From: Marinitoga litoralis
Lineage (GTDB): Bacteria; Thermotogota; Thermotogae; Petrotogales; Petrotogaceae
Assembly (NCBI RefSeq): GCF_016908145.1
Contig: NZ_JAFBDI010000006.1
Location: 1 to 64,000, forward strand
Length of the DNA: 64,000 nt
Direction: 5' to 3'
The translations under genes and the position numbers were made by a program. The notes under the pieces are model-generated. The model saw nothing but the letters and a program-made list of their open reading frames with translations. It had not been told where the DNA came from and did not search any database. Positions 1 to 64,000 of this stretch are shown here, one piece after another. How positions within the stretch are numbered: position 1 is the stretch's first letter; each line of letters opens with the position of its first letter.

Positions 1-11
1 TACTTTAGTTA

Positions 12-29
12 TATAATAACTCAGAGTTA
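12..29 (+). promoter_or_regulatory. Putative -10 box and overlapping palindromic operator of the sulfosugar operon
   Basis: TATAAT lies at 12-17 and is followed at once by TAACTCAGAGTTA (17-29), a perfect 6+1+6 palindrome. A palindrome placed just downstream of a -10 box is where a LacI-family repressor would block transcription, and a LacI gene is the second gene of the operon. The matching -35 would lie before position 1. No other copy of the palindrome was noticed in the window. Its role as operator is inference. Confidence 0.4.
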
Positions 30-101
30 GAATTATTTTTTTAAAAATAAATATCAGATTTATTAATTATATGAAAACATTATACACGAGGAGGTAAAAT
101 T

Positions 102-578
102 ATGAAAAAAATTATCATAGGTTCAGACAAATCCGGTTTTACTTTAAAAGAGGCTATAAAAAATCATTTAATAGAAAAAGGATATGAAGTTGAGGATGTT
201 GGAATGTATGAACATGAAGAAAAAAGAGCATATTTTGAATCAGCTAAGATTGTAGCATCAAAAGTTTCATCAGGTGAATATGAAAGAGGAATACTATGTT
301 GCGGTACGGGTATGGGAATGGCAATAGTTGCAAATAAATTTAAAGGTGTATATGCAGCTGTTGTTGAAAGTTCTTTCCCTGCAAAAATGGCTAAAGTAAT
401 TAATAATGCTAATATTTTGACTATTGGAGGATGGTTAATAGCTCCTATACAAGCATTTGATATGGTTGATAATTGGTTAAACGCTTCTTTTACTGAAGGA
501 TTTCCTGAAGATAGACAAGAATTTTTGAAAAATGCATTAAATGAAATTAAAAAAATTGAGGATGAAAACTTTAAATAG
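102..578 (+). CDS. RpiB/LacAB-family sugar isomerase
   Basis: This 158-aa protein has the usual length and motifs of the RpiB/LacA/LacB aldose-ketose isomerases. It has an N-terminal GSD box, the active-site loop CCGTGMGMAIVANK (residues 66-79) with the catalytic Cys, and the NNANILTIGGWLI segment. The conserved GSDHAGF box reads GSDKSGF here, so the usual His is Lys, which hints at an altered substrate. The start is set by a strong GAGGAGGT ribosome site. It is the first visible gene of a six-gene block with a predicted sulfoquinovosidase. Some family members act on four-carbon sugar phosphates such as erythrose/erythrulose phosphate, so a role on a C4 sulfo-sugar (4-deoxy-4-sulfo-erythrose to erythrulose) is my inference. 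Ordinary ribose-5-phosphate isomerase activity is the alternative. Confidence 0.85.
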   Translation: MKKIIIGSDKSGFTLKEAIKNHLIEKGYEVEDVGMYEHEEKRAYFESAKIVASKVSSGEYERGILCCGTGMGMAIVANKFKGVYAAVVESSFPAKMAKVINNANILTIGGWLIAPIQAFDMVDNWLNASFTEGFPEDRQEFLKNALNEIKKIEDENFK

Positions 579-586
579 GTGGAATT

Positions 587-1579
587 ATGAAAAAAAAATT
601 TGTTACTTTAAAAGATATTGCAAATGCTTCTGGATACTCTATTAATACAGTATCCAGAGCATTGAATAATAAGCAGTATGTTGATAAGGAAACTAAAGAA
701 AAAATATTAAAAATCGCTAAAGAAATGAATTATTTTAAAAATGTAACAGCTACTTCTTTGAGATACAGTAAAACACATACTGTAGGAGTTGTAATTGTTG
801 ATGCTCAAAACCCTTTTTATATTGAAGTATTAAAGGGAATTGAATATGCAGCAAGAGAAAAGAAATATCAAGTTATATTTATGAATTCGGATAAAGAATA
901 TGAATTGGAAGAAATGGCTATAAAAACTTTTCTTGAAAGAAGAGTAGATGGACTAATAGTATCTACAACTCAAAATAAATTTGAGGATATAAAATTACTA
1001 AGTGATCTAAATTATCCTACTGTTTTAATAGAATATCCAAAAGATGGATATAATTTAGATTCAGTATTAGTAGATAATCAAAATGGAGGATATATAGCTA
1101 CTAAATATTTGATTAATAAAGGAAGAAAAAATATATTAATGTTTAATGCAACAGAACATAAATATGCTTCTAAGATGAGGTGCAAAGGTTATTTAAAAGC
1201 AATAGAAGAATATAATTTAAAAGAACATATATTATTATCAAATGAAGGTTATGAAAATGCATATAATACTTTTAATGATTATATAAAAAAACATGGGATA
1301 AAAGAAATAGATGCAATATTTGCATATAATGATGTTTTTGCAGTTGCTTGTTATCAGGTTTTAAAGGAAAAAAATATAAAAATACCAGAAGAAATAGCTA
1401 TTATAGGATTTGATAATACTATTGAATCAAAAATAGCTGAAATAACAACAGTATCAATTGACAAATTTTATATGGGTAAATTAGCATTTGAAATGTTATA
1501 TGAAAGAATAAAAAATAAAAATAAAGAAAATGAAGAAAAAATATTTGAAGTGACTATTATTGAAAGAAAGACAACATAG
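587..1579 (+). CDS. LacI-family transcriptional regulator of the sulfosugar operon
   Basis: This 330-aa protein has a LacI helix-turn-helix at residues 5-50 (VTLKDIANASGYSINTVSRA) with a hinge, followed by a periplasmic-binding-protein-like effector domain (about 60-330) ending in a TTVSIDKFYMG segment typical of the family. It starts 8 bases after the isomerase with a GGTGG ribosome site and is co-transcribed with the catabolic genes. Its effector is presumably a sugar of the pathway, such as sulfoquinovose or a phosphorylated or sulfonated intermediate. That is inferred only from context. The palindrome at 17-29 is a candidate operator. Confidence 0.9.
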   Translation: MKKKFVTLKDIANASGYSINTVSRALNNKQYVDKETKEKILKIAKEMNYFKNVTATSLRYSKTHTVGVVIVDAQNPFYIEVLKGIEYAAREKKYQVIFMNSDKEYELEEMAIKTFLERRVDGLIVSTTQNKFEDIKLLSDLNYPTVLIEYPKDGYNLDSVLVDNQNGGYIATKYLINKGRKNILMFNATEHKYASKMRCKGYLKAIEEYNLKEHILLSNEGYENAYNTFNDYIKKHGIKEIDAIFAYNDVFAVACYQVLKEKNIKIPEEIAIIGFDNTIESKIAEITTVSIDKFYMGKLAFEMLYERIKNKNKENEEKIFEVTIIERKTT

Positions 1580-1589
1580 GAGGGTTATT

Positions 1590-2885
1590 ATGCTAAAAAT
1601 AGGAGTAGTTTGTTTGGCAAGGAAAACATTTGACTATAATGCAGCTGCTGAAATATATAAAGAAAAAATAGAGGAATTAAAAAGTATAAAATATGTAGAA
1701 TTTATATTTGATGAAAATTTGGTTATTGAGGTAGAAGAAGCTCAAAATTCTGTAAAAAAATTTGTCGATGTTGATGGAATAGTTATAATTAGCGGAACAT
1801 TTCATTTAGGTCATTTAGCTTTAATATATGCAAGTTTGAAAAAACCAATGTTATTGTGGGCATTTAATGAGTTGCCATATAACGGCGGAAAAATAAGATT
1901 AAATTCAGTTTGTGGGCTGAACTTAAATGCTTCAAATTTATACAAAGCTGGATATGATAATTTCCATTATACAGTTGGTGATAAAATTGATATGGATTGG
2001 ATAAATGCATTAAAGATGAAAAAAGTTTTAGAAAATACACGACTAGGTGTAGTGGGATCAAGAGCACATGGATTTTTTAATTTAGGTATAGATGAACTAA
2101 ATTTAAACGGGAAAGCGGGAACATTAATAGATTATTTGCAATTAGATGAATTATTTGATTATGCAAATAATTCTGAATCGCAGTATGAAGAAAAGTTAAA
2201 AGAAATATATGATGTTTCAGGAATAAATAATACACAATTAAGTAAAGTAAGTAAATTAATTAGAGGATTAGAATTGTTTTTTAAAGAGAAAAATATTAAT
2301 GCTATGGCAATAAGATGTTGGCCAGAATTTGCTTCAAAATATGGAATTTCTCCTTGTGCTGCAATGTCATATTTACAAGCTAATGATTATATTATAGGTT
2401 GTGAAGGTGATGTTGAAGGGACATTATCTATGATAGCAACTAAAGCAGCCTCTAATTCTACGCCATTTTTAGCAGATTTGTCTCAAGTTAATTTAGAAGA
2501 AAACTATGCATTATTATGGCATTGTGGAGTTGCTGCATATAATTTATGGGATAAAAAATCAAATAGATCTTTAGATACATATTTTGCAGGAGGAAAAGGA
2601 GTTACTGCTGATTTTGTATTGAAGCCAGGAGTAATAAGTTTATTAAGAATAGATTCTGCAAGAGGAAAAACTAGATTATTTATAGCAAAAGGTGAAGCAG
2701 TAGAAATGAAAAAAGAATTAAAAGGAACATATGCAAAAGTTATTTTTGAAAATCATATCAATAGTTTATTAGATACTTTAGTAAAAAATGGAGTAGCGCA
2801 TCATGCTGCAATGGTATATGGCGATTATATGAGAACATTTGAAATCTTTGGCCAATTAATGGGTTGGGAAATAATAAGAGGATGA
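1590..2885 (+). CDS. L-fucose/L-arabinose isomerase-like enzyme (candidate sulfoquinovose isomerase)
   Basis: This 431-aa protein has the layout of the metal-dependent FucI/AraA-type isomerases: two Rossmann-like N-terminal parts and a C-terminal catalytic region. Candidate metal ligands are the Glu in GCEGDVEG, the Asp in ADLSQVN and the His in VAHHAAMVYGDY. The start is placed at 1590 because AGGAGGG (1578-1584) sits in front of it; an in-frame upstream start at 1560 would overlap the regulator. These enzymes convert aldoses, including 6-deoxy sugars such as L-fucose, to ketoses. In this operon the aldose could be sulfoquinovose (6-deoxy-6-sulfo-glucose), giving sulfofructose. That substrate is inference; the fold assignment is fairly firm. 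Confidence 0.75.
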   Translation: MLKIGVVCLARKTFDYNAAAEIYKEKIEELKSIKYVEFIFDENLVIEVEEAQNSVKKFVDVDGIVIISGTFHLGHLALIYASLKKPMLLWAFNELPYNGGKIRLNSVCGLNLNASNLYKAGYDNFHYTVGDKIDMDWINALKMKKVLENTRLGVVGSRAHGFFNLGIDELNLNGKAGTLIDYLQLDELFDYANNSESQYEEKLKEIYDVSGINNTQLSKVSKLIRGLELFFKEKNINAMAIRCWPEFASKYGISPCAAMSYLQANDYIIGCEGDVEGTLSMIATKAASNSTPFLADLSQVNLEENYALLWHCGVAAYNLWDKKSNRSLDTYFAGGKGVTADFVLKPGVISLLRIDSARGKTRLFIAKGEAVEMKKELKGTYAKVIFENHINSLLDTLVKNGVAHHAAMVYGDYMRTFEIFGQLMGWEIIRG

Positions 2886-2890
2886 TTACT

Positions 2891-4825
2891 ATGATAATAG
2901 ATAAAGATAATGGATTTGAAATAATAATTGGAAAAAATAAATTGTTATCGCATTCTAAGGAAAACCCTTCAATATTTTTAGGATATGGAAAAGAAAAAAT
3001 AGATATGTATAGAGGGAATTTTGATATTAATGATTATTTAGAAAGCAGAATTCCATTAAGAAATTTTAATATAGCTGGAAATATTATAAGTTTTTATGAG
3101 GATGGAAAAACAATACTCAAAATGGAAATAAAAGATAATGAAATAACATTTGAAAATTATTCTAATTATAATAGATTTTGGATAAGATTAAACGCAACAA
3201 AAAATGAAGATATATATGGTTGTGGAGAACAATTTTCATATTTTAATCTTAGAGGAAAAATCTTCCCATTATGGACATCAGAACCAGGTGTAGGTAGAAA
3301 TAAGAAAACATATATTACATGGTTGGCAGATGTAGAAGGTAAAGCAGGTGGGGATTATTATACAACAAATTTCCCTCAAAGTGCTTTTTTAAGTTCAAAT
3401 ATGTATTATTGTATAGTAGATTCATCAGTATATATGAAATTTGATTTTTCTCATGTAGATTTTCATGAAATAGAAGTATGGGATATACCAAAAAGAATTT
3501 CCTTTATTACAGGAGAAAACTATCTAGAAATAATTTCAAAATTTAATAAATATATGGGAATACAACCGAAATTACCAGAGTGGATTTTAGATGGTTTAAT
3601 ATTAGGTGTGCAAGGTGGATTAGAAGAAGTAAATAAAAAACTAGAAAAATTAAGTGAAGTAAAGATTAATGCATTATGGGTTCAAGATTGGGTAGGTAAA
3701 AAAATTACTTCTTTTGGTAAAAGATTATTTTGGGATTGGAAGGTAAATGAGAAATACTATCCTAATTTAAAAGAGTATATTGAAGAATTAAATAAAAGAA
3801 ATATTAGGTTTTTAGGGTATATAAACCCATATTTGATAAGAGAAGGAGAATTATTTAAAGAAGCCGATAAAAAAGGTTATTTTGTAAAAAACAAAAAAGG
3901 AGATACATATTTAATCGATTTTGGAGAATTCTATTGTGGTACAATAGATCTAACGAACGAGAAAGCTTTTAATTGGTATAAAGAGGTAATAAAGAAAAAT
4001 ATGATAGATTTAGGTTTCTCAGGATGGATGGCTGATTTTGGAGAATATTTGCCAATTGATTGTGTTTTGGAAAATGGAGATCCGAAAGAAATGCATAATA
4101 TGTGGCCAGTGTTATGGGCTAAATTAAATTATGAAGCAGTTAAAGAATCTGGAAAACTAGGTGAAATAGTATTTTTTATGAGAGCTGGTTTTAATGGAAT
4201 TCAAAAATATACAACATTAATGTGGGCAGGGGATCAATTAGTAGACTGGTCTGAAGATGATGGTATTCCTTCAGTTGTTAAAAGTTTTTTATCTTCAGCA
4301 ATATCTGGAATAGGATATACTCACTGTGATTTGGGTGGATATACATCATTATTTGAAGTTAAAAGAAGCAAAGAATTAATGAAGAGATGGATAGAATTGT
4401 CGGCATTTTCTCCTGTAATGAGATCTCATGAAGGAAATAGGCCAGATGATAATATTCAAGTTTATTCAGATGAAGAATTAATTGAATATCTTAAAAAAAT
4501 GACAGAAATACATTCTTATTTAAAAGATTATTTATTATATTATATTGATGAATATCAAGAAAAAGGAATACCTTTAATAAGGCCATTAATGCTGCATTAT
4601 AATGTTAATAGCGATAAAGAGTATTTATTAGGTAGAGATTTATTGATTTGTCCAGTTTTAAAGGAAAATACAAAAAATATGGAAGTTTTATTACCAGAAG
4701 ATGAATGGATTAATTTATGGACAAAAGAAAAATATAACGGTGGAAAATACGTTGTAAATTCTGAAATAATTCCAGTATTTTATAGAGCAAGCTCTAAATT
4801 TAAAGAATTATTTGATAATTTGTAG
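2891..4825 (+). CDS. yihQ: GH31 sulfoquinovosidase (YihQ-like)
   Basis: This 644-aa glycoside hydrolase family 31 protein closely resembles E. coli YihQ (about 678 aa) along its length, including the stretch GCGEQFSYFNLRGKIF and the block FMRAGFNGIQKYTTLMWAGD. The catalytic nucleophile is Asp382 (GWMADFGEY) and the acid/base is Asp448 (WAGDQLVDW). All five residues of the YihQ sulfonate-recognition set appear conserved: Gln241 (GVQGG), Gln265 (QDW), Arg278 and Trp281 (KRLFW), and Tyr484 (GGYTSLFE). Family knowledge: these residues separate sulfoquinovosidases from ordinary alpha-glucosidases. The predicted reaction releases sulfoquinovose from sulfoquinovosyl glycerol or sulfolipid. The protein has no signal peptide, so it is cytoplasmic. 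The start at 2891 fits the AGAGGATGA ribosome site; 2882 is an alternative. Confidence 0.93.
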   Translation: MIIDKDNGFEIIIGKNKLLSHSKENPSIFLGYGKEKIDMYRGNFDINDYLESRIPLRNFNIAGNIISFYEDGKTILKMEIKDNEITFENYSNYNRFWIRLNATKNEDIYGCGEQFSYFNLRGKIFPLWTSEPGVGRNKKTYITWLADVEGKAGGDYYTTNFPQSAFLSSNMYYCIVDSSVYMKFDFSHVDFHEIEVWDIPKRISFITGENYLEIISKFNKYMGIQPKLPEWILDGLILGVQGGLEEVNKKLEKLSEVKINALWVQDWVGKKITSFGKRLFWDWKVNEKYYPNLKEYIEELNKRNIRFLGYINPYLIREGELFKEADKKGYFVKNKKGDTYLIDFGEFYCGTIDLTNEKAFNWYKEVIKKNMIDLGFSGWMADFGEYLPIDCVLENGDPKEMHNMWPVLWAKLNYEAVKESGKLGEIVFFMRAGFNGIQKYTTLMWAGDQLVDWSEDDGIPSVVKSFLSSAISGIGYTHCDLGGYTSLFEVKRSKELMKRWIELSAFSPVMRSHEGNRPDDNIQVYSDEELIEYLKKMTEIHSYLKDYLLYYIDEYQEKGIPLIRPLMLHYNVNSDKEYLLGRDLLICPVLKENTKNMEVLLPEDEWINLWTKEKYNGGKYVVNSEIIPVFYRASSKFKELFDNL

Positions 4826-4837
4826 GAGGAAGAGAAA

Positions 4838-5770
4838 ATGAATTATAGGAAGTATTTAGGAAAATTAGTTTCTGAAATTGGATTTGGAGCTTGGCAATTA
4901 GGTAATGATAAAGAATGGGGAGGGCCAAAAGATTCAGAAGCAATTAAATTAGTAGAGACAGCTGTAGAACTCGGATGTAATTTTTTTGATACTGCTCCAA
5001 ATTATGCTGGGGGTAAAAGTGAGTTAATATTAGGAGAGGCGTTAAGTAAGTTTGATAGAGAAAAACTTGTAATAAACACTAAAGTAGGGCATGTTCCTGG
5101 AGAAAAAGATGGATTTGCTCCGGAGGTTATTAGAAAAACAGTTGAAAATAGCTTAAAAAAACTTAAAACAAATTATTTGGATTCAGTTATTTTACATAAT
5201 CCACCTTATGAGATGTTAGACAAAAATGCACCACAATTTAAAGTTTTGGAAGAATTAAAAAATGAGGGATTAATAAAAGCATATGGTGCATCATTAGATT
5301 TTTCAAGAGAAGTTGATAAATTAATCGAAAATACTGATAGTCAAGTGGTAGAAATATTATTTAATATATTCTTTCAAGATGTAAGAAAATCTTTTGATAA
5401 AATTAGAGAAAAAGGATTAGCAGTAATAGTTAAAGTTCCTTTAGATTCTGGATGGTTATCTGGGAAATATAATAAAGATAGTAGATTTACAGGTATTAGA
5501 AGCAGATGGAGTGTAAAGGATATTGAAAAAAGAGCAGAATTAATTGAAAAAGTAAAAAAAATAAAATCTAATGATGTATCTATGGTTCATGAAGCCTTGA
5601 GTTATATTTTATCATATGATGTTATTAGCACAATTGCAGTAGGTAGTAAAAATATAGAACAATTAAAAGAAAATTTAAAAGCTAGTGAAATTAAGATGGA
5701 TAAAGACAAAGTTAAAAAATATGAAGAATTATATGAAAGGGAAATAGCAATTAATCCATTACCTTGGTAA
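4838..5770 (+). CDS. Aldo/keto reductase
   Basis: This 310-aa protein is a single-domain AKR barrel of usual length. The catalytic tetrad is visible as Asp51 and Tyr56 (DTAPNYAGGKSE), Lys82 (NTKVGH) and His120 (VILHNPP). A C-terminal VGSKNIEQLKEN segment is typical of the NAD(P)H pocket. It begins 12 bases after the GH31 gene behind a TAGGAGGA ribosome site. In sulfosugar pathways a reductase often converts 3-sulfolactaldehyde to dihydroxypropanesulfonate, so that is a plausible job here. Reduction of another aldehyde or of an oxidised sugar is equally possible. The substrate is inferred from context only. Confidence 0.88.
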   Translation: MNYRKYLGKLVSEIGFGAWQLGNDKEWGGPKDSEAIKLVETAVELGCNFFDTAPNYAGGKSELILGEALSKFDREKLVINTKVGHVPGEKDGFAPEVIRKTVENSLKKLKTNYLDSVILHNPPYEMLDKNAPQFKVLEELKNEGLIKAYGASLDFSREVDKLIENTDSQVVEILFNIFFQDVRKSFDKIREKGLAVIVKVPLDSGWLSGKYNKDSRFTGIRSRWSVKDIEKRAELIEKVKKIKSNDVSMVHEALSYILSYDVISTIAVGSKNIEQLKENLKASEIKMDKDKVKKYEELYEREIAINPLPW

Positions 5771-5790
5771 AAGATTTCAGGGGGGTAAAT

Positions 5791-7200
5791 ATGAAGAGAA
5801 GAAATATTATTGCATATGGTATGGGGGATATTTTTGGTGGAGGATCTTTTTTAGTAATTGGAACATTGTTTTTGATATTTTTAACAGATGTTGTAGGACT
5901 TAGACCATCTTTAGCTGGACTAGTTCTTATTATAGGAAAAGCTTGGGATGCAATTTCTGATCCTATAATGGGATATATTTCAGATAACACAAGATCTAAA
6001 TTTGGGAAAAGACGATTATACTTTTTATTGGGTATATTTCCTATAGCTTTATCTTTTTATTTGTTGTGGTTACCTATTAATAGCAACTCACAATTATCGT
6101 TATTCTTATTTTATTCTTTTGCATATATATTATTCTCAACAGTATATACAATGGTTATGATACCATATACAGCTTTAAATGCCGAAATGACAAAAGACTA
6201 TTCATTAAGAACAAAATTATCTGGTACGAGAATGTTTTTTTCTCAAATTTCAGCATTACTGTCAGGTGTTTTGCCAAAAATAATAATTGATTCAGCTTCA
6301 AACCCTTCTATTGGTTATAGAAATATGGCGATTGTTTTTAGTATATTATATTCGCTTCCTTGGATTTTTGTATTTTTAGGAACCTTTGAAGAAAGCACCA
6401 AAGATGATAATGTTCAAAAAAATAAATTTGATTTATTATCTTTATTAAAAAACAAGCCGTTTAAAATCCATATTGGTATGTATATTATGGCATATACAGC
6501 AATGGATATATTAATGGCATTATTTATATATTATTTAACCTACTATATTCAAAAGCCAAATATATTTTCCATATGTTTAGGTTTGATATTGCTTACTGAA
6601 ATATTGTCATTACCATTACATGTATATATAGCAAACAAATATGGAAAAGGGAAAGATTATACTTTAGGGTTGTCAATATGGGCTATAGGAATGTTTATAT
6701 TATTTATTATTGGCAAAAACACTCCAACTATATTTATCTATTTAGATTCAATAATAATAGGTTTTGGCTTATCAGCTGGTGTAATGATACCTTGGGCTAT
6801 GTTGCCAACAATAATTGATATTGATGAATTAATAACAACAAAAAATAGAGCAGGAATTTATTCTGGAGCTATGACGTTTATTAGGAAGATAATACAAGCA
6901 GTTACTTTATTTGTTTTAGGTGTTTTTTTAGATTTTATTGGTTATATACCAAATCAAGATCAAACTGCTAGTACATTGTTTAAGTTAAAGTCTATATTTG
7001 TATTTTTACCCATATTGTTATTAATAACTGGAATATTATTATCTTTAAAATATAAAGTGAATGCACAAAATCATAAGATTATTAGAGAAGAAATAGATAG
7101 ATTAAGAAATAATGGCAAAAAAGAAGATGTTGATTCAAATGTAAAGAAGATTTGTGAATCTATAACTGGTCTATCATATGAGCAATTATATAATAAATAA
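5791..7200 (+). CDS. GPH-family (MelB/YihO-like) sugar:cation symporter
   Basis: This 469-aa membrane protein has about 12 hydrophobic helices and the glycoside-pentoside-hexuronide transporter signature KAWDAISDPIMGYISDNT followed by RSKFGKRR between helices 2 and 3. The start at 5791 follows a GGGGGGT ribosome site; an upstream in-frame start at 5764 would overlap the reductase. E. coli uses GPH carriers (YihO, YihP) in its sulfoquinovose cluster, and the gene lies last in this operon, so import of sulfoquinovose or sulfoquinovosyl glycerol with Na+ or H+ is the natural inference. The operon ends at the hairpin at 7220-7250. Confidence 0.9.
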   Translation: MKRRNIIAYGMGDIFGGGSFLVIGTLFLIFLTDVVGLRPSLAGLVLIIGKAWDAISDPIMGYISDNTRSKFGKRRLYFLLGIFPIALSFYLLWLPINSNSQLSLFLFYSFAYILFSTVYTMVMIPYTALNAEMTKDYSLRTKLSGTRMFFSQISALLSGVLPKIIIDSASNPSIGYRNMAIVFSILYSLPWIFVFLGTFEESTKDDNVQKNKFDLLSLLKNKPFKIHIGMYIMAYTAMDILMALFIYYLTYYIQKPNIFSICLGLILLTEILSLPLHVYIANKYGKGKDYTLGLSIWAIGMFILFIIGKNTPTIFIYLDSIIIGFGLSAGVMIPWAMLPTIIDIDELITTKNRAGIYSGAMTFIRKIIQAVTLFVLGVFLDFIGYIPNQDQTASTLFKLKSIFVFLPILLLITGILLSLKYKVNAQNHKIIREEIDRLRNNGKKEDVDSNVKKICESITGLSYEQLYNK

Positions 7201-7219
7201 TAATGTAATTATATAATAC

Positions 7220-7250
7220 AAAAGTCCCATCAAAAAATGATGGGACTTTT
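7220..7250. terminator. Bidirectional hairpin terminator
   Basis: A perfect 13-bp stem (7220-7232 with 7238-7250) closes a five-A loop. The stem has A/T tails on both sides, so it can end both the sulfosugar operon (+) and htrA (-), whose stop codon begins at 7252. Confidence 0.92.
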
Positions 7251-7251
7251 A

Positions 7252-8631
7252 TTATTTACCCATATAACTAAAGTATACAGAAGCTCTATAACCGTCTCTA
7301 TATATTATAAATCCTACATAATCGCCTTTTTTAATATTTGAGGCTAATTTTTGGAAATCTTTTACAGAATCTAATTTTTCTCCTTTTCCATTTACGTACA
7401 TTTCCATTATAATATCGCCTTTTTTAATATTTACATATTGTGCTTCTGATCCTTCTTTGACTTCTTCAACTCTAACACCATACATGTCTTTTGGTAATTT
7501 TAATTCATTGATATCTTCTGGAGTTAAATCTCTAACTTTTAATCCTAAATAATATTCTTCTGTAGCTTGTGCAAATTCTTCTCTTTCGGCTAAAGTAACT
7601 GTATATGTAATTTCTTTTCCTTTTCTATTTACAACAACGTTAATGCTTTGTCCAGCAGGATAAGTTTTTACTATATACACAAGTTCATCAGCACTATCTA
7701 TTTCTTTATTATCTATTTTTACAATAACATCACCAGGTTTGATTCCTACTTTTTCTGCAGGTGATCCTTTTTCAATATCACTGACAAATGCACCTTTTGA
7801 TACTTTTAAACCAAATGTTTTTGCAAGAGATTCAGTTACGTTTTGTATATATACACCTAAATATGCTTTTGATACTTTTCCGGTATTGATTAAAGATTCA
7901 GCAAATCTTTTTGCAAAATTGATAGGAATAGCAAATCCTAAATTTTGACCTTCAGTAGGATTAACAATAGCAGTATTAATACCTATTACTTGTGCATGTA
8001 TATTTAATAATGGACCACCACTATTACCAGGGTTAATTGCAGCATCTGTTTGAATTAAATCTGCATAATAGCCATTTCCATCTGGTTTAGGTATTTTTCT
8101 ATGAACAGCACTTACAACACCTAAAGTAACTGTATGTTTAAATCCTAAAGGATTACCTATTGCAATAGCCCATTCACCAATTTGAATATTATCAGAATCT
8201 CCTAATTCTATTACAGGCAATTCATCCTTTGTTTCAACTTGTATTACTGCAATATCTAAATCACCATCTCCACCTATATATTTAGCTTCATATTTTTTAC
8301 CTTCTAATGTTGTTACAGTTATTTCATCAGCATTTTCAACAACATGATAATTAGTTAAAATATACCCTCTTTTATCAAATATAAATCCTGTACCTAAAGA
8401 TTTGAATTCTCTATCTTGAGTCCATGGGGATTCACCAAAAAACCTTTTATAGAACTCTTCAATAAATGGATCTATAGAAGTTTGTCTATGTCCTATAGCT
8501 TCAATATTCACTATAGCAGGTGCAGCTTCGTTCACTACATTAACAACTGGAGATACATAATCTGGATTTACAAAAGCAAAGGAAGAAACTACCATTAACA
8601 ACATTGCAATTGCAACAACTATCTTTTTCAT
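7252..8631 (-). CDS. htrA: HtrA/DegP-type periplasmic serine protease
   Basis: This 459-aa protein has a signal peptide (about residues 1-20), a trypsin-like domain with His96 (TNYHVV), Asp126 (GDLDIAV) and Ser204 (NPGNSGGP), then two PDZ domains (about 250-345 and 360-455). It degrades or refolds misfolded envelope proteins. The start at 8631 follows a GGAGGTGAT ribosome site; the longer in-frame start at 8646 would fall inside that site. The promoter region carries an 11-bp tandem repeat (8685-8706), suggesting control by a response regulator under envelope stress. Confidence 0.96.
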   Translation of the reverse strand: MKKIVVAIAMLLMVVSSFAFVNPDYVSPVVNVVNEAAPAIVNIEAIGHRQTSIDPFIEEFYKRFFGESPWTQDREFKSLGTGFIFDKRGYILTNYHVVENADEITVTTLEGKKYEAKYIGGDGDLDIAVIQVETKDELPVIELGDSDNIQIGEWAIAIGNPLGFKHTVTLGVVSAVHRKIPKPDGNGYYADLIQTDAAINPGNSGGPLLNIHAQVIGINTAIVNPTEGQNLGFAIPINFAKRFAESLINTGKVSKAYLGVYIQNVTESLAKTFGLKVSKGAFVSDIEKGSPAEKVGIKPGDVIVKIDNKEIDSADELVYIVKTYPAGQSINVVVNRKGKEITYTVTLAEREEFAQATEEYYLGLKVRDLTPEDINELKLPKDMYGVRVEEVKEGSEAQYVNIKKGDIIMEMYVNGKGEKLDSVKDFQKLASNIKKGDYVGFIIYRDGYRASVYFSYMGK

Positions 8632-8673
8632 CAAAATCACCTCCATTGCTATATTTTGTTCTTCAATATAATT

Positions 8674-8706
8674 TTTATACCAGTTTTCTTAGAATTTCCT
8701 TAGAAT
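8674..8706 (-). promoter_or_regulatory. htrA promoter with tandem 11-bp repeat in the -35 region
   Basis: On the minus strand an extended -10 (TGG-TATAAA, hexamer at 8674-8679) is preceded by two head-to-tail 11-mers, ATTCTAAGGAA and ATTCTAAGAAA (8696-8706 and 8685-8695), differing at one base. They cover roughly -18 to -39. Direct repeats of one helical turn overlapping -35 are typical binding sites of OmpR/PhoB-type activators. The regulator is unknown. Confidence 0.55.
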
Positions 8707-8724
8707 AATTTTAAATTATTCTAA
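8700..8724. repeat. 25-bp perfect palindrome at the end of the fused ABC gene
   Basis: TTAGAATAATTT (8700-8711), one T, and AAATTATTCTAA (8713-8724) form a 12+1+12 palindrome. It covers the stop codon of the ABC gene (8716-8718) and its left arm overlaps the htrA tandem repeat, so TTAGAAT occurs three times here. There is no T-run on the minus strand, so it is a poor intrinsic terminator. A protein-binding site is possible. Confidence 0.6.
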
Positions 8725-10200
8725 CAAAATTTTGTTGATATTATAAAGGATATCGTGATTTTCTTTCATGCCTCTACTATACGCACTTATAAATGAAAAT
8801 TTTTGCTTTATTTTTAAAGGTTTTCCTTCTAGAATAAACACATTTTCCCCTAAAACAGATACTTCAAAAGGATCATGAGTAACAATTATTATTGTAAATT
8901 TCTCCTTATTTTGTATTTTTAATAGTTTATTCATTATCTTATATTTATTTGATATATCTAATGATGCAAATGGTTCATCCATAAAAATTATATCTGGTTC
9001 ATATGCAATAGTTCTTAGAATATTAATTCTTTTTTTCATTCCGCCAGATAACTCATTTGGAAACATTGATAATACTTCTTTTTCTAAATTTAAAATATTC
9101 AAATATTCTTCAAGTTTTTCTATTGATATATCTTCATTGACTATTCTTATATTTTCAAACACATTTAGCCAAGGAATTAATCTATCATCTTGGAATATAT
9201 ATCCTATTTTTCCTTCGATATTTATTTCGCCGCTATCTTCTTTAGTTATACCAGATAAAATATTTAATATAGTGGTTTTTCCAATTCCGGATTCACCTAA
9301 TAAAACATTTATTTTAGAATGTTCAAAAATAATGCTAAAGTCATTTAATATGACATTTTTATCAAATTGTTTGTTCAAATTATATATAACAATATCCTTT
9401 TTTATATTATTTTTTTTAATATTCCTTTTTTGATTTTGTGTAATAACATTTTTTTGATTTTGTATAATAACCCTGTTTTTCTTGTTAACTTTAGAAATTT
9501 CTTTTATAATCTTTTCTGTCATCATACCAAAAATAGCTAATAATATAGTATATGCATAAACTCTATCGGTATTTAATGCTATTTTACTAAAAGAAAGACT
9601 TACACCTAATCCGCGATCTCCTGCTAAAAATTCTCCTACAACAACAGATTTCCACATACTACCAGATGTCATATTTAAAGTAGATTTTAAGAAAGGTATT
9701 AAAGAAGGAAAATATATTTTAAAAAGGATTTTACTATTATCAATATTAAACACTTTAGCCATTTCCAATAATTTTTTATCTGTAGATTTCACGCCTTCTG
9801 ATATATTTAAAACTATAACAGGGAAAATAACCATAAAAGATACAAATACAGGAGTATAAAATCCTATCCCAAACCAAAGCATAGCTATAGCTATATAAGA
9901 TACAACAGGAGAACTTTGTATTAACATTAATATAGGTCTAAATATTTCAAAAATATTTTTATTTAATCCAGTAATAAGACCAATTGGAATACCAATTACA
10001 ACAGAAATAATAAATCCAACAACTATTTTTAAGAACGTATTTATTAAATCTATATAAAAGGAATCATCATTGAATAAATAAATTATTTCTCCAAACACAT
10101 TTTGTGGAGAAGGTATTAATAATGGATTATTTGTAATAATATAAATTAAATACCAAAATAAGATAATTAATAATATACCAATAATAGTATTTTTTTTCAT
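8716..10200 (-). CDS. Fused ABC transporter permease-ATPase, NitT/TauT (SsuC-SsuB) family
   Basis: This 494-aa protein joins two normally separate subunits. Residues 1-235 are a six-helix SsuC/TauC-type permease with an EAA-like loop (EMAKVFNIDNSKILFKIYFP). Residues 270-494 are the ATPase with Walker A (LLGESGIGKTT), signature LSGGMKK, Walker B (IIFMDEP) and switch His (VTHD). The Lys/Asn-rich linker at about 238-265 contains a short QNQK repeat. The family imports sulfonates, nitrate, bicarbonate or thiamine precursors; no substrate-binding protein is in the window, so the substrate cannot be called. It is the last gene of the prmA-uvrC operon, 9 bases after uvrC. Confidence 0.88.
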   Translation of the reverse strand: MKKNTIIGILLIILFWYLIYIITNNPLLIPSPQNVFGEIIYLFNDDSFYIDLINTFLKIVVGFIISVVIGIPIGLITGLNKNIFEIFRPILMLIQSSPVVSYIAIAMLWFGIGFYTPVFVSFMVIFPVIVLNISEGVKSTDKKLLEMAKVFNIDNSKILFKIYFPSLIPFLKSTLNMTSGSMWKSVVVGEFLAGDRGLGVSLSFSKIALNTDRVYAYTILLAIFGMMTEKIIKEISKVNKKNRVIIQNQKNVITQNQKRNIKKNNIKKDIVIYNLNKQFDKNVILNDFSIIFEHSKINVLLGESGIGKTTILNILSGITKEDSGEINIEGKIGYIFQDDRLIPWLNVFENIRIVNEDISIEKLEEYLNILNLEKEVLSMFPNELSGGMKKRINILRTIAYEPDIIFMDEPFASLDISNKYKIMNKLLKIQNKEKFTIIIVTHDPFEVSVLGENVFILEGKPLKIKQKFSFISAYSRGMKENHDILYNINKILLE

Positions 10201-10209
10201 TTCTCACCA

Positions 10210-11931
10210 CTAATCAAAAAATTCTTTTATTTTTTTAGCAACCTTTTCATTTTTAATAACCTCATTTATTTCTTCCCAGGTTGCTTTTGCAATTTCATCT
10301 AAAGAACCAAAATGGTTTATTAATTCTTTTTTTCTTTTTGGACCAATCCCGGGAATGTCATCTAATCTCGATTTTTCAAATCTTTTTGCTCTTAATTTTC
10401 TATTAAAAGTAATAGCAAATCTATGTGTTTCGTCTCTCATAAAAATAAGCATTCTTAAAACAGGATGGTCAAGAGGTAAATGTAAATCTTCTATATTTCC
10501 TGGAAAAACAATTCTTTCATCTTCTTTTGCAATACCAACAACATCAACGTCATTAAATCCAATTTCTTTTAAAGCTTCAACTGCAGCATTGACTTGTCCT
10601 TTACCACCATCAATAAATAATAAATCTGGTAAAGGATGTTTTGTGTATCTTCTTCTAATAACTGTTCTAATAGATTCAAAATCATTGGGTTCTTTAAATT
10701 CATCAAGTCTATATCTTCTATAATCTTCTTTTTTTGGTTTTCCATTTTCAAAAGTTATTAAAGAGGCTACAGTATATATACCTTGTAAATGTGAAATATC
10801 TATACCTTCAATTCTATATGGTATTTTTCTCAAAGATAATATTTCTTTTGCTTGTTTTAATATATTTCCCAAATCAGTTTGTTTCTTTACCTCTTCTTTA
10901 AGATTTCTATTAGTTATAGTATACAACTCTTCATTTTCTATTTTTAAGTCTTTAATAGCTTTTAGACCATTTTTATTTAAATAATGAATAATTTCATCAT
11001 CTATTGTATCATAGTCTTTTATCCAAATTTCATCTGGAATAATATTTTTCCTTATTAAATAATATTGATGAATAAATTCATTTATATCATCATCAATGGT
11101 AAAGGTCAATTTTGAAATTAAATAACCTTGTCGTATTATTAATAATACAACTATAGGATATTCTTCATCTTTAGCTATTATATCTATATTCTTATTATGT
11201 ATCATTTCAACGCCAATAGGAACAAATAATCTATCTAATTTAAATAATAGGTCTCTTAATTGAGCAGCTTTTTCAAAGTTTAGTATTTTTGCATATTGCT
11301 GCATGGATTCTTCTATATAGTTTCTAATAGATTTAATATTACCCTTTAAAAATCTTTTTACCTTGCCTATAGCTTTTTTATATTCCTTTTTATCTACATC
11401 AACATAACAAGGTGCAAAACATTTTCCTAAATGAAATAAAAAACATGGTTTTGATTTTCTATCTAACTTTCTTTCACATGTTCTAACCTTATATACCCAT
11501 TGAATAATCTCTATTATTCCTCTTACCATACCAACATTTGAATAAGGTCCGTAAAAATGAGCATTTTCTCCTTTTTTTGTTCTTACTAATTTAATTTGTG
11601 GATATTCTTCTTTGGTTATAGCAATATATGGATACACACGTGTATCCTTTAATAAAATGTTATATTTAGGTTTATGAGTAAAGATTAAATTGGACTCTAA
11701 GATTAAAGATTCATCCTCATTTCTAACTACAATATAATCTAAAAATTCTGCTTCAGAAACTATTTTTTCAACTTTTTCATTTTTTTCTTGATTGGATTTA
11801 TTAAAATATGAAGATAATCTATTTTTTAATTTTTTTGCTTTACCAATATATATTGGTTTTGAATTTTTATCTTTAAAAATATATACTCCTGGTTCATTAG
11901 GAATATTTTTTAATACCTTTCTATCTAACAT
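10210..11931 (-). CDS. uvrC: Excinuclease ABC subunit C
   Basis: UvrC makes both incisions in nucleotide excision repair. This 573-aa protein has the GIY-YIG nuclease at residues 1-90 (GVYIFKD, IYIGKAKKL), a UVR segment around 195-230, the RNase H-like nuclease (GIDISHLQG, LLFIDGGKGQ) and a C-terminal helix-hairpin-helix (DDIPGIGPKRKKELI). The start at 11931 follows AGGAG and overlaps the end of the diguanylate cyclase gene by 11 bases, so translation is probably coupled. A longer in-frame start at 11955 lacks a ribosome site. Confidence 0.97.
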   Translation of the reverse strand: MLDRKVLKNIPNEPGVYIFKDKNSKPIYIGKAKKLKNRLSSYFNKSNQEKNEKVEKIVSEAEFLDYIVVRNEDESLILESNLIFTHKPKYNILLKDTRVYPYIAITKEEYPQIKLVRTKKGENAHFYGPYSNVGMVRGIIEIIQWVYKVRTCERKLDRKSKPCFLFHLGKCFAPCYVDVDKKEYKKAIGKVKRFLKGNIKSIRNYIEESMQQYAKILNFEKAAQLRDLLFKLDRLFVPIGVEMIHNKNIDIIAKDEEYPIVVLLIIRQGYLISKLTFTIDDDINEFIHQYYLIRKNIIPDEIWIKDYDTIDDEIIHYLNKNGLKAIKDLKIENEELYTITNRNLKEEVKKQTDLGNILKQAKEILSLRKIPYRIEGIDISHLQGIYTVASLITFENGKPKKEDYRRYRLDEFKEPNDFESIRTVIRRRYTKHPLPDLLFIDGGKGQVNAAVEALKEIGFNDVDVVGIAKEDERIVFPGNIEDLHLPLDHPVLRMLIFMRDETHRFAITFNRKLRAKRFEKSRLDDIPGIGPKRKKELINHFGSLDEIAKATWEEINEVIKNEKVAKKIKEFFD

Positions 11932-12748
11932 GTTTTCTCCTCTTTTTGTTTTCATACATATCTAAATCGGCTTTAGAAAACATTTCTTCTAAAGTTAAAT
12001 TTTCATCTTTTGTTTTAATATATTTTCCAGCAGAAACACCAATATTATATATTTTTAATTCTTTTTTTACTTTTTCATCTATTCTTTTTATAATATCATC
12101 TATTATTTCTGGAGAGTTTGAATTAATAAAAATTACAAACTCATCACCGCCATATCTAATAGCTAAATCAGATTTTCTCACATTTTTGTTTATTATTTCA
12201 CCAACTTTTTTTAACGCATAATCTCCAGATTTATGTCCGAAATTATCATTTACAGGTTTAAAGTTGTCTAAATCCATTACAACAATTCCAAACTCTTTAT
12301 TCATATATTCTTTTATCTTAATAACTTTAGGTATAATTTCTGTATAATACCTTCTATTTAATAATCCTGTTAAAGAATCTGTGAAAATATATTTTCTAGC
12401 TCTAAGCATATCATATAGTATTAAAGAAATAGATATAAAAAATGAAATGTCTCCAATGTGAAAAGTATTCACTCCAAAAACATTTAAAAAACTAAAGAAA
12501 TATAATGATAAATCGGTTATAGGAGCAGTAATGTATAATCCAAAACGGGCTACTAATAATGCAAAATATTTTAGACCTAAATTAATAGCTCCATCAATAG
12601 TTCCTAATAGTATTAGTCTAATAATTGATAATACACCCAAAAAAGCTAGTATAAATATAACTACATGTGTTCGTATATCCCTATAATATACAACAGATGC
12701 AGTTCTCACATTCCTTCTTTTCAATGTTATCCCACACCCTTTTTCCAA
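11921..12748 (-). CDS. Membrane-bound GGDEF diguanylate cyclase
   Basis: The N-terminal about 115 residues hold several hydrophobic helices. The GGDEF domain follows, with DSLTGLLNRR (124-133), DLDNFKPVND (159-168) and RYGGDEF (198-204). The product-inhibition site RxxD is present as Arg191-Asp194, five residues before GGDEF, so feedback-controlled c-di-GMP synthesis is expected. The reading frame opens with TTG at 12748, inside the DUF501 gene; TTG at 12724 or a nearby GTG are alternatives, and no ATG start fits. Its 3' end overlaps uvrC. No sensory domain was recognised beyond the helices. Confidence 0.9.
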   Translation of the reverse strand: MEKGCGITLKRRNVRTASVVYYRDIRTHVVIFILAFLGVLSIIRLILLGTIDGAINLGLKYFALLVARFGLYITAPITDLSLYFFSFLNVFGVNTFHIGDISFFISISLILYDMLRARKYIFTDSLTGLLNRRYYTEIIPKVIKIKEYMNKEFGIVVMDLDNFKPVNDNFGHKSGDYALKKVGEIINKNVRKSDLAIRYGGDEFVIFINSNSPEIIDDIIKRIDEKVKKELKIYNIGVSAGKYIKTKDENLTLEEMFSKADLDMYENKKRRKHVR

Positions 12749-13196
12749 TTGGATTTTTTGTTCCCCCTAAAAAAGAAGCAAGTTGTAAATGCAAACATTT
12801 AATACTTTCAAAATTAACTATCCCACCAATTCCTATATTTTCTAATCTTTTTTTTACCCATTCTGGTTCGTCTTTTAATAAGCTGTTTCTTTCATTTTTT
12901 TCTTCTAAATGAGCATTTATATAATTTTCTTTTAATTCTATGTTATTATTAATATCTTTTTCCCATTCTTTTATTTTACCTAAAGCTTCTAATTTTCCCA
13001 CTTCTTTAATTAAATGTGGGCAAGTTACCCAATATAATGTTGGAAATGGTTTTCCATCTTTTAATGGATAGCTTTTAATAACAACAGGTTTTCCAAAAGA
13101 GCATCTTTTAGGTATTGATATAATTTTATTTGGTTTTCTTTCAAGTTGTTTTTCTATTATTTCTAAATCCTCTTTTGTAATAGAAGTGATATCCAT
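12681..13196 (-). CDS. DUF501-family protein
   Basis: This 171-aa cytoplasmic protein carries the DUF501 hallmark PFPTLYWVTCPHL near residues 51-63, an IPKRCSFGKP segment near 28-37 and a Cys-rich C-terminus (CENCICC). Function of the family is unknown; the conserved Cys and His suggest metal binding, which is inference. The start has an AGAGGAAG ribosome site and overlaps the end of prmA by 34 bases. Its own end overlaps the diguanylate cyclase start. Confidence 0.85.
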   Translation of the reverse strand: MDITSITKEDLEIIEKQLERKPNKIISIPKRCSFGKPVVIKSYPLKDGKPFPTLYWVTCPHLIKEVGKLEALGKIKEWEKDINNNIELKENYINAHLEEKNERNSLLKDEPEWVKKRLENIGIGGIVNFESIKCLHLQLASFLGGTKNPIGKRVWDNIEKKECENCICCIL

Positions 13197-14008
13197 CCAG
13201 AATCTTCCTCTCTTGATATTATATTATATTCATTTTCAAAAATCTTATTAATCATTTCTTCTTCTCTTTCTTTATTAATACCAGATAAAATTAGATATCC
13301 ATTTTCATTTAATATATGGTCTAATTTTTCATCATCTAATAATCTTAATAATATAGGAACAACAATATTTGCAATAATTATATCGTATTTTTCAGTTTTT
13401 TCAACAGAAGATAATAAATCAGATTGTTTAACCTCAATTTCTAAGTTATTTAAATTAAACGTTTCCTTGGCTTTTTCTACTGCTAAAGGGTCATAATCTA
13501 GTGCTAATATTTTATTTGCACCATATAATTTAGCTATTATAGATAATATACCAGTTCCAGTTCCTACATCTAACACATCTGCCCCATCATTAATAACCTC
13601 AATTAAATTTTTTGCGGCCAATTTTGTTGTTGGATGAAGTCCTGTTCCAAAAGCTGTTCCAGGAATAATTTTAATAACTTTTACATTTTCTGGGATATCA
13701 TAGCTTTTCTCAGGGTCTGGTATTATCCATATGTTTTTAATAAACTCGAATGGTTTTAAGGATTCTCTCCACGGTTTTAACCATACATCTTCTGTGGTGT
13801 TTTGAGTAGAAATTAATTCTAATTTTTCTTTTAGATAATTAATTATATTCTTTTCAGTATATTTAGGATTAATATATACTTTTACGACAGACTGACCATT
13901 AGTGGGTTTATCAAAATAATAATTTTGAAATTCGTTCATAGTAAAAAAAGTTTCTATTTCTTCTTCTGAATTTTCTGGTAAAACGAAAATATATTCAATA
14001 TATTCCAT
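13163..14008 (-). CDS. prmA: Ribosomal protein L11 methyltransferase
   Basis: This 281-aa protein is an SAM-dependent methyltransferase with the PrmA-specific substrate stretch GTAFGTGLHPTT, the SAM loop DVGTGTGILSI and a DIIIANIVVPIL motif IV. PrmA trimethylates ribosomal protein L11. It is the first gene of the operon running to the fused ABC gene. An extended -10 (TGT-TATACT, 14047-14052) lies about 40 bases upstream. Confidence 0.95.
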   Translation of the reverse strand: MEYIEYIFVLPENSEEEIETFFTMNEFQNYYFDKPTNGQSVVKVYINPKYTEKNIINYLKEKLELISTQNTTEDVWLKPWRESLKPFEFIKNIWIIPDPEKSYDIPENVKVIKIIPGTAFGTGLHPTTKLAAKNLIEVINDGADVLDVGTGTGILSIIAKLYGANKILALDYDPLAVEKAKETFNLNNLEIEVKQSDLLSSVEKTEKYDIIIANIVVPILLRLLDDEKLDHILNENGYLILSGINKEREEEMINKIFENEYNIISREEDSGWISLLLQKRI

Positions 14009-14046
14009 ACTATCACCTCTGAATAATTATATCATTATATTTATTT

Positions 14047-14055
14047 AGTATAACA
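14047..14055 (-). promoter_or_regulatory. Extended -10 promoter of the prmA operon
   Basis: The minus strand reads TGT-TATACT here, 39 bases before the prmA start codon. No good -35 is seen. Confidence 0.45.
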
Positions 14056-14093
14056 TTTACTTTTGACTTTTTATAAAAAGTATTGTGAATAAA

Positions 14094-14119
14094 AAAATAA
14101 GGCGAACATGCCTTATTTT
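14094..14119 (-). terminator. Terminator of the PNPOx-like gene
   Basis: A 10-bp stem (14094-14103 with 14110-14119) is followed by a T-run on the minus strand. It overlaps the stop codon at 14113-14115. Confidence 0.85.
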
Positions 14120-14592
14120 GGTTTATATTGAAAAGATTCTTTCCCTGATATATGTTCAATATCTATAGCGATTATATGTGAACTATCGCAATTATTAATC
14201 ATTTTTTCTTTTTCATCTTTAGGCCTATTTGATGAGTATTTTTCCACTAATGCCCAAAATGCTTCTGTTTTTTCTTTTCCAGTAACAATTCTAGCTTTTC
14301 CAAAAATTATTGCGCTTTTAAAATAAGTAGAATATTTTTCGCTAATTACAATTTCTTTTTCCACAACTGAAAATGAAACCTTATTATTATTTTTAATTGC
14401 GTCAATCTTATGTCCTTCTTTTGCAGAGTGGAAATATATCTTATTATTATAATACACATAATTAAGTGGAATAGCATATGGGTAATCATTGTCACCTAAA
14501 CAAGCTAGCACTCCATGACTACACGATATCAATATTTTTATGGCTTCTTCATTGCTTAATAATCTATCTTCTCTTCTCATTTTTCTAAACAC
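14113..14592 (-). CDS. Pyridoxamine 5'-phosphate oxidase-like flavoprotein (NimA-related family)
   Basis: This 159-aa protein has the split-barrel flavin-binding fold of the PNPOx-like/NimA group: GVLACLGDNDYPYAIPLNYVY near residues 29-49 and YFHSAKEGHKIDAI near 53-66. Members bind FMN or heme and reduce small molecules; a few reduce nitroimidazoles, but most have other roles and no resistance is claimed here. The start is GTG at 14592, 9 bases after AGGA. ATG at 14580 is an alternative with a poorer ribosome site. Confidence 0.85.
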   Translation of the reverse strand: MFRKMRREDRLLSNEEAIKILISCSHGVLACLGDNDYPYAIPLNYVYYNNKIYFHSAKEGHKIDAIKNNNKVSFSVVEKEIVISEKYSTYFKSAIIFGKARIVTGKEKTEAFWALVEKYSSNRPKDEKEKMINNCDSSHIIAIDIEHISGKESFQYKPK

Positions 14593-14603
14593 TTTAACAC
14601 ATC

Positions 14604-14936
14604 CTAACCTTTAAAATCAAATGTTTTAATATATTTGTTTTTTTGTAAGATATTTCCTTTTGAATCATATAATAAGTTTTTATTTGAATCAAAATTATTT
14701 AAATCGATAGTGCTGTTTTTATTTATTTTTTCTATATTATTATCTTTTTCAATAATTTTCAATTCTCTTTCAGCAGCTTCAATGTTACCAGATTTTATTA
14801 ACTTGTCAATATTTCCTATTTTATACAACAAATTATTATTTTTACTATTTATTGCATTAAATAATAATTTTCTTAATTTTGATTGTAAATATAAATTTTT
14901 TGGATCGTTTAAAAGTAAGTTGTTGTTTATTCTCAC
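14604..14936 (-). CDS. Unknown small Asn/Lys-rich protein
   Basis: This 110-aa protein is not recognised. It is very rich in Asn, Lys, Ile and Leu, has a predicted helical middle (IDKLIKSGNIEAAERELKII) and a charged tail with LLYDSKGNIL, and has no signal peptide or membrane helix. It opens with GTG behind a TAGGTGAT ribosome site and lies 11 bases upstream of the PNPOx-like gene, probably in one transcript. The ribosome site and spacing support a real gene. Confidence 0.6.
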   Translation of the reverse strand: MRINNNLLLNDPKNLYLQSKLRKLLFNAINSKNNNLLYKIGNIDKLIKSGNIEAAERELKIIEKDNNIEKINKNSTIDLNNFDSNKNLLYDSKGNILQKNKYIKTFDFKG

Positions 14937-15072
14937 ATTATCACCTACTTAATAAATTCTCATTATATTTTTCTATAATATTCTTTAACTGTCCTGAATA
15001 TATATTCTTAATCTAATTTTTCAGTATTTTTAAAGTAAGAATGTTTTAATTATTATGATGGAGGTGGAAAAT

Positions 15073-16458
15073 ATGACAAAATTTGTAGATACCACTTTAA
15101 GAGATGGTCAACAATCAATAATAGCAACACGAATGAAAACATCAGAATTTGAACCAGTTTTAGATAAATTTGATAAAATAGGGTTTCATTCTATGGAAGT
15201 TTGGGGTGGAGCTACATATGATTCATGTATAAGATATTTAGATGAAGATCCTTGGGAAAGGCTAAAAATAATTAGAAGTAAGTTAAAAAATACACGAATT
15301 CAAATGTTGTTAAGAGGGCAGAATATATTAGGTTATAGGAACTATGCAGACGATGTTGTTGAATTATTTGTAAATAAAGTAGCAGATTATGGAATGGATA
15401 TAATAAGGGTATTTGATGCATTAAATGATATTAGAAATCTTGAAAAAAGTATAGAAATTGCTAAAAAAAGAAATATACATGTTCAAGGAGCTATTTCATA
15501 TACAATAAGTCCAGTACATGATTTAGAGTTTTATTTAAAATTTGCTAAAGAATTAATAGAAAAAGGTGTAGATTCAATTGTTATAAAAGATATGGCTGGA
15601 TTATTAACTCCAAAAATGTCATATCAATTAGTTTCTGAATTAAAGAAAAAATTTAATATAACTATAGAATTACATTCACATAATACTGCTGGTATGGCTT
15701 CAATAGCTTATCAAGCAGCTATAGATGCAGGAATTGATTATATTGATACTGCATTAAGTCCTTTTGCAAATGCAAGTTCTCAACCAGCTGTTGAACCTTT
15801 TAATTTTGCATTAGGAGAACCATTAAATTCAGAATTATTATATGAATTATCTGACTATTTCTGGAAAGTAAGAGATGATCACAAAGAAAATGATTTTAGA
15901 ATGGTTTCAATTGATTATAGAATATTAAAAGCTCAAATACCTGGTGGTATGTTCTCAAACTTAGTATCGCAATTAAAAAATCAAAAAATGCTTCATTTAT
16001 TAGACGAAGTATTAAAAGAAGTTCCAAGGGTTAGAAAAGATTTGGGGTATCCACCATTGGTAACACCAACAAGTCAGATCGTAGGAGTACAAGCAGTATT
16101 AAATGTTATGTATAAGGAAAGATATAAGGCTATAACAAAAGAGGTTAAGAATTATTTAAAAGGTATGTATGGAAAACCACCAGCACCAGTAAATGAAGAA
16201 CTGTTAAAGAAAGCTTTAGGAGATGAAAAACCAATTACATGTAGACCAGCAGACTTATTAGAACCAGAAATAGAAAAAGCTAAAGAAGAAATAGGCATTT
16301 TAGCAGAAAATGATGAAGACTTATTAACTTATATACTTTTTGGCGAGGTTGGAAAGAATTATTTAAAGAAAAAATACGAAAAAGAATTACAAGTTGATTT
16401 TGATTTAGTTGAAGAAAATAGCGAGTTTACTGAAGATGAAAGTATTTATCCTGTATAA
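15073..16458 (+). CDS. oadA: Oxaloacetate decarboxylase alpha / pyruvate carboxylase subunit B (carboxyltransferase only)
   Basis: This 461-aa protein has the biotin-dependent carboxyltransferase barrel beginning FVDTTLRDGQQS, with metal-binding ELHSHNTAGMA near residues 200-210 and the conserved carboxyltransferase Lys in VIKDMAG. It moves CO2 between oxaloacetate/pyruvate and biotin. It stops before a biotin-attachment domain: no MKM motif is present, so a separate biotin carrier is needed and none is in the window. The start at 15073 follows GGAGGTGG. The gene stands alone, ended by the hairpin at 16460-16485. Confidence 0.92.
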   Translation: MTKFVDTTLRDGQQSIIATRMKTSEFEPVLDKFDKIGFHSMEVWGGATYDSCIRYLDEDPWERLKIIRSKLKNTRIQMLLRGQNILGYRNYADDVVELFVNKVADYGMDIIRVFDALNDIRNLEKSIEIAKKRNIHVQGAISYTISPVHDLEFYLKFAKELIEKGVDSIVIKDMAGLLTPKMSYQLVSELKKKFNITIELHSHNTAGMASIAYQAAIDAGIDYIDTALSPFANASSQPAVEPFNFALGEPLNSELLYELSDYFWKVRDDHKENDFRMVSIDYRILKAQIPGGMFSNLVSQLKNQKMLHLLDEVLKEVPRVRKDLGYPPLVTPTSQIVGVQAVLNVMYKERYKAITKEVKNYLKGMYGKPPAPVNEELLKKALGDEKPITCRPADLLEPEIEKAKEEIGILAENDEDLLTYILFGEVGKNYLKKKYEKELQVDFDLVEENSEFTEDESIYPV

Positions 16459-16459
16459 T

Positions 16460-16485
16460 AAAATGCTGCCGTTTGGCAGCGTTTT
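16460..16485. terminator. Hairpin terminator after oadA
   Basis: Stem 16460-16470 with 16475-16485 (11 bp, one G-T pair, GTTT loop) followed by T-rich sequence. It separates convergent genes and can work on both strands. Confidence 0.88.
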
Positions 16486-16523
16486 ATTATTTAATATGTT
16501 TATTGTAATATAGGTAAATATAT

Positions 16524-18908
16524 TTATTTAATAATATTAACTGGCAAAGAAAGGTTAGCCCAATAGAATGCTGTAAAATCAAAATTAATAGAAAAACTAA
16601 AGTTTGATTTTTTGGTCTTTAAATTATAATTATAATCAATATTTCCATTAATTCCATCAAATCCATACTTCCCACCTAGAATAGAATAATACGGATACCA
16701 TATTTTTTTGGAAATTGTTATTCCTGGAATTAAATTTCCATTTGTATCGTAGAATAAATAAGGTTCATTTTTTAAAGATATAAATTCAAAAGCTTTTGAA
16801 TACTGAATGTAATAATTATCATTTACATATCCAATAATTAAATTATTTTCATAATAATTCTCATTATTTATAATATATGGATTTTTCATTATATTTAATT
16901 TAATTTCTTTATTTGCAAAATTTAAATTCTCAAGTTTTATATTTCCTTCTATTGAAATGTAATTTTTATTCTTTAAATAAAACTCAAAGTTTTTTGAAAA
17001 ATTAAGGTTGGAATATAATATATTTTTATCATATTTAAAAATGGATAGATTTTGAATACCATTATAATCTAAGTAATATCCAAAAATTGGTTTTAATTGA
17101 TTAAAATCAGTTAATATTCCAAGACCAATTCCATAATTTATACCTTCACTTAAAGATAAAAACAATGCTCCTATATCATTATTTTCTGCATATGGAATTA
17201 AGAAATTATATTTTAAAGGTTCATTATAATAATTATATGTATTATTTGAAAGATCTAATTTAATATTTTTTATTTGTTTTTTTGTATTATATAGTTTTAT
17301 AGTTTTTTTCGTTATATTTTGTATATAAGTTTTTGATAAATGATATCCAGTAGAGTCGTAATATAGAAAATATAATTCATTATTTAAAATAATCGGATTA
17401 AATGTTCCAAAAATATGATTAGTAAGTTTCTCTACTAAACCATTATCTATGTTTAGTGAATAAATATTAAAGATATTATCTTCATAATTTGCGCTATAGT
17501 ATAGGGTATTATCTTTGATAAATATATTCATCTCAATATATTTATCATTAGTTAATTGGACTAAATCATTATTATCAATATAATATATATCATTTTGATT
17601 ATTTATTATTCCAGAAAAATATATTCTATTATTAGCATAATAAAAATCATTTATTGTATATTTCCCATAATCCAATAATTTTTCTGTTTTTTGAGTATTT
17701 AAATCTTTTAAAAACACTGCGGTTAATCCATTATTTATTTTTGCGTATACAATCTTATCATTTCCTACAAAAGCAAAATTAGTAATTCTATTATCAATTA
17801 ATGTATCAGATATTGGACAATTGCATTTTAAATATAATGAGTTAATACTTTTTTCATTATTATTTGATACAAGATATATAATTTTCCCATCAGTTGATAC
17901 ATCAAATTTTGATATACCAGGTAATATTAATTCATCATTTTTATATATTCCAGATCTTTTTCCAGGTGAATTATTATAATAATATAAATATTTTCCATCT
18001 GTCTTTAGATTTCTTGTAAAATGATATGTATTGTATATAGGTTGATAACTTTCTTGATATCCTTTAAAATCCAAATATTGATTTTTATACTTTATTTTTA
18101 TATACAGTAAAAAATCTTCCCATTTTTCATTAGTTATCCTTTCAAATGAATTGCTTATTGTACTAAAAAATAAATGTGAATTCATATCTTTTATGATTTC
18201 CCTTAAAGTATATTCTCCATATTTTTCAGATATTTCTTTAGTAAAAATAGCTCCGTACATATAATTAAATCCAGCAGGTGACCAAACATCTTTTTCAGCA
18301 CCACCACCTAACGAATATCTAGGATATTCATCACTTAATATTTCTGCTTTTAAATACATATTAAATAAGTCATTTTGAAATCTTCCTGTATAGTATTTAC
18401 TTTCTATATATATTGATAACCCTTCATGTAAATAACTTGGATTCCAATTCATCATCAATGTCTTTTTTATATAATCATTAGGAATCCAAGAAACATAATT
18501 ATTTAACGTATTTCCATAGAAGATATGATTCAATTCATGCGAGAAAACAAAATTAATCCAATCATCCACGTGAATTGATAATCCTTGTTTAGCATATGGA
18601 GGATTAATATATAATCTAATAACATTAAGAGGTGGAATTGCAAATGAATTAACAAAATCAACGTCGTCAAAAATATATACAGTAATTGATCCGGGATTTG
18701 TATCATAGAATTTAGAATAATCTTCGTATAACTTGTCTGCGGTATTTTTTAATTCATCAACATATATGTATAAGTCCTTTTCAAATACAAATTTAAAATA
18801 TTTAGTATTCTTTTCATAAGCTTCTGTAGAAATGTTATATATCATATTTGAGAATGAAAAAATAGATATTAGTATAAATACGGTTATTAATAATTGTTTT
18901 ATTTGCAT
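16524..18908 (-). CDS. Exported metalloprotease-like protein with beta-propeller and C-terminal beta-rich region
   Basis: This 794-aa protein has a signal peptide (1-20), then a gluzincin-type peptidase region with HELNH (His124, Glu125, His128) and a likely third zinc ligand Glu162 in LHEGLSIYIES. Residues about 290-540 contain repeated Tyr/Asn-rich strand pairs such as KDNTLYYSANYEDNIFNIYS, resembling TolB/WD-type propeller blades. The last about 230 residues are strand-rich and could be an outer-membrane barrel. It probably acts in the periplasm or on the outer sheath; the target is unknown. The start has a strong GGAGGTG site. It is transcribed divergently from the radical SAM gene across a palindromic promoter. 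Confidence 0.75.
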   Translation of the reverse strand: MQIKQLLITVFILISIFSFSNMIYNISTEAYEKNTKYFKFVFEKDLYIYVDELKNTADKLYEDYSKFYDTNPGSITVYIFDDVDFVNSFAIPPLNVIRLYINPPYAKQGLSIHVDDWINFVFSHELNHIFYGNTLNNYVSWIPNDYIKKTLMMNWNPSYLHEGLSIYIESKYYTGRFQNDLFNMYLKAEILSDEYPRYSLGGGAEKDVWSPAGFNYMYGAIFTKEISEKYGEYTLREIIKDMNSHLFFSTISNSFERITNEKWEDFLLYIKIKYKNQYLDFKGYQESYQPIYNTYHFTRNLKTDGKYLYYYNNSPGKRSGIYKNDELILPGISKFDVSTDGKIIYLVSNNNEKSINSLYLKCNCPISDTLIDNRITNFAFVGNDKIVYAKINNGLTAVFLKDLNTQKTEKLLDYGKYTINDFYYANNRIYFSGIINNQNDIYYIDNNDLVQLTNDKYIEMNIFIKDNTLYYSANYEDNIFNIYSLNIDNGLVEKLTNHIFGTFNPIILNNELYFLYYDSTGYHLSKTYIQNITKKTIKLYNTKKQIKNIKLDLSNNTYNYYNEPLKYNFLIPYAENNDIGALFLSLSEGINYGIGLGILTDFNQLKPIFGYYLDYNGIQNLSIFKYDKNILYSNLNFSKNFEFYLKNKNYISIEGNIKLENLNFANKEIKLNIMKNPYIINNENYYENNLIIGYVNDNYYIQYSKAFEFISLKNEPYLFYDTNGNLIPGITISKKIWYPYYSILGGKYGFDGINGNIDYNYNLKTKKSNFSFSINFDFTAFYWANLSLPVNIIK

Positions 18909-18920
18909 TAAAACACCTCC

Positions 18921-18960
18921 AAAAAATATATATAGTTATCAAAAAATATATATAGTTATT
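18921..18960. repeat. Tandem 20-bp repeat in divergent promoter region
   Basis: AAAAAATATATATAGTTATC (18921-18940) is followed directly by a copy differing only in the last base (18941-18960). The second copy forms the left arm of the palindrome described next. Confidence 0.9.
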
Positions 18961-18986
18961 ATAACATATGATATAATAACTATATA
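18949..18986. promoter_or_regulatory. Palindrome holding two back-to-back extended -10 promoters
   Basis: TATATAGTTATTATA (18949-18963) and TATAATAACTATATA (18972-18986) are perfect 15-bp inverted arms with an 8-base spacer. Each contains TATAAT preceded by a TG-N: 18972-18977 reading toward the radical SAM gene and 18958-18963 reading toward the metalloprotease gene. One DNA-binding protein on this palindrome could control both genes. Confidence 0.6.
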
Positions 18987-19006
18987 CAATATGAAAGGGG
19001 CTTAAT

Positions 19007-20635
19007 ATGAAAGCTGTAATTATAGATGGATATGTTGATGAACCTGCAATATTAGGTGTTCCACCATATGTTTCACCATATATAAGATATGCTGCTGGTG
19101 CATTATATTATCATGGAATAGATGTGGACTATTATACAATAGATCAAGTTAGAGATAATGATATGTGGCAATCATTTAATCATTATGAATATTTAATAAT
19201 AATAGGTGGAGTTACAGTTCCGGGGCATTATTTGGGTGGAACTCCAATTTCATTAACTGAGATCAATAAATTATTTTCTTTAAATAAAGAACCATTAAGA
19301 GTTCTAGGAGGGCCAATAGTAAAAGGATATACATTAAAGGGCGGAAAGTCGGCAATAAAAATTGAATCAAATGATATAGATTATATGGTAAATGGGGATA
19401 TAGAAAAGTTCTTATTTGAATACCCAGTATCTGATGATTTCGATCTAAATGGAAGATCTAATTATGACTTAATATCTAAAATAGCCCCATTGGGAGCTGA
19501 AATTTTAAAAAAACATCCAAGGTATCCAGATATTATAGTTGAAATGGATGTATCTAGAGGGTGTGAAAGAACAAATGGTTTTTGTTCATTTTGTACAGAA
19601 CCATTAATAAATGGAAGGTATAGGGAAAGACCTTTAAAAGATTTATTTGAAGAAGCAAAAGCTATTTCTAATATAGGGGTTAAAAATTTTAGATTTGGAA
19701 GAGCTGCAAACTTTTTAGCATACGGATCATTGCTAACAAATAATGAACCAAATATAGAATTATTTAAAGAACTATATCAAGAAATGTCAAAAATAGCTAA
19801 TATTATACATACTGATAATGCTAATCCTGCATATATTGTAAAACATAAGGATAAGATAAGAAAATTACTTGAAATAATAGTAAAATATAATACAGCAGGA
19901 GATATATTATCTTTTGGAATAGAATCATTTGATGAAGAGGTTGTTAGAAAAAATAGAGTAGATATTTTACCAGATGAATCATTAGAAGCAATTAAAATAG
20001 TTAATGAAATAGGAAGTGTTAGAGATGAAAATGGAATTCCAAAATTACTTCCAGGTATAAACCTATTATATGGATTAATTGGTGAAAGCAAAAATACATT
20101 TGAAATAAATAAAAAATATTTAGAAAAAATTTTTGAAGAAGGATTATTATTAAGAAGAATAAATGTAAGACAGGCAATGGCATTTCCAGGAACACAATTG
20201 TATAATGAAAAAATAAAGCAAAATAAGAAAGAATTTGTGAAATTTAAAGAATATATGGAAGAGTATAATCATGAAATGATAAAAAAGGTGTTTCCAATAG
20301 GTACTAAATTGAGAAATTTAATAATTGAAGAGGTTAAAGGAAAAATATCTTTTGGTAGACAATTAGGTACTTATCCAATAAAAACAGGAGTAATAGGTAA
20401 ATTTGATATATTAAGTAAACTAGACGGTATAGTTATATCTCATGGTTCTAGATCATTAACAGCATTAAAAATGCCATTTGATATTAATAATGCAACACTA
20501 GAAGAATTAACTGCAATTGATGGAATCGGTAAAAAAACAGCTGAAAATATAATAATGGATAGACCAATAAAGGATTTTGATGATTTAAATATATCTGAAG
20601 AAACAAAAAAAATACTAAATTTACTCAGGGGGTGA
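19007..20635 (+). CDS. Radical SAM protein with CX6CX2C cluster motif and C-terminal helix-hairpin-helix
   Basis: This 542-aa protein has an N-terminal region (1-150, IIIGGVTVPGHYLGGTP) resembling a B12-binding-like fold. The radical SAM core has Cys186, Cys193 and Cys196 (DVSRGCERTNGFCSFC), a longer spacing than the usual CX3CX2C, and later SAM-binding segments (LSFGIESFDEE, GINLLYGLIGES). Residues about 485-535 form a ComEA-like helix-hairpin-helix (NNATLEELTAIDGIGKKTAE). The reaction is unknown; the family occurs in Thermotogota and archaea as uncharacterised Fe-S oxidoreductases. A GGGGGTGAA ribosome site for the next gene lies inside its end, so the two are co-translated. Confidence 0.85.
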   Translation: MKAVIIDGYVDEPAILGVPPYVSPYIRYAAGALYYHGIDVDYYTIDQVRDNDMWQSFNHYEYLIIIGGVTVPGHYLGGTPISLTEINKLFSLNKEPLRVLGGPIVKGYTLKGGKSAIKIESNDIDYMVNGDIEKFLFEYPVSDDFDLNGRSNYDLISKIAPLGAEILKKHPRYPDIIVEMDVSRGCERTNGFCSFCTEPLINGRYRERPLKDLFEEAKAISNIGVKNFRFGRAANFLAYGSLLTNNEPNIELFKELYQEMSKIANIIHTDNANPAYIVKHKDKIRKLLEIIVKYNTAGDILSFGIESFDEEVVRKNRVDILPDESLEAIKIVNEIGSVRDENGIPKLLPGINLLYGLIGESKNTFEINKKYLEKIFEEGLLLRRINVRQAMAFPGTQLYNEKIKQNKKEFVKFKEYMEEYNHEMIKKVFPIGTKLRNLIIEEVKGKISFGRQLGTYPIKTGVIGKFDILSKLDGIVISHGSRSLTALKMPFDINNATLEELTAIDGIGKKTAENIIMDRPIKDFDDLNISEETKKILNLLRG

Positions 20636-20639
20636 AACT

Positions 20640-20897
20640 ATGGGAAAGATTAGAGTATTAGGTATTTTTATTCATGACAGAAAAAAAGAAGCAGGGGAAG
20701 TTCAAAGATTATTAACAGGGTTTGGATGTATTATAAAGACTAGGCTAGGATTACACGATGCGTTTGATGATGATTGTAGTGATCGCGGTTTAATTCTTTT
20801 AGAATTAGCTGGAGAGCAAAATTTGTGGAATGATTTAGAAGAAAAATTATCAAAAATTGAAGGAATTACTGTAAAAAATATGGATTTTGAATTTTAA
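20640..20897 (+). CDS. TM1266-like small regulator-type protein
   Basis: This 85-aa protein has the ACT/ferredoxin-like layout of T. maritima TM1266, annotated as a putative iron-only hydrogenase system regulator: an N-terminal strand (RVLGIFIHDR), a middle TRLGLHD turn, a LILLELAG strand and a C-terminal LSKIEGITVKNMDFEF segment. Its role is not established. In other species it sits near hydrogenase-maturation radical SAM genes; here it follows a different radical SAM gene by 4 bases, suggesting a shared function. Confidence 0.75.
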   Translation: MGKIRVLGIFIHDRKKEAGEVQRLLTGFGCIIKTRLGLHDAFDDDCSDRGLILLELAGEQNLWNDLEEKLSKIEGITVKNMDFEF

Positions 20898-20919
20898 ATA
20901 GGGGCTTAATGCCCCTATT
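20897..20919. terminator. Bidirectional hairpin terminator
   Basis: Nine-bp stem (20897-20905 with 20911-20919), GC-rich core, loop TTAAT. It lies between the stop codons of the small TM1266-like gene (+) and the M32 carboxypeptidase gene (-). Confidence 0.85.
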
Positions 20920-22399
20920 ATAATTCATACACTTTATTAAACTTATTTTCAATATAATCCATGAAATATTTTGGATTTAATGATTCTCCAGTAACCATTT
21001 TTACTAATTCTCCAGGTTCATACATACTTCCTTTTGAATGTATTTTATCTCTTAACCATTTTAAAGCTGGTTCAAAATTACCTTCGGATATTTGTTTGTC
21101 TAAATCAGGTAAATCTTTTCTCATCTTATTATAGAATTGTGCAGAATATAAATTACCTAACATATATGAAGGGAAATATCCAAAAGAGCCATGAGCCCAG
21201 TGAACATCTTGTAAAACACCTTCACTATCTTTTTCAGGAACTACTCCCAAATAATCTTTCATCTTTTCATTCCATATTTTTGGTAAATCTTCAACTTTTA
21301 TCCTATCGTTTATTAATGCTTCTTCAATTTCAAATCTTAGCATAATATGTAGATTATATGTTACTTCATCAGCTTCTGTTCTAATAAATGATCGTTCTAC
21401 AAAATTAACAGCTTTAAAAATTTCTTCTGGAGTATTTTCTTTAAATTCAGGGAATACTTCAATTAAATCATTATAAAAATAATTCCAAAATTCTAAACTT
21501 CTACCAATTATGTTTTCCCAAAATCTTGATTGACTTTCATGAATAGCCATAGAAGCACCATCACCAATAGGTAATCCTGAGAATTCTTCTGGAATACCTT
21601 GTTCATATAATGCGTGACCACCTTCATGAATTGTGCTATATAATGAATCATTTAAATCATGTTCGTTATATCTTGTAGTAATTCTAACGTCATTTGGTCC
21701 AATGGTAGTAGTAAATGGATGCATAGAAATATCCATTCTTCCAGCATCAAAATCATATTTCATTAATTTTAAAGCTCTTAATGATAATTCTTTTTGTTTT
21801 TCAATGGGGAAATATCTTTTTAAAATAGAATTATCTGGTTTTTTTCCATTATCCAATTTATTTAAATAATTTACTAAAAATTCTCTCAAAGGTTCAATAA
21901 CCTTTTTTAATTCAGAAGTTTTTAAACCGGGTTCATATAAATCTAATAATGCATCATATCTGTTTTCTTCATAACCTAAATGATCAGCTACCTTTTTTGT
22001 TAAATCAACAACCTTTTCCAAATGAGGTTTGAAAATATTAAAATCATTTTTTGTTTTAGCTTCTTCCCACGCCGCTTGAGCTTTAGAAGCAGAAATATTT
22101 AATTCTTTAAATAAATCAGAAGGGATTTTTTTAAATTTATCATATTCTTTTTTTCCTACTTTAACAATAGCTCTTTCTACTTCATTTAATTCTTCTTTTT
22201 GTGCGTCTTCTAATAATTTACCTATTTCATCAGAAACAGACATTTCAAAAGCTTTTCCTGAGATTTCACCTATAACATCAGCTCTTTTTTCTGCAGCCTT
22301 TTTAGGCATATGTGTTTCAAAATCCCATTGTAGTAATGCAGCAGCTGTGTTATACTTTGAAATTAATAAATACCTTTCTTTTAATTTATTAATGCTCAT
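20918..22399 (-). CDS. M32 family carboxypeptidase (Taq type)
   Basis: This 493-aa zinc carboxypeptidase has the M32 length and motifs: DVRITTRYNE, the zinc site HEGGHALYEQG and the conserved HESQSRFWEN. It removes C-terminal residues from peptides in the cytoplasm (no signal peptide). It starts 15 bases downstream of the second LacI gene, so the two share a transcript, and it ends at the shared hairpin 20897-20919. Confidence 0.96.
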   Translation of the reverse strand: MSINKLKERYLLISKYNTAAALLQWDFETHMPKKAAEKRADVIGEISGKAFEMSVSDEIGKLLEDAQKEELNEVERAIVKVGKKEYDKFKKIPSDLFKELNISASKAQAAWEEAKTKNDFNIFKPHLEKVVDLTKKVADHLGYEENRYDALLDLYEPGLKTSELKKVIEPLREFLVNYLNKLDNGKKPDNSILKRYFPIEKQKELSLRALKLMKYDFDAGRMDISMHPFTTTIGPNDVRITTRYNEHDLNDSLYSTIHEGGHALYEQGIPEEFSGLPIGDGASMAIHESQSRFWENIIGRSLEFWNYFYNDLIEVFPEFKENTPEEIFKAVNFVERSFIRTEADEVTYNLHIMLRFEIEEALINDRIKVEDLPKIWNEKMKDYLGVVPEKDSEGVLQDVHWAHGSFGYFPSYMLGNLYSAQFYNKMRKDLPDLDKQISEGNFEPALKWLRDKIHSKGSMYEPGELVKMVTGESLNPKYFMDYIENKFNKVYEL

Positions 22400-22413
22400 A
22401 CTATGCCCCCTTA

Positions 22414-23403
22414 TTATGCAGATTCTCTAATAACTAATTTAGGATCTATAATTTGATTTATCTCTATTTTCTTATTTATAAGTTCAATAATTTTTTTTAC
22501 TCCAATTTTCGCTAATTTAGCAATAGGTTGTTCTATAGTTGTTAAACGCGGTTTGAAATAAGTACCTAATTGAATATTATCAAAGCCCATTACAGGTATA
22601 TCTTTTGGAACACTATAGTTCAATTCATTTAAAGCTTCAATAACACCTAAAGCCATTAAGTCAGTTTGTGCAAAAATAGCATCTATGTTTTTTAAATTAT
22701 TTTTCATTTTTTTAATAGCATTTTTTGCAGCTTCGAAAGTAACATCAGTATCTAAAATATATTCATTTTTTATATTATATTCTTTTAAAGCCCTCTTATA
22801 ACCATTAGTTCTTTCAATAAATTCAGAGTTGATACTTAATCCGCCCAATGTGAGAATATTTCTATAACCTTTTTCAATGAAATATTTTGTTGCAATATAT
22901 CCACCTTTTTCTTGGTTTGTTCTCACATAATTTAATTTTTTATCTTTGTAATTTTCAGCTACATAATGTAAAAATATATACGGAATATTTTTTTCTATTA
23001 TAAAATCAATATCTTCTTTCTTAATATATGGATTAAGCAATAGTAATCCATCAACACTTCTACTTTGAACTAGTTTTTTTATCTGATTTTTTTCAATTTC
23101 ATATTCAATTCTTACATGATACCCTTTTAACTGAGCTTCTTTTATTAACTTTCCTAAAAGATTAGCAAAGAATATTTCTCCTCTCATGTCATCAAAGAAT
23201 TGAGGTATAATAACTCCTATGGTATTTGTCTTTTTTTTATTTAAAGTTCTTGCAGCCTCATTAAATTCAAAACCCAATTCTTCTGCAATTTTTTTAATTT
23301 TTTCTTTTGTTTTATTAGAAATATGTGGATGATCATTTAAGCTTCTTGAAACAGTAGAAGGACTAACCCCAGCAATTTTTGCTATATCTTTTATCGTTAC
23401 CAT
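22414..23403 (-). CDS. LacI-family transcriptional regulator
   Basis: This 329-aa regulator has a canonical LacI helix-turn-helix (TIKDIAKIAGVSPSTVSRSL) and a ligand-binding domain with DIPVMGFDNIQLGTYFKPRL near the end. The start is ATG 23403 behind GAGGTGG; GTG 23412 would overlap the ribosome site. The effector cannot be told. It is divergent from a glmM-type gene and upstream of the M32 peptidase, giving no sugar-specific context. Confidence 0.93.
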   Translation of the reverse strand: MVTIKDIAKIAGVSPSTVSRSLNDHPHISNKTKEKIKKIAEELGFEFNEAARTLNKKKTNTIGVIIPQFFDDMRGEIFFANLLGKLIKEAQLKGYHVRIEYEIEKNQIKKLVQSRSVDGLLLLNPYIKKEDIDFIIEKNIPYIFLHYVAENYKDKKLNYVRTNQEKGGYIATKYFIEKGYRNILTLGGLSINSEFIERTNGYKRALKEYNIKNEYILDTDVTFEAAKNAIKKMKNNLKNIDAIFAQTDLMALGVIEALNELNYSVPKDIPVMGFDNIQLGTYFKPRLTTIEQPIAKLAKIGVKKIIELINKKIEINQIIDPKLVIRESA

Positions 23404-23511
23404 TTTAACCACCTCTATTGATATTCTATAGTAATAATACTACAACTTTATTTTTTTGTCAATTTGAGTTATAATTAAAGAGCAATATTAAATAGATTCT
23501 GGAGGTGTATT

Positions 23512-24828
23512 ATGAAAAGATTATTCGGGACAGATGGGATAAGAGGTTTAGTTAATGAAGAGTTAACTGGGGAATTAGCCTATAAAACAGGAAATGCATT
23601 AGGAAGAATGTATTCAGGTAAATATAAAAAATTATTAATAGCTAGAGATACGAGAAATTCTGGTGAAATGATTGAAGCAGCTTTGGCTGCTGGAGCTTTA
23701 TCATCAGGTCTTAGTGTAGAATTTTGTGGAGTAATAACTACTCCAGCATTAGCTTATTTAACAAAAAGCGAAAAGACTTTAGGGGTAATGATTTCAGCAT
23801 CGCATAACCCAGCAAATTATAATGGAATTAAGGTTTTAGCAGAAGGATTTAAAATATCAGATGATGATGAAATAGATATAGAAAAACTTATTTTAGAGAA
23901 AAAACCAGAGTATGTTCCATATGGCGAAATTGGAAAAATGCAATCATCTCATTTAAAAGAGAAGTATATAGGATATATAGTATCATCATATGAATTTGAG
24001 AAAGTTCCATATAAGATAGCGGTTGATGTGGGAAATGGAGCAACGGGTGCATTAATAGATAAAATTTTTGGTGCATATGATATAGATTATGATGTATATT
24101 TTAACGAACCTGATGGATTGAACATAAACGAAAAGTGCGGTTCTACGCATCCAGAAGTATTAGCAAATATAATTAAAAATGATGGATATGATTTAGGTAT
24201 TCTTTTTGATGGTGACGGAGATAGATGTTTATTTATTGATAAAAAGGGGAATTTAATAGATGGAGATAAATTAATGGCAATAAATGCATTGAAAATGAAA
24301 GAAAAAAATAGATTAAATAATAATCAAGTAGTGGCAACTATAATGAGCAATTTAGGATTAGAAAAATATTTGGAAAATCACGACATTAAATTATTTAGAA
24401 CGGCTGTTGGAGATAAATATGTATTGGAAAAAATGATTGAATCTAAGACTAATTTAGGCGGAGAACAATCTGGACATATAATCTTTTTAGATAAAGGAAC
24501 TACTGGTGATGGTATAGTTACAGCATTAGAGACATTAGAAACTTTAGTGCATTTTGGAAAAGATATTGATTCATTGATTAGTGAAATTCCAGAATATCCT
24601 CAATTGTTAAAAAATATTTCAGTAAAAGATAAAATAATGGTTATGGAAAATGAAAAATTAAAAAAAGCTGTACAAGAATATTCAAAGCTTCCTAATTTTA
24701 GATTAGTAGTAAGAGCATCCGGAACTGAACATAAAGTAAGAGTTATGGCTGAAGGTGAAGATGCAGACTTAGTAAATAAAGTGGTAAATGAATTATACGA
24801 GTTGATAGAAGAAATAGATAAATATTAA
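23512..24828 (+). CDS. glmM: Phosphoglucosamine mutase / phosphohexomutase
   Basis: This 438-aa alpha-phosphohexomutase has the GlmM opening LFGTDGIRG, the catalytic serine loop ISASHNP (Ser97), the metal loop DGDGDR and the C-terminal phosphate loop RASGTEHKVRV. GlmM converts glucosamine-6-P to glucosamine-1-P for cell-wall precursors; phosphoglucomutase or phosphomannomutase activity is possible in short thermophile homologs. Ribosome site GGAGGTG. The 3' end carries an 18-bp tandem duplication across the stop codon. Confidence 0.92.
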   Translation: MKRLFGTDGIRGLVNEELTGELAYKTGNALGRMYSGKYKKLLIARDTRNSGEMIEAALAAGALSSGLSVEFCGVITTPALAYLTKSEKTLGVMISASHNPANYNGIKVLAEGFKISDDDEIDIEKLILEKKPEYVPYGEIGKMQSSHLKEKYIGYIVSSYEFEKVPYKIAVDVGNGATGALIDKIFGAYDIDYDVYFNEPDGLNINEKCGSTHPEVLANIIKNDGYDLGILFDGDGDRCLFIDKKGNLIDGDKLMAINALKMKEKNRLNNNQVVATIMSNLGLEKYLENHDIKLFRTAVGDKYVLEKMIESKTNLGGEQSGHIIFLDKGTTGDGIVTALETLETLVHFGKDIDSLISEIPEYPQLLKNISVKDKIMVMENEKLKKAVQEYSKLPNFRLVVRASGTEHKVRVMAEGEDADLVNKVVNELYELIEEIDKY

Positions 24829-24847
24829 AAAATAGATAAATATAAAA
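24812..24847. repeat. 18-bp tandem duplication across the glmM stop codon
   Basis: AAATAGATAAATATTAAA (24812-24829) and AAATAGATAAATATAAAA (24830-24847) match at 17 of 18 bases. The period equals six codons, so the stretch after the stop still encodes IDKY in frame. Confidence 0.85.
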
Positions 24848-24871
24848 AAATAACTTAAGATATGAAAATAT

Positions 24872-24904
24872 GAAAGTGCTGAACATCATTTGTTTAGCAC
24901 TTTC
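24872..24904. terminator. Bidirectional hairpin terminator
   Basis: A 14-bp stem (24872-24885 with 24891-24904, one G-T pair) with loop TCATT lies between convergent glmM (+) and the receiver gene (-). Confidence 0.85.
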
Positions 24905-25242
24905 ATTATTGTTTGAATAACTTTATTGCTATCAAAAGGTTTTACAATATAATATGATGCTCCACATTCTATAGCTTCAAGAACTCTTGATTTGTGGCCT
25001 AAAGCTGTAACCATAATAACTTTAGCTTTTGGGTCAAAGTTTATTATTTCTTTTAAAGCTTTTATACCATCAATTTCAGGCATAGAAATATCCATTGTTA
25101 CTAAATCTGGGTTGATTTTTTTATAAACTTCTATAGCTTCTTTCCCGTTTTCTGCTTCATATATTTCGAAGTTTAATGGTTCTAAAATATTTTTAATTTG
25201 ATTTCGGATAAAAGGAGCATCATCAACTATAAGTATTTTCAT
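24886..25242 (-). CDS. CheY-like stand-alone response regulator
   Basis: This 118-aa receiver domain has acidic pocket Asp7/Asp8, phospho-acceptor Asp51 (VTMDISMPEIDG), Thr79 and Lys101 (IVKPFD), and no output domain. It shares its start codon with the stop of the upstream kinase (TAATG), so the kinase is almost certainly its phosphodonor. Whether it acts on the flagellar motor, as a shuttle or by protein binding cannot be seen. Confidence 0.95.
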   Translation of the reverse strand: MKILIVDDAPFIRNQIKNILEPLNFEIYEAENGKEAIEVYKKINPDLVTMDISMPEIDGIKALKEIINFDPKAKVIMVTALGHKSRVLEAIECGASYYIVKPFDSNKVIQTIMKVLNK

Positions 25243-27719
25243 TATATCACTTCCGGTATTATAATATGAAATTTAGTTCCTTTTCCATATTCACTATATA
25301 CTTCTATTGTTCCATTTAATTTATCTATTTCATTTTTTACAGAATATAATCCAATACCTCTACCAGATATATAATCTAACGTATCTTTTGTTGAAAAATT
25401 TTCATTGAAAATAATATTTATTAAATTTTCTTCATCATACATAATTCCCTTTTTATTTGCAATCGATTTTAATTTATTTAAATCTATACCAATTCCATCA
25501 TCTTCAATAATGATGTGAATAACGTTGTTTTCTTTGTATATTGTTGTTATAATATTTCCTTTATCAGATTTATTTAAGTCAATTCTTATTTCTGGCTCCT
25601 CTATTCCGTGGTCTATAGAATTTCTATATATGTGTATTAATGATTTGATAAAATTAAAATACTTTTGAGGATCAACAAAAATACTATTTTTTTCAATTAT
25701 TTTAGGTTTATTAATTATCTTTCCTTGTTTTTTTGCCAATTCTTCAATGTATGGGAAATAAGGAATAATTAAATCTTTTAAATTCTTAAAGCTTAATTTT
25801 CTTAATTCTGATATTAATTCATTATTTCCTAAAAGAGATATCAATTTATCTTCAATTTCTTTTATTTTATTCTTAGATATTTTTATAATATCATCATCAA
25901 TTTTTTGATCTAAATCTTTTTCAATATTACGTAATTCTTTCTCAAAGATAATTAATAAATTATTTGTATCAATATCTTTATTTTCAATAATATTATTTTC
26001 GATATTATGAAGTTCTTGAACTAATGATTTTAAATAAAATTGAGAAAAAATACCTTTAAAATTATGTATTTCAGGAAGATATTTTCTATAATCCAATTTC
26101 ATTTTATTAATCAAGTTTTTAAATTCTTTAATATAATATACAAAAGAATCATAATATCTTATTACAGATAATATTTTCATTAAATATTCTTTTTCTTCAA
26201 GTACTTGTGCTTCAAGTTCTTTTTCATTAGTAATATCTTTTAAGATTACCATGACAATATCTTCATCATCAATATATCTAAAATTTATTTTATAATAATG
26301 ATGATTTATATTTATTTCTGAAGGTAAGAAAGTTAAATAAACTTCTTTTTTTAATGAATCTGTCTCATTGAATAAATCATCTAAAACTCTTTTTAAAAAA
26401 TCTTTTTCATTAAGAAATAGTATATCAAAAATATTTTTTCCTTCAATGTTCTCTCCAAAAATATTAATACATTCTTTGCTATACTCTTTACCTATAATAT
26501 AGTTTTTATCAAAACTAAAAAAACCTTCACCAGAGTTATCTAATAATAATTTTATATCTTTTGTCTTTTTATAAATGACTTTTTCTAAATCCTTATTCCA
26601 TTCTTCTAATATTCTATTTTTTACCGAAAGTTCTAGATTTAATTCTTTTATGCTTCTTAAAACTAGAAAGATCATTGAGTTAATTAAAATAAATATTGAC
26701 CACTGAATATATGGTCTTTCCCATTTTATTATTCTAAAGTCACCCATTATTTCATATATTGTGAAAATTGAAACAATAATTATTGAAGCAGAAAAAATAT
26801 AGGCTTTATGGTCTTTTTGCTTAATTCCTATGTATAGGTTATATATCATAATAATAATATCTAATAGCATTGCTAAATATAAGTATAATACATATATTAC
26901 AAAATAATTTTTTTCAAACCCATTAATTACTTGTAACAATGTAATAATAATGAAATATATAATATGAAATGCAACTAAAGATTTTATAATTTTCTTAGTT
27001 GAATAATCAAATATTGTTAAAAAAAATCCCATTAAGCCTATTGGAGATATATATTTACCAAAATCCATCATATATGCCCAAAAAATCCTATTATCATATA
27101 TATATTTAAAAGTTTGAGTTTGACCTGATATAAATATTGTTATTCCTAAAGAGAAAATTCCTAGGAATAATATAGAATTTCTTACGGAAGAATCTCTTTG
27201 AGATAAAAGGAAATAAATGTATATAATTAAGGAAATAATTAAAACAAAAAAACCAAAAATAACTAATAGTATTTTATCTAATTCTACAAAAATTTGATGA
27301 ATAAATAATTCGGTTTCATTACCTAATAAAAATTCCCCAAAAAAACCCACATCTTTTCTACCAGAAGAAACATTAATAATTAAATATTTATTTTGAAAAT
27401 TATTTGGTATTTTAAAAATACTTTTTGGACTAAAAAAACTTTTTCCAAAAGTATTATATATTTCTTTATCTCCAACATACATGATAGAATTATCGAATAT
27501 TCCAGTTAAATATACAGCAGGATTATCTAATTCTATATTTGGAAGTTTATAACGTAAATATAACATTTTTCCTTTATTTTCTAAAGGAACTCCTGGAGAT
27601 TCATATTTATGCCAATTATCCTCATTTTCCCATTTATATTCCCAATTTTCATTTAATTTAATAAATGAAAAACTTGTTATATAAATAAGAATAAAAATTA
27701 TCAAATATAATTTTCTCAT
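25242..27719 (-). CDS. 7TM receptor histidine kinase with internal Hpt domain and CheA-like ATPase
   Basis: This 825-aa protein begins with a signal peptide and an extracellular 7TMR-DISM-type sensing domain (about 20-140). Seven hydrophobic helices (about 145-365), a coiled coil and a PAS-like region (about 385-510) follow. Around His552 (EIHNFKGIFSQFYLKSLVQE) it has an HxxKG phosphotransfer motif like CheA P1. The ATPase (about 665-825) has a CheA-like N box (HIYRNSIDHGIEEP, Asn700), DDGIGIDL and GRGIGLYSVKNEI. No ordinary DHp H-box was found, so phosphate probably moves from ATP to His552 and then to the adjacent receiver. CheW-binding and P2 domains are absent. Confidence 0.85.
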   Translation of the reverse strand: MRKLYLIIFILIYITSFSFIKLNENWEYKWENEDNWHKYESPGVPLENKGKMLYLRYKLPNIELDNPAVYLTGIFDNSIMYVGDKEIYNTFGKSFFSPKSIFKIPNNFQNKYLIINVSSGRKDVGFFGEFLLGNETELFIHQIFVELDKILLVIFGFFVLIISLIIYIYFLLSQRDSSVRNSILFLGIFSLGITIFISGQTQTFKYIYDNRIFWAYMMDFGKYISPIGLMGFFLTIFDYSTKKIIKSLVAFHIIYFIIITLLQVINGFEKNYFVIYVLYLYLAMLLDIIIMIYNLYIGIKQKDHKAYIFSASIIIVSIFTIYEIMGDFRIIKWERPYIQWSIFILINSMIFLVLRSIKELNLELSVKNRILEEWNKDLEKVIYKKTKDIKLLLDNSGEGFFSFDKNYIIGKEYSKECINIFGENIEGKNIFDILFLNEKDFLKRVLDDLFNETDSLKKEVYLTFLPSEININHHYYKINFRYIDDEDIVMVILKDITNEKELEAQVLEEKEYLMKILSVIRYYDSFVYYIKEFKNLINKMKLDYRKYLPEIHNFKGIFSQFYLKSLVQELHNIENNIIENKDIDTNNLLIIFEKELRNIEKDLDQKIDDDIIKISKNKIKEIEDKLISLLGNNELISELRKLSFKNLKDLIIPYFPYIEELAKKQGKIINKPKIIEKNSIFVDPQKYFNFIKSLIHIYRNSIDHGIEEPEIRIDLNKSDKGNIITTIYKENNVIHIIIEDDGIGIDLNKLKSIANKKGIMYDEENLINIIFNENFSTKDTLDYISGRGIGLYSVKNEIDKLNGTIEVYSEYGKGTKFHIIIPEVI

Positions 27720-27749
27720 TTTATCACCTCAATAAAAAAATACAAAAAT

Positions 27750-27758
27750 ATTATAACA
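27750..27758 (-). promoter_or_regulatory. Extended -10 promoter of the kinase-receiver operon
   Basis: The minus strand reads TGT-TATAAT (hexamer 27750-27755), about 31 bases before the kinase start. No -35 match is seen. Confidence 0.5.
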
Positions 27759-27864
27759 TATAATTAAATAAATTTAAACTGAACAAAGAAATTATATGAG
27801 CGTCTAAACTAAATATAAGTACTATTAATAAGATATTTTTCGATTATTAATTTATTATAAAATA

Positions 27865-27873
27865 TGGTATAAT
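27865..27873 (+). promoter_or_regulatory. Extended -10 promoter of the lipoprotein-barrel operon
   Basis: TGG-TATAAT with the hexamer at 27868-27873, 66 bases before the lipoprotein start. A second TATAAT at 27905-27910 is an alternative. Confidence 0.45.
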
Positions 27874-27938
27874 TAAAATAAGATAATAATTTTGATATAA
27901 ATAGTATAATTTAATTTAAGATCATAAGGGGTGATGTT

Positions 27939-30900
27939 ATGAAAAAATCAATTTTAATTGGTATTGCAGTTTTATTATTATTAGTATTGTCTTCATGTAT
28001 TCAGAGTGTTAAGGTTAAAACAAAACCGAAGATTGGAGTTCCAATTGCTGCAACAACTATTTCTCTAAATGATTATATTGATTTGGAGGATAGTATAAAA
28101 AGCGCACTACCAGATGCAGTAGTTGAAGATATTAATGGTATTCAAACCATTAAATATGCAACTGGAGTAAATTTAGATATGAGTCAATCATTTGAAAAAA
28201 TCGACGCTTTTAGCACTTCAGTAAATCAAAATATATCTGTACCAGATATAGGAAATATTGATCCTGTTACAGTAGATGTTCCAAATATTGATAGTATCCC
28301 AGAAATTACAGTAGATGTTCCTTCATTTTCTTTTACTCCACAAAATATTACAGTAAATGTTCCTCAAATTAATCCTTCATCAGTTTCTCCCGCTATTGCA
28401 ATAGGTGAATTAGATGTTGATTCTGCTGGAGTTACCTTACCAACAGTTAATCTTTCTATTCCTGTTATTGGAAGTACAGGAATGGGTACATCTACTGATA
28501 CAACTATAAATTCAAATGGAACATTTGAAAAACTGGTATTTTCAACAGGCTCTTTAACATTAAATGTAGCAAATAACGAATCAAATGCAGATGTAAATGT
28601 CCAGGGTATTATTGAAAATCCAGATCATTCAAAAATAGAATCACAAGTTTTATCTTTACCAGGAGGTCAAAGTGGACAATTATCATTTCCATTGACTGAT
28701 AAGTATATTTCAAATAATGCAACAATTACATTAATTGCCACAATAACTTCAGGAAGTGGTGATGGAACCAAATTTTTAGTTGCAAATAATTTGCAATTTT
28801 CAACTGGAACAAAGATTAAATCAGCTGAAGGAATTGAATTTGATGCATCAAAGAGCATAACTGAAAGTATAGATCCAAATATGGGAAGTACTGATTTTTC
28901 AACGGTTACAATTGATGGTACGTTTAATGTAAATATACAATTACCATCAGAATGGACAAATGTAAAAACTGAATTTGAAGCTACAGTAACATATAATTAT
29001 GGAACTGAAAGCATTGTTCTTGTTAATGATACATTTAATTCATCAAAAGATTTAATGTTTACAGGAAAAGAATTACCTCCAAATGGAAGTTTTGAATTTT
29101 CAATAGATTCTACATTTACAAATACTGATGGTTCTAAAGCTAATATAGATTTTACAAAATCTCCAGAAATAACTGTTACACCAGAAATAAAAATTATGAA
29201 AATATTTGGTGTAAATATAGATAATGAACAAAATATGAATTTACCAGATGATATAAAATATGTAATTTTAAGTGGAGGAAAGATTTCAATTGATATTACT
29301 GATACAAATGTTAGTTCTATAGTAGCTAATTTCATATATTTTGATGGAACAGAAGATAAAACTAAAGAATTTGTAGTTGAAAATAATAAAGCAGTTTTAG
29401 ATATGGATGGTATTAAATTAACAGGTGAAAATACCAAAGATGCAACGATTACGGTAGAAAAAATATCATTAGATTTTGGAAATAATGGGTTAAGTAATTC
29501 AATTTTAAGTGCTAATGTTAATTTAACTGAGCCAAGCATAAAAGAGGTTAAATTAGGTCTTTCAACTAAACAAAGAATTGATATTCCTAATGAAATAGAA
29601 GAAGTTAAATTTATGTCAGGTAGTTTAACTTCAAGTTTAAATAATGGAGTTATTTCAAGTGTTGTAGGGAATTTAGAAACAGGATATGAAAATATAGCAT
29701 TAACTACAAATAACGGAACTTTAACTGTAGATTTGACCAATAAATTATTATCAGGAACAAATGATGCAACATTAAATATTGCTGAAATGCAAATAGATTT
29801 TTCATCTAATCCATTGAGTTTTGGAAATGAATTATCAGTTACATCTTCTTTAAATGATTTAAAAATATCAGAGGCAACTATAACGACAAATTTAAGTCAA
29901 GCAATAAACATTCCAAATACTATAAATAAAGTTATTTTTGGATCTGGAAGTATAGAGGTAAATGTTGATGATGTTGAATTTACAAGTTTCGATGGAACAT
30001 TAACATATGGCTCTACAGATACATCATTTACTGTTTCTACAGAAGATAGTGCTGTTATAGACTTAACTAATCTTGAATTAGGTTATCCTTCTGCGGAAGT
30101 AAGTATAGATAAAATAGGATTAAAATCTACTAGCGGTATAAGTTTAGGAAGTTCATTAAATGCAAATATAAACTTAATTGATCCAAAGATAAAATATGCA
30201 GAAATTACACCAGATAGCGATTTAAAGGTAACAAATTCTCAAGTGGTTGAATTCCCACCAGAAGCAAAAGACTTTTTAAATTCTGTTACTTTTACAGGAA
30301 CATCTAATATAAGAATTGAATGGAATAATGAGTTACCAGTTGATGTAAATGTAAATATTAGTGTTCCGGAATTATCCATAAATGAGCCTTTCCAAATGAG
30401 TAGTCAAGGTTATCATGAAGTCGACTTATCAAATAAAACAATTGACTTAGATACTCCATTGCACTTTAATTTTGAAGCATCTCCAACAAATTATGATGAT
30501 ACAAATAATATTCTAAAAATAGATATATCTGATCCTAATAATTATCTATCTTTAGGTAGCGAATATACTTTATCCGCAACAATTTCTCTTGATTATGAGT
30601 TAGATGTATCTTTAAAACCATTTAGCCAAGATATTATTCCTCAAAGTGATCCATTAAACTTTGAAATCCCTATTTCAGAAGATACAACATTAACTTTAAA
30701 TGATATAGAAATTAATGGTTTTATAGCAAAAATTATAGGAACAATACCTTCAGGGTTGGTAAATGAAAATAATATGATAACATTATATGCAACATATACT
30801 ATGAATAATACAGAAAAATCTACAAGTGTAGAAATAACATTAAATAGTACAAGTATTAATGTAGATATCACAGAATTTTTAAAAGAAATCTTAAAAGGTA

Positions 30901-31442
30901 AAGATGCATATATATCAATGATATCAAACGATTTAGCGGTATCATTAAAAGATTTAAGTGATTTTGTGTTTGACTTTAAGATCGATATGATTATACCTTT
31001 AAGTTTTACTCCTAATAAGGAATTGAGTATTATTAATATTAAAGGAGAAGATGATATTTTAAGTAGAGCTCCTGGATCAAATGAAACAGATTTACCAATT
31101 GATTTGGTTTTAGGTAATGAAGGTAAATTATTATTACATATAAAATATAATAATACAAGTGGTTTAAAACCTGGATTAAAAGTAATGGGTAAAAATGAAT
31201 CAAATACAATGTTGTTTGAAAGAAATATTGTTCTAAAAGAAGGAAATGAAGAAATAAATATTATATTTGAAAAATCTGATGTAGACAAAATATTGAATAA
31301 TAACCCATATTATATAGACTTTGAAGCGTATGTTCAAGAAGGAGAAACACAATCATTTAAAACTAATGGTCAAATAAGTATAAGCGCATGGGTTGAAGTA
31401 GTAACAGATGTGAATGTAGATCTTTTAGGGAGAGGTGAATAA
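27939..31442 (+). CDS. Large repetitive lipoprotein of the cell envelope
   Basis: This 1167-aa protein has a lipoprotein signal (hydrophobic 4-17, lipobox LSSC with Cys20). A region at about 95-150 repeats V-P-x-I units such as TVDVPNIDSIPEITVDVPSF. A series of related beta-rich modules of about 110-130 residues follows, recognisable by a recurring P-x-x-I-x-x-V-x-F-x-S-G-S core (for example EVKFMSGSLTSSL and KVIFGSGSIEVNV). No enzyme motif is seen. It is followed 2 bases later by a predicted outer-membrane barrel protein, so the pair may form part of the outer sheath (toga). This is a lineage-type surface protein whose function is unknown. Confidence 0.7.
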   Translation: MKKSILIGIAVLLLLVLSSCIQSVKVKTKPKIGVPIAATTISLNDYIDLEDSIKSALPDAVVEDINGIQTIKYATGVNLDMSQSFEKIDAFSTSVNQNISVPDIGNIDPVTVDVPNIDSIPEITVDVPSFSFTPQNITVNVPQINPSSVSPAIAIGELDVDSAGVTLPTVNLSIPVIGSTGMGTSTDTTINSNGTFEKLVFSTGSLTLNVANNESNADVNVQGIIENPDHSKIESQVLSLPGGQSGQLSFPLTDKYISNNATITLIATITSGSGDGTKFLVANNLQFSTGTKIKSAEGIEFDASKSITESIDPNMGSTDFSTVTIDGTFNVNIQLPSEWTNVKTEFEATVTYNYGTESIVLVNDTFNSSKDLMFTGKELPPNGSFEFSIDSTFTNTDGSKANIDFTKSPEITVTPEIKIMKIFGVNIDNEQNMNLPDDIKYVILSGGKISIDITDTNVSSIVANFIYFDGTEDKTKEFVVENNKAVLDMDGIKLTGENTKDATITVEKISLDFGNNGLSNSILSANVNLTEPSIKEVKLGLSTKQRIDIPNEIEEVKFMSGSLTSSLNNGVISSVVGNLETGYENIALTTNNGTLTVDLTNKLLSGTNDATLNIAEMQIDFSSNPLSFGNELSVTSSLNDLKISEATITTNLSQAINIPNTINKVIFGSGSIEVNVDDVEFTSFDGTLTYGSTDTSFTVSTEDSAVIDLTNLELGYPSAEVSIDKIGLKSTSGISLGSSLNANINLIDPKIKYAEITPDSDLKVTNSQVVEFPPEAKDFLNSVTFTGTSNIRIEWNNELPVDVNVNISVPELSINEPFQMSSQGYHEVDLSNKTIDLDTPLHFNFEASPTNYDDTNNILKIDISDPNNYLSLGSEYTLSATISLDYELDVSLKPFSQDIIPQSDPLNFEIPISEDTTLTLNDIEINGFIAKIIGTIPSGLVNENNMITLYATYTMNNTEKSTSVEITLNSTSINVDITEFLKEILKGKDAYISMISNDLAVSLKDLSDFVFDFKIDMIIPLSFTPNKELSIINIKGEDDILSRAPGSNETDLPIDLVLGNEGKLLLHIKYNNTSGLKPGLKVMGKNESNTMLFERNIVLKEGNEEINIIFEKSDVDKILNNNPYYIDFEAYVQEGETQSFKTNGQISISAWVEVVTDVNVDLLGRGE

Positions 31443-31444
31443 TT

Positions 31445-32701
31445 ATGAAAAAAATTATAATATCATTATTAATTTTATTATCAATTATTTCATTTGCAAA
31501 TCCTAATTTAAATAAACCATGGAATTATTCATTTAATCCAGCTTTAATGGATTATGGAACAAGAAATTTTATTGATATTGGTGGAGATTTTAATTTAGTT
31601 TTTACTCAACCATTTTTGAATTTTAATGATTTGTTTAAAGAAAGTTTGGTAATTGACTTAAATAATATATATGATAATTTGAATGGTAATAATTTAAAAA
31701 TATATCTCAATGCAGATGCTATGGCATATGGTAAATTACATATTTGGTTTGCATCTTTTGCACAAACTGTTAGAATAAATACTGATACAAAAATAGAGTT
31801 GCCTAATGATTTAATTAAATTAATATCATATGGTAATGTAAATAATGGTGAAATAGATAATTTAGAAGGAGAAGGATTAATAAATTCTAAGATTATTTTT
31901 GAAAGTAGTAGTTATATTTCGTTACAAGGTAGAAATTCAATTTTTGGTTTATCTTTAACAAGATTTTTCCCTATAGGATTATTAAAAAGTAATATAAAAT
32001 TTGATAATGTTACTGATGTTGATAATGCTCGAATGAATATTAATTATACTTATTCTGGAAATATTTATAGTTCAATGAAGTCATTTGAAGCAATTAATAC
32101 TAAGTTAAATGAAAATTATTCATATAATGGTGATGGATTATACGAAGATTTTATGGAGGTATTAAGTAATGATTTTGGCACAAAAATTAATCTAGGATAC
32201 ATAAACAAAGGTGGAAAATGGGGATTATCATTAAATGACATAGTTTTAAAACCAGCTAATGTCAAATATAATTATACATTAATGGCTACTGGTTCTATAA
32301 ACGTTGATAATTTGGAAATAATTACAGATATGGGTACTCCTGTTATAGAAAAATCAGAAGAAAATCTTAGTAAAACTTATCCTGAAACAGATTTAGATAT
32401 GCCAATTAACGTTTCATTCTTTAAAACATTTAATATATTATTTAATCCAACACCACATATACAATATTTCTTAGGTAAAGGGTTGGCTTGGGGTATAAAC
32501 TTTGATGGGAATCTATTATTTATTCCTTTCTGGTTAGATTTTAGTAATAATATTGATTATTGGTCATTAAATACAGGATTAGGATTAAATTTACATATTG
32601 TTGATATAAATTTCTCAGCAGAAAGTAATTCTTTTGAACTTGGTAATATATTTAAGTTTAATAATTTCTCATTTAAAATCAATTTTGCTGCTGGAATTTA
32701 A
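31445..32701 (+). CDS. Predicted outer-membrane beta-barrel protein (DUF5723-like)
   Basis: This 418-aa protein has a signal peptide (1-18, ending SFA), then the opening NPNLNKPWNYSFNPALMDYG. The rest is mostly alternating hydrophobic strands with aromatic ends, finishing FKFNNFSFKINFAAGI. The NPA-x-L opening and strand pattern resemble DUF5723-type barrels, but the match is by eye. Ribosome site GGAGAGG. It is co-transcribed with the large lipoprotein and ended by the hairpin at 32710-32728. Confidence 0.65.
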   Translation: MKKIIISLLILLSIISFANPNLNKPWNYSFNPALMDYGTRNFIDIGGDFNLVFTQPFLNFNDLFKESLVIDLNNIYDNLNGNNLKIYLNADAMAYGKLHIWFASFAQTVRINTDTKIELPNDLIKLISYGNVNNGEIDNLEGEGLINSKIIFESSSYISLQGRNSIFGLSLTRFFPIGLLKSNIKFDNVTDVDNARMNINYTYSGNIYSSMKSFEAINTKLNENYSYNGDGLYEDFMEVLSNDFGTKINLGYINKGGKWGLSLNDIVLKPANVKYNYTLMATGSINVDNLEIITDMGTPVIEKSEENLSKTYPETDLDMPINVSFFKTFNILFNPTPHIQYFLGKGLAWGINFDGNLLFIPFWLDFSNNIDYWSLNTGLGLNLHIVDINFSAESNSFELGNIFKFNNFSFKINFAAGI

Positions 32702-32709
32702 AAAGAATT

Positions 32710-32728
32710 TGCTCCCATTATGGGAGCA
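32710..32728. terminator. Hairpin terminator after the barrel gene
   Basis: Eight-bp stem TGCTCCCA / TGGGAGCA (32710-32717 with 32721-32728) followed by an eight-T run on the + strand. The convergent NUDIX stop codon (32718) lies in its loop. Confidence 0.9.
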
Positions 32729-33353
32729 TTTTTTTTAAGTCATATATAAAATCTTCAATTATTCTTGCAGTTAATCCCCAAATTACCTTATCTTCATACA
32801 AATAAAAATAAGTCTTATAATATCCTTTCCTCCAATTATAATTTTTTCCATTAGGAATAAGATGATATGGATAATCTTTAGGTGGCTCCATTTTTACATT
32901 AATCTTATATTTTAAAGGTTTTGTATTAAAAAAATAAGATAATGGAACAGTAAAAACACTTTCTACTTCATCTTTGTTTATTTTCAAAATATCAAAATCA
33001 AAATTATGTATATATACTAAATATGGATAAATAACAAAATTAAATGGTGTTGCAAAATAATCTAATTTAGCAATTTTTTCAACTTTAGAATATTCAATAC
33101 CAAGTTCTTCATTTAATTCTCTCAATCCTGCTAGATAATAATTTTCACCATCTTCTATTGCTCCACCTGGGAAGCTCACTTCACCAGGTTGGCTTAAATT
33201 TTGAGATCTTATTTCAAACAATATATGAATTTCATCATTAATTGTAACTAATGGCACTAAAACAGAAAATTCTTTGAAATCATCAACAAAATGAGCATTT
33301 TTGTTTTTAAATATTTTTTTTATATTTTCAATATTCATACTATCAATACTCAT
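32718..33353 (-). CDS. NUDIX hydrolase, CoA-pyrophosphatase type
   Basis: This 211-aa protein has a perfect NUDIX box at residues 64-86 (Gly, five residues, Glu70, seven residues, then RELNEELGI) preceded by the CoA-type motif EIRSQNLSQPGEVSFPGG. Family knowledge: the combination marks NudL-like enzymes that cleave CoA to 3',5'-ADP and 4'-phosphopantetheine. It is a single gene with an extended -10 promoter at 33390-33398 and start ATG 33353 behind GGTGAT. Confidence 0.9.
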   Translation of the reverse strand: MSIDSMNIENIKKIFKNKNAHFVDDFKEFSVLVPLVTINDEIHILFEIRSQNLSQPGEVSFPGGAIEDGENYYLAGLRELNEELGIEYSKVEKIAKLDYFATPFNFVIYPYLVYIHNFDFDILKINKDEVESVFTVPLSYFFNTKPLKYKINVKMEPPKDYPYHLIPNGKNYNWRKGYYKTYFYLYEDKVIWGLTARIIEDFIYDLKKMLP

Positions 33354-33389
33354 ATTATCACCATATAATTAATTTTATAATTTTATTAT

Positions 33390-33398
33390 ATTATAACA
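33390..33398 (-). promoter_or_regulatory. Extended -10 promoter of the NUDIX gene
   Basis: Minus strand TGT-TATAAT (hexamer 33390-33395), 37 bases before the start codon. No -35 is evident. Confidence 0.5.
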
Positions 33399-33407
33399 TA
33401 AAATAAA

Positions 33408-33429
33408 GGGTAAGGCATAAGCCTTACCC
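33408..33429 (-). terminator. Terminator of glutamate dehydrogenase gene
   Basis: Nine-bp stem GGGTAAGGC / GCCTTACCC (33408-33416 with 33421-33429) followed on the minus strand by TTTATTTTATG. Confidence 0.88.
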
Positions 33430-33445
33430 AATTACTTAAAATTGA

Positions 33446-34726
33446 TCATGGATAAATTCCTCTTAATTTTGTAGCTGTTGCTACTCTTTCAATTGCAATT
33501 ATATATGCTGCTGATCTCATATCTGTATTGTATTTTTCCATTGTTCTAATTGTTGACCAGAATGCATCTTTCATTTTTCTGTGTAATGCATTTCTTACAT
33601 CTTCTAATTCCCAGAAATAGTGTTGTAATCCTTGTACCCATTCAAAGTAAGATACTGTAACTCCACCTGAGTTTGCTAAGAAGTCAGGAACAACTAAAAT
33701 ACCTTTTGAATTTAAGATTTCATCTGCTTCTGGTGTTATAGGACCATTTGCACCTTCAACAATTAATTTAGCTTTTACATTATTAGCATTTTTTTCTGTA
33801 ATAACATTTTCAATTGCAGCAGGGATTAAAATATCTACATCTAATTCAAATAATTCTTCATTTGTTATTTTCTTGAAGGATACTTCACCTTCGTAGTCGA
33901 TTAATCTAGCTTTTCTAGCTGAGATATAGTCCATAATATCTCTAATTTCATCAGGAGTAAATCCTTCTTCTTTATAAGCTCCTGTTGAACTATCAGAGAA
34001 TGCAACAACTTTCATACCTAATTCTTCTGCTGTTAATAATGCTGCATATGAACCAACATTACCAAAACCATGAATAGCTACTGTTAATTTATCATTTGAT
34101 TTTGTGAATACACCTTTGTCTCTTAAGTATTCTGTAGCTTCTTCAACACATACTCTAACGCCTCTACCTGTAGCTTCTGTTCTACCTTTTGAACCACCAA
34201 TATCTAATGGTTTACCTGTAACAATTCCTAATACAGAATGTCCAACATTCATTGAATATGTGTCCATATACCATGCCATTATTTGTGGGTTTGTATTTAC
34301 ATCTGGAGCTGGAATGTCTTTGTTTTCTCCAATAATAACTTGAATTTCAGAGAAGAATCTTCTTGATAATCTTTCTAATTCTCCATCTGATAATTCTTTT
34401 GGATTAACAGTAACTCCACCTTTACCTCCACCATATGGAATATCAACAACTGCAGATTTCCAAGTCATCCAGAAAGCTAATGCTCTAACTTCATCTAAAG
34501 TAACGTCTTGATGATATCTGATTCCGCCTTTAGCAGGTCCTCTAGCTATATTGTGTTGTACTCTGTGTCCAGTGAATACTCTTATTGAACCATCATCCAT
34601 TTTTACAGGGAAATTAACTGTTAACTCTCTTTTTGGTTTTGAAAGTACTGCTTGTAAATTTGGGTCTAAATCCATTACTTTACATGCTTTATCAAATTGT
34701 TTTAATGCGTTTTCAAATAAGCTCAT
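33446..34726 (-). CDS. gdhA: Glutamate dehydrogenase
   Basis: This 426-aa Glu/Leu/Phe/Val dehydrogenase has the substrate motif GPAKGGIRYHQDVTLDEVRA, the catalytic-Lys region DIPYGGGKGG and the NAD(P) fingerprint AIHGFGNVGS. It interconverts glutamate and 2-oxoglutarate plus ammonia. Whether NADH or NADPH is used cannot be read safely. Ribosome site GGAGGGTG. It is divergent from ackA across a 331-bp region. Confidence 0.97.
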   Translation of the reverse strand: MSLFENALKQFDKACKVMDLDPNLQAVLSKPKRELTVNFPVKMDDGSIRVFTGHRVQHNIARGPAKGGIRYHQDVTLDEVRALAFWMTWKSAVVDIPYGGGKGGVTVNPKELSDGELERLSRRFFSEIQVIIGENKDIPAPDVNTNPQIMAWYMDTYSMNVGHSVLGIVTGKPLDIGGSKGRTEATGRGVRVCVEEATEYLRDKGVFTKSNDKLTVAIHGFGNVGSYAALLTAEELGMKVVAFSDSSTGAYKEEGFTPDEIRDIMDYISARKARLIDYEGEVSFKKITNEELFELDVDILIPAAIENVITEKNANNVKAKLIVEGANGPITPEADEILNSKGILVVPDFLANSGGVTVSYFEWVQGLQHYFWELEDVRNALHRKMKDAFWSTIRTMEKYNTDMRSAAYIIAIERVATATKLRGIYP

Positions 34727-34871
34727 GCCAGCACCCTCCTCAAATAAAATAACTTCAATTTAATTTTAAATTTTTTTACAAAATAAAACAACCTTGATTT
34801 GAGTAATTACTAGCCATATAGAGATGTTTATTTCAAATTATATATAAAAATCTCATTGTATTATATAATAT

Positions 34872-34897
34872 GAAAAAAATTTCACGAAATTTTTTTC
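34872..34897. promoter_or_regulatory. Operator-like palindrome between gdhA and ackA
   Basis: GAAAAAAATTTC (34872-34883), AC, GAAATTTTTTTC (34886-34897): perfect 12-bp arms around two bases. It lies about 150 bases from either start codon. The short spacer favours a dimeric protein site over an RNA hairpin. Confidence 0.5.
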
Positions 34898-34995
34898 TTA
34901 TTATTTTGGTGATTTTTTTAACTTGTTTTTCCGTGATTATTAAAGAAAAAAAAAGATTATTGACTATTATTTAATATAAACAAAAATATATTGTT

Positions 34996-35024
34996 TTGTA
35001 ATTTAAAAATTTATTTGGTATAAT
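34996..35024 (+). promoter_or_regulatory. ackA promoter
   Basis: TTGTAA (34996-35001), 17 bases, then TATAAT (35019-35024) with an extended TGG before it. This is the best sigma70-type promoter in the window. Confidence 0.75.
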
Positions 35025-35057
35025 GAATATGATAAAATTCCAAAAGGAGGAATATAG

Positions 35058-36278
35058 ATGAGAGTACTTGTTATAAACTCAGGTAGTTCTTCAATTAAAT
35101 ATCAACTATTAGACATGACAACAGAAAAGGTTTTAGCAAAAGGTTTAGTTGAAAGAATAGGTATTGATGGTTCAAGAATTGTACACAAAGTAAACGGTGA
35201 AAAAAATATTTTAGAACACGAAATAAAAAATCATGAAGTAGGATTAAAATTAGTATTAGACTTATTAACAGATGAAAAGTATGGAGTATTAAAAGATTTA
35301 AAAGAAATTGATGCTGTAGGACATAGAGTTGTACACGGTGGAGAAAGATTTGCGTCATCAGTAAAGATTACAGATGAAGTATTAAAAACTATTGAAGCAT
35401 TATCATTTTTAGCTCCTTTACATAATCCAGCAAATATAATGGGTATTAAATCATCAATGAAATTATTACCAGGAGTACCTCAAGTAGCTGTTTTTGATAC
35501 AGCATTCCATCAAAAAATGCCAGAAAAAGCATATTTATATGCTATTCCATATGAATATTATGAAAAATATAAAATTAGAAGATATGGTTTCCATGGAACA
35601 AGTCATAGATATGTATCTAAAAGAGCCGCAGAAATATTAGGAAAACCATATGATCAATTAAAAATAATTACAGTACATGTTGGAAATGGTGCATCAGTTG
35701 CTGCAGTTAAAAATGGAGTATCTGTAGATACATCAATGGGATTCACACCTCTTGAGGGTTTAGTAATGGGAACAAGAAGTGGAGATATTGATCCAGCTAT
35801 TGTTGAATTTTTAGAAAAAGAAGAAGGATTATCAGCAAAAGAAGTTGTAAATATATTAAATAAGAAAAGTGGAGTTTATGGTTTAACAAAAGGATTTAGC
35901 AGTGATATGAGAGACATTGAAGATAATGCAATTGAAGGAGATCCTGTATGTAGATTAGCCTTTGATATATATGAATATAGAATAGCTAAATATATTGGAG
36001 CATATGTAGCTGCAATGAATGGAGTAGATGCAATTATATTTACTGCAGGTGTTGGTGAAAACTCACCAATAATGAGAGAAGAAATAATTGAAAATTATTT
36101 AGGTTATTTAGGAATTAAAATAGATAAAGAAGTAAATGACTTTAAAGGAGAAGAAAGAATTATTTCAACACCAGATTCAAAAGTTGTTGCAATGGTTGTT
36201 CCAACAAATGAAGAATTAATGATAGCTAGAGATACAAAAGAAATTATCGAAAAGGGAATAGATGAATTAAAAATATAA
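35058..36278 (+). CDS. ackA: Acetate kinase
   Basis: This 406-aa enzyme has the acetate-kinase signatures [12 protein letters not shown] (5-16), GHRVVHGGE and [19 protein letters not shown]. It converts acetyl phosphate plus ADP to acetate plus ATP, the last energy-yielding step of acetate fermentation. No phosphotransacetylase gene is in the window. Ribosome site AAGGAGG; single-gene unit ended at 36297-36327. Confidence 0.98.
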
Positions 36279-36296
36279 TAATATTTAGAATATCTT

Positions 36297-36327
36297 AAAA
36301 AAAGGAAGGCGTTGCCTTCCTTTTTTT
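36297..36327 (+). terminator. ackA terminator
   Basis: A 14-bp stem (36297-36310 with 36314-36327) with loop GTT and a 7-T tail forming its right side. Confidence 0.92.
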
Positions 36328-36376
36328 ATATTTTAAGGTGTATAATTATAATGAGAATAAATTTGGGGGTGTTATA

Positions 36377-37057
36377 ATGATAAAAACAATTAATTTGAAA
36401 AAAATATATAAAAATGATGATATTGAGGTTCATGCTTTAAAAGGAATTAATTTAGAAATATTTGAAGGAGAAATGGTTTCTATATTGGGTCCATCTGGTT
36501 CTGGGAAATCAACATTATTAAATTGTCTATCAGGTATAGATAAGCCTACTGAAGGACAAGTTATTATAGATGGTGTTGATATTACAACTTTAAAAGATGA
36601 TGAATTAACAAAATTTAGAGCAGAAAAAATGGGTTTTGTTTTTCAATTTTTTAATTTAATTCCTGTATTAAATGCAGTAGAAAATGTTGAATTACCATTA
36701 CTAGTTTTAGGTTATAATGAAAAAGAAGCAAGAGAATTAGCCCAAGAAATATTAATTGAAGTTGGATTAAAAGATAGAATGAAAAATTTTCCAAATATGT
36801 TAAGTGGTGGGGAAGCTCAAAGAGTAGCAATTGCAAGAGCTTTAGTAACTAAACCTAAAATTGTTTGGGCGGATGAACCAACAGGGGCTTTAGACACAAA
36901 GACAGGTATGACAATAATGAATTTAATAAAGGAATTAAATGAGAAAAACAATCAAACCTTCGTAATAGTAACACACGATCCAAGAATAACAGAATACACA
37001 CAAAGGATATTAAGAATGGATAGCGGTATATTAGTTGAACATGAAGATTTGGGGTGA
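36377..37057 (+). CDS. ABC exporter ATPase (MacB/LolD type)
   Basis: This 226-aa ATPase has Walker A GPSGSGKST, the LolD/MacB-type FQFFNLIPVLNAVENVELPL, signature LSGGEAQR, Walker B IVWADEPTGALD and switch His in VTHD. The start at 36377 follows GGGGGTG; the in-frame start at 36338 lies before the ribosome site. It pairs with the FtsX-type permease 5 bases downstream. Such pairs extrude lipoproteins, peptides or drugs or transmit force; the substrate is unknown. Confidence 0.95.
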   Translation: MIKTINLKKIYKNDDIEVHALKGINLEIFEGEMVSILGPSGSGKSTLLNCLSGIDKPTEGQVIIDGVDITTLKDDELTKFRAEKMGFVFQFFNLIPVLNAVENVELPLLVLGYNEKEARELAQEILIEVGLKDRMKNFPNMLSGGEAQRVAIARALVTKPKIVWADEPTGALDTKTGMTIMNLIKELNEKNNQTFVIVTHDPRITEYTQRILRMDSGILVEHEDLG

Positions 37058-37061
37058 TAAT

Positions 37062-39812
37062 ATGATTAATTGGATTATTGTTTTTACTGCATTTATTGTA
37101 ATAGCTTATATTTTTATAAAAGCATCGTATAAATCATATATTTTAAAAATTTCTTACAGAAATATTTTTAGAATAAAAAGAGAATCGTTCCTAATGATTT
37201 TGGGTTCTATGATAGGAACAGCATTTATTATAGGTTCGTTAGGAATGAATGATTCTTTTAAAAATTATGTATATAAAAGTGTAGATTTATATTTTGGTGA
37301 AGTAGATGAAGTAATAAACTCAAAGGTTAGTATTAATTATGAGAAAATAGAACCATTTATAGAAGAATTAAAAGAAAAGAATTTAATTGATGGAGTAATG
37401 CCTATTTTCTTTAAATTATATCCCGTTACTAAAAAAGGAAATATTAGAGGTTTGAAAATTTCTGAATTATCACAAGCAAGTTTAGTTGGAATGGATTACA
37501 AATTGCTTTCTGAGTTTGGTGAAAATAAAATTCAAGTGCCTGAAGAATTGTTAAATCTTAAAGATAATGAAGCGGTTATAACTAAAAGATTAGCGGAAAG
37601 ATTAAATGTTGTAGAGGGGGATGAAATAGAAATTGTAACAGGAGCATCACCAATAAATATATTATTTCCTAGAAGATTTAAGATTGCAAAAGTAATTGAC
37701 TCTAAAGGAGTATTAAATTATAGAGGTTTAGATGCAAATAATGGCATTGGAACAGTTTTTATAACATTAAATTCAGCAAGAAATATAACCAAAATACCAT
37801 CTAATAATTATTATCAAATTCTAATATCAAATAAAGGTGATTATATTAAAGGGAATAAATTAACAGAAACAGTAAAAGAAATATATGAAAAGATGAATAT
37901 TGATGCAGAGTTTATACCTGTTAAAGATAATCAAATAAAAGCTGTAGATAGAGGCGGAGTATCCTACGTTTTTTTAGCTCTTAGTTTGTTTTCTATAATT
38001 TCGGGTGGAGTACTAATAGTAAACATGTATTCGATGTTAGTGGGTGAAAGGAAAAGAGAATTAGGAGTATTAAGAGCTATAGGTTTTAAAAAGAAAGATA
38101 TAAGAAATGTAATTTTTTATGAAAGCATTTTTTATACATTATTTTCTATACCTTTCGGAATAGGTGCTGGTATTTTAATTTCTAGATTTACATTTTCTAG
38201 AGTTACATCATTATTTAAAAGTTTATCGGCATTTGAAAATATTATAGGTGAGATACCATTAATTGATTCATATTATATATCTTTAAATTCTATTTTAATA
38301 GGATTAGCGGTAGGAATTTTATTGCCATTAACAATAACTTTTTGGTATTCATATTCAATAGGTAAATTAAATATTGTTAATGCAATTAAAGAATTAGAAG
38401 ATGAAAAGAAAAAATCAAAATTTGAAAAGTATAAATATTATATAGAAAATGCATTTGCAATTATAGTATTTATTATAGCCTTATTTTTAAAAATAGATAG
38501 TTTAGTTATTTTAGGTGTAAAAAGCTTTTTAATATTAGTATCTGCAATTTTGATAATTACATTCAACTTGAAATTTATTGAACTGTTTTTAATTAATATT
38601 ATTAAACTAAAAGGTAAATTTGTTCCAATACTCAAGATAGCTTTTTCTTATCCAATGAGAAATAGAAGGAGAACAGGTGGAATTATTACATTATATGGAA
38701 TGGTTATTTTTATAATTGTTATATTAACAATTCTTCCATATACCCAGGAACAGCAATTAAAAGGTTCAAGAGACCAGCTTTTTGCTGGATTTGATGGAGT
38801 AGTAGTAGAAATTCCATCAAATATATTTCCTATAAAAATAGATAAGGAGGAACTTGAGAAAGTAGAAGGAATAAAAACAGTGGGAGAATTTTATTTTTTA
38901 AGAGCTTTAGATGAGAAAAAACAAGATTATGGATTAGTTTTTGGATCCAAAGAATTTTTTGAAAATAATAAAATAAAAATATCTGGTTCATTGTATAAAG
39001 GTTTATCTGATAAAGAGATATGGTTAAAAGCATATGAAAATTCGAATTTTGCAGTTATTCCAGAAAGATTAACTGATCCAAAATATGGATATGATTTTAA
39101 ACTTGGAAATAATTATATAGCCTATATACCAACACAATCATTTGGACCAAATGATTCTGATACAACAATTGGAACTATAAGTTATCAAATTGTTGCTGTT
39201 ACATCTAAAATAAGTGAATCATTAGCTATGGGTCCAGTATTAAGTATTGAACATCCTGATTTAGAAAAATATAAGAAGTTAGCAATACATGGATATTTCT
39301 TTTCTATTGATCCGAATTATAAAGCACAAATTGTGGATTATTTAAAGAAGAAAAATCAATTTTATATTTTTGTTGATGATTTATTATATTTAGGATTAAA
39401 AGCATCTCAAGGAATGATTTCTATATTTAATTCATTCCTATACTTTGGATTAATAGTTGGTATAATAGGTATTGCAATTACTATGATGAAAGCAGTTAAC
39501 GAAAGAAGAAGAGTAATTGGAATGTTAAAAGCAATAGGATTTACAAAAAATATGGTATTTTTTTCATTTTTCATAGAAGCAACTATTATAATATTATTAG
39601 GTATTTTTATAGGAATAATTTCTGGAACATTTACTAGTTATTTAATATTCAAACGTCTTTTTGCAGATAGTGGAGCAATATTTCAAATTCCATATTTCAA
39701 ATTAATATTAATGTCATTAATATTCTATATTATTTCAGCTATATTTATTTATATTCCATCAAGATCTGCTTCCAAATTATCTCCTAATGAAGCAATGAGA
39801 TCATTAGATTAA
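37062..39812 (+). CDS. FtsX-like ABC permease with two FtsX domains
   Basis: This 916-aa permease has an N-terminal helix (about 1-20), a second helix around 45, an extracytoplasmic MacB-like domain (about 65-290), three helices of the first FtsX domain (about 300-450, with ERKRELGVLRAIGF), two central helices (about 465-510), a second extracytoplasmic domain and a last FtsX domain (about 790-916, with ERRRVIGMLKAIGFTK). It matches full-length two-domain MacB-family permeases. Translation starts at 37062 behind GGGGTGAT and is tied to the ATPase gene. Confidence 0.93.
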   Translation: MINWIIVFTAFIVIAYIFIKASYKSYILKISYRNIFRIKRESFLMILGSMIGTAFIIGSLGMNDSFKNYVYKSVDLYFGEVDEVINSKVSINYEKIEPFIEELKEKNLIDGVMPIFFKLYPVTKKGNIRGLKISELSQASLVGMDYKLLSEFGENKIQVPEELLNLKDNEAVITKRLAERLNVVEGDEIEIVTGASPINILFPRRFKIAKVIDSKGVLNYRGLDANNGIGTVFITLNSARNITKIPSNNYYQILISNKGDYIKGNKLTETVKEIYEKMNIDAEFIPVKDNQIKAVDRGGVSYVFLALSLFSIISGGVLIVNMYSMLVGERKRELGVLRAIGFKKKDIRNVIFYESIFYTLFSIPFGIGAGILISRFTFSRVTSLFKSLSAFENIIGEIPLIDSYYISLNSILIGLAVGILLPLTITFWYSYSIGKLNIVNAIKELEDEKKKSKFEKYKYYIENAFAIIVFIIALFLKIDSLVILGVKSFLILVSAILIITFNLKFIELFLINIIKLKGKFVPILKIAFSYPMRNRRRTGGIITLYGMVIFIIVILTILPYTQEQQLKGSRDQLFAGFDGVVVEIPSNIFPIKIDKEELEKVEGIKTVGEFYFLRALDEKKQDYGLVFGSKEFFENNKIKISGSLYKGLSDKEIWLKAYENSNFAVIPERLTDPKYGYDFKLGNNYIAYIPTQSFGPNDSDTTIGTISYQIVAVTSKISESLAMGPVLSIEHPDLEKYKKLAIHGYFFSIDPNYKAQIVDYLKKKNQFYIFVDDLLYLGLKASQGMISIFNSFLYFGLIVGIIGIAITMMKAVNERRRVIGMLKAIGFTKNMVFFSFFIEATIIILLGIFIGIISGTFTSYLIFKRLFADSGAIFQIPYFKLILMSLIFYIISAIFIYIPSRSASKLSPNEAMRSLD

Positions 39813-39815
39813 AAT

Positions 39816-39841
39816 AAAAAAGCGGGTATTCCCGCTTTTTT
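39816..39841. terminator. Bidirectional hairpin terminator
   Basis: An 11-bp stem AAAAAAGCGGG / CCCGCTTTTTT (39816-39826 with 39831-39841), loop TATT, between the permease (+) and gatB (-). Confidence 0.92.
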
Positions 39842-39842
39842 A

Positions 39843-41276
39843 TTATGAATCAAGTAATTTTTTAACTATCTTATTAGCTTTTTCAGGGTTTGCCTTACCT
39901 TTTGTTTCTTTCATTACTTGTCCTACAAAAAATCCAAATAATTTAGTTTTTCCATCTTTATATTGTTGATATTGTTTTTGATTATTTTCAATTATTTTTT
40001 TAACTATTTCTTCAATAACAGAATCATCATCAATCTGTTCTAAACCTTTTTCTTTAATAATTTCTGATGGCATTTTTCCGTTTTGGAAAATTTCTATGAA
40101 TACATCTTTTGCGATTTTAGTTGAAATTTTTCCGGAATTTATTAATTCCTCTAATTCCTTATAATGTTCAGCTTTTATTTTAACGTCTTTTAATTCTACA
40201 TTATTTTTATTCATTTCTCTCATTAAATCTGTGATGATTAAATTACTTACAAATTGTGGATTATTAACGATCTTAGCAGCATTTTCAAAGTATTCTGCTA
40301 ATTCTTTATCAGAAGCTAATATATCAGCATCATATTCTTTAATATTATATTGTTCCACAAATCTTTTTGCTTTTTCATCAATCATTTCTGGCATAGTTTT
40401 TCTCATTTCATCAATTTTTTCTTTTATAACTATTACAGGTGGTATATCTGGTTCTGGAAAATATCTATAATCTGCTTCTTCTTCTTTTGATCTCATAGAA
40501 AAAGTAGATCTTGTTGCAAAATTCCAACCTCTAGTTTCTTGAGGAATATTTTCTCCTTTTTCCATTGCTTCAATTATCCTATTTCTTTCATATTCTAAAG
40601 CTTTTTCTACAAATTTAAAAGAATTAATATTTTTAACCTCCACCCTATTACTTCTAATATTTTTTTCCGTATCTGTAATAGAAATATTTGCATCACATCT
40701 TAAAGCCCCTTTTTCCATATCTCCAGATGAAATTTCAGCATATCTTAAGATATTTCTTAATTTTTCCATAAACATTCTAGCTTCTTCAGGAGATTCAATG
40801 TCAGGTTCTGTAACTATTTCTATTAGAGGTATTCCACTTCTATTATAATCTACAAAACTATATGAAGCATTTTCTAAATCTTCACCTTCATGAAACATTT
40901 TTCCAGAATCTTCTTCAAGATGGATTCTGTTGATTCTTATTTTTTTACCATTTACTTCAATATAACCGTTATTTGCTAATGGTTGGAAATATTGTGTTAT
41001 TTGATAACCTTTTGGTAAATCAGGATAAAAATAATTTTTTCTATCAAATCTTGAATATTCATTTATTTGAGCATTTAATGCAATAGCAGCCTTAATGCCT
41101 AAATTTAAAGCTTCTTCATTGAAAACAGGTAATGCTCCAGGTTGCCCAGTACATACAGGACAAATATTAGTGTTTGGTTCACTATCAAAAGCATTTGAAG
41201 AACATGAACAAAATGCTTTAGTTTTAGTTAAAAGTTGAGTATGTATTTCAAGTCCTATAGTTGTTTTATATTTCAT
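39843..41276 (-). CDS. gatB: Asp/Glu-tRNA amidotransferase subunit B
   Basis: This 477-aa subunit has [11 protein letters not shown] at the start, zinc Cys pairs (CSCSS and CPVC), [18 protein letters not shown] and a C-terminal YqeY-like tail. It phosphorylates mischarged Glu-tRNA(Gln) or Asp-tRNA(Asn) before amide transfer. It overlaps gatA by four bases (ATGA). Confidence 0.97.
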
Positions 41277-42619
41277 AGTAGCACCTCCGGTAAATCAAGA
41301 GTCCCAAATAATTCTTCGAAATATTGAGCAATTTGAAGCATTTTTGCATCTGCTAATGGTTTTGAAATTAAATGAATACCAAATGGTAATTTATCAACTA
41401 AACCTGCGGGAATACTAATTGCAGGAGATCCGATCATATTTGCAGGAATTGTAAATAAATCCATTAAATAATTTTGTAAAGGTGTTTTTAATTCCCCTAT
41501 TTTTGGCGGTAAAATTGGGGATGTAGGTGTTAATATAGCATCATACTTTTCAAAAGCTTTTTCAAAATCTTTATTTAATAAAGCTCTTATTTTCGATGCT
41601 TTTGCAAAATATGCATCATAATATGCTGAACTTAAAGTAAATGCACCCATAAAAATTCTTCTTTTAACTTCCATTCCGAAACCAGTATCTCTAGTTTCCA
41701 TATATGTATCTTTTAAAGAATCAAATTCATTTCTTAAACCATATCTAATACCATCATATCTTGAAAGATTTGAACTAGCTTCAGAAGGAGCAATTATATA
41801 GTATATAGATACAGCATATTTTAAATGAGGTATAGATATTTCTTCAACAGTAACACCGTTATTTTTTAAAACCTCAATTACTTCCTTAAATTTATTTAAA
41901 ACTTTTTCATCAACTCCACCAAGTTCAAATACTTCTTTCGGAATACCTATTTTTAAGTTATCAGGTTTATTCTGTAAGTTAGAAGTTAAATCCCATTTTA
42001 TATCTAATGATGTTGAATCCATTTCATCTTTACCACTCATGGTTTCTACAACAATAGCTGCATTTTTTACATTATTTGCTAAAACTCCAATTTGATCTAG
42101 AGATGATGCAAAAGCAGAAAGACCATATCTTGAAATTGCACCATATGTAGGTTTATAACCTACAACTCCACAGAATGAAGCAGGTTGTCTAACAGACCCC
42201 CCAGTATCAGAACCTAAAGCAAAAGGCACCATTTTTGCTGCCACAGCTGCAGCAGAGCCTCCGCTAGAACCTCCTGGTATTCTTTCCAAATCCCATGGAT
42301 TTTTAACAGGTCCAAATGCAGAATTTTCATTAGAACCACCCATAGCAAACTCATCTAAATTTGTTTTACCAACCACTGTAAATCCAGCATCAAGTAATTT
42401 TTGAACAGCAGTAGCTGTATAAGTTGAATTATAATTTTCTAGGATTTTAGAAGCACAAGTATTTTTTGTTCCAAATACTTGTATATTGTCTTTTACTAAA
42501 AAAGGAACATTATAATATATTTCATTTTTATTTCCTTCGATTGTAGTAAATTCTAATACAGCATTTATCTTTTCATTTATTTTTTTTGCTTTTTCTATAT
42601 CAAAAACAAAATCTTTCAT
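41273..42619 (-). CDS. gatA: Asp/Glu-tRNA amidotransferase subunit A
   Basis: This 448-aa amidase-signature enzyme has the Lys of PFLVKDNI, the cis-Ser of [11 protein letters not shown] and the Ser-rich [11 protein letters not shown] stretch. It releases ammonia from glutamine for GatB. The start at 42619 follows AAGGAGG; a longer frame from 42637 would overlap the HD gene. No gatC was found next to it or elsewhere in the window. Confidence 0.97.
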
Positions 42620-42630
42620 ACAACTCCTCC

Positions 42631-44145
42631 TTACCATCTTGTTGTGATGTTTATTCCGCCGACTTTAGGTATTAAATCTAATTTTTTCAATATTTCTCTT
42701 TTATCTTCTGTTAAATATATTCTAGAAATTTGTATTAAATTACTTTCCATAAATTTATATGCAGGATATTTTTCGAATACTTGATCAAATCTTAAAACAT
42801 CACCATTATAATCAAGAATCGATACATCTGTAGTTAAAAATTCTTTTGGATGCATTAATGCTAATTTATATGGAGTATCAATAATAAATAAATTATTGAA
42901 ATTATCTAAAATATAACTCAATTCTTGTTTATCTTCTTTTGAAATATTAGATTTCATAGCTTTTTCAATATTTTCTTTTAATTGTTTAAGAACATTTTCA
43001 GCTACACTAACACTAATTACAGATGGATCGAGACCTGTTGTTGAAAATGGTATTTCAATTAGTAATTTCCATAAGTCTCTAGATTTTAACCTTTTAACAA
43101 GTTCATATGCCTTTGCAACTTTATCTGCTTTTTGCATTAATTCAGGATTAATATTAAATAATTCATTATCATTACCATATAATTGTTCGTATACAAATTC
43201 AATTTCATTTATTATTCTTTGATCAGTTAAAGATGCAAATTTATCTAAATCCTCAACTCTAGATTTTAAATCCAATATATCATCAGCAAGTCTTAAAATT
43301 TCTTGTATCATTTGGTCAGCAGCTCTTGAAGTTTTATGGAAATATACATTTTTATACATCATAAACCTTGCAAAAAGGACAGTGTAAATATTATCAATAA
43401 TTTTCACATTATAACATAGTTTTTCTTTACCATTAACATTTTTAATAGAGGCATTTCTAATTATTCTGTCTAAATCACCAGTTCCAAAATCTCTAGTTCC
43501 AGCATAATATGAATCCCTTAAGACAAAATCTAATCTATCAGCACCAAGTGGTCCTTGAACAATATTAAATTCTGGACTTCCACCGGTGTTTTCGGCTTCA
43601 AATAATTCATTTATCATATTCATAACATCTTTTAGCCCCTCTTTAATTGAGGTTTCATCATCATTAATTTCTCTTTCTAGAGTTAAAGATAAATCTTTTA
43701 AAAAATCTTTTTTTGTTCTAGAGTCGTTTAATTTTCTATATACTTCATATGCTTGATCAATTAATTTAGTATTTAAAATCTTTTTCCTATATTCATCATG
43801 TCCATCATCTAGCCCCATTCTCTTATATATAACATCATCAAATTGATGACTATATGGACCATGTCCTAAATCATGCACTAAACCAGCAAGTCTTAAAATT
43901 CTTGTTTTTTGATGATTGTTTTCAAAAAGCTTTTTTGCATATAATCCAGCTATATGCATTACTCCTAATGAATGTCCAAATCTAGTATGAGTAGCGCTTG
44001 GATAAACGTATTCAGCACCAGCTAATTGACTTAAATATCTCAATCTTTGAACTAAAGGAGTATCCGCAATAACTATTTCTAAAGGATAAATGAAAATTTC
44101 TGAATAAATAGGATCTCTTGAAACTTTAAAATATAATTTTTCCAT
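42631..44145 (-). CDS. HD-domain phosphohydrolase (dGTPase-like)
   Basis: This 504-aa protein has SATHTRFGHSLGVMHIAG followed by LAGLVHDLGHGPYSHQFD, the HD metal site of the YwfO/SAMHD-like group, and a long helical C-terminal half. Members hydrolyse dNTPs or related nucleotides. The substrate cannot be read. It lies 11 bases after the rhomboid gene in the minus-strand run from the glucokinase. Confidence 0.9.
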   Translation of the reverse strand: MEKLYFKVSRDPIYSEIFIYPLEIVIADTPLVQRLRYLSQLAGAEYVYPSATHTRFGHSLGVMHIAGLYAKKLFENNHQKTRILRLAGLVHDLGHGPYSHQFDDVIYKRMGLDDGHDEYRKKILNTKLIDQAYEVYRKLNDSRTKKDFLKDLSLTLEREINDDETSIKEGLKDVMNMINELFEAENTGGSPEFNIVQGPLGADRLDFVLRDSYYAGTRDFGTGDLDRIIRNASIKNVNGKEKLCYNVKIIDNIYTVLFARFMMYKNVYFHKTSRAADQMIQEILRLADDILDLKSRVEDLDKFASLTDQRIINEIEFVYEQLYGNDNELFNINPELMQKADKVAKAYELVKRLKSRDLWKLLIEIPFSTTGLDPSVISVSVAENVLKQLKENIEKAMKSNISKEDKQELSYILDNFNNLFIIDTPYKLALMHPKEFLTTDVSILDYNGDVLRFDQVFEKYPAYKFMESNLIQISRIYLTEDKREILKKLDLIPKVGGINITTRW

Positions 44146-44156
44146 AATCTTTCCCC

Positions 44157-44864
44157 CTAACTAATTAAATAAGTGATATCAAATACAATGAGCCAAATAA
44201 ACGAAATAAGTATTAAAATTAAACTAACATATCCAGCTATTTTCCATTTCTTATACGATGTATATGTATCTGAAACTGATGTAAGCCATCCAAATGTAAA
44301 ACCTACTAATAATCCTCCAATATGAGCAAAATTATTGATACCTGAGGAAGTAAAACCTAAAAATAAGTTTATTAATATAACAGGTAATAATGCAGTTCCA
44401 GTCATTGGTTTTAATAATGGTGGAGTATCAGCTCTAAAACCAGCACCAAACAATAACCCTATTAATCCAAATATTGCACCACTTGCACCAACTGAAAAAG
44501 CATCAGGCATAAATAATTGTGTCATTAATGCTCCACCAATACCAGAAGTTAAATAAATGGTTAAAAATTTATAAGGTCCGTATACTCTCTCAACTATATT
44601 TCCTAAATAATATAATGCATACATGTTAAAGAATATATGCAATATTCCTCCGTGTACAAACATGGAAGTTATAAATCTAAAATATTGATTTGAAATTGTA
44701 ATTAATTTTCCATATTGAGCACCAGCTAAAATTAATGTATATACATTAGAAAATGCTCCAAACCCACCACCAAAAACAAACATTAAAGCAAAAACAATAA
44801 TATTTATCGTAAAAATCTTTTGGGTTATATTTTCAAAATTAAAAATATTTTTAATTTTATCCAT
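44157..44864 (-). CDS. Rhomboid intramembrane serine protease
   Basis: This 235-aa membrane protein has about seven helices, the HGGILHIFFNMYAL motif (71-84), catalytic Ser128 in GASGAIFG and His181 in NFAHIGG. It cleaves membrane proteins within the bilayer; substrates are unknown. It shares its first base with the last base of the glucokinase stop (TAATG). Confidence 0.95.
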   Translation of the reverse strand: MDKIKNIFNFENITQKIFTINIIVFALMFVFGGGFGAFSNVYTLILAGAQYGKLITISNQYFRFITSMFVHGGILHIFFNMYALYYLGNIVERVYGPYKFLTIYLTSGIGGALMTQLFMPDAFSVGASGAIFGLIGLLFGAGFRADTPPLLKPMTGTALLPVILINLFLGFTSSGINNFAHIGGLLVGFTFGWLTSVSDTYTSYKKWKIAGYVSLILILISFIWLIVFDITYLIS

Positions 44865-45814
44865 TATTTCACCTCATAATGATAAATTGCTGCAGCAGAT
44901 GCTCCAAGAATTCCAGCATCTTCAACTAATGAAGATTGCATAATTTTAAAAGAGTTTTTGAAAGAAGGCATTAAATAAAAATCAACCTTTTCTCTTATTG
45001 GATTAAGTAAAGCATCTCCAGCTTTACTCATACCTCCGCCAATAATAACCATTTCAGGATTAAATATATGTACAAAATTAGCAATTGCTTTAGCTAAAGC
45101 ATCTGTTATTTTATCTACAACCATTTTAGCAACAATATCTCCTTTTTCCAAAGCCATAAATACATGTTTTGATTCTATTTTTTCTATTGAACCAGCTAAT
45201 TCAACAACCATATTATTTGGAACTTTAACAGAAAATTCTTTTGCCCATCTAGCAGTATTTCTAGCTGAAGCTATTGTTTCAATACAGCCCCTTGAACCAC
45301 AACCGCATAACGGTCCATCAGGTTGAACAATAACATGACCTAATTCTGTTCCAATACCATCTTTACCAGTAATAAGTATTCCATGAGATACAACTCCACC
45401 ACCTATACCAGTTCCTAAAGTTAAAGCAATAAAATGTTTTAAACCTTGTGAAGAACCAAAATACCATTCTCCTAATGCAAAAGCATTTGCATCATTTTCT
45501 ACAAAAGTTGGTATTTTTAATTCTTCATATACAGCTTTAGCTAACTCAAAATTATGAAAAGGAAGATTAGGAGCGTATCTAACAATGCCATTATCTCTAT
45601 CAATTGAACCAGGAGAACCAATTCCAATTCCTTCAATATTATCTAAATTACCCTCTGCAACAATTTTAATTGTTTTTATAATATTCTCTGCTACAATATC
45701 AGCACCTTTGTCTGCTTCTGTAGGTATAGCAACCTTATTAATAATCCCCTTATCTTTTGAAACGAGACCTGTTTTTATTTCCGTACCTCCTAAATCAACT
45801 CCAACTAAATACAT
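44864..45814 (-). CDS. ROK-family glucokinase
   Basis: This 316-aa sugar kinase has the ATP loop GVDLGGTEIKTG, the sugar site FVENDANAFALGE and the ROK zinc motif GHVIVQPDGPLCGCGSRGCIE (His with three Cys). Glucose is the likely substrate by similarity to bacterial ROK glucokinases, though fructose or N-acetyl sugars cannot be ruled out. First gene of the run glk-rhomboid-HD-gatAB, divergent from ispD. Confidence 0.9.
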   Translation of the reverse strand: MYLVGVDLGGTEIKTGLVSKDKGIINKVAIPTEADKGADIVAENIIKTIKIVAEGNLDNIEGIGIGSPGSIDRDNGIVRYAPNLPFHNFELAKAVYEELKIPTFVENDANAFALGEWYFGSSQGLKHFIALTLGTGIGGGVVSHGILITGKDGIGTELGHVIVQPDGPLCGCGSRGCIETIASARNTARWAKEFSVKVPNNMVVELAGSIEKIESKHVFMALEKGDIVAKMVVDKITDALAKAIANFVHIFNPEMVIIGGGMSKAGDALLNPIREKVDFYLMPSFKNSFKIMQSSLVEDAGILGASAAAIYHYEVK

Positions 45815-45830
45815 AATATCTCTCCTTTCA

Positions 45831-45860
45831 TTGTTATTTTAACATAAATTGTTGTATAAT
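45831..45860 (+). promoter_or_regulatory. Promoter of the ispD operon
   Basis: TTGTTA (45831-45836), 18 bases, TATAAT (45855-45860), 31 bases before the ispD start. Confidence 0.6.
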
Positions 45861-45890
45861 AAATATATATAGGAAAAAAGAGGTGATTAT

Positions 45891-46580
45891 ATGAATGTAG
45901 GCATAATTGTTGCTGCAGGAAAAGGTGAAAGAACAAAATTAGCCTACCCTAAACAATTTTACCAGATTTTAGGTAAAAGTTTGTTAAGAATTGCATTAGA
46001 AAAATATGAATATTCAAAAATAGATAAAATAATTGTTGTAGCTAATAAGGATTTCATAAATGAAACAAAAGAAGAATGTTATGGAATTAACAAAGTATAT
46101 GATATAATAGAAGGTGGGGAATCAAGACAAGAATCTGTATTTAATGCTTTAAGATATATATATGATAATCTTGGATTAATAACAATAGTGTCTATCCATG
46201 ATGCAGCAAGGCCTTTTGTTTCTACAAAAAAAATAAATGAAGGAATAGAGGTAACAAAAAAATATGGTTCTGCAGTTTTAGCCTTGCCCGAAAAAAATTC
46301 GCTTTCACAAGTAAATGATAATGTAATTAATAAGATTTTAGATAGGAATGAAATATATATTCATCAAACTCCCCAAACTTTTGATTTCCAAAAATTATAT
46401 AAAGCATATACGAATTTCGAAAATGAATTAAAAAGCTTTACTGATGATGCAAGTATATATCATAAGGCGGGGAATTTTGTTAGAATTATTGAAGGTGAAG
46501 AATATAATATAAAAATAACTACTGAATTTGATTTAAAATTTGCAAATTGGTTGATTGAGGAAGGGAAAATAAATGTTTAA
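45891..46580 (+). CDS. ispD: 2-C-methyl-D-erythritol 4-phosphate cytidylyltransferase
   Basis: This 229-aa enzyme of the MEP isoprenoid pathway has the CTP-binding start VAAGKGERTKLAYPKQF, IHDAARPF and the C-terminal ITTEFDLKFANWL. It joins CTP and MEP to make CDP-ME. The usual Gly-x-Gly-x-R-Met stretch reads GKGERTKLAYPKQ, within family variation. It is the first gene of a nine-gene + run and overlaps nfo by 8 bases. Confidence 0.94.
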   Translation: MNVGIIVAAGKGERTKLAYPKQFYQILGKSLLRIALEKYEYSKIDKIIVVANKDFINETKEECYGINKVYDIIEGGESRQESVFNALRYIYDNLGLITIVSIHDAARPFVSTKKINEGIEVTKKYGSAVLALPEKNSLSQVNDNVINKILDRNEIYIHQTPQTFDFQKLYKAYTNFENELKSFTDDASIYHKAGNFVRIIEGEEYNIKITTEFDLKFANWLIEEGKINV

Positions 46581-47430
46581 AATTGGAGCGCATATGAGTA
46601 CATCTAAAGGATTTCATAAAGTACCATTAAATACTATAGCAATAGATGGAAATACCTTTCAGATTTTTTGCCATAGTCCTAGAACATGGAAAGTAAAAGA
46701 TCCAAAAGAAGAAGATGTTATTAAATTTAAAGAAAATATGAAAAAAAATAATATATCATTTAAAGATGTTTTAGTTCATTCAGGGTATTTAATAAATTTA
46801 GCAACACCAAATGATGAAAATTGGGAAAAATCAATAAATCTAATGATTGAAGAATTAAAGATAACTGCAAAATTGGGGATAAAATATTTTAATGTTCATC
46901 CAGGATCACATTTAGGTAAAGGAGATGAGTTTGGATATGACAGGATAGCAAAAGCTTTAGATATTATATTAGAAAAATTAAACAATTTAGATGTTGTTAT
47001 ATTACTAGAAAATGTGGCTAAAAAAGGTGGCAATATTGGTTGGAAAATTGAACAATTGGGTGAAATAATTAAAAGAAGTAATTTTCAGGAAAAATTAGGA
47101 ATAACATATGATACATGTCATGGTTTTGATTCATACTATGATATTAGGAATAAAAATGAAGTTAGAAGACTATTAGAAGAAATAGAAAAATATATAGGTT
47201 TAGAAAAATTTAAGATGATACATTTAAATGATTCAAAGTTTCCACTAGGTGCAGGAAAGGATAGGCATGAATTTATAGGGAAAGGGGAAATAGGTATAAA
47301 AGGATTTGAAACATTTTTTTCTTTTGAAGAAATAATTAAATTGCCTATGCATCTTGAAACACCTGGTGATGATTCAGAGCATGCGGAAGATATAAAGGTA
47401 GTTAAAAGTATTTTGGAAATAAAGGGGTGA
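46573..47430 (+). CDS. nfo: Endonuclease IV (AP endonuclease)
   Basis: This 285-aa zinc enzyme cuts DNA at abasic sites. Family motifs are visible: GAHMSTSKGF at the start, NVHPGSHLGKG, the DTCHGFDSYYDIR zinc loop and HLNDSKFPLGAGKDRHE. The start has GAGGAAGGG in front and lies within the end of ispD, so translation is coupled. Confidence 0.97.
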   Translation: MFKIGAHMSTSKGFHKVPLNTIAIDGNTFQIFCHSPRTWKVKDPKEEDVIKFKENMKKNNISFKDVLVHSGYLINLATPNDENWEKSINLMIEELKITAKLGIKYFNVHPGSHLGKGDEFGYDRIAKALDIILEKLNNLDVVILLENVAKKGGNIGWKIEQLGEIIKRSNFQEKLGITYDTCHGFDSYYDIRNKNEVRRLLEEIEKYIGLEKFKMIHLNDSKFPLGAGKDRHEFIGKGEIGIKGFETFFSFEEIIKLPMHLETPGDDSEHAEDIKVVKSILEIKG

Positions 47431-47434
47431 GAAA

Positions 47435-48418
47435 ATGACAGATAATTTTGAAATTTTTGACGTTCAAGAAGAAAAGCCAAAGAAAAGGAAAAATATTTTT
47501 AAACGTATTGTGTGGCTAGTTATTGTCTTATTAATTTTAGGATATTTTAGTACTAGTGTTTATCAAGTAGGTCCATCTGAAATGGGATTAGTGCTTACTT
47601 TTGGAAAATATACTTCTAGTACAGGACCTGGTATTCATTGGCATTTGCCATATCCATTTCAAAGTCATAGAATAGTTGATATTAAAACATTAAAAAAAGT
47701 AGAAATTGGATTTAGAACAGTAAATTACAGGGGAAAAATAGAGTATCAAACTGTTTCTGAAGAAGCATTAATGATAACAGGTGATGAAAATATAGTAAAT
47801 CTTGAAGCTGTTGTACAATACAGGATTTCAGATCCTGTTAAATTTGCTTTTAGAGTCTTAAATGGATTTGATATGGTTAAATTTGCAACAGAAAGTGTAT
47901 TAAGAGAAATGGTTGCTATTAACGTTATTGACTCTGTTTTAACTTCCGAAAGGGATAGAATAGCAATGGAAACAGCAGAAAAAGTCCAAAAAATTCTTAA
48001 TGAGTATGAATCTGGTATTAAAGTTGAAAATGTATATTTACAAGAAGTTTCTCCTCCAGAAGAAGTTGTAAAGGCATTTGATGATGTAAATAGCGCTAAA
48101 CAAGATAAAGAGAAGTTTATAAATGAAGCAAACAGATATTCAAATGATGTTATTCCAAAAGCTGAAGGTGAAGCTCAAAAAATATTAAGAGAAGCAGAAG
48201 CATACTCATATGAAAAAGTAGCACTTGCAACAGGAGAAGCTCAAAGATTTAAAGAGATGTTAGAAGAATATAGTAATGCAAAAGATATAACTAAGAAAAG
48301 AATTATTCTTGAAGCGATTCAAGATTTATTAGAAAATTCAAAACAAAAGATTATTGTTGATAGTTCAGATACCCTTAAACTATTAAACTTACCAGAAATT
48401 GGTGGTGATTTAAAATGA
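47435..48418 (+). CDS. hflK: HflK, FtsH protease modulator
   Basis: This 327-aa SPFH protein has one N-terminal helix (about 24-43), the stomatin-like core starting YQVGPSEMGLVLTFGKY and a helical region rich in Ala and Glu (EAQKILREAEAYSYEK). With HflC it forms a membrane cage around the FtsH protease. It overlaps hflC by four bases. Confidence 0.95.
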   Translation: MTDNFEIFDVQEEKPKKRKNIFKRIVWLVIVLLILGYFSTSVYQVGPSEMGLVLTFGKYTSSTGPGIHWHLPYPFQSHRIVDIKTLKKVEIGFRTVNYRGKIEYQTVSEEALMITGDENIVNLEAVVQYRISDPVKFAFRVLNGFDMVKFATESVLREMVAINVIDSVLTSERDRIAMETAEKVQKILNEYESGIKVENVYLQEVSPPEEVVKAFDDVNSAKQDKEKFINEANRYSNDVIPKAEGEAQKILREAEAYSYEKVALATGEAQRFKEMLEEYSNAKDITKKRIILEAIQDLLENSKQKIIVDSSDTLKLLNLPEIGGDLK

Positions 48419-49275
48419 AAAAACAAACAAGAATAATTATTTTTGGAATTTTAGTATTATTAATAGCTATATTCATATACACGTCATTGTTTATAGTTAA
48501 CCAAGAACAACAAGCCGTAGTATTAAGATTTGGGCAAATTAAGAAAGTTGTTACAGAACCTGGTATTAGTTTTAAAACACCTTTTATTGATAATGTGGTA
48601 AAATTTGAAAAAAGACTTATGTTATATGATATTGAACCAGAAAGAATAATTACAGCTGATAAAAAAACTATTATAGTAGATACATATACTATATGGAGAA
48701 TAAATGACCCTAAAACATTTATTGAGAGTATGAGATCAGTTGATTTGGCATTAACAAGAATAGATGATGTTGTATATTCAAATGTTAGGGATTTGGTTGC
48801 TAAATATAACTTTGAAGAAGTATTATCAAAGAAAAGAGAAGAAATTTTATCTGAAATCACAAAAAGAAGTGGAGAAAATTTAAAACAATTTGGTATAGAA
48901 ATTGTAGATGTAAGGGTAAAAAGAACGGATCTTCCACCAGATATCTCAAAGTCAGTATATAATAGAATGATGGCAGAAAGGTATTCTATAGCAGCCCAAA
49001 TAAGAGCTGAAGGGCAAAGAGAATCAGAAATAATTAAAGCAGAAGCTGATAAAAAAGTAAAAATAATAATTTCTGAAGCACAAAAAAATGCTGAAATTAT
49101 AAGAGGTACAGCTGATGCCAGTGTTATATCTATTTTTGCAGATGCGTTTGGTGCAGATCCAGAATTCTTTGAATTAAGAAGAATAGCAGATATATATAAA
49201 AATTCATTTAAAGATGGAATGTTAATACTATCTCCAGATTCACCAATATTAAAATTTTTATATGAGGAGAAATAA
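48415..49275 (+). CDS. hflC: HflC, FtsH protease modulator
   Basis: This 286-aa SPFH protein has an N-terminal helix (6-25), FIVNQEQQAVVLRFGQI, the conserved WRINDPKTFIESMR stretch and an Ala/Glu-rich helix (RAEGQRESEIIKAEADKK). It pairs with HflK from the gene just upstream. ftsH is not in the window. Confidence 0.95.
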   Translation: MKKQTRIIIFGILVLLIAIFIYTSLFIVNQEQQAVVLRFGQIKKVVTEPGISFKTPFIDNVVKFEKRLMLYDIEPERIITADKKTIIVDTYTIWRINDPKTFIESMRSVDLALTRIDDVVYSNVRDLVAKYNFEEVLSKKREEILSEITKRSGENLKQFGIEIVDVRVKRTDLPPDISKSVYNRMMAERYSIAAQIRAEGQRESEIIKAEADKKVKIIISEAQKNAEIIRGTADASVISIFADAFGADPEFFELRRIADIYKNSFKDGMLILSPDSPILKFLYEEK

Positions 49276-49281
49276 TATTAA

Positions 49282-51048
49282 ATGAAAAAAGTTATAATAT
49301 TGATACTTTTAACATTGTTATTATTAAATTCATGTTCTGACATTTCAAAAAAAGTTGATATAAATATCGAAGGTGACGTATTGTCACCTTCTTTTCCCAT
49401 AAAAATTGATGTGAATTTAGAAGATTATACTTTAAAATTTTATAATGAAGATAATAATGAGATTTCATTTAAAAAAGATAATAATAAGTATTTTTTAAAT
49501 TTGAAAGAAGGAAAAAATACTATTAAAGTGGAAGTAATTTCTCAAAATAAAGTTATAAAAGAAAAAAGTTTTTCTGTAATTTTTGATAATACCCCACCTG
49601 ATATATCTTTTTTAAATTATTATATTAGAGGTGGAGAGCTTAATATAACGGCTTCTTCTCAAGCTACAGATTTAGAAAAATTTATTTTAAAATCAGATAA
49701 TATGGCTTATGAATTTAATATTAATTTTTCAACGCCTATTGAAAAAAATAAGGGAATATTAAGATATGAATTGTATGCTAAAGACAAATATAATAATATA
49801 TCTCAACCCAAAATAATCGAGATTGATACAAATAAGGATGATTTTCCTCAAATATTGAATGAAAGTTTAGATATATCTTTGTATGGTAATACAAACATAA
49901 AAGTTTTAGATGATTGGACTCCTGTAAATGAGATTAAGGTAATTTTAAAAACCGAAAAAAATACATATTCTTTGATTAATATAGATGAAGTATTATTAGA
50001 AGATACAAAAGAAGGCACCTTAGTAGTTATTGATAATGGCGATAATGCAATAGAAAAGAAAGTAGATATCCAAGTAGAAAAAGATCTCCCATCAATTCCA
50101 ACTGGTAATCCAAGGTTAATCGACTTTTCTGTAGACACCTTTGGATGGAATTATGAAACTGATGCATTTTCATATATAGTTGAAACACCATATACATTTG
50201 GTTGGAGACAAGGTTTAGAAACAAAAGCGGCTTTTGCAAGAGTTACAGATTCTAATATAGCAATGATAAGAGAAAAAAGTCAATTTTCTACATTAAGTTT
50301 TCCATCTCATCCAACTATAAGATTTTCTGGGACATTTGTGCATTTAGTTAGAAATATTATTGAATCCTCCGAAGATAATCTATATTTACCACAAATAAAT
50401 TCAGAATTTTTAATTGGAGGTAAAACTGTTTTAGGAGAAAAAAGTGTTGTTATGGTAGAATCTGGAAGTGTATTGAAATTTGTATCTAATTCTCAATTAA
50501 TTATTAAAGGATTATTTTTTATAATGCCAGGTGCGGGGAAATCATTAATTAGTGGAAATGGTGAAATAATTGTAGATGGGGGTATATTAATAGCGTCAAA
50601 AACTATATTTGATAAAGTCAGGATAATTGGGAATAAAGCAAAATTAATCTATCTAGAAGATTCAGAGTTTTTAGAAGGTTCAGATATATTGTCTACAAAT
50701 GATTTTAGGATTTGTTTATATAATAATTTAGGTTATAATAGTAATTTGAATTTTTATAATTCTGAAGAAGTATATATTAAAGATAGTTCTTTTAAAGATG
50801 TATCTTTGTATAATATAAATAAATTAGAGGGTTTTAAATCAGTATTTAATAATTTAATTATTAATGGTTTAAGTAAGTTATTTTTGAGTAGTAGCAATGT
50901 AAGTAATATTACTCAAAATGATTTTTCTTGGTCAAAAATCATTAATTCTAAAATAAGGGAATTGAGCGTTTCAAATTATTCAAGAAGTGTTTTATATAAT
51001 AGTGATGTAGAGAATATACAATCAGAATCAGGTGTGGTGGTGAAATGA
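49282..51048 (+). CDS. Uncharacterised lipoprotein with Ig-like and beta-helix-like parts
   Basis: This 588-aa protein has a lipoprotein signal with lipobox LLNSC (Cys18). Residues 30-270 look like repeated beta-sandwich modules (TLKFYNEDNNEISF, KSFSVIFDNTPPDISFLNYY). Residues 390-580 look like a parallel beta-helix with short regular turns (MPGAGKSLISGNGEIIVDGG). No catalytic motif is seen. It sits between hflC and a methyltransferase and overlaps the latter by four bases. A surface or toga-associated role is inference. Confidence 0.7.
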   Translation: MKKVIILILLTLLLLNSCSDISKKVDINIEGDVLSPSFPIKIDVNLEDYTLKFYNEDNNEISFKKDNNKYFLNLKEGKNTIKVEVISQNKVIKEKSFSVIFDNTPPDISFLNYYIRGGELNITASSQATDLEKFILKSDNMAYEFNINFSTPIEKNKGILRYELYAKDKYNNISQPKIIEIDTNKDDFPQILNESLDISLYGNTNIKVLDDWTPVNEIKVILKTEKNTYSLINIDEVLLEDTKEGTLVVIDNGDNAIEKKVDIQVEKDLPSIPTGNPRLIDFSVDTFGWNYETDAFSYIVETPYTFGWRQGLETKAAFARVTDSNIAMIREKSQFSTLSFPSHPTIRFSGTFVHLVRNIIESSEDNLYLPQINSEFLIGGKTVLGEKSVVMVESGSVLKFVSNSQLIIKGLFFIMPGAGKSLISGNGEIIVDGGILIASKTIFDKVRIIGNKAKLIYLEDSEFLEGSDILSTNDFRICLYNNLGYNSNLNFYNSEEVYIKDSSFKDVSLYNINKLEGFKSVFNNLIINGLSKLFLSSSNVSNITQNDFSWSKIINSKIRELSVSNYSRSVLYNSDVENIQSESGVVVK

Positions 51049-51704
51049 AAGAATTAAAATTAGAATCACCAAATAGATTTCATTCGCCAACCCATGGAAC
51101 AACTTTTTTAATTGATATATGTAAATTAATGAAAAATGAAAAAAAAATACTTGAATTAGGCTCTGGCATTGGCAGTGTATCTTTAGCAATAGCAAAAAAA
51201 TATAAAAACGTAGAAATTATAGGAATAGAAATTCAAAAAGAGCCTTATGAATATTCATTAAAAAATGCAGAAATAAATGGATTAGATGTATCTTTTATTA
51301 ATGATGATGTTGTTAATATTTCTAAATATTTAGAAAGGGAGTCAATTGATTGTATTATTACTAATCCGCCACATTATTCTAGTAAATCTTTGATTAGTCC
51401 ATATGATGAAAGAAAAACAGCTAGAACATTTAATGAAAAAGATTTAGAAAAATTTTTTATCGCAGCAAATTATGCATTAAAAAATAAAAAAAGAATGATT
51501 TTTGTTTATCATCCTACATATTTTATAACTTTTTTAAAATTAGCTGAAAAATATAATTTTATCCTACAAGAAATGTATATAGCTTATGGAAAACAAAATA
51601 GTAATGCTCAATTAATAGGAGGAGTTTTAAGAAAAAATGGTGGTGAGAATTTAACAATTCATCCACCAGTATTTTTGAGAAGTAGTGGAAGTGAAGGAGG
51701 ATAA
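51045..51704 (+). CDS. TrmN6-like tRNA/DNA-type N6-adenine methyltransferase
   Basis: This 219-aa enzyme has the SAM loop LELGSGIGSVSLAIA and the N6-adenine motif IITNPPHYSS, the arrangement of tRNA1(Val) A37 methyltransferases (TrmN6/YfiC). Substrate by similarity is tRNA; other RNA methyl transfer is possible. The start overlaps the stop of the lipoprotein gene. Confidence 0.85.
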   Translation: MKELKLESPNRFHSPTHGTTFLIDICKLMKNEKKILELGSGIGSVSLAIAKKYKNVEIIGIEIQKEPYEYSLKNAEINGLDVSFINDDVVNISKYLERESIDCIITNPPHYSSKSLISPYDERKTARTFNEKDLEKFFIAANYALKNKKRMIFVYHPTYFITFLKLAEKYNFILQEMYIAYGKQNSNAQLIGGVLRKNGGENLTIHPPVFLRSSGSEGG

Positions 51705-51705
51705 T

Positions 51706-52302
51706 ATGTTAATAACTTTTGAAGGTATAGAAAGTTCTGGAAAATCAACATTATCAAAAAGATTAACCGAATATTTGAAATCAAATAATAATGATGTTAT
51801 ATGGAATAGGGAACCAGGTGGAACAGAATTAGGTGAAAAAATAAGAGAAATTTTATTAGGAGATTATAATATATGCAGTATTAGTGAAGCATTATTATTT
51901 GCAGCTAGTAGGGCTCAGCTGGTTGAAGAGTTAATAAAACCAAATATGAATAAAATAATAATTTTAGATAGATTTGTTGATTCATCGATAGTATATCAAG
52001 GGTATGCTAGAAATTTAGGTTGGAAAGAAGTGTATGAAATAAATAAACATGCTTTAAATGGAATAATGCCTGATCTAACAATTGTAGTAGATGTTACTGT
52101 TGATACTTCATTTAATAGAATGAAAAATAAAAATAGAGACAGAATTGAAAACGAAGGTAAAGAGTTTTTTGAAAAAACACGCGAGGGGTTTCTCAAATTA
52201 AAAGAATGGTTTCCTAGCAGAAATATTGAAATAATAAATGGAGAACTTACTTTAGATGAAGAATTTGAAATATTGTTGGATATAATTAGAAAATATATTT
52301 AA
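51706..52302 (+). CDS. tmk: Thymidylate kinase
   Basis: This 198-aa enzyme makes dTDP from dTMP. It has the P-loop FEGIESSGKST, NREPGGTELGEKIR, the DR motif LDRFVDSSIVYQGYARNLG (Phe where Tyr is common) and a lid region. The start at 51706 follows AAGGAGG; an in-frame start at 51685 would overlap the methyltransferase. Confidence 0.97.
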   Translation: MLITFEGIESSGKSTLSKRLTEYLKSNNNDVIWNREPGGTELGEKIREILLGDYNICSISEALLFAASRAQLVEELIKPNMNKIIILDRFVDSSIVYQGYARNLGWKEVYEINKHALNGIMPDLTIVVDVTVDTSFNRMKNKNRDRIENEGKEFFEKTREGFLKLKEWFPSRNIEIINGELTLDEEFEILLDIIRKYI

Positions 52303-52315
52303 AAGAGGGGATAAC

Positions 52316-52615
52316 ATGTTTTGGTTTAAAAAGAAAAAGAACAAAAAAAATCCATTCTATAATGAAGGTAATGCTTTAGTTATTTACTTTAAATGTGATA
52401 AATGTGGTGAAAAATTTAGAAGTTACCTTAGAAAAGGGTATGATTTCTCAAATGCATATAATGGAAGGGCTGTTTATATTATTAATAAGGAATATATAGG
52501 TTCTAAATGTCCAGAAAAAATTCAGTTAAATTCTGAATTTGATGGTTCATACAGATTATTGAACTTTGAATTAATAGGTGGGACAATCATAACAAAAGAG
52601 GAGTTTGAAGAATAG
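52316..52615 (+). CDS. Small conserved-type protein with CxxC motif
   Basis: This 99-aa protein is not assigned to a family. It opens with a Lys/Asn-rich tail, then CDKCGEKFRSYLRKGYDF and a lone later Cys (GSKCPEKIQL), which could bind a metal. The rest is strand-rich. Ribosome site GAGGGG. It lies between tmk and the clamp-like gene with 13 and 1 bases of spacing, so it belongs to the operon. Confidence 0.7.
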   Translation: MFWFKKKKNKKNPFYNEGNALVIYFKCDKCGEKFRSYLRKGYDFSNAYNGRAVYIINKEYIGSKCPEKIQLNSEFDGSYRLLNFELIGGTIITKEEFEE

Positions 52616-52616
52616 A

Positions 52617-53678
52617 ATGGAAGGATGGATTCCTACAAGAAGATTGTTGAAAATAACAGAGTTTGCTGATAAATTTTGTGGAAAAACCGAGCCAATACAT
52701 AGATATATTTATCTATATTTTGATAAAGTTTTAAGAGTTTCTATGACAGATGGATGTGCTATTGCAGACATGTTTTTTTCAAAAGAATTTTTTCCATTTA
52801 AACAAACATATAGAATTTCAATACAGCATTTAAAGGGATTATTAAAAGGATTAAAAGAAGAAAAACATCCATTTATTCGAATGTTAGCTTTAGATGAAGG
52901 ATTAAAAATAGATTTAGAAAATATGGCATTAAATATAGAATCAGAAGATAAAATAAAACCAGAATTTAAAATGGATAAAATTTTATTCAATAATCCAACG
53001 GTAAAATTACACCAAAAAGATTTTATTAATTCGTTGGATTTTTCTAGTATTTTAGCAATGGAAGGGGATATTATCAATATTGTTTCAGATAATAAGTATA
53101 TATGGAGTTACTATCATGATTTTAATATGAGTACATATAGTTTGATAGGAGAATCAAATACTAGATTTTCACGTGGTATTCCATATGTGACAATACGCCA
53201 TATAATAAAATCATTATCTTTGTTATCCGATGACGAAATCATGATATTTTTAGAAGAAAAGTCATTATTTTTAAAAGGTAAAGGATACAACATTAAAGTT
53301 TGTAATGTAATAAATCCTGTTGTAGAGACAATAAATATTCAAATTGAACATTTAGAAGAAAAAAAAGCAAATGTGAAAGATATAAAAAAAATTATGAATA
53401 AAGCTTATACAGCATTACCAGTTAATGCAAAAGTTTATATAGTTTTTGGCAAGGATTCATATATTTTAGCAAAAGATGGAAAAACTACATTAACTTGGAA
53501 AATAGATTTAGAATTTAAAAATCAATATTTAGTAGAGGTAAATCATAGAAAACTTAGATCAATTCTTTCTAGAATGGATGATGAAATATATATAAAAATG
53601 AACGAAAAGAAAATAGTATTTTCGAATAAAAACAAGTACTTAGAAATATATGTAAAAGAATTTAAAAATCATCAATAG
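52617..53678 (+). CDS. Putative sliding-clamp-fold (DnaN-like) protein
   Basis: This 353-aa protein has the length and three-part strand/helix pattern of the bacterial beta clamp (about 366 aa). Suggestive stretches are SMTDGCAIADMFFSK (like the clamp TDGxRLA segment) and a C-terminal module YLVEVNHRKLRSILSRMDDE then KYLEIYVKEF (like the third clamp domain). Similarity is weak and judged by eye; clamp hallmark peptides are not fully present, so it is probably not the main DnaN. The neighbouring tmk gives a DNA-precursor context. An in-frame TTG at 52605 is an alternative start. Its end overlaps the convergent HD-GYP gene by 17 bases. Confidence 0.5.
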   Translation: MEGWIPTRRLLKITEFADKFCGKTEPIHRYIYLYFDKVLRVSMTDGCAIADMFFSKEFFPFKQTYRISIQHLKGLLKGLKEEKHPFIRMLALDEGLKIDLENMALNIESEDKIKPEFKMDKILFNNPTVKLHQKDFINSLDFSSILAMEGDIINIVSDNKYIWSYYHDFNMSTYSLIGESNTRFSRGIPYVTIRHIIKSLSLLSDDEIMIFLEEKSLFLKGKGYNIKVCNVINPVVETINIQIEHLEEKKANVKDIKKIMNKAYTALPVNAKVYIVFGKDSYILAKDGKTTLTWKIDLEFKNQYLVEVNHRKLRSILSRMDDEIYIKMNEKKIVFSNKNKYLEIYVKEFKNHQ

Positions 53679-54729
53679 GTTGATAGTCTAATATTTTAAC
53701 TATTCTAATATTTTTTTCTTCATTTAAATCTATTATATCATTATTTACTTTAACAATAGGCTTCATTTTATTATTCCTATTAGTTCCAATAATGATCCCT
53801 TTAGAATTATCATTTAACATTACACACATACCTGGTGGAAATAATCCAAGTGAATTTATTAGATTTTGCGCAATATCTGGATCAAAATCTTTATTTACAT
53901 GAGATAACATATATGATATTGTTTTATAAGGTGTCCAAGGATCTTTATAACTTCTTTTACTTGTTAAAGCGTCGTATACATCACTTAAAGCAAGTATTCT
54001 ACCGTATAATGAAATATCCTTTCCTTTTTTCTTAAAAATATATCCAGTACCATCAAATCTTTCATGATGTTCTATAGAACCTTCTATAACTCTTTTATCA
54101 TTATAACCAGAATTTTCTAAAATTTCTTTAGTATATATTACATGATTTTTTACAAATTCAAATTCATCAGAAGATAATTTTCTTGGTGCATTTAATATTT
54201 CTAAAGGTATTTTAGTTTTTCCCACATCGTGTAAAATACCGCTTAAAGCAATTTCATATAGCTCATCATCTTTTACACCCATATCTAAAGCTATAAGGGC
54301 ACTTAATATCATTACATTTAATGAGTGAGAGAATAAATAGTCATCATAACTTTTTAATTTTTTTAATGGAACAAATATTTTATCTGAAAAGTTATTGCTC
54401 ATTTCATTTATGATTTCAGCAGTAACCTCTTCTACTTCTGACATATTTAATTCACCAGTGTTCATTAAAGTTTCAAATATTTTTTTAGTTTTTAAAAAAC
54501 TTTTTTCTAAAAGTTCTTTACTGATTGTAGTGTGAATATACGAATTTAATTTCTTCTCATTAGAAATGTTTTTAATTGGAATTTTAAAAATTCCATTATT
54601 TTTTATTATTTTAATTTTTTGCTCATCTAAAATAGTTCCTTTTTCATACAATATTTTTCCATTAAAACTCCTAATATCCATATCTAATATCATATTCGGC
54701 TTTACTTTGTCTATTGATATGAATTTCAT
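53662..54729 (-). CDS. HD-GYP domain protein 1 (c-di-GMP phosphodiesterase)
   Basis: This 355-aa protein has an N-terminal module (1-60, VKPNMILDMDI), the HD-GYP domain with His135, His167-Asp168 (HDVGKT), His196, His221-His222 (HHERFDGTGY) and Asp226, and a small C-terminal beta domain (295-355). All metal ligands and the HDxGK Lys are present; GYP reads GYI. It should hydrolyse c-di-GMP. It lies 9 bases after its paralog. Confidence 0.92.
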   Translation of the reverse strand: MKFISIDKVKPNMILDMDIRSFNGKILYEKGTILDEQKIKIIKNNGIFKIPIKNISNEKKLNSYIHTTISKELLEKSFLKTKKIFETLMNTGELNMSEVEEVTAEIINEMSNNFSDKIFVPLKKLKSYDDYLFSHSLNVMILSALIALDMGVKDDELYEIALSGILHDVGKTKIPLEILNAPRKLSSDEFEFVKNHVIYTKEILENSGYNDKRVIEGSIEHHERFDGTGYIFKKKGKDISLYGRILALSDVYDALTSKRSYKDPWTPYKTISYMLSHVNKDFDPDIAQNLINSLGLFPPGMCVMLNDNSKGIIIGTNRNNKMKPIVKVNNDIIDLNEEKNIRIVKILDYQPIDDF

Positions 54730-54738
54730 ATAAATCCC

Positions 54739-55809
54739 TCACTCAATGTAAATATAATCTAAAACTTTTACAATTCTTATTTTTTTTTCTTTACTTAAAT
54801 CTAAAACATCGCCATGATCGATTTTTATAATTGGTCTTATTTTATTTGATCTATTAGATGCAATAACTGTTCCAAATTGACCATTATTTAATTGAACTCT
54901 AGTTCCTGCAGGATAAATACCGAAAGCATTAATAATACCTTGAGCATATTCACCATCAAATTGTTTTCCTACATTAGTTAAAATAAATGATATTGTTTTA
55001 TAAGGAGACCAAGGTCCTTTATAACTTCTAACACTTGTCAAAGCATCATATACATCCGCAATAGAAACAATTTTTCCGAATTTAGTTATTTCATCTCCTT
55101 TTTTCTTTTCTAGATAACCATTTCCATCTACCCTTTCATGGTGTTCATATATTCCACCTATAATATTTTTATCTTTTATATTACTATTAATAGCAATTTT
55201 TTTTCCATATAACACATGATTTCTTACAGCATTTAATTCTTCCTCGTTTAATGCTCTTGGAGCATTTAATATTTCAATAGGAACCATTGTTTTTCCAATA
55301 TCATGCAATAACGAAGATATTGATATATCTAAAAGCTCATCTCCTATAATTTTATTTTCAACAGCTAATAACGAACTTATTATCATTACATTTAAAGAAT
55401 GAGCATATAAATATTCATCAAAACTTTTTAGCTTTTTTAAAGGAACAAATAATATATCAGAGTAATTATTTTCAATTTCATTTTTAATTGATGAAGCTAT
55501 ATCAATAACAGCATCTATATCAATTTTATTATTATCTTCTAAATGTTTAAATAAGTCTTTTATTTTATTATAATTTAAATCAATAATCTCTTTGCTTATT
55601 ACAGAATGTTTATGAGCTTCTTGAGAAATTTTTGGAGTTACTTTCAATGAATTAACAGGTATATTAAATATCCCTAGTTTTTTTAAATTAGATATTATTT
55701 CTTCATTAATTTCAGTATTTTTTTTATATATAACATTACCAGCAGTATCTCTAACATCCATTGCTAAAATCATGCCATATTTAGCTTTATTAAGTGGTAT
55801 AATTTTCAT
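54739..55809 (-). CDS. HD-GYP domain protein 2 (c-di-GMP phosphodiesterase)
   Basis: This 356-aa paralog of the next gene has the same three-part layout: N-terminal module (NKAKYGMILAMDV), HD-GYP ligands His137, His169-Asp170 (HDIGKT), His198, His223-His224 (HHERVDGNGY) and Asp228, and the C-terminal beta domain. It looks catalytically intact with GYL for GYP. Its start overlaps the stop of the upstream paralog (ATGA). Confidence 0.92.
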   Translation of the reverse strand: MKIIPLNKAKYGMILAMDVRDTAGNVIYKKNTEINEEIISNLKKLGIFNIPVNSLKVTPKISQEAHKHSVISKEIIDLNYNKIKDLFKHLEDNNKIDIDAVIDIASSIKNEIENNYSDILFVPLKKLKSFDEYLYAHSLNVMIISSLLAVENKIIGDELLDISISSLLHDIGKTMVPIEILNAPRALNEEELNAVRNHVLYGKKIAINSNIKDKNIIGGIYEHHERVDGNGYLEKKKGDEITKFGKIVSIADVYDALTSVRSYKGPWSPYKTISFILTNVGKQFDGEYAQGIINAFGIYPAGTRVQLNNGQFGTVIASNRSNKIRPIIKIDHGDVLDLSKEKKIRIVKVLDYIYIE

Positions 55810-56813
55810 TCTATCGCTTCCTTAATATATATATTTGTATCAGGTCCAGTTTTTATAATATTTCCATTAACAAAAACATCTGGGAAAAATTCTATATCAT
55901 TTCTTCTAATTACAGTTCCAATATTACCATCACTTAATTTTACAGTTGTTCCTGTAGGATAATACCCTGTTATTTCATATAACATTCCTACATAATATGG
56001 ATCAAAAATAAATCCGCATCTTTTTAGTATCCATGACAACGCTTGATAAGGAGTATAGCCTAATTCAATTAATGAAGTATAAGCATCTGCAACTTGTGTT
56101 ATTCTAACTAAGGGAGATATTTTTTCACCTTTTAAATGGAATTTACCCTTTCCATCATATCTTTCGTGATGATATAGAATGCTATCCAAAATTTCGTGGT
56201 TTAGTGTTGATTTTAACTTTTGCAGTTTTTTATAAGCTACGACATTATGTATTAAAGCAATTTTATCATCACTATCAAAATCGTTTATTATTCTATCATT
56301 TATCATAGCATATCCTATATCATGTATCAATGCAAATTTAACTGTTTGTATATACATTATATATGGGGTATCAATTTTTTTAGCTATGATTGAAACAAGA
56401 ATAGCAGTATTTAATGAATGATATAATAAACTATCATTTCCAAATGAATTCATAAAATTTAATATAAAATATTTAGAAATATTTAAATTTTTGTATATTT
56501 CTTCAGAAATATTATTTAAATTAATGAAAAATTCTTCTTTTGAAAAATGAGAAAAGAGGCCTTCTAAACTTTCTTTCCATTTAAAATAAAGTTTTTCATC
56601 AATAATAAGATCAAAATCTTGGAAATTTTTTTTAAGAAAACTAGAAGTTTCGCTAATGGAAACTTCTAGTTCTACAATATTAGACTTTTTGAGAAGCTCT
56701 ATAGATTCCTCATCAAGAACTTCCCCTTTTTTAAAGTTTAACCTATTTTTTAAATTATATATATCTTCCTGAATAATCATTCCAGGTTTTAGATTAGTAA
56801 CTTTAACTTTCAA
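55806..56813 (-). CDS. HD-GYP domain protein 3, degenerate
   Basis: This 335-aa paralog keeps His132, His164-Asp165, His189, His215-His216 and Asp220, but the HDxGK lysine is Tyr168 (HDIGYAM) and the GYP stretch is lost (DGKGKFHLKG). It may bind c-di-GMP or have changed activity. I place the start at TTG 56813: it sits behind GGGGATGG and gives MKVKVTNLKPGM, aligning with the other two paralogs. ATG 56822 would overlap the ribosome site; the frame also stays open upstream into the M16 gene. Confidence 0.8.
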   Translation of the reverse strand: MKVKVTNLKPGMIIQEDIYNLKNRLNFKKGEVLDEESIELLKKSNIVELEVSISETSSFLKKNFQDFDLIIDEKLYFKWKESLEGLFSHFSKEEFFINLNNISEEIYKNLNISKYFILNFMNSFGNDSLLYHSLNTAILVSIIAKKIDTPYIMYIQTVKFALIHDIGYAMINDRIINDFDSDDKIALIHNVVAYKKLQKLKSTLNHEILDSILYHHERYDGKGKFHLKGEKISPLVRITQVADAYTSLIELGYTPYQALSWILKRCGFIFDPYYVGMLYEITGYYPTGTTVKLSDGNIGTVIRRNDIEFFPDVFVNGNIIKTGPDTNIYIKEAIE

Positions 56814-56829
56814 AAAAACCATCCCCGTT

Positions 56830-58050
56830 TTATTTTGGTTTAACAATAGATATATATGGCTCAGAAGTAAATATTTTCTTAGAAGTTTCAATAATTTTTT
56901 CATTACTTTGAGCATTAATTGTTTTTACCATTTCATCAATATTAATCAATTTATCAAATGCCAAATAATAATCCAATGCTAAGAATCCAAAATTTAACCC
57001 ATTTTCTGTTTCAAGCATATATCTTCCAGATAATCTTTTTCTTCCATAATCTATCCATTGATCAATATTATCAATGGCAAAAATATTTTGAATCAAATTG
57101 GATAAGGAATAAGTTAGTTTATCAAAATTTTCAGGTACAGTAGCAGCAAAAATTGTAAATGTTCCGTTTTCATTATATGCTGAGTAATCAGCAGAAATCT
57201 CATAAGCTAAGCCAAGTTCTTCTCTAATTTTAGTAAATAATAATGAACTCATTCCGCTTCCTAAAAATGTTTTTAAAATAGCAGCAGGATAAAAATCATC
57301 CGACATTTTAGATGGTGCTTTAAAAGAGTATACTACATATACTTGAGATAATTCTTCTTTTTCTTTTTCGACTTTTTCTATTTTTTTATTGAATTCAGGA
57401 CTTTTAAAATCGCATTTTTTTCCTAATCTTTGAGGTATTAGATTCTCTATATTTTCCAATAAACCTTCTAATTCTTTTTCAGGACCAACTAATGTTAGAA
57501 CAATGTTATTTGTATTATATTTTTCTTCATAATATTTTTTTATATCCAAATTAGATATCTTTGAAACACTTTCTTTGGTACCCAAAACTGGATAAGAAAA
57601 TTCATTTAAAAACATAACTTTATTTAATTGTTCAAATGCATTGTCTATAGGTTCATCTTCATACATAGCAATTTCATCTAATACAATTTTCTTTTCTTTT
57701 TCTATTTCTTTTTCATCAAATTTAGCATTAAATAAAATATCAAGAATGATTTCTAAAGCCACTTTTGAAGCGGTTAATGGAACTTTAGCATAATATGCAG
57801 TAATATTTTTTCCAGTAAATGCATTTAACGACCCACCAAATTCTTCGATGGGTCTTTTTATTTCTTCCATGTCTCTATTCAATGTTCCTCTAAATACTGA
57901 ATGTTCAATTAAATGTGAAATCCCCATTATTTCTTTAGGTTCATGAGCTGAGCCTGCTCTAACTGCAGCGATAATGGAGACACTTCTTACATTATTTCTT
58001 GGAATAATTAGTATATCAATTCCATTATTTAGTGTCTTCTTTTTTATCAT
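56830..58050 (-). CDS. M16 family (insulinase-like) zinc peptidase
   Basis: This 406-aa peptidase has the inverted zinc motif HLIEH (His-x-x-Glu-His, in [15 protein letters not shown]) and the distal Glu in [15 protein letters not shown], as in processing-peptidase-like bacterial proteins. It starts inside the end of pnp, with CGGAGG in front, a pairing seen in many bacteria. It is likely cytoplasmic (no signal). Confidence 0.94.
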
Positions 58051-60199
58051 CTTTTTCCTCCGTTTTTGTATTTCGTGAGTTTCTTCTAGGCTTTTTATTT
58101 TCTGTTTTTACTCCGAATTTTTTTAATTGAATTTTACCATTATCATCTATACTTAATATTTCCACTTTTATTATATCGCCTAAATTAATATTTTTTAAAA
58201 TATCTTTTGCATCACTTCCTAAGTTTGACATATGAAGCAGTCCAACTTTTCCTGGAGCTATTTCAACAAAAATACCATAGTTTTCAATTCTAGATACTTT
58301 TCCATCAAATACTTCCCCTTGTTTAATTTCTTTAATTAAACTTTGTATGTATGCAATAGCATTATCAATATCTTCTATGTTATAACCACTAACTTTTGTT
58401 AATCCTGTTTCATCATCAATTGAAACTTGAACATTAAAATCTTTATGAATTCCTTTTATAATTCTTCCGCCAGGACCAATAACTTCAGCGATTTTTTCAA
58501 TAGGTACAACTGTTGTTTTTATTAAAGGTGCATATGGAGATAATTCTTTTTTAGGTTCTGGAATAGTATTATACATAATATCTAAAATGTGTAATCTAGC
58601 TATTCTAGCTCTTTCTAAAGCTTCTTTTAATACCTCTTCATTAACTCCAGCAACTTTTACATCCATTTGGAATGCAGTAATACCATCTCTTGTTCCGGTA
58701 ACTTTAAAGTCCATATCACCTAAATGATCTTCCATTCCTAATATATCTGTTAAAACAACAAATTTATCTTCTTCAAAAATTAAACCCATAGCTACTCCAG
58801 CAACATGTTTTTTCATAGGCACTCCAGCATCCATTAAAGCTAAAGAACCTGAACAAACAGTTGCCATTGAAGATGAACCATTTGATTCTAATACTTCAGA
58901 AACAACACGAATAATATATGGGAATTCCTCTTCAGATGGAATTAAGTTCTTTAATGCCCTTTCAGCCAAATGACCGTGCCCGATTTCTCTTCTACTTAAT
59001 CTTAACCCTTTAACTTCTCCAGTTGAAAATGGTGGGAAGTTATAATGTAACATAAATCTTCTTTCGCCTTCTTCGAATACAGTATCGATTATTTGTACGT
59101 CCATAGGTTCGCCTAAAGTAACAATACCTAAACTTTGTGTTTCTCCTCTAGTGAATAAAGCAGAACCATGTGTTTTTTCAAATAATCCAGTTTCACATGT
59201 TATAGGCCTAATTTCATCGATTTTTCTTCCATCTGCTCTAGTGTTTTCTTCTATAATCATTTTTCTCATTAATTTTTTTATTCTTTCATCAAAAGTTTCT
59301 AAAATGAAATTTTTATACTTATCAAAAGTTTCATTATCCCATTTTTCAACAAAATCTGTTTGGAATTTTTCTAATAGTTCTTTTCTATAGGAATCAATAG
59401 CATCGTCTCTATCTTTTTTACCTTTAACTAAAATTCTTCTTTTTAATTCATTATCATCAATTAATGAAGCAAAATCCTCTAAAAATTCTTCAGGATATTC
59501 TGGAGGAGTTACTTCCCATTTTTCAATATTAAAGTCTGCAACAACGCTTTCTTGGAATTCAATTACTTTTTTGATTGCGTCATGAGCAAATAATAACGCT
59601 TTAACCATTTCATCTTCAGATACTTCTAAAGATTCACCTTCTACCATTGTTATTGCTTCTTTAGTACCAGCAACAACAATATCCATTTTACTATTTTTTA
59701 ATTCCTCTTGTGTAGGGAATACAATAAACTCTCCGTTTACATATCCCAACCTTACTCCAGCTACCATACCATCAAATGGTATAGGAGATAAGTTGAGAGC
59801 AAAAGAAGCTCCAGTTATTCCCCAAGTTTCAATACTGTCATCATTATCCATAGATAACGCTGTTACAATAACTTGTATATCATTATGAAAATCTTTAGGG
59901 AATAATGGTCTTATAGGTCTATCAATTAATCTGGAAGAAAGAATAGCTTCGCTACTTGGCCTTCCTTCTCTTTTTAAAAATCCGCCAGGGATTTTTCCAA
60001 CTGCATAAAATTTTTCTTGGAATTCAACAGTCAAAGGTAAAAAATCAACACCTTCTTTCGCCTCTTTAGAAGCTGTTGCAGTTACTAAAATAGCAGATTT
60101 ACCATATTTTAATAGCACAGAACCATGTGCTTGTTTTGCCATTTTGCCATGTTCAATGACTAGTTTTCTACCAAAAATTTCTGTTTCCCATACCTTCAT
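58025..60199 (-). CDS. pnp: Polynucleotide phosphorylase
   Basis: This 724-aa 3'-to-5' exoribonuclease has two RNase PH domains (about 5-230 and 310-540), the catalytic segment [19 protein letters not shown], a KH domain ([10 protein letters not shown]) and an S1 domain ([20 protein letters not shown]), ending in a Lys/Glu tail. It degrades mRNA phosphorolytically. It heads a minus-strand operon that continues into the M16 peptidase and three HD-GYP genes. Confidence 0.98.
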
Positions 60200-60222
60200 T
60201 TATATCACCCCTTTTAAATATT

Positions 60223-60231
60223 ATTATAACA
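60223..60231 (-). promoter_or_regulatory. Extended -10 promoter of pnp
   Basis: Minus strand TGT-TATAAT (hexamer 60223-60228), about 24 bases before the start codon. No -35 is evident. Confidence 0.5.
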
Positions 60232-60266
60232 TAAAATCTTCTAAAATCACAAAAAAATAATAAAAA

Positions 60267-60287
60267 ATCCCTAGCAAAGCTAGGGAT
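60267..60287 (-). terminator. Terminator of the chemoreceptor gene
   Basis: Nine-bp stem ATCCCTAGC / GCTAGGGAT (60267-60275 with 60279-60287), followed on the minus strand by a T-run. Confidence 0.88.
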
Positions 60288-60290
60288 AAA

Positions 60291-62477
60291 TTAAACTTTA
60301 AATTCATTAAGTTTGTTATTTAACATATCAACGAGTTTTTCTAATTCTTTAGCTTTTTCATTTACTTCCTTTATTTCGCTATTTTCTTCTTCTATTTCTT
60401 TAGAAATTTCAGATATTTCATTTGAAATTTCCAATATCATTTGAGCAGTTTTTTCGCTTGCTGCCGCCATCTCTTCTGTCGATGCACTTTGTTCTTCTGC
60501 ACTAGCAGTTAATCCTTCTATTCTTTGGTTTATATTTTCCACTCTATCTAAAATATTTTGGAATTTTTCATTTATGTCTTTAGCACTAATATCTACATCT
60601 TTTATTACCTCAGCAGTTTCTTCTGTTGCTTTGCTAGCTTCTTTTGCGCCTTCTTTTATTTCGCTTAGTATTTGTGCAATTTCTTCTGTTGCTTTTTTAC
60701 TTTCTTCTGCAAGTTTTCTTATTTCATCTGCAACTACAGCAAATCCTCTTCCTGCTTCTCCAGCTCTTGCAGCTTCTATTGCTGCATTTAAAGCTAATAA
60801 ATTTGTTTGTTCTGTTATATTAGTTATTGTTTCTACTATTTCTCCAATATTATTTGCTTTTTCTGTTAACTTTTCTACTGTAATTTCTGTTGCTTTTGAT
60901 TTTTCTACGGCAATTTCTATTATTTTTGTTATTTCGCTAATTGATTTTTTCCCTTCTTCTGTTATAATTGTTGTTTCATTAACTTCATGTGCAATTTCTA
61001 CAGCATTTCCTGAAACATTTTGTGCGGCTATAGATACTTCATTTACACCAGACGTTAATTCTTCTGTTGTAGCCGCAGCATTTTCTGCATTCTCTTCTAT
61101 TCTTTTAGCTTTTTCAATTACATCATTATTAGAAATTTCAGTTTTTTCAGATATTTCTAATAATATTTCAGAAGATTCATCAATTTTTTTACCTGCATCC
61201 AATAACCATTTTATTGTTTCATTTAATTTATTTGACATGTTTTTTAAAGAATTTGCTATCATTGCTGTTTCGTCTTTACCTTTTGCATCAAATTTTACTG
61301 TAAAATCACCTGTTCCAAATTGGTCAACCTTTTTACTTAATTCAATTAATGGTTTTGATATTCTATTTGCAAATATTAACGAAATTATCATAGATAGTAT
61401 TAATATGATTAAAGAAGTAATTATCAATATATTTTTAATATTAATTGCTGCTTGAAATGCTTCATTTGTTGATACTTCTGATATTATTGCCCAATTTATT
61501 TCTTTGTAATTAAATGGAGAATAAGCTACTAATACTTCTTCATTATCAAAATTCTTTGATATTTCCCAGCCTCTCTCTCCATTTAACGCTTTTTCAACAT
61601 AATCGGTTTCGACTTTTTGTTTTAATATTGTATCTTTGCCATTAATATTACACCTCATTATTTTATCTTTTCCAACTAAATAAGTTATGCCTGTTTTTCC
61701 CATACCACTGTTATCTTGTAAAATGTCATTTATTTTATTTATAGAAATTCTAAAAACAAGATACCCATATAATCCAAAATCTTCATCTTCAACTTTTACA
61801 CCAGCAAATAATGCAGGAACACCATAATAATTTGCTAAATTAGAAAAGTGAATATCATTATCATCTTTTTCTTTTAATTTAAAATATAGATCAGATAATA
61901 TGGTATTGGAATTATTCAAATCAGAAGCAAAATCTTCATATTTTTTTACCGAATAAACAACTATACCGTCGTGAGAAATCAAAAGCATATCCTCATAACC
62001 TTGTATTTCAATAAAATTTTTAAAGTCTATTTGTAAATCAGAATGTAAAACGCTATAATCATAGAACATGCTTAAAATATCATTATCAAAATTTTCTTTA
62101 TTAAAATTATCATCATAATAATAATCTAATAATTCTGATTTATTATCGTATGGATTAAATGTAATATATATATCTCTTAAAGTTTTTAATATATCTTCCA
62201 AATTCATACTTGTTTTAAAATCTTCTATTAAGCTAGAAGAAGTGAAAAATGCATCTTTTATTTTTTCGAAGTCTTTTACGTAGTTTAGGTTTGCAACAGT
62301 ATCTGATAATATATTTTCTATGAATTTAGATTTTATATCTCTAGCTAAAATTAGTTTTTCGGTAAAACTATTTTTTAAAGAATTTTGAGAATTTGTTGTG
62401 CTAATAATGTAAAAAGTAGATAAAACGATTAAAATAGTAATTAAAAAAAGGCTTAATATTTTACTTTTCAGTTTCAC
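60291..62477 (-). CDS. Methyl-accepting chemotaxis protein
   Basis: This 728-aa receptor has an N-terminal helix (about 7-27), a large periplasmic dCache-like sensing domain (about 30-340), a second helix (about 348-370), a HAMP domain and a long coiled-coil signalling domain with the hairpin tip [20 protein letters not shown]. It signals to CheA/CheW, which are not in the window. The ligand cannot be told from the sensor domain. Single-gene unit. Confidence 0.96.
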
Positions 62478-62596
62478 AAAAACTCCCCCTTAGTTTTATT
62501 TTTTATATATAAATTATTATATCATATGATTAATAAATTTCAAATTTAATAAAGGAAATTTTGAGACTAAATATTGTATATAATATAATAAAATTA

Positions 62597-62605
62597 TGTT
62601 ATAAT
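62597..62605 (+). promoter_or_regulatory. Extended -10 promoter of the K+ channel gene
   Basis: TGT-TATAAT with the hexamer at 62600-62605, 36 bases before the start codon. A TTGTAT lies 20 bases upstream of the hexamer, a poor -35 spacing. Confidence 0.5.
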
Positions 62606-62640
62606 TTTATTAAAGTAAAGTTTGATGAAGAAGGTGAAAT

Positions 62641-63777
62641 ATGAAAATAAGGAAGATATTTAAGGATCCTGCAAATAGAATATTACTATATATATTCTTA
62701 TTTACATTATTAATAGGAATACTATTATTCATTGCTGAATATGGTAATAACCAAAAAATAAATAATATTTTTGATGCATTTTGGTGGTTAATTGTAACCA
62801 TAGCTACTGTAGGTTATGGAGATATAGTACCAGAAACTTATGCGGGAAAGTTTATAGGGATAATAATTATTATATCAGGAGTAACATTATTCTCTCTTAT
62901 TTCAGGTAGTATAGCTTCATTATTAGTAGAGTGGAGAATAAGAGAAAGGAAGGGGCTAGGAAAAGTGAATTATAAAAATCACATTTTAATATTAGGATGG
63001 AATAATCATTTAGAAAAAACGTTAGAAGCAATGAAGAATTTTATTAATTTAAATGAATATAACATTGTTTTAGTTAATCAAGCCGAAGAGGAAGATTATG
63101 AAAATTTTCGAACAAAATTTCCTGATCTAGAAATCAAGTTTATTCATGGAGATTTCACTAAAGAAAATGTATTAAAAAGGGCAAATGTTGCTTTTGCTAA
63201 ATATATAATAATATTGTCAGATACATATGGTGGCAGAAGTTTAGAAGAGTGTGATGAGAGAACTTTAATAAGTATTCTATTAATTAGAACTATTAATAGT
63301 GATGCAAAAATTTTTGCCGAAGTAGTAAAAGAAGAAAAAGTTAAATATGTTTTAAGAGCCGGAGCAGATGATGTTATTTTGGGAAATGAATTTAATTCAA
63401 TTTTATTATCTTCATTACTTTTATCTCCAGCTTATCATATGTTATTAAGAGAATTGTCTTCACTAGAAAATATGAGAGTTAATTTAATACAAACACCAAA
63501 AAATTTTATAGGAAAAACTTTTAAAGAACTATTTGATCACTTGAAAAATCAAGAGAAAGTAATTGCTTTAGGTGTTGTTAGTATGAGAAAAGAATTTACA
63601 ATTAATGATTTTCTATCTTCTGATAATTCTATTGATAATTTTATTAGGCAAAAATTCGAAGAAGCAGAAGAAGATTTCTTCGATGAAGAAAAAAAGGAAG
63701 AATATGATTTAAAATTGAATCCTGATGATGAATATATAATAACAGAAAATGATTTTTATGTGTTTGTTTTAAAGTAG
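62641..63777 (+). CDS. Two-helix potassium channel with RCK (TrkA-N) domain
   Basis: This 378-aa protein has helices at about 13-32 and 72-97 around a pore loop with the K+ selectivity filter TVGYGD (56-61), then an RCK Rossmann domain (about 110-250, starting NHILILGWNNH) and a C-terminal RCK-C-like part. The layout is that of MthK-type channels gated by cytoplasmic ligands. Ribosome site AAGGTGA. The next gene, a cyclic-nucleotide-binding-domain protein, begins 9 bases later. Confidence 0.95.
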   Translation: MKIRKIFKDPANRILLYIFLFTLLIGILLFIAEYGNNQKINNIFDAFWWLIVTIATVGYGDIVPETYAGKFIGIIIIISGVTLFSLISGSIASLLVEWRIRERKGLGKVNYKNHILILGWNNHLEKTLEAMKNFINLNEYNIVLVNQAEEEDYENFRTKFPDLEIKFIHGDFTKENVLKRANVAFAKYIIILSDTYGGRSLEECDERTLISILLIRTINSDAKIFAEVVKEEKVKYVLRAGADDVILGNEFNSILLSSLLLSPAYHMLLRELSSLENMRVNLIQTPKNFIGKTFKELFDHLKNQEKVIALGVVSMRKEFTINDFLSSDNSIDNFIRQKFEEAEEDFFDEEKKEEYDLKLNPDDEYIITENDFYVFVLK

Positions 63778-63785
63778 GTGATATT

Positions 63786-64000
63786 ATGGATGAATTTTTA
63801 AAAAATATATCTTTATTTAAAGAGCTAAATGAAGAACAGTTATCAGAAATAATTAAAATACTAAAACCTGTAAAATTTTCTGCAGGAGATATAATCGTAA
63901 TAGAAGGGGAAAAAGGTGAATCTATGTATATTTTTAAAAAAGGCAAAGTTCAAATTACGCATCAACTAACATTAAAGGTAGGGAATCATCATTGGGAAAA
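63786..64000 (+). CDS. Cyclic-nucleotide-binding-domain protein (5' part, cut by window end)
   Basis: An open frame from ATG 63786 runs to the window end (71 complete codons). It reads MDEFLKNISLFKELNEEQLS, then FSAGDIIVIEGEKGESMYIF, the standard opening of a cNMP-binding (Crp-like) domain. Whether a DNA-binding or other output follows is unknown. It starts 9 bases after the K+ channel gene, so the two are probably one transcript. The start follows AGGTGAT. Confidence 0.8.
   Translation, partial: MDEFLKNISLFKELNEEQLSEIIKILKPVKFSAGDIIVIEGEKGESMYIFKKGKVQITHQLTLKVGNHHWE

Follow-up and report, generated by a model that had tools for sequence, protein, structure and literature searches.

The DNA analysed here (the window) is a stretch of 64,000 nucleotides from Marinitoga litoralis (contig NZ_JAFBDI010000006.1, positions 1 to 64,000). 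It carries a gene, here called clamp2, for which an initial annotation made from the sequence had proposed a possible second, divergent sliding clamp beside tmk. The gene, its parts and its upstream neighbours are listed in Table 1. No significant Pfam family was found for the 99-aa ORF, and an Rfam scan of positions 46000-60000 gave no match. Directly downstream, on the opposite strand (53662-56915), is a row of three related ORFs, each 355-369 aa long, which are convergent with clamp2 and share 17 bp with its end. The ORF nearest to clamp2 contains an HD_5/HD domain and is HD-GYP-like, the members of the trio cluster together, and the trio adjoins clamp2 in 5/5 Marinitoga neighbourhoods viewed.

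Table 1. Position of clamp2, its parts and its upstream neighbours in the window
Feature	Position	Strand	Remarks
clamp2, divergent DnaN-fold paralogue	52617..53678	+	ATG at 52617, 353 aa plus stop
clamp2 domain 1, residues 1-122	52617..52982	+	boundary approximate; best match DnaN domain 1, E 1.2e-8
clamp2 domain 2, residues 123-245	52983..53351	+	boundary approximate; best match DnaN domain 2, E 1.9e-4, prob 47%
clamp2 domain 3, residues 246-353	53352..53675	+	DnaN domain 3, E 1.3e-8; AlphaFold2 and Foldseek/VIA, Z 11.7
TDGC motif, residues 44-47, domain 1	52746..52757	+	D45 54/56, G46 55/56, C47 51/56
EGD loop, residues 149-151	53061..53069	+	replaces longer DnaN domain 2 loop
R194-H195-x-x-K198, second inner helix, domain 2	53196..53210	+	invariant 56/56
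HRKLRSILSR, residues 310-319, second inner helix, domain 3	53544..53573	+	R319 55/56
99-aa ORF, Cys-containing	52316..52615	+	stop 1 bp before clamp2; among viewed neighbourhoods, Marinitoga only
tmk, thymidylate kinase	51685..52302	+	Pfam 3.4e-46; gene order tmk, 99-aa ORF, clamp2

When searched as a single sequence, the window protein gave no match to a DnaN family (Pfam, E<=10; NCBIfam, E<=1), and phmmer against the PDB gave nothing at E<=10. An alignment of clamp2 relatives (A1) was compared with one of canonical clamps. A1 contained 56 sequences from the 57 genomes with matches, the Marinitoga lauensis copy (G002) being omitted since it has stops in frame; the control alignment (A2) contained 21 of 31 canonical Thermotogota dnaN loci, picked by length and redundancy, or 22 sequences with that of E. 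coli. The A1 profile (hmmsearch, 177,635 PDB sequences) gave 11 matches at E<=10, all of them beta clamps, headed by 3t0p (4e-6) and including the T. maritima DnaN 1vpk (7.4e-5). By hhalign, A1 matched the 21 Thermotogota DnaNs with E 3.6e-14 over 345 columns, and the same set plus E. coli with E 5.9e-15 over 343 columns, the three domains being collinear. The controls failed: E was 0.15 with the profile reversed, and the lowest value among 30 column shuffles was 0.069. Each third of clamp2 matched its cognate DnaN domain best, the match of domain 2 being the weakest, so that the three-part pattern noticed in the initial annotation is borne out.

Few members of A1 can be recognized singly. Weak matches to Pfam DnaN families were found in at most 4/56, and five of the 56 matched TIGR00663 dnaN of NCBIfam (best 2.7e-5); by the curated cut-offs of Pfam and NCBIfam clamp2 does not qualify as a canonical DnaN. 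Identity to canonical DnaN in the profile alignment was about 10%, in agreement with the earlier remark that the sequence is far from the canonical clamp. Clamp2 nevertheless has the three consecutive processivity-fold domains of the DnaN superfamily, each homologous to its DnaN counterpart, with the fold modelled for domain 3 only. It is almost certainly a full-length three-domain DnaN homologue. The TDGCAIADMF stretch cited earlier as DnaN-like is present, with TDGC at residues 44-47, but it aligns with the 'TDL' motif of DnaN domain 1 and not with the 'TDGHR' of domain 2 that it resembles. Domain 1 of clamp2 was also seen to match DnaN domain 2 (E 1.4e-6), and its TDGC is akin to the TDGH of that domain; a relocated pocket, lying between domains 1 and 2, is conceivable.

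The structure of the window protein was predicted with AlphaFold2. The single-sequence model had a mean pLDDT of 38.7, with a block at residues ~247-345 of pLDDT ~57-79; addition of the M. lauensis pieces (four rows) raised the mean to 40.6, domains 1-2 remaining below 50. Foldseek and VIA-align were run on the single-sequence model, which is confident for domain 3 only. Foldseek against the PDB returned 49 matches at E<=1e-3, all clamps or clamp-containing complexes by title, and VIA-align, restricted to residues ~243-349, superimposed the model on domain 3 of E. coli beta with an rmsd of 2.5 over 105 residues. The C-terminal strand module of the initial annotation is thus supported by the model as a match to DnaN domain 3, and fold search led to the clamp fold and not to an unrelated one. 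Together with the full-length profile alignment, the PDB profile matches and the failure of the shuffles, this upholds the proposal of a divergent second clamp-fold protein.

The class-level search found relatives in 57/61 genomes, including 47/48 of good quality, and in 24/26 genera. Across Thermotogota, 100/103 genomes matched A1, and clamp2 was counted in 98/103 after dropping the weak matches (about 2e-4) of G048, where the match is the gene listed as dnaN, and G090, whose 366-aa frame was taken as dnaN. Clamp2 was missing from both genomes of genus g18 (G042, G048), both of g34 (G089, G090) and G072, and these five gave no convincing match to a profile built from 12 divergent members (A3). 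A match in G089 at 7.5e-4 was rejected since it sits in an unrelated ORF. The absence from G072 may be an assembly gap, as its congeners carry clamp2. The gene is single copy in each genome except for a fragmented copy in M. lauensis, which was also the sole match in a single-protein scan of genome contigs, a method that reaches close relatives only. Clamp2 extends over two or more frames in G068 (L115 3953-5498) and in M. lauensis (L032/L008), through sequencing error or real decay. Three very divergent, shorter clamp2s of 323-329 aa (L108, L109 and L110, from G091, G102 and G100) have Arg for the His of RHxxK; beside them is a pcm-like gene and, close by, an ftsY-like one (both labelled from sequence).

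In many genomes canonical DnaN appeared as a second match of the A1 profile; because it scores far more weakly, the two proteins can be told apart. The main dnaN was located elsewhere in the window genome (G000, 2.29 Mb), which has one canonical copy at G000:C22:7895-8350, on a contig other than that of clamp2. Canonical dnaN was present in 59/61 class relatives, indicating that clamp2 is not their sole dnaN. A likeness to phage proteins was seen in 20/56 members of A1, which matched PHROG 947, 'DNA polymerase processivity factor' (best 1.9e-7), but the window protein was not among them. In addition, tblastn of clamp2 against phages and plasmids revealed no relative at E<=1, and none of 5 pattern matches in viral contigs was a relative; a viral or plasmid origin was therefore rejected. 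The single-copy distribution through the phylum, and the loss of the peptide pocket described below, go beyond what the initial annotation had claimed.

The surroundings of clamp2 were compared in 52 neighbourhoods (51 loci and the window; G002, G005, G008, G018 and G019, which also have matches, were left out). In 27/52 of them polC, identified from its sequence and from PF07733 match positions, lies directly upstream of clamp2 on the same strand. These comprise 11/11 non-Marinitoga neighbourhoods of family f1 and 16/16 of f2, and the gap between the two genes is -11 to +11 bp in all 27 non-Marinitoga Petrotogales neighbourhoods examined; coordinates also put polC just upstream of clamp2 in G008, G018 and G019. 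The pairing is lacking in 25/52, including this window and all five Marinitoga neighbourhoods examined. Since the gene downstream of clamp2 varies by lineage, with at least five kinds among the 52, the polC pairing is not mere overall synteny. Elsewhere in the phylum the genes upstream of clamp2 include ddl-like, alaS, tsaD and GTPase genes and the ispG side (labels from sequence, not family search); in G093 it lies between alaS-like and Hsp33-like genes, also labelled from sequence.

The position beside tmk is true in the window but is not conserved: of the 52 neighbourhoods, just two, the window and G006, have the tmk gene cluster. Marinitoga itself is not uniform, for L060 and L061 have the 99-aa ORF and a ClpB-like gene upstream of clamp2, and L063 has neither. 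As the upstream genes vary both in Marinitoga and in the phylum, tmk was rejected as a functional partner and the adjacency is incidental. The suggestion that the protein could serve a special polymerase gains circumstantial support from the 27 polC pairings; a repair enzyme was the other client named in the initial annotation.

The PolC C-termini inspected have QxxLF, or a motif near to it (QITLI, QITLM, QIQMF), at their end, and a regular expression for Q..[LIM][FLMI] found no such motif in the one DnaE sequence of the window genome. The passages of PMC3919608 on these polymerases give QLSLF as near-universal in PolC and assign Thermotogae a PolC and a DnaE3, the latter the most divergent of its group and lacking recognisable OB and C-terminal domains. 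In the g18 genomes (completeness 90% and 71%) PolC is present and clamp2 was not detected. G042 and G048 also had a DnaE that scored higher to PF07733, at 342 and 335 bits, than that of any other genome searched; a link between DnaE type and the presence of clamp2 is possible, judged from these two incomplete genomes. A second, stop-containing DnaN-like stretch was observed in an f1 genome (G009:C1:1818024-1818317 and G009:C1:1830672-1831247); some 12 kb away is a third match to C-family polymerases, in a 979-aa frame. Several relatives have a comparable third polymerase, with frame lengths of ~900-1025 aa, and the stretch with its polymerase is perhaps a mobile replication module.

Comparison with the G006 copy, which is 81% identical, gave a dN/dS of 0.116, showing purifying selection on clamp2. 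It is also faster-evolving than DnaN: over 171 pairs from 19 genomes mean identity was 0.30 for clamp2 and 0.46 for DnaN, which was higher in 171/171.

The residues of clamp2 were mapped onto E. coli DnaN by profile alignment, with the 22 DnaNs as reference. Like canonical DnaN (E. coli beta; T. maritima TM0262, PDB 1vpk), clamp2 has a three-domain order, a similar length and basic inner helices, which in the mapping line the DNA channel as in the DnaN superfamily. Within limits that we take to be those of E. coli beta, the six inner helices of clamp2 carry a mean net charge of +10.0, positive in 56/56, compared with +3.8 in DnaN; when the inner-helix column set was shifted circularly, 0/352 shifts reached +10.0. 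The whole protein is basic (+6.5), unlike the acidic DnaN (-16.0). Near-invariant residues specific to clamp2 and not shared with DnaN are G22, E25, D45-G46-C47 of the TDGC motif, C229 and above all R194-H195-K198 and R319. The last two map to domains 2 and 3, in each case on the second inner helix; the motif R and K were found in 12/12 of the A3 members and its H in 9/12.

The docking surface differs from that of canonical DnaN. D173, R176, P242, M362, P363 and R365, which we take to be the canonical peptide-pocket residues, are invariant in 22/22 DnaNs and not conserved in the 56 clamp2s; the best-kept position is P363, with Pro in 22/56. The canonical peptide-binding pocket (TDGHR motif, P242, C-terminal MPxRL) is consequently lacking, and the loop preceding L155 is reduced to E149-G150-D151. 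Of the positions presumed to form the E. coli beta dimer interface, R103, R105, I272, E298, E300 and E304 are not kept, and F106 is replaced by Leu in 50/56. The mapping thus indicates that the DNA channel of clamp2 is kept and strengthened, the docking pocket is lost and the interface is remodelled. Because the presumed interface residues are mostly lost, closure of a ring is uncertain.

The general view, to our knowledge, is that a single clamp serves every purpose in a bacterium, its partners sharing one kind of pocket. Second dnaN copies are already known. According to PMC3290774, Bacillus anthracis DnaN-2 has about 40% similarity to DnaN-1 and an inferred role in replication. It resembles clamp2 in being encoded by a second dnaN besides the canonical one; clamp2 is far more divergent from DnaN (19-28% in pairwise comparison), is phylum-wide and has lost the pocket. 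Binding of B. subtilis PolC and DnaE to DnaN is treated in PMC12309361. The relevant passages of PMC12926913 and PMC3814617 mention Thermotogae and not a second clamp. A literature search, with most subscription papers and bioRxiv preprints outside its scope, found no description of a second Thermotogota clamp. The T. maritima clamp2 is presumably TM1395; papers containing 'TM1395' concern, by title and abstract, other organisms. Clamp2 appears to be undescribed within the literature searched, which is not proof.

Since the channel seems strengthened, the pocket lost and the interface remodelled, we propose that clamp2 is an ancient beta-clamp paralogue, fixed in Thermotogota beside canonical DnaN, that would act as a specialised DNA-encircling ring with the PolC replisome. 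Taken as a whole, this explanation has in our judgement about an even chance of being right. That clamp2 acts as a ring encircling DNA is probable; dedication to PolC, suggested by gene order, is a more tentative matter, for which we put the prospects a little short of even. Clamp2 would form its own two-subunit ring, or half of a ring, round duplex DNA by way of remodelled interfaces. Partners bearing QxxLF would dock on canonical DnaN, and clamp2 would not be a general hub. As a second ring reserved for the PolC replisome, it may travel with that replisome or follow it, touching PolC or DNA with surfaces outside the canonical pocket, and might increase the grip of PolC or mark the duplex behind it. 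Evidence against this proposal is that the polC pairing is limited to one order. The two g18 genomes that have PolC and no detected clamp2 also count against it, as do the loss of most presumed interface residues and the weak match of domain 2. Moreover, PolC keeps a QxxLF-like motif and DnaN an intact pocket, so that on motif evidence PolC needs no second clamp.

The same residues could be read in other ways. By analogy with heteromeric archaeal PCNA, clamp2 and DnaN might share a ring having one peptide pocket instead of two, which would limit simultaneous docking. A pocket lost in one protein and kept in the other, the occurrence of both genes almost throughout the phylum and the conservative change of F106 to Leu agree with such a ring. 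Loss of the other presumed interface residues means, on the other hand, that new contacts would be needed for DnaN to dock, and the net charges of the two proteins differ strongly; we consider a mixed ring unlikely. Clamp2 might also be a clamp-fold DNA binder that does not slide as a ring, such as a basic, partly open sleeve or single-chain factor stabilising fork DNA in thermophiles, or a regulator of PolC. The basic character of the whole protein, which DnaN does not share, the loss of pocket and presumed interface residues, and the placing of several of the most conserved residues on the inner helices are compatible with this. The three clamp domains are nevertheless kept, in order, indicating a retained architecture, and such a binder seems improbable to us.

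Clamp2 might instead serve a partner other than PolC, such as DnaE, lagging-strand processing or repair, and its adjacency to polC might reflect no more than joint regulation of replication genes. This would suit the DnaE of the window genome, in whose one sequence the Q..[LIM][FLMI] motif is lacking, the reported divergence and missing domains of Thermotogae DnaE3 (PMC3919608, in the passages cited above), and the higher-scoring DnaE of the g18 genomes without detectable clamp2. Those genomes are only two and incomplete, and the polC pairing is left unexplained; this alternative is very unlikely. A decaying or non-functional duplicate might be suspected from the faster evolution and from the broken frames of G002 and G068, but it is already contradicted by the low dN/dS, the presence in 98/103 genomes and the invariant residues, and can hardly be right. 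We retain the specialised PolC-replisome ring as the best explanation.

Single-sequence family searches missed clamp2, although it is conserved throughout a phylum of thermophiles to which the much-studied T. maritima belongs. If the proposed ring is real, clamps can specialise through loss of the pocket with the DNA channel retained, and the division of labour in two-polymerase (PolC and DnaE) replisomes becomes testable. Clamp2 is also a candidate thermostable processivity factor for in vitro use. In a wider reading, which we advance with rather more doubt than belief, Thermotogota would replicate with two clamps: DnaN would be the hub for docking, and a strongly basic ring without a pocket would be dedicated to the PolC replisome, binding its polymerase in a new mode. 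If that is true, the division of labour between clamps would be phylum-wide and ancestral to Thermotogota.
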